Shown here one piece after another: positions 1 through 9,395 of a DNA stretch of 9,395 bases; the stretch's first letter is position 1, and each line of letters starts with the position of its first letter. Made by a program: the position numbers and the translations under genes. The notes below the pieces were generated by a model. That model was not told the origin of the DNA and did not search any database. It saw only the letters and a program-made list of their open reading frames with translations. The stretch is taken from positions 1-9,395 of the forward strand of contig JACMLA010000021.1 of NCBI GenBank assembly GCA_014379815.1, written 5' to 3'. This stretch comes from Bryobacteraceae bacterium. Its GTDB lineage: Bacteria; Acidobacteriota; Terriglobia; Bryobacterales; Bryobacteraceae.

Positions 1-1545
1 CTTTCCCGTTCCGTATCCGGTTTGCTTCACGCACCGTTGATTCGCATTCACCCCGGCACGCAGATGACCGAAGGCGTACTGGCCGAATCGTGGACGCTAA
101 GCGCTGACGGCCGTGAAATGGATGTGCGGCTGCGGCCGCACCTCAGGTTCTCCGATGGCAAACCTTTAACCGCGGACGACGTCCTGTTCACCTTTGCTGT
201 TCACCTGGATGCCCGTGTTGCCTCGCCGCAGCGAGAGGCTTTACGTGTTGGTGGTCAACCGATTCGGGTATCCCGGACAGGCGAACGTGGGCTGCGATTT
301 CAGCTCGTCAGGGCTTACGCACCAGGGGAGCGTCTCCTCGCCGGGATCGCCATTCTTCCGCGACACCTGCTGGCGAAAGCGCACGAAGAGGGCAGGCTTT
401 CCCAGATGTGGACTATCGGATCGCCGGCAGCAGAGATTGCAGGGGCTGGACCGTTTCGACTGAGGTCGATGGAGCCTGGCCGGCGAATCATCTTGGAGCG
501 CAACCCGCACTACTTCAAGAAAGCTCGCACCGGGGCTGCGCTTCCATGGCTTGACGAAATGGAGTTTGTCTTTGCGCCCGGCGAGGACGCCCAGGTGGCG
601 CGACTGCTCTCCGGCGAAGCTGACCTGATCGCCGGCTTTGGGGGCTCAAGCTACCGGGCGATTGAAGCTTCGGGTGCGGCCAGAGGCGTGAGAGCCGCGG
701 ACGCTGGCCCTGGCCTTGATTACACGCTTCTGCTGTTTAACCTGAACTCTGGCGGACCGGAGCGTGCCTCCCGGGCCTGGTTTGAACTGGATGCGTTTCG
801 CCGCGCAGTCTCGATGGCTGTCGACCGTGCCGCAATCGCACGTCTGGTCTACCGGGGCCGCGCGTCTGCCATCTGGGGACCAATTACACCTGCCCGTCGC
901 ATGTGGTTTGACGCGGCTGGGGGGCAGCCGCCGCAATCTGCTTCCGGAGCGCTTGAACTACTGCGCTCCGCCGGATTCCGACAAGATCAGGCAGGAAGTT
1001 TGCTGGATTCCTCCGGCAAGCCGGTTCGCTTCACGATTCTGGCAAACTCCGGAAACCCCGCATATACCCAAACGGGCATCATCCTGGAACAAGACCTGAA
1101 GAAGATCGGAATCGACGCCCGCCTTGTGCCGATGGAATTCCGAAGCCTCGTCGAGCAGGTGGTAACCAAACGTGACTACGACGCGGCAATCATGGCGCTG
1201 CGCCCCGGCGACGCTGACCCGGTTGCTGACATGAACGTGTTCGTTTCCGAGGGGAAAACTCGTCTGTGGAACCTTGGTGGGAAGTCGGAACGTCCCTGGG
1301 AAGTCGAACTGGACCGCCTCATGAAGGAGCAACTCACAGCCCGGGATCCTGCGAAGCGCCGGGAGCTTTTCCACCGTGTGCAGCAAGTGTTTGCACAGCA
1401 GATGCCGATGGTTTGCCTGGTAAGCCCGAATCTCCTGTACGCAGCTCGCGAGAATATCCACAACCTGCAGCCAGGGGCTGTCGGCGACGCTGTGCTGTGG
1501 AACGCCGACGAGTTGTTTCTTGCCCCCGGCATCCGACGCCGATGA
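1..1545 (+). CDS. ABC transporter substrate-binding protein, family 5 (5' truncated by window edge)
   Basis: C-terminal ~514 residues of an extracytoplasmic solute-binding protein of the SBP_bac_5 (OppA/DppA-like) family. Such proteins capture peptides, nickel or similar ligands for an ABC importer. The frame stays open from base 1, so the TTG at 22 is not a credible start. The signal peptide and roughly 60-70 residues are presumably off-window. Visible family hallmarks, numbered from base 1: LAESW (about residue 27), RPHLRFSDGKPLTADDV (about 45), GPFRL (about 150), RNPHYF (about 167), an RRAVSMAVDR segment (about 267), and the C-terminal KRRELFHRVQQVFAQQMP segment. No permease or ATPase gene follows. 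Instead the TGA overlaps the ATG of a sigma factor by 4 nt (ATGA), so the two are translationally coupled. The ligand cannot be inferred. The protein could belong to a transporter encoded to the left, or be an orphan binding protein used for sensing. Confidence 0.9.
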   Translation, partial: LSRSVSGLLHAPLIRIHPGTQMTEGVLAESWTLSADGREMDVRLRPHLRFSDGKPLTADDVLFTFAVHLDARVASPQREALRVGGQPIRVSRTGERGLRFQLVRAYAPGERLLAGIAILPRHLLAKAHEEGRLSQMWTIGSPAAEIAGAGPFRLRSMEPGRRIILERNPHYFKKARTGAALPWLDEMEFVFAPGEDAQVARLLSGEADLIAGFGGSSYRAIEASGAARGVRAADAGPGLDYTLLLFNLNSGGPERASRAWFELDAFRRAVSMAVDRAAIARLVYRGRASAIWGPITPARRMWFDAAGGQPPQSASGALELLRSAGFRQDQAGSLLDSSGKPVRFTILANSGNPAYTQTGIILEQDLKKIGIDARLVPMEFRSLVEQVVTKRDYDAAIMALRPGDADPVADMNVFVSEGKTRLWNLGGKSERPWEVELDRLMKEQLTARDPAKRRELFHRVQQVFAQQMPMVCLVSPNLLYAARENIHNLQPGAVGDAVLWNADELFLAPGIRRR

Positions 1546-2108
1546 GCGAGGCCAGCCCTTCGCCTTCCTGGGAGGATGCCGCACTGGTGCAGGCCTGCCT
1601 CGATGGCGATCAGCGCGCATGGGAGGCGCTGCTGGAAAAGTACAAACGTCTCATATACTCCGTGCTGGTCCGCTATCGCCTGCCGGAACAGGATGCAGCC
1701 GATGTCTTCCAAGCGGTCTGTGTAGATCTTTGGAAGGAGCTTGCGAGTCTGCGTGAGGTCGGGGCGCTGCGTGGATGGCTGGCGCGGGTAGCCGCCAACA
1801 GATGCTTTCACTGGAAGCAGCGGCAGACACGTCACTCCCACGAAAGCGTGAGTGAATCCGACATTCAGGACGCCGATGGGTTGCCGGAATGGCTTGCGGC
1901 TCTGGAGCGGGATCAACTGGTTCGCGAGGCGACGGCACGCCTCGGTCAGCGCTGCCGCGACCTGGTCAGGATGCTGTTCTACGAGGACCCGCCTCGACCG
2001 TATGAGTCGATCGCGGCACAACTCGGTCTTGCTACAGGTTCCATCGGCTTCATTCGTGGACGCTGTCTGAAGAAGCTTGCTGCGGAGCTGGAGGCTTCCG
2101 GATTGTGA
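1542..2108 (+). CDS. ECF-like sigma-70 family RNA polymerase sigma factor
   Basis: A 188-residue sigma factor carrying only regions 2 and 4, which would direct RNA polymerase to a dedicated promoter set. Region 2 spans about residues 14-95: LVQACLDGDQRAWEALLEKY, then DAADVFQAV and the GWLARVAANRCFHWKQ segment typical of region 2.4. Region 4 spans about residues 125-182 and ends in a helix-turn-helix with SIAAQLGLATGSIGFIRGRC. The ATG at 1542 is chosen because it overlaps the upstream TGA (ATGA) and puts region 2 at the usual distance from the N terminus. The open frame extends upstream to 1266, but that part is antiparallel coding noise inside the binding-protein gene. No clear Shine-Dalgarno precedes the ATG, so translation probably depends on coupling. 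The downstream gene overlaps by GTGA. The exact ECF group and target promoter are not recognisable from sequence alone. Placement next to a TPR-CHAT gene and an anti-sigma-like gene suggests these two control it. Confidence 0.92.
   Translation: MSEASPSPSWEDAALVQACLDGDQRAWEALLEKYKRLIYSVLVRYRLPEQDAADVFQAVCVDLWKELASLREVGALRGWLARVAANRCFHWKQRQTRHSHESVSESDIQDADGLPEWLAALERDQLVREATARLGQRCRDLVRMLFYEDPPRPYESIAAQLGLATGSIGFIRGRCLKKLAAELEASGL
2090..2094 (+). promoter_or_regulatory. Shine-Dalgarno GGAGG for the CHAT gene
   Basis: GGAGG lies inside the sigma factor's last codons, 10 nt before the GTG at 2105. It supports that GTG, which overlaps the sigma TGA as GTGA, as the real start of the TPR-CHAT protein. 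Confidence 0.6.
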
Positions 2109-4951
2109 CTGCCGTGCAGTTCGGAACCCGGGTTCGCAATCGAGCCGCGGCCACCGTCCTCCAGGATAGTGGGGAAGTTTCTGTCAGCGCGGAATTGGCT
2201 TACCAATTCTGTGACCAGGCTCGACAGGCAATGCGTAACGATGTCCGCCTCGCGCTAGGGTTTGCGGACGCAGCGTGCGCCACAGCTCGACATGTCTCCG
2301 ACCGCCGCGCGATTGCGGAAGCTCTTCGCATGCGGGGCCACGTCAGCTACCTGTCCGGTGCCTGCAAGGCGGCCGTTGCGGACTACAGCAGAGCGGTGGC
2401 GATCCTCGGGGATCTTGGCGCGCACGTCGATGTGGGACGGACCCTGAGCAGCGCATTGCAGAGCGTGATCTACCTTGGGGACTACGAGAAAGCTCTGGAA
2501 TGGGCAGCGCGGGCCCGGCAAATCTTTCAGGCAGACGGCGATCTGCTCAGGCTGGCTCGCCTCGACAGCAACGAAGCGAACATATTTCACAGGCAGGACC
2601 GTTTTGACGACGCCAAATTCCTGTATGAGCGGGCGGCGGAACAGCTTCGCCGGCTCGGCGACCTCGATTCGGCAGGAATTGCACTTCGCAATCTTGCAGT
2701 CTGCCACTCGGACATGTACTCGTTCGATGCTGCGTTGAGGTGCTACGGCGAGGCCGAGAGTTTGTACAATCAGCGCGGTCTCGCCCGGCTGGCAGCTGAG
2801 ATTCGAGACAATATCGCACACCTTCACTACCTCCGCGGCGACTATCTGGAAGCCCTGCATGCCTGTCGAGAATCGGCCGCCGGGGAGCGGGACAACACGT
2901 ATCAACTGGCGGTAACCCGCCTGGATCACAGCAGCCTTTTGCTTGAGCTCAATCAATTCAGTGAGGCGGCGCGTCTTGCCTCCGACGCAGCGGGCCGTTT
3001 TGCCCGGCTGGGTATTCGCTACGAACGGGGTCAGGCACTGGTAAATTTAGCTGTCGCATCGTATAGAACTGGGGATGCGAAGCGGGCTTTGCAGTACCTG
3101 CGCGAGGCAGCGACGCGGTTCCGGCAGGAGAGGAACAGTACCTGGCTGGCCACAATCGACTACTACAAGGCTGCCTTTCTTCTCGGACTGGGCCGAACAG
3201 ACGAGGCGAGAACGCTGCTGGCCGATACGGTGAACCGCACAGCGGCCGGGCCACTTACAGGGAAGCAGGTTTCGGCACTGCTTCTGCTTTCGAGGATCGA
3301 ATTAGAGGCGGGACGCCTCGGCGAGGCTAGCGCCTGCCTCGATCGAATCCAGCATCAAAGGCTGGCGTTCAACACCCTGCCGGTGCGCTACCAGCTCGCT
3401 GTGCAGTCAGGCAATCTCCTTCGTGCCCAGGTTGACGCTGGCGCAGCGTGGATCCAGTATCGGGAAGCAGCCAATATCCTCGGCATCATGCGCGGCCAGT
3501 TCGGGAGTGACGGACTGCGGATCTCCTTTCTGGCCGACAAACGGGATTGCCATGAACGCCTCGCTGAGATGGCTCTTGGCGGAGCGGTCCCGTGTCACGC
3601 CGAAGAAGCGCTGCAGATTGTGGAACAGGCAAAGTCGCAGAGTCTCGCCGAGGCAATGCTCCAAGGACCCGATAGCCAGGACAGCGCAGTGGCATCGAAA
3701 GCCCGAGTCATTCGTCAGGAGCTCTCATGGTGTTACCGCGAGTTCGACCGCATAGAGGACAGCCCGCGGCCATCGAATCCTTCTTCCCCGGAGAGACTGC
3801 GTTCGCGCATCGCGGCTTTGGAGGAGCGACTTTCCGCGGAGTGGTCCACCGGCGGTATTGCGCCGAGCCCCGAAACCTCATCCGCCAGACTGGACTTGTC
3901 TGCCTCGCTGGATGCGGATGAATCCCTCATCGAGTACTTCGCAACAGGCGGACAGTTGTACGCCTTCGTGGCCCGCAGGGGAGCGTTACAAGTGGTATCT
4001 CTGGGTTCAATGGAAGCGGTGGAGCAATCTCTCCGAATGCTTCGATTCCAGATGGCTCGCGGGGTCAGCACAGGGGCTAAGGCAGTCGCGCCGGCCTGGC
4101 TAGCAGCCACCCAGGCGCATCTGCGGCGGCTCGGCGAGTTGCTGATTGCTCCGCTGCAGCAACACCTGACGGCGGGTCACTGGGTTATTGTGCCCCACGG
4201 CGTTTTGCATCGACTTCCGTTCCATGCGCTGTACGACGACGGCGGATACCTGATCTCACAACGTACAATTTCATGTGCCCCGAGCGCTACTGTGTGGCAG
4301 CTCTGCCAGTCACGAGCAGCCGGCAGGGGATCAGAGCCTGTGGTATTCGGGCTCCCCGATGCGCGCGCTCCGCAGATCGCCGAAGAACTGGAGCACTTGC
4401 GACAATGCCTGCCCTGTGCCCGCGTCTTCACCGGACCGGACGCGACGTTGGGTCGCTTTCGCGAACTGGCGCCACAAAGTGGGCTGGTCCACCTCGCAAC
4501 GCACGGCGTATTCCGACAAGACAATCCTCTGTTCTCCTCTGTGAGGCTGAGCGATGGCCGGCTGTGTCTGTATGACCTGTATAACCTGCAGCTTCAGGCA
4601 GACCTCGTGACGTTGAGCGGTTGCGCCACCGGAGTGCAGGAAACATGGGGTGCCGACGAGGTGATGGGGCTCACGCGCGGACTTCTGATCGCAGGGGCGC
4701 GCGCGGCACTGGTCTCGCTCTGGGAAGTGAACGACGCAAGCACGGCTCGGTTTATGAGGAGTTTCTACCGGGGCTTGTGCGCCGGTGCCACTATCGCGGC
4801 ATCCTGTCGCGCTGCCATGCTGGAAATGATCGAACTGACACCGCATCCGTACTACTGGGCGCCGTTTGTCCTTACAGGAAAAGTGAGAATCTCACTGAAG
4901 GATCTATTTTTGGATTCCGGGACTCACCCTGTTGAGTGGGGAATAGCGTGA
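2105..4951 (+). CDS. TPR-CHAT protein (caspase-like peptidase with N-terminal tetratricopeptide repeats)
   Basis: A 948-residue cytoplasmic protein with no signal peptide or membrane segment. Residues ~60-460 are helical TPR-type repeats, with recurrent patterns such as ALEWAARARQIF, GDLDSAGIALRNLAVC and GDAKRALQYLREAA. They should form a superhelical sensor or partner-binding scaffold. Residues ~500-580 are a charged helical linker, probably coiled coil (ALEERLSAEW). Residues ~605-928 are a CHAT domain of peptidase clan CD. Its signatures are VIVPHGVLHRLPFHAL (about 694), LVHLATHGVF with the predicted catalytic His800, LVTLSGCATG with the predicted nucleophile Cys840, and GLLIAGARAALVSLWEVND (about 859). 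Both dyad residues are present with the usual spacing of 40, so the domain is probably active. The GTG start at 2105 overlaps the sigma stop. The TGA at 4949-4951 overlaps the next gene's GTG. The substrate is unknown; the adjacent anti-sigma-like protein is the obvious candidate by context. A purely scaffolding role cannot be excluded. Confidence 0.93.
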   Translation: MTAVQFGTRVRNRAAATVLQDSGEVSVSAELAYQFCDQARQAMRNDVRLALGFADAACATARHVSDRRAIAEALRMRGHVSYLSGACKAAVADYSRAVAILGDLGAHVDVGRTLSSALQSVIYLGDYEKALEWAARARQIFQADGDLLRLARLDSNEANIFHRQDRFDDAKFLYERAAEQLRRLGDLDSAGIALRNLAVCHSDMYSFDAALRCYGEAESLYNQRGLARLAAEIRDNIAHLHYLRGDYLEALHACRESAAGERDNTYQLAVTRLDHSSLLLELNQFSEAARLASDAAGRFARLGIRYERGQALVNLAVASYRTGDAKRALQYLREAATRFRQERNSTWLATIDYYKAAFLLGLGRTDEARTLLADTVNRTAAGPLTGKQVSALLLLSRIELEAGRLGEASACLDRIQHQRLAFNTLPVRYQLAVQSGNLLRAQVDAGAAWIQYREAANILGIMRGQFGSDGLRISFLADKRDCHERLAEMALGGAVPCHAEEALQIVEQAKSQSLAEAMLQGPDSQDSAVASKARVIRQELSWCYREFDRIEDSPRPSNPSSPERLRSRIAALEERLSAEWSTGGIAPSPETSSARLDLSASLDADESLIEYFATGGQLYAFVARRGALQVVSLGSMEAVEQSLRMLRFQMARGVSTGAKAVAPAWLAATQAHLRRLGELLIAPLQQHLTAGHWVIVPHGVLHRLPFHALYDDGGYLISQRTISCAPSATVWQLCQSRAAGRGSEPVVFGLPDARAPQIAEELEHLRQCLPCARVFTGPDATLGRFRELAPQSGLVHLATHGVFRQDNPLFSSVRLSDGRLCLYDLYNLQLQADLVTLSGCATGVQETWGADEVMGLTRGLLIAGARAALVSLWEVNDASTARFMRSFYRGLCAGATIAASCRAAMLEMIELTPHPYYWAPFVLTGKVRISLKDLFLDSGTHPVEWGIA

Positions 4952-5595
4952 AGCATTATTCACTGGAAAACTGGGTCGATTATTTACGCGGTGTCTCTGA
5001 TCCGGCTCGGGAGCCGATGATGAAGGAGCACCTCGCTTCCGGCTGCACGCAATGCAGGCGGCATCTGGAACTACTTCAAGCAGTCAGCCAGAGCGCTTGC
5101 GAGATTGCCGTTCCGGACGCATGGCTGCAGCGGGCAAGCAGCATCTTCCCCCGAGTCTCCCCGCCGGCCGCTAAATCACCGATCACCAGACTAGTAGCAG
5201 CACTCACGTTCGACAGTTTTGCAATGCCAGTTCAGGCTGGAGTCCGGACCGCACAGTCGGAAGTTCACCGGCTCACCTTCACGTCCGAAGACGTGACCCT
5301 CGAACTCATGGGCGAAGCAGGTCCTGACGTCAATACCATGGCGGTGACGGGGCAGATTTCGTCTCTCAGCGGAAGCCAGCCGTCCTCCCCTTACCGGATC
5401 CGGCTGCTGCAGCGGAAGACAGTTTTGCAGCAGATCACGGCGAATGTTTTCGGCGAGTTTCAGGTCAACCTGCCGATTCAGACCGGCCTAAGCATGGCGG
5501 TGGTGGATGAGACCACAGGTCGCGAGACCGCAGTTCCCCTCGACCTTTTTGTGACTCATCTGACCAGGTCCGGCAATAGTAAGTCCCACGACTGA
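4948..5595 (+). CDS. putative zinc-finger anti-sigma-like protein with C-terminal beta domain
   Basis: A 215-residue soluble protein. The N-terminal ~50 residues resemble the zf-HC2/ZAS fold of anti-sigma factors: a helix, then H28, C33 and C36 (HLASGCTQC, H-x4-C-x2-C rather than the classical H-x3-C-x2-C), then a helix RRHLELLQAV. Residues ~78-98 (LVAALTFDSFAMPVQAGVR) are only mildly hydrophobic and interrupted by Asp, so no membrane helix is apparent. Residues ~105-200 alternate as beta strands (VTLELMGE, MAVTGQIS, YRIRLLQR, ANVFGEFQVNLP), resembling a carboxypeptidase-regulatory/Ig-like sandwich. I chose GTG 4948 over GTG 4936 because it forms the same 4-nt GTGA overlap seen upstream and has GGGGA 5 nt before it. 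By position it is the likely binding partner of the sigma factor, the CHAT protein or both. Anti-sigma activity is inference; an adaptor function is equally possible. Confidence 0.75.
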   Translation: MKHYSLENWVDYLRGVSDPAREPMMKEHLASGCTQCRRHLELLQAVSQSACEIAVPDAWLQRASSIFPRVSPPAAKSPITRLVAALTFDSFAMPVQAGVRTAQSEVHRLTFTSEDVTLELMGEAGPDVNTMAVTGQISSLSGSQPSSPYRIRLLQRKTVLQQITANVFGEFQVNLPIQTGLSMAVVDETTGRETAVPLDLFVTHLTRSGNSKSHD

Positions 5596-5605
5596 AAATC
5601 AGCAT

Positions 5606-5610
5606 AGGAG
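5606..5610 (+). promoter_or_regulatory. Shine-Dalgarno AGGAG for the subtilase gene
   Basis: AGGAG sits in the 21-nt gap after the anti-sigma-like gene and 6 nt before the GTG at 5617. It fixes that GTG, which begins a good signal peptide, as the start and shows independent initiation rather than strict coupling. Confidence 0.75.
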
Positions 5611-5616
5611 ATTCTT

Positions 5617-6972
5617 GTGAAATTTTTATTCCAGGCTCTGGTTCTTCTGCTGGTGAGCAACGGTGCCGCGCTGGCAGCCGACCTGCTCATCGTCCGTGCG
5701 CCGTCTTCTTACATGCAGGAGCTTTCGGCGAAATTCAGGTTTAATATACAAAAGCGAATTCTCGGACAGGACATCTATCTGGTCCAAAGTCCTGCTGGCA
5801 TCACTGGTGCTCAGTTGATGCGCGATCTGGAAAACTACGACTACGGTAAGGATCCGGACACCGATGATGATGACGACGACGATGTGCGGGCAGAAGACAA
5901 CTTTTCTGTCACGCTCGCCGAAACAGGTGACGGCCTTCCCCGGCTGGTGACAAACACAACGCCTGTCGTCAATGCCATCACGAACCGTACATTTGTTTCG
6001 TTCCACGGAAAGCAGGCATGGACCGGGTATGTGAATCAACCGTCGGCAAGTCGGATTCGCATCTCCGAAACACATCGCCGGTATGGGACGGCCGGTGCCA
6101 TCGTTGCCATCATTGACACTGGCATCGACCCCAACCATCCCCTTCTGGCGGATTCCATCGTGTCGGGTTACGACTTCATACGCGACCTGCCGGGCGTACC
6201 TTCCGAGTTGGATGACCTCGACCCGCTCACGCGAGAACTCCTGAATCCGTACACCACCGCAATACTCGACGTGCTTTCGGAAGTCAATCCGTACACAACT
6301 GCGATCCTCGATCAGTTCACGGCCAGGCGCCTGGACGCGGCACGGCTTCCGCCGCAGTTCGGTCACGGCACCATGGTTGCCGGCATAATCCGGCTGGTTG
6401 CGCCGAGTGCACGCATTATGCCTCTCAAGCCCTTCGGCGGGGATGGACGAGCTCGTCTGTTTCATTTGCTGCAGGCCATGTACTTTGCGGTGGATCACGG
6501 AGCGAGCGTGGTCAACATGAGCCTGAGTCTGGCAGCCCCCTCCGAAGAGTTGGAGCGTGCAGTGGAGTATGCCGCGTCGAAGGGCGTTGTACTGGTTGCC
6601 TCCGTCGGCAACAGTGGGCGGGAAACCATGTCATGGCCGGCGGGCTACCAACAGGTCATCGGAGTGGCAGCAACCAGTATGCAGGACACTCCAGCCGTCT
6701 TTACGAATTTTGGCGATAACGTGACAACAATCGGCGCACCCGGTGAGGCCGTCATCACGTTGTATCCCGGCGGCCGCTACGCCGCGGGATGGGGCACGTC
6801 CTTCAGTGCACCGATGGTGTCAGGCGCTGTCTCCATTATGAAGCGCCTAAAACCCTCAATAAACTGGGAAAAGGCCGAAGCCGCCGTCAAAGAGGCCGCG
6901 CCGGCAACGGGAGGCATGGGCAACGGCCGACTGGACATGTTTCGCGCCGTAAGAAAGTCGACGGAATTTTAG
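5617..6972 (+). CDS. secreted S8 family (subtilisin-like) serine peptidase
   Basis: A 451-residue subtilase. Residues 1-20 are a Sec signal peptide (MKFLFQALVLLLVSNGAALA, likely cut before or near ADLL). Residues ~22-75 look like an I9-like propeptide (LLIVRAPS, ILGQDIYLVQSP). An acidic linker follows with seven consecutive Asp at 83-89. The catalytic domain runs from ~145 to 448: Asp167 in IIDTGID, His250 in FGHGTMVAG, oxyanion Asn332 in VGNSG and Ser395 in GTSFSAP. The triad is complete, so the enzyme is predicted active outside the cytoplasm. Between Asp and His there is an insertion with two copies of NPYTTAILD (residues 210-218 and 224-232). No C-terminal anchor is visible after the catalytic domain. 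The gene is 21 nt downstream of the anti-sigma-like gene on the same strand, so it is probably in the same transcript. Its substrate is unknown; processing of the neighbouring secreted proteins is a possibility only. Confidence 0.95.
   Translation: MKFLFQALVLLLVSNGAALAADLLIVRAPSSYMQELSAKFRFNIQKRILGQDIYLVQSPAGITGAQLMRDLENYDYGKDPDTDDDDDDDVRAEDNFSVTLAETGDGLPRLVTNTTPVVNAITNRTFVSFHGKQAWTGYVNQPSASRIRISETHRRYGTAGAIVAIIDTGIDPNHPLLADSIVSGYDFIRDLPGVPSELDDLDPLTRELLNPYTTAILDVLSEVNPYTTAILDQFTARRLDAARLPPQFGHGTMVAGIIRLVAPSARIMPLKPFGGDGRARLFHLLQAMYFAVDHGASVVNMSLSLAAPSEELERAVEYAASKGVVLVASVGNSGRETMSWPAGYQQVIGVAATSMQDTPAVFTNFGDNVTTIGAPGEAVITLYPGGRYAAGWGTSFSAPMVSGAVSIMKRLKPSINWEKAEAAVKEAAPATGGMGNGRLDMFRAVRKSTEF
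5863..5883 (+). repeat. GAT/GAC triplet run encoding seven aspartates
   Basis: Seven successive Asp codons (GAT x3, GAC x3, GAT) join the propeptide-like segment to the mature domain of the subtilase. The run extends an already acidic stretch (KDPDT before it, VRAED after it). It is a flexible acidic linker, possibly Ca2+-binding or a processing site. As a triplet repeat it can change length without breaking the frame. Confidence 0.7.
6244..6312 (+). repeat. duplicated NPYTTAILD-coding segment in the subtilase
   Basis: Two 27-nt copies (6244-6270 and 6286-6312, period 42 nt) both encode NPYTTAILD but differ at several third-codon positions. The duplication is therefore either old or kept by selection at the protein level. 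It lies between the catalytic Asp and His. Confidence 0.8.
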
Positions 6973-7004
6973 CAGATCCTCTATCAGAGTTCCGGCTGCC
7001 ACAC

Positions 7005-7039
7005 CCTTTTTTCACGAACGTTTCGCTAGTGAGAAAAGG
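7005..7039 (+). promoter_or_regulatory. hairpin enclosing the Shine-Dalgarno of the solenoid gene
   Basis: CCTTTTTTCAC (7005-7015) pairs with GTGAGAAAAGG (7029-7039) over 11 bp with one G-U pair and a 13-nt loop (7016-7028). The 3' arm contains the AAGG of the AAGGAG Shine-Dalgarno (7036-7041), which lies 8 nt before the ATG at 7050. In RNA the stem would hide part of the ribosome binding site. This is consistent with translational control, but the A/U-rich stem could also simply be weak structure. It is not a terminator, because the U run lies in the 5' arm. Confidence 0.5.
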
Positions 7040-7049
7040 AGAAGACAAA

Positions 7050-7856
7050 ATGAATTGCAGAGGAAATGCGATACTCGCTACCCTCCTGTTCGTGGCAGCC
7101 GGTACCGAGTCTTTCGCACAAACCGTCACCTGGACTGCGGGGAGAACGCTACGCATTGATTTCGTAATGCCGGCAGCCGCATGGCCGCTGGCTCCAAACA
7201 CTCTGGCGACCTACGGCGGTTATGCAACCATCGTCCAGCCCCACACCAGAATGACTGGCGTCCTGTATAACGGCGCAACCGTCATGGGAGTGTCCCAATC
7301 CGTGTACAGCAATGTGAGGCCGGGGCTGTACTCCTTCTATCCCCTTGGACCTTCCTTCAAGTCGCCGGGCAGTCCGTACAATTTCCCGAGAGACGGTGAA
7401 CCCGCCGTTGTGGACTTCACTCCCATCTGGAACAAGACCATCCAGGGACGCCTCGAATACACCATCGATACAGGTAATATTCAGATCAATCTCGGGTCAG
7501 TAGCGCTGGCGCTTTCGGAAAGCGCCGGACCGAACTACGGACAGTCAATCTATCCCAGCCCTCAGATCCTGTCCGTGAAGATGCTGCCGGAGGTGCCCAC
7601 CGATCCACCACCTCCGCCACCGGTGGTTCCCGGACCGCCAATGATGAGCGGTGACGATGACATCTTTATGACGCCGTCTGTTCTCAAGTCCTGGTGTGAA
7701 TCGACGAAAGGCACAGCCATCCTGGTCCGGACCAACTTAACCGTAAAGGGATCGTCAACTACGCCTGTGCAAATCGCATCCGGTTGTAAATCGCATCCGG
7801 TTGTACCCTCGACCTTGCGGCCGGAGTTACCGTGCTCTTCGATTCCGCTGCTGTGA
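7050..7856 (+). CDS. secreted proline-linker/solenoid protein, 5' part of a frameshifted gene
   Basis: As it stands this frame encodes 268 residues of unrecognised family. The ATG at 7050 is preceded by AAGGAG at 8 nt and opens a Sec signal peptide (residues 1-23, ...LLFVAAGTESFA). Residues ~25-180 form a Gly/Pro/aromatic-rich, probably beta domain (FVMPAAAWPLAPNTLATYGGY, VYSNVRPGLYSFYPLGPS). Residues 184-197 are a poly-proline linker (PTDPPPPPPVVPGPP). After that a solenoid-like region begins (ILVRTNLTVKGSS...VQIASGC). The last ~22 residues (KSHPVVPSTLRPELPC..., to the stop at 7854) are out-of-frame translation created by a 17-bp tandem duplication at 7771-7804. Removing one copy joins the frame to 7805-8713 and gives a 548-residue secreted protein. 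The gene follows the subtilase by 77 nt and is probably in the same transcript. Function is unknown; a cell-surface or matrix role fits the architecture. Confidence 0.8.
   Translation: MNCRGNAILATLLFVAAGTESFAQTVTWTAGRTLRIDFVMPAAAWPLAPNTLATYGGYATIVQPHTRMTGVLYNGATVMGVSQSVYSNVRPGLYSFYPLGPSFKSPGSPYNFPRDGEPAVVDFTPIWNKTIQGRLEYTIDTGNIQINLGSVALALSESAGPNYGQSIYPSPQILSVKMLPEVPTDPPPPPPVVPGPPMMSGDDDIFMTPSVLKSWCESTKGTAILVRTNLTVKGSSTTPVQIASGCKSHPVVPSTLRPELPCSSIPLL
7771..7804 (+). repeat. exact 17-bp tandem duplication causing a frameshift
   Basis: AAATCGCATCCGGTTGT occurs twice back to back (7771-7787, 7788-7804) with no mismatch. Because 17 is not a multiple of 3, the extra copy shifts the reading frame inside the solenoid gene. 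Deleting one copy reads QIASGC directly into TLDLAAGVTVLFDSAAVNF, restoring one long frame. Confidence 0.93.
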
Positions 7857-8713
7857 ACTTCTCCGGACCGGTCAACATCCAGAGTCGTGCACGGGGCGCA
7901 TTCAAACTGCTGAAGAGTCTGGTGTCTGCACCCGTGTGCACGGTCGACTTGCGCGGGGCCGGGAGTGAGATTTTGTTCGCAGAGTCTACTCTGCGCGCCA
8001 CAGCGGGACCGCTCGCAGTGGCCTTGGGAGACGAGGCGAAGTTTGAGATTGGCAAGGTCTTCAGTGGACAGACGGATGCTCTCTCGGCCACTGACAAGCT
8101 GACGGTAGCAGCAGGGCGCAAGTTTGTGGCCGGACTATTGGGAGTAAATGTCCGGGGCAATGCAGGAATCCACTTCAATTTGACGGGCGATGAAGTCAGC
8201 CTGAAGAGCCTAGACGGAAACACATTCTCCGCTGCTCAGGGCTCTATTCAGATCAATGGCTCCGGCTCTAAAAGTCTGCTGGAGATTGCCGATACGCAGT
8301 TGCTGTTTGGTCAGTCCTTCGGCATCACGTTGTCGGGCAACGAAAACACTATAAAGCTCAACAAGAGCACAATCGGGCCGTCCTCCGGAACTGCGTCAGC
8401 AGGAATCACGATCAGTGCCGGAACAATTGATGATAACGGCAAGGTTGAAGCGTCCGAGGTGACGTTGCGTCGGGCCCGCTTCGCCACAATCGGGGCCTCC
8501 CGCTCACACGGTTCCGGCCTTCTCAAGTGGGAAAAAGGAACGGCCAGCATCGCAGGCAATCTCTCGTTCGAAGGCAGCGGTTTTACTGAAGTAAAGGACA
8601 GCAGCATCACGTCTCCCGGTACCATTCGCATCGCGAACACCACTGGCGGATCATGTAGTGGCGCGTCGAACAGCCTCTCCGCTCCAGTCCTCCAAATTTG
8701 TCCGCCCTTCTGA
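7832..8713 (+). CDS. beta-solenoid protein fragment, 3' part of the frameshifted gene
   Basis: A 293-residue frame, if started at GTG 7832; it is open back to the duplication at 7804. It has no signal peptide of its own and continues the solenoid begun in the preceding frame. Short alternating strands and turns recur throughout (VTLRRARFATI, SITSPGTIRIAN, LLGVNVRGNAGIHFNLTGDEV), rich in Gly, Ser, Thr and Asn. This is the look of a right-handed beta-helix/filamentous surface protein, although no named family is recognised. Two cysteines lie near the C terminus (SCSGASN, QICPPF), and no LPXTG or PEP-CTERM-like anchor is visible. GGAG 5 nt before GTG 7832 and the 25-nt overlap with the upstream stop at 7856 could allow reinitiation. 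The product would then stay in the cytoplasm, so it is more likely the stranded 3' half of one gene than an independent gene. Confidence 0.75.
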   Translation: MLFDSAAVNFSGPVNIQSRARGAFKLLKSLVSAPVCTVDLRGAGSEILFAESTLRATAGPLAVALGDEAKFEIGKVFSGQTDALSATDKLTVAAGRKFVAGLLGVNVRGNAGIHFNLTGDEVSLKSLDGNTFSAAQGSIQINGSGSKSLLEIADTQLLFGQSFGITLSGNENTIKLNKSTIGPSSGTASAGITISAGTIDDNGKVEASEVTLRRARFATIGASRSHGSGLLKWEKGTASIAGNLSFEGSGFTEVKDSSITSPGTIRIANTTGGSCSGASNSLSAPVLQICPPF

Positions 8714-8725
8714 ACCCTGTGATAC

Positions 8726-8751
8726 GGCCTGCTCTTAGTGGAGGGCAGGCC
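8726..8751 (+). terminator. putative intrinsic terminator after the solenoid gene
   Basis: GGCCTGC (8726-8732) and GCAGGCC (8745-8751) form a perfect 7-bp GC-rich stem with a 12-nt loop, followed by TTGACTTTT. It begins 12 nt after the TGA of the solenoid frame. The T tract is interrupted, so efficiency is uncertain, but position and stem strength suit the end of the operon. Confidence 0.6.
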
Positions 8752-8873
8752 TTGACTTTTGCCCTTTAGCCGTTACGTTCGCAGGTTCAACTATTTCCCA
8801 GTTCGTGGATCAACCCTTTACCAGTGATGTTAGTGCCTGCCTATCTGGGCTGACATCGGAATAGTAACTTCAA

Positions 8874-8878
8874 AGGAG
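8874..8878 (+). promoter_or_regulatory. Shine-Dalgarno AGGAG for the right-edge secreted protein gene
   Basis: AGGAG (within AAAGGAG) lies 11 nt before the ATG at 8890. The spacing is slightly long but no better start is near; the next in-frame ATG (8944) would destroy the basic n-region of the signal peptide. Confidence 0.6.
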
Positions 8879-8889
8879 ATTTACTTACC

Positions 8890-9395
8890 ATGATTGGTAA
8901 AAGCAATAAGACCAGAATTGCGATCTGCAGGGTTGCGGGATTGATGATCACAGGGGTGTTGTCTGTGGCAGGTGAAGAAACACGCTGCACCGGAACAATC
9001 ACAGGATCGCACGATAACGTTGTGGTTCCGCAAGGCGCGGTGTGCGTGCTCAACAATGCTGACCTCAACGGATCCGTGTATGTCTACCGTGGCGGCGGCA
9101 TCACAATTTCCGGGCTTACGTACATCAATGGCAATGTCATCAGCGAGGATGGCGGCGCTTACGTGCGAATCACCGGACGCAGCGTTACAGTAGGCGGCAA
9201 CGTTCAAATCAAATACAACTACCAGACCAGCAGCTTACACCCCGGGACATCGATTCAGGGCAGTCTGCAGTATGTCGAGAACACCGGATATTTGTCCGTG
9301 TCAGGTGTCTTCATCGGCAGCGACCTGCAACTGTTCAAGAACACAGGTGGCGCCTCACTTACTCGAAATACCATCCGGCAGAACATGCAGTGCAA
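8890..9395 (+). CDS. secreted beta-helix repeat protein (3' truncated by window edge)
   Basis: An open frame of 168 codons plus two bases with no stop before the right edge. The N terminus is a plausible Sec signal peptide: basic MIGKSNKTRIAICR, then hydrophobic VAGLMITGVLSVAG, with cleavage near residue 28. The rest alternates short strands with Gly/Asn turns in rungs of about 20 residues: TCTGTITGS-like start (actual CTGTITGSHDNVVVPQG), ADLNGSVYVYRG, TYINGNVISEDG, VTVGGNVQIKY, TSIQGSLQYVEN, VFIGSDLQLFKN and NTIRQNMQC. Recurrent G-(N/S)-V/L-Q steps are typical of right-handed beta-helices with an Asn/aliphatic ladder. Such secreted proteins are usually annotated as hypothetical. The gene is separated from the solenoid gene by the terminator-like hairpin, so it may be a separate transcription unit, though it shares strand and protein style with it. 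Function is unknown; a surface-structural role is inferred. Confidence 0.8.
   Translation, partial: MIGKSNKTRIAICRVAGLMITGVLSVAGEETRCTGTITGSHDNVVVPQGAVCVLNNADLNGSVYVYRGGGITISGLTYINGNVISEDGGAYVRITGRSVTVGGNVQIKYNYQTSSLHPGTSIQGSLQYVENTGYLSVSGVFIGSDLQLFKNTGGASLTRNTIRQNMQC

Follow-up and report, generated by a model that had tools for sequence, protein, structure and literature searches.

A possible peptide-gated ECF sigma switch with a TPR-CHAT protease in Acidobacteriota

To our knowledge, CHAT caspase-like proteases are common in bacteria, with triggers or substrates known for few of them, and the Acidobacteriota are a phylum in which little is known about signalling. In the type III-E Craspase, which unites a TPR-CHAT protease (Csx29) with Csx30 and CASP-sigma, an inhibitor of an ECF sigma factor is cut and its inhibition relieved, a mechanism supported by experiments in the part of PMC10028731 considered here. 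The ECF54 group of sigma factors (Casas-Pastor 2021, summarised in section 11 of PMC8999054) has conserved CHAT, subtilase, and carboxypeptidase-type neighbours and is described in that section as being without an anti-sigma factor. In the RRNPP systems of Gram-positive bacteria, a peptide is exported, imported through Opp, and read by an intracellular TPR receptor with which it coevolves, the output being an HTH domain or a phosphatase (see excerpts of PMC8605241 and PMC10569065).

The locus studied here comes from a soil bacterium of the Bryobacteraceae and lies in a window of 9,395 nucleotides, i.e., the whole stretch of DNA that was analysed (contig JACMLA010000021.1). Like Craspase, it combines a TPR-CHAT protease with a putative ECF sigma inhibitor; by comparison with the consulted part of PMC10028731, however, the inhibitor is of the ZAS type and the signal is apparently a peptide, whereas it is a target RNA in Craspase. 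Compared by description, its neighbourhood is that of ECF54, with CHAT and S8 subtilase genes in the window and at most related places, but a ZAS-type protein is present in the cluster. As in RRNPP systems, a peptide, an Opp importer, and a TPR protein that diversifies with the peptide come together; according to the same excerpts, the differences are that the output here is a caspase-like protease with a sigma/anti-sigma pair, that the peptide is embedded in a secreted subtilase, and that the host belongs to the Acidobacteriota. Our priority is partial, as the CHAT, subtilase, and carboxypeptidase-type neighbours of ECF54 were already noted, without an anti-sigma factor, in section 11 of PMC8999054; the octapeptide, its link to the TPR repeats, and the importer are absent from that section. 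What is new is an octapeptide repeated in the subtilase, which co-diversifies with the TPR repeats.

Gene layout, sigma factor, and protease

All the window genes described here are on the forward strand (+). The first of them (1..1545, 5' end beyond the window) belongs to an ABC importer of the Opp/Dpp type and encodes its peptide-binding protein (SBP_bac_5, PF00496, 1.5e-64). Then come the genes of an ECF-type sigma factor of 188 aa (1542..2108, ATG at 1542, stop at 2108), a TPR-CHAT protein of 948 aa (2105..4951, GTG at 2105, stop at 4951), and a zinc-motif, anti-sigma-like protein of 215 aa (4948..5595, GTG at 4948, stop at 5595). The ORFs of this trio, their coordinates, and the 4-nt overlaps that join them are as described in the initial annotation. 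An ATGA overlap is also seen between the SBP_bac_5 gene, which enters the window from the left, and the sigma gene, and a gene for a secreted S8 subtilase of 451 aa (5617..6972) begins 21 nt downstream of the zinc-protein gene; these two flanking genes are regular components of the cluster.

The sigma factor matches TIGR02937 with 76.8 bits (cut-off 42.9) and Pfam Sigma70_r2 with 47 bits (2.3e-12, cut-off 24). It has the make-up of an ECF sigma factor, i.e., regions 2 and 4 without region 3 in about 190 aa, with region 4 falling below its cut-off of 24.1 (16.8 bits, E 0.005).

In the TPR-CHAT protein, the CHAT domain covers residues 671-925 (PF12770, 2.9e-63) and TPR_12 repeats are also matched; a signal peptide was looked for by eye and none was seen. 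The codons of His800 (4502..4504) and Cys840 (4622..4624) specify the residues previously proposed as an intact catalytic dyad, and His and Cys occupy these positions in 108/108 CHAT domains from clusters, the window's included. The Csx29 model of NCBIfam gives 32.3 bits for the window's CHAT protein, far under its cut-off of 300, and no Cas family appears among the Pfam matches of the eight window ORFs that were scanned. RRNPP receptors have an HTH or Rap-type output; the output domain here is CHAT.

The zinc protein as a predicted anti-sigma factor

The usual zinc-ligand spacing of ZAS anti-sigma factors is H-x3-C-x2-C. The 215-aa protein of the window reads H28-x4-C33-x2-C36 (5029..5055), and in its family H-x2..5-C-x2-C is found at 121 of 126 places and an upstream Cys or His with x3/x4 spacing at 119, five proteins being devoid of the H-C-C motif. 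The first ligand is likely His3 or Cys3, position 3 being His in 93 zinc proteins and Cys in 27. The family profile matches known anti-sigma factors: RsiW (5wuq, 9.2e-7), DdvA (1.5e-4), 3hug_B (1.9e-4), which we take to be RslA, and ChrR (2q1z, 2.4e-3). At E<=0.01, the NCBIfam model “anti-sigma factor” is matched by 11 of 44 family members and zf-HC2 by 8, and the window's protein, searched alone, has no Pfam or NCBIfam match. It resembles RsiW, ChrR, and 3hug_B in its N-terminal zinc domain and nearby ECF sigma gene, and its model shows four helices in this domain (6-14, 22-30, 34-48, and 57-66); it differs from ZAS proteins by its x4 spacing, by the lack of any membrane helix that we could see, and by a beta-sandwich that the predicted structure adds C-terminal to these helices and that received all the structure-search matches.

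The family also occurs in what look like ordinary sigma–anti-sigma operons. Places matching by the N-terminal part only carry the match 18-42 nt downstream of a sigma match in all five that were opened out of about 25 listed, these five resembling one another, and sigma and zinc protein are paired without an adjacent CHAT gene at loci L111, L151, L207, and L208; the zinc protein is also found without sigma at some loci (L112, L066). By its homology to RsiW and ChrR and by these operons, the zinc protein is a predicted anti-sigma factor that would bind and inhibit the sigma factor; the earlier description of the protein as anti-sigma-like is supported by its family and genomic pairing. The “carboxypeptidase” of ECF54, as summarised in section 11 of PMC8999054, is probably this same protein, since CarboxypepD_reg is matched by 13 of the 44 zinc proteins (the window's own not among them), but here the carboxypeptidase-like protein bears the anti-sigma zinc motif. 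Arg100 (5245..5247), a candidate site of CHAT cleavage, is conserved in 125 of 126 zinc proteins, with one gap; it lies in a conserved loop of low confidence in the model (pLDDT about 60 for residues 91-100).

A conserved module and a repeated octapeptide

An Opp-type transporter, a sigma factor, a TPR-CHAT protein, a zinc protein, and a secreted S8 subtilase make up a module of the Acidobacteriota, in several gene orders. We counted neighbours up to 6 kb away from the zinc-protein gene at the 78 of 131 places that passed limits on flank and E-value: sigma is present in 73 of them, CHAT in 69, and S8 in 68. Sigma and CHAT occur together in 68/78, so that the trio withstands a survey of joint conservation which the initial annotation had named as able to refute it, and sigma, CHAT, and S8 all recur in 64/78, an association beyond chance. 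At longer range, for which 64 places could be used, all four transporter components are found in 39 and SBP5 in 46, SBP5 being absent within 9.5 kb in the other 18. In many related clusters, SBP5 is accompanied by OppB, OppC, and ATPases. One has to keep in mind that our overlapping surveys scored part of the candidates of each genome, 7 or 12 when the search was large, which makes genome counts lower bounds, and that the loci fetched are the strongest of the listed matches.

The subtilase of the window (PF00082, 133 bits for a cut-off of 21.8, 1.8e-38; predicted model with pLDDT 91.6) has an N-terminal signal peptide recognised by eye and the triad D167, H250, and S395, invariant among 53 aligned proteins. 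It contains the octapeptide PYTTAILD twice, at residues 211-218 (6247..6270) and 225-232 (6289..6312), the second copy lying just N-terminal of the catalytic His250; one copy is partly within a beta-strand of the model. A near-identical octapeptide repeat is found in 89 of 110 cluster S8 ORFs and not in the remaining 21 under the wider of two rules (77 of 110 under the narrower one, which left 16 ORFs unparsed), with up to 17 copies at locus L039. No such repeat was found in 73 SBP5 ORFs, in 111 TPR ORFs, or in 21 non-cluster S8s; the latter are distant relatives of the cluster S8s, obtained from the 30 best Pfam S8 loci after removal of 7 without a match to the cluster profile and 2 cluster members.

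The octapeptides diverge in step with the N-terminal TPR repeats, to a degree that the phylogeny of the locus does not account for. An octapeptide could be parsed at 74 loci, of which 58 share the window's gene order and 55 have all genes complete; these 55 were analysed. Given sigma, CHAT, the catalytic part of S8, and the anti-sigma factor, octapeptide and TPR divergence correlate with r=0.368 (0/1000 permutations) and, after thinning, with 0.352 (46 loci) and 0.379 (36 loci), the co-variation being present in both subsets. It resides in TPR residues 39-296 (2219..2992), with a partial r of 0.437, against 0.054 for the residues past 296. Because permutation p-values ignore relatedness, we also ran simulations on the locus tree, and 0/900 reached 0.437; simulated octapeptides followed the tree with r 0.08-0.27, less closely than those observed (0.41).

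At the level of single residues, Val at octapeptide position 4 goes with Ser at TPR residue 195 (Arg in the window, 2687..2689), and conversely, at 55/55 loci, a pair chosen post hoc, with a phi of 1.00 against 0.74 at most for any other protein and four changes of each residue on the tree. The rule holds at 10 of 11 further loci, the exception being L043; these 11 were left after dropping 20 loci without a parsed octapeptide, 9 with another gene order, and L126 (gap). Predicted beforehand, it was correct at 18/18 new loci, these being the testable ones of 33 fetched and including L203, where sigma and CHAT are on the other strand; 10 of the 18 share their octapeptide with the nearest training locus. 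The rule fails in the gene order sigma-zinc-CHAT, where two of nine repeat-bearing places have Val4 and neither of the two has Ser. Among eight octapeptide traits tested, Val4 alone clearly points to the TPRs: S8 catalytic columns outscore the N-terminal TPRs for Ala4 (0.68 vs. 0.52) and Thr4 (0.71 vs. 0.54), and Val6 follows clades in every protein.

A peptide-gated reading and its rivals

We give a probability of about 50% to the cluster being a peptide-gated ECF sigma switch. The 215-aa anti-sigma factor would keep the sigma factor inactive in the cytoplasm; the subtilase would be exported with at least two copies of the octapeptide, and a fragment containing it would be set free and taken up by the co-encoded Opp-type importer; the N-terminal TPR repeats would bind the octapeptide sequence-specifically and switch on the His/Cys CHAT protease, which would cleave the anti-sigma factor, probably in the conserved Arg100 loop, and free the sigma factor. 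The TPR array, already suggested to be the sensor, has a candidate ligand in the octapeptide of the adjacent subtilase, as the co-variation suggests; the idea of a “stand-alone” switch has to be abandoned, since the Opp-type transporter and the secreted subtilase are usually in the module.

Somewhat more tentatively, and short of even odds, we see here peptide communication of a new build in Acidobacteriota, leading from a subtilase-borne octapeptide through Opp and TPR-CHAT to the destruction of the anti-sigma factor and to a sigma regulon, with a residue-level code (position 4/TPR residue 195). Both a trigger and a substrate are hereby proposed for the CHAT protease of a module found in many Acidobacteriota. 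If this is true, peptide sensing by TPR receptors and Opp extends beyond Gram-positive bacteria, the ECF54-type neighbourhood gets its missing anti-sigma factor, and genomes with multiple copies and distinct octapeptides have several private channels; the specificity code is directly testable, with one residue on each side.

It is unlikely, in our view, that the CHAT protease cleaves the anti-sigma factor upon another signal, such as envelope or redox stress perceived through the TPRs or the zinc, and that the octapeptide is only a structural repeat of the subtilase. Such a circuit, the model of the initial annotation minus the peptide, would agree with the conserved trio and the intact dyad, zinc ligands of ZAS proteins can be redox-active, and a repeated 8-mer occurs in 119 of the 120 closest S8 homologues, taken irrespective of neighbourhood, so that the repeat may belong to the structure of this subfamily of S8 proteins. 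Octapeptide divergence, however, tracks the TPRs (0.384 given S8) above the catalytic domain of the very subtilase that carries it (-0.069 given TPR), and residue 195 could be predicted from the octapeptide at new loci.

Less likely still is a monitor of the export of the cell's own protease, a form of secretion stress response in which the TPR-CHAT protein would read the octapeptide in the cytoplasm on the subtilase before export. The co-variation leaves the meeting place of TPR and octapeptide unspecified, and the 18 longer places without a nearby SBP5 could be accommodated, but neither the Opp-type importer at most of the 64 longer places nor the multiplication of the octapeptide, up to 17 copies at L039, would be explained. 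We regard it as very doubtful that the target of CHAT is the sigma factor, which it would degrade, or that CHAT serves as a scaffold, the anti-sigma factor staying uncut: the part of PMC8999054 considered here counts ECF54 among the sigma factors held inactive by proteolysis, but the cluster has an anti-sigma factor, and a dyad that is never lost argues against a pure scaffold.

A minor observation concerns the zinc-protein gene, for which GTG at 4936 is an alternative start; the start at 4948 is favoured by the M-K/E-H found at the N-terminus of most relatives.

Gene layout and conservation of the cluster

The genes of the ECF-type sigma factor (1542..2108, + strand), of the 948-aa TPR-CHAT protein (2105..4951, +) and of the 215-aa zinc protein (4948..5595, +) lie where the initial annotation had placed them and, as it had claimed, are joined by 4-nt overlaps (ATGA/GTGA); the sigma gene also overlaps the stop codon of the gene upstream. 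This directly adjacent gene (1..1545, +) encodes a family-5 solute-binding protein (SBP5; PF00496, 1.5e-64), a component of peptide importers, and an S8 subtilase gene (5617..6972, +; PF00082, 1.8e-38; signal peptide recognized by eye) starts 21 nt downstream of the zinc-protein gene. Neither tRNA genes nor Rfam families were found in the window. A homology search with the zinc protein yielded six relatives; two of them are labelled Bryobacteraceae and Bryobacterales, and the window therefore probably comes from this group.

The proposal that the three genes are conserved together was borne out. Scanning species genomes for the zinc protein gave six Acidobacteriota loci, in which tblastn located CHAT in 6/6, sigma in 5/6 and S8 in 5/6; at one of them, L003, an S8 fragment was seen later by profile, and the contig ends there. 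Whole-genome surveys detected the zinc protein in 59/396 genomes of the phylum when weak partial matches were counted (E<=1e-3); at E<=1e-20 it was detected in 50/257 genomes belonging to one order and in 53/397 belonging to a second. These surveys overlap one another and scored only some of the candidates in each genome. We fetched 131 places around zinc-protein matches, of which 78 had at least 6 kb upstream, at least 5 kb downstream and E<1e-15. Within 6 kb of the zinc protein, profile searches found sigma in 73/78, CHAT in 69/78, S8 in 68/78 and all three in 64/78; as the places were chosen as strong zinc-protein matches, these counts give the frequency of the partners beside the zinc protein, not the reverse.

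Transporter genes were counted in 64 places that had an upstream flank of 9.5 kb: SBP5 in 46, OppB in 42, OppC in 43, the ABC ATPase in 44 and all four in 39. The commonest gene order is SBP5-sigma-CHAT-zinc protein-S8 (33/64); others are sigma-zinc protein-CHAT-S8, CHAT-S8-sigma-zinc protein, and arrangements with S8 or the transporter on the opposite strand. The recurrence of the association under such varied orders argues for a joint function of these genes. Sigma and the zinc protein are still paired at four loci without an adjacent CHAT (L111, L151, L207, L208), and the zinc protein occurs without sigma at L112 and L066. One genome, G138, has seven zinc-protein matches, of which six were fetched (L047, L054, L066, L067, L071, L073), five with sigma and CHAT nearby; these multiple copies suggest parallel channels. 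By eye, four loci (L002:12372-13085, L004:12241-12933, L005:12084-12935, L006:11888-12802) have a gene for an HD-domain-like protein after S8.

A putative anti-sigma factor beside a CHAT protease

By homology, the zinc protein is an anti-sigma factor. Its H-C-C ligands (H28-x4-C33-x2-C36 in the window) are kept in 121 of 126 family places, and position 3 holds His (93 places) or Cys (27). In the PDB, the family profile matches RsiW (9.2e-7), DdvA (1.5e-4), 3hug_B (1.9e-4), which we take to be RslA, and ChrR (2.4e-3); the C-terminal part of the profile matches a beta domain of pyrogallol hydroxytransferase (8.5e-6). In single scans of 44 zinc proteins (E<=0.01), 11 matched the NCBIfam anti-sigma model, eight zf-HC2 and 13 CarboxypepD_reg; the window's own protein matched none of these three. 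Other proteins, too, are matched by the first ~89 profile positions on their own (about 25 entries). The five that we opened, mutually similar, lie 18-42 nt after a sigma match and have a visible hydrophobic stretch, and the two scanned against Pfam are both zf-HC2: this is the ordinary layout of a membrane anti-sigma factor.

The AlphaFold2 model of the zinc protein (mean pLDDT 84.1) has four helices within residues 6-66, followed by a beta-sandwich at 81-197. Arg100, conserved in 125/126 places with one gap, lies in a stretch with pLDDT of about 60, and we propose it as a candidate CHAT cut site. In Nonomuraea (Actinomycetota, L079:7691-13039), S8 and sigma are followed by a beta-domain protein, with TPR and CHAT matches on the other strand; this protein matches profile positions 43-122 (E 3e-4), has no zinc finger and, by eye, keeps an Arg at the same loop position. 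The module may thus reach Actinomycetota.

The catalytic His and Cys (His800/Cys840 in the window) are kept in 108/108 cluster CHAT domains. On the Csx29 model the window's protein scores 32.3 bits, below the cut-off of 300; it is therefore a CHAT protein but not Csx29. In type III-E systems, Csx29 cuts Csx30, an inhibitor of CASP-sigma (PMC10028731). In PDB 8rot_B, the structure of a CHAT-domain protein of 991 aa, residues 3-48 at the N-terminus show a weak match to the anti-sigma zinc domain; this protein is perhaps a natural fusion of the two.

An octapeptide that co-varies with the TPR region

Many cluster S8 proteins repeat an eight-residue sequence two to 17 times. The copies stand before the catalytic His, in many cases together with one in the pro-region; where the gene order is sigma-zinc protein-CHAT, they are confined to the pro-region. 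Copies are near-identical inside one S8 and differ between S8s, with 25 kinds in 55 loci (PYTTAILD, QSTVAILD, QRTVAVLD, QSTGVILD, QETTPILD and QSTVEILD among them). Plain tandem duplication does not explain the pro-region copy, which, where present, agrees with the others from ~90 residues away. One search rule found such a repeat in 89/110 cluster S8 ORFs, and in 0/21 non-cluster S8s (distant relatives from the same kind of genomes), 0/73 SBP5 ORFs and 0/111 TPR ORFs. Of the 120 S8 homologues that came closest in a search of the protein database, whatever their neighbourhood, 119 have a repeated 8-mer; the repeat therefore goes with this S8 subfamily and may also occur outside the module. In the S8 of L039:10042-11973, QSTGAILD occurs 17 times when up to 2 mismatches are allowed, and many of these copies fall in an expanded pro-region in which the spacers are repeated as well. 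The S8s of L077:7703-9097 and L078:7556-8845 (CHAT-S8-sigma-zinc order) carry a different short pro-region repeat, SWSIGG.

Co-variation was analysed in 55 loci that share the gene order of the window and have all genes complete. Raw correlations with octapeptide distance were 0.495 for the TPRs, 0.41 for the anti-sigma, 0.345 for the S8 catalytic part, 0.328 for CHAT and 0.308 for sigma. Given all four other proteins, the TPR value was 0.368 (reached by 0/1000 permutations); that of the anti-sigma given TPR and the rest was 0.088 (reached by 10/200), and the other proteins were negative. When the loci were thinned to 46 and to 36, the TPRs gave 0.352 and 0.379, and the signal was present in both subsets (30 loci of one order plus the window, and the other 25). 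In 46 loci with SBP5, TPR given SBP5 gave 0.291 and SBP5 given TPR 0.039. The signal is confined to TPR residues 39-296 (0.437, vs 0.054 past 296); 150 random TPR columns gave a mean of 0.24 (range 0.063 to 0.445, 50 draws). When octapeptides were simulated on the locus tree (six rates, 150 runs each), no run reached the observed TPR value and 8/900 reached the smaller one of the anti-sigma, under an imperfect null, as simulated octapeptides tracked the tree less (r 0.08-0.27) than real ones (0.41).

The best single column is TPR residue 195 (Arg in the window), which is Ser in 25/25 loci whose octapeptide has Val as its fourth residue (Val4) and in 0/30 others, a rule chosen post hoc from the 55 loci. 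This residue is presumably position 5 of helix A of a repeat, on the ligand-binding face, by the TPR consensus. On a tree for which the TPRs had been left out, Val4 and Ser195 each changed four times (Fitch count), and none of the traits simulated at four rates (1000 each) perfectly matched any of 1397 column states. The best Val4 values elsewhere were 0.74 (SBP5), 0.67 (TPR C-terminal part), 0.65 (sigma), 0.64 (CHAT), 0.56 (S8) and 0.52 (anti-sigma). Eight octapeptide traits were tested and so clear a result came from Val4 only; Ala4 and Thr4 have better columns in the S8 catalytic part than in the N-terminal TPRs, and Val6 tracks clade in every protein. Among 11 loci outside the 55, the rule held in 10, the exception being L043 (QSSAAVLD, with Ser). 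With the prediction fixed in advance, 33 further loci were fetched and all 18 testable ones agreed, nine each way; ten of them share the octapeptide of their nearest training locus and the other eight do not, and in L199 and L203 the state is opposite to that of the nearest relative. The rule fails in the sigma-zinc protein-CHAT order (nine loci, two with Val4, Ser in neither).

A possible signalling route and its relation to known systems

By eye, TPR-CHAT has no export signal and the subtilase has one; the peptide would therefore be either re-imported or met before export, and we favour import since an importer is nearby in most places. We infer the following steps: the Opp importer would return the peptide to the cytoplasm, its binding to the TPRs would activate CHAT, by analogy with target RNA for Csx29, and activated CHAT would cut the anti-sigma. 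Such a route would work like RRNPP signalling but end in another output, and like Craspase but start from another trigger; by the features tested, the cluster belongs to neither. According to a review, proteolysis with no anti-sigma involved has been proposed as the control of ECF54 sigma factors, on the ground of their conserved carboxypeptidase, subtilase and CHAT neighbours (PMC8999054); our cluster fits the neighbourhood described there. As far as the literature searched shows, three features are new: that the carboxypeptidase-like protein has an anti-sigma domain, the octapeptide itself, and the connection between octapeptide and TPRs; searches on the last of these listed no paper describing it. 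Downstream of the cluster, a gene at 8890-9395 of the window is 70% identical to L001:12137-12583; its product, repeat-rich by eye, may be a member of the sigma factor's regulon.
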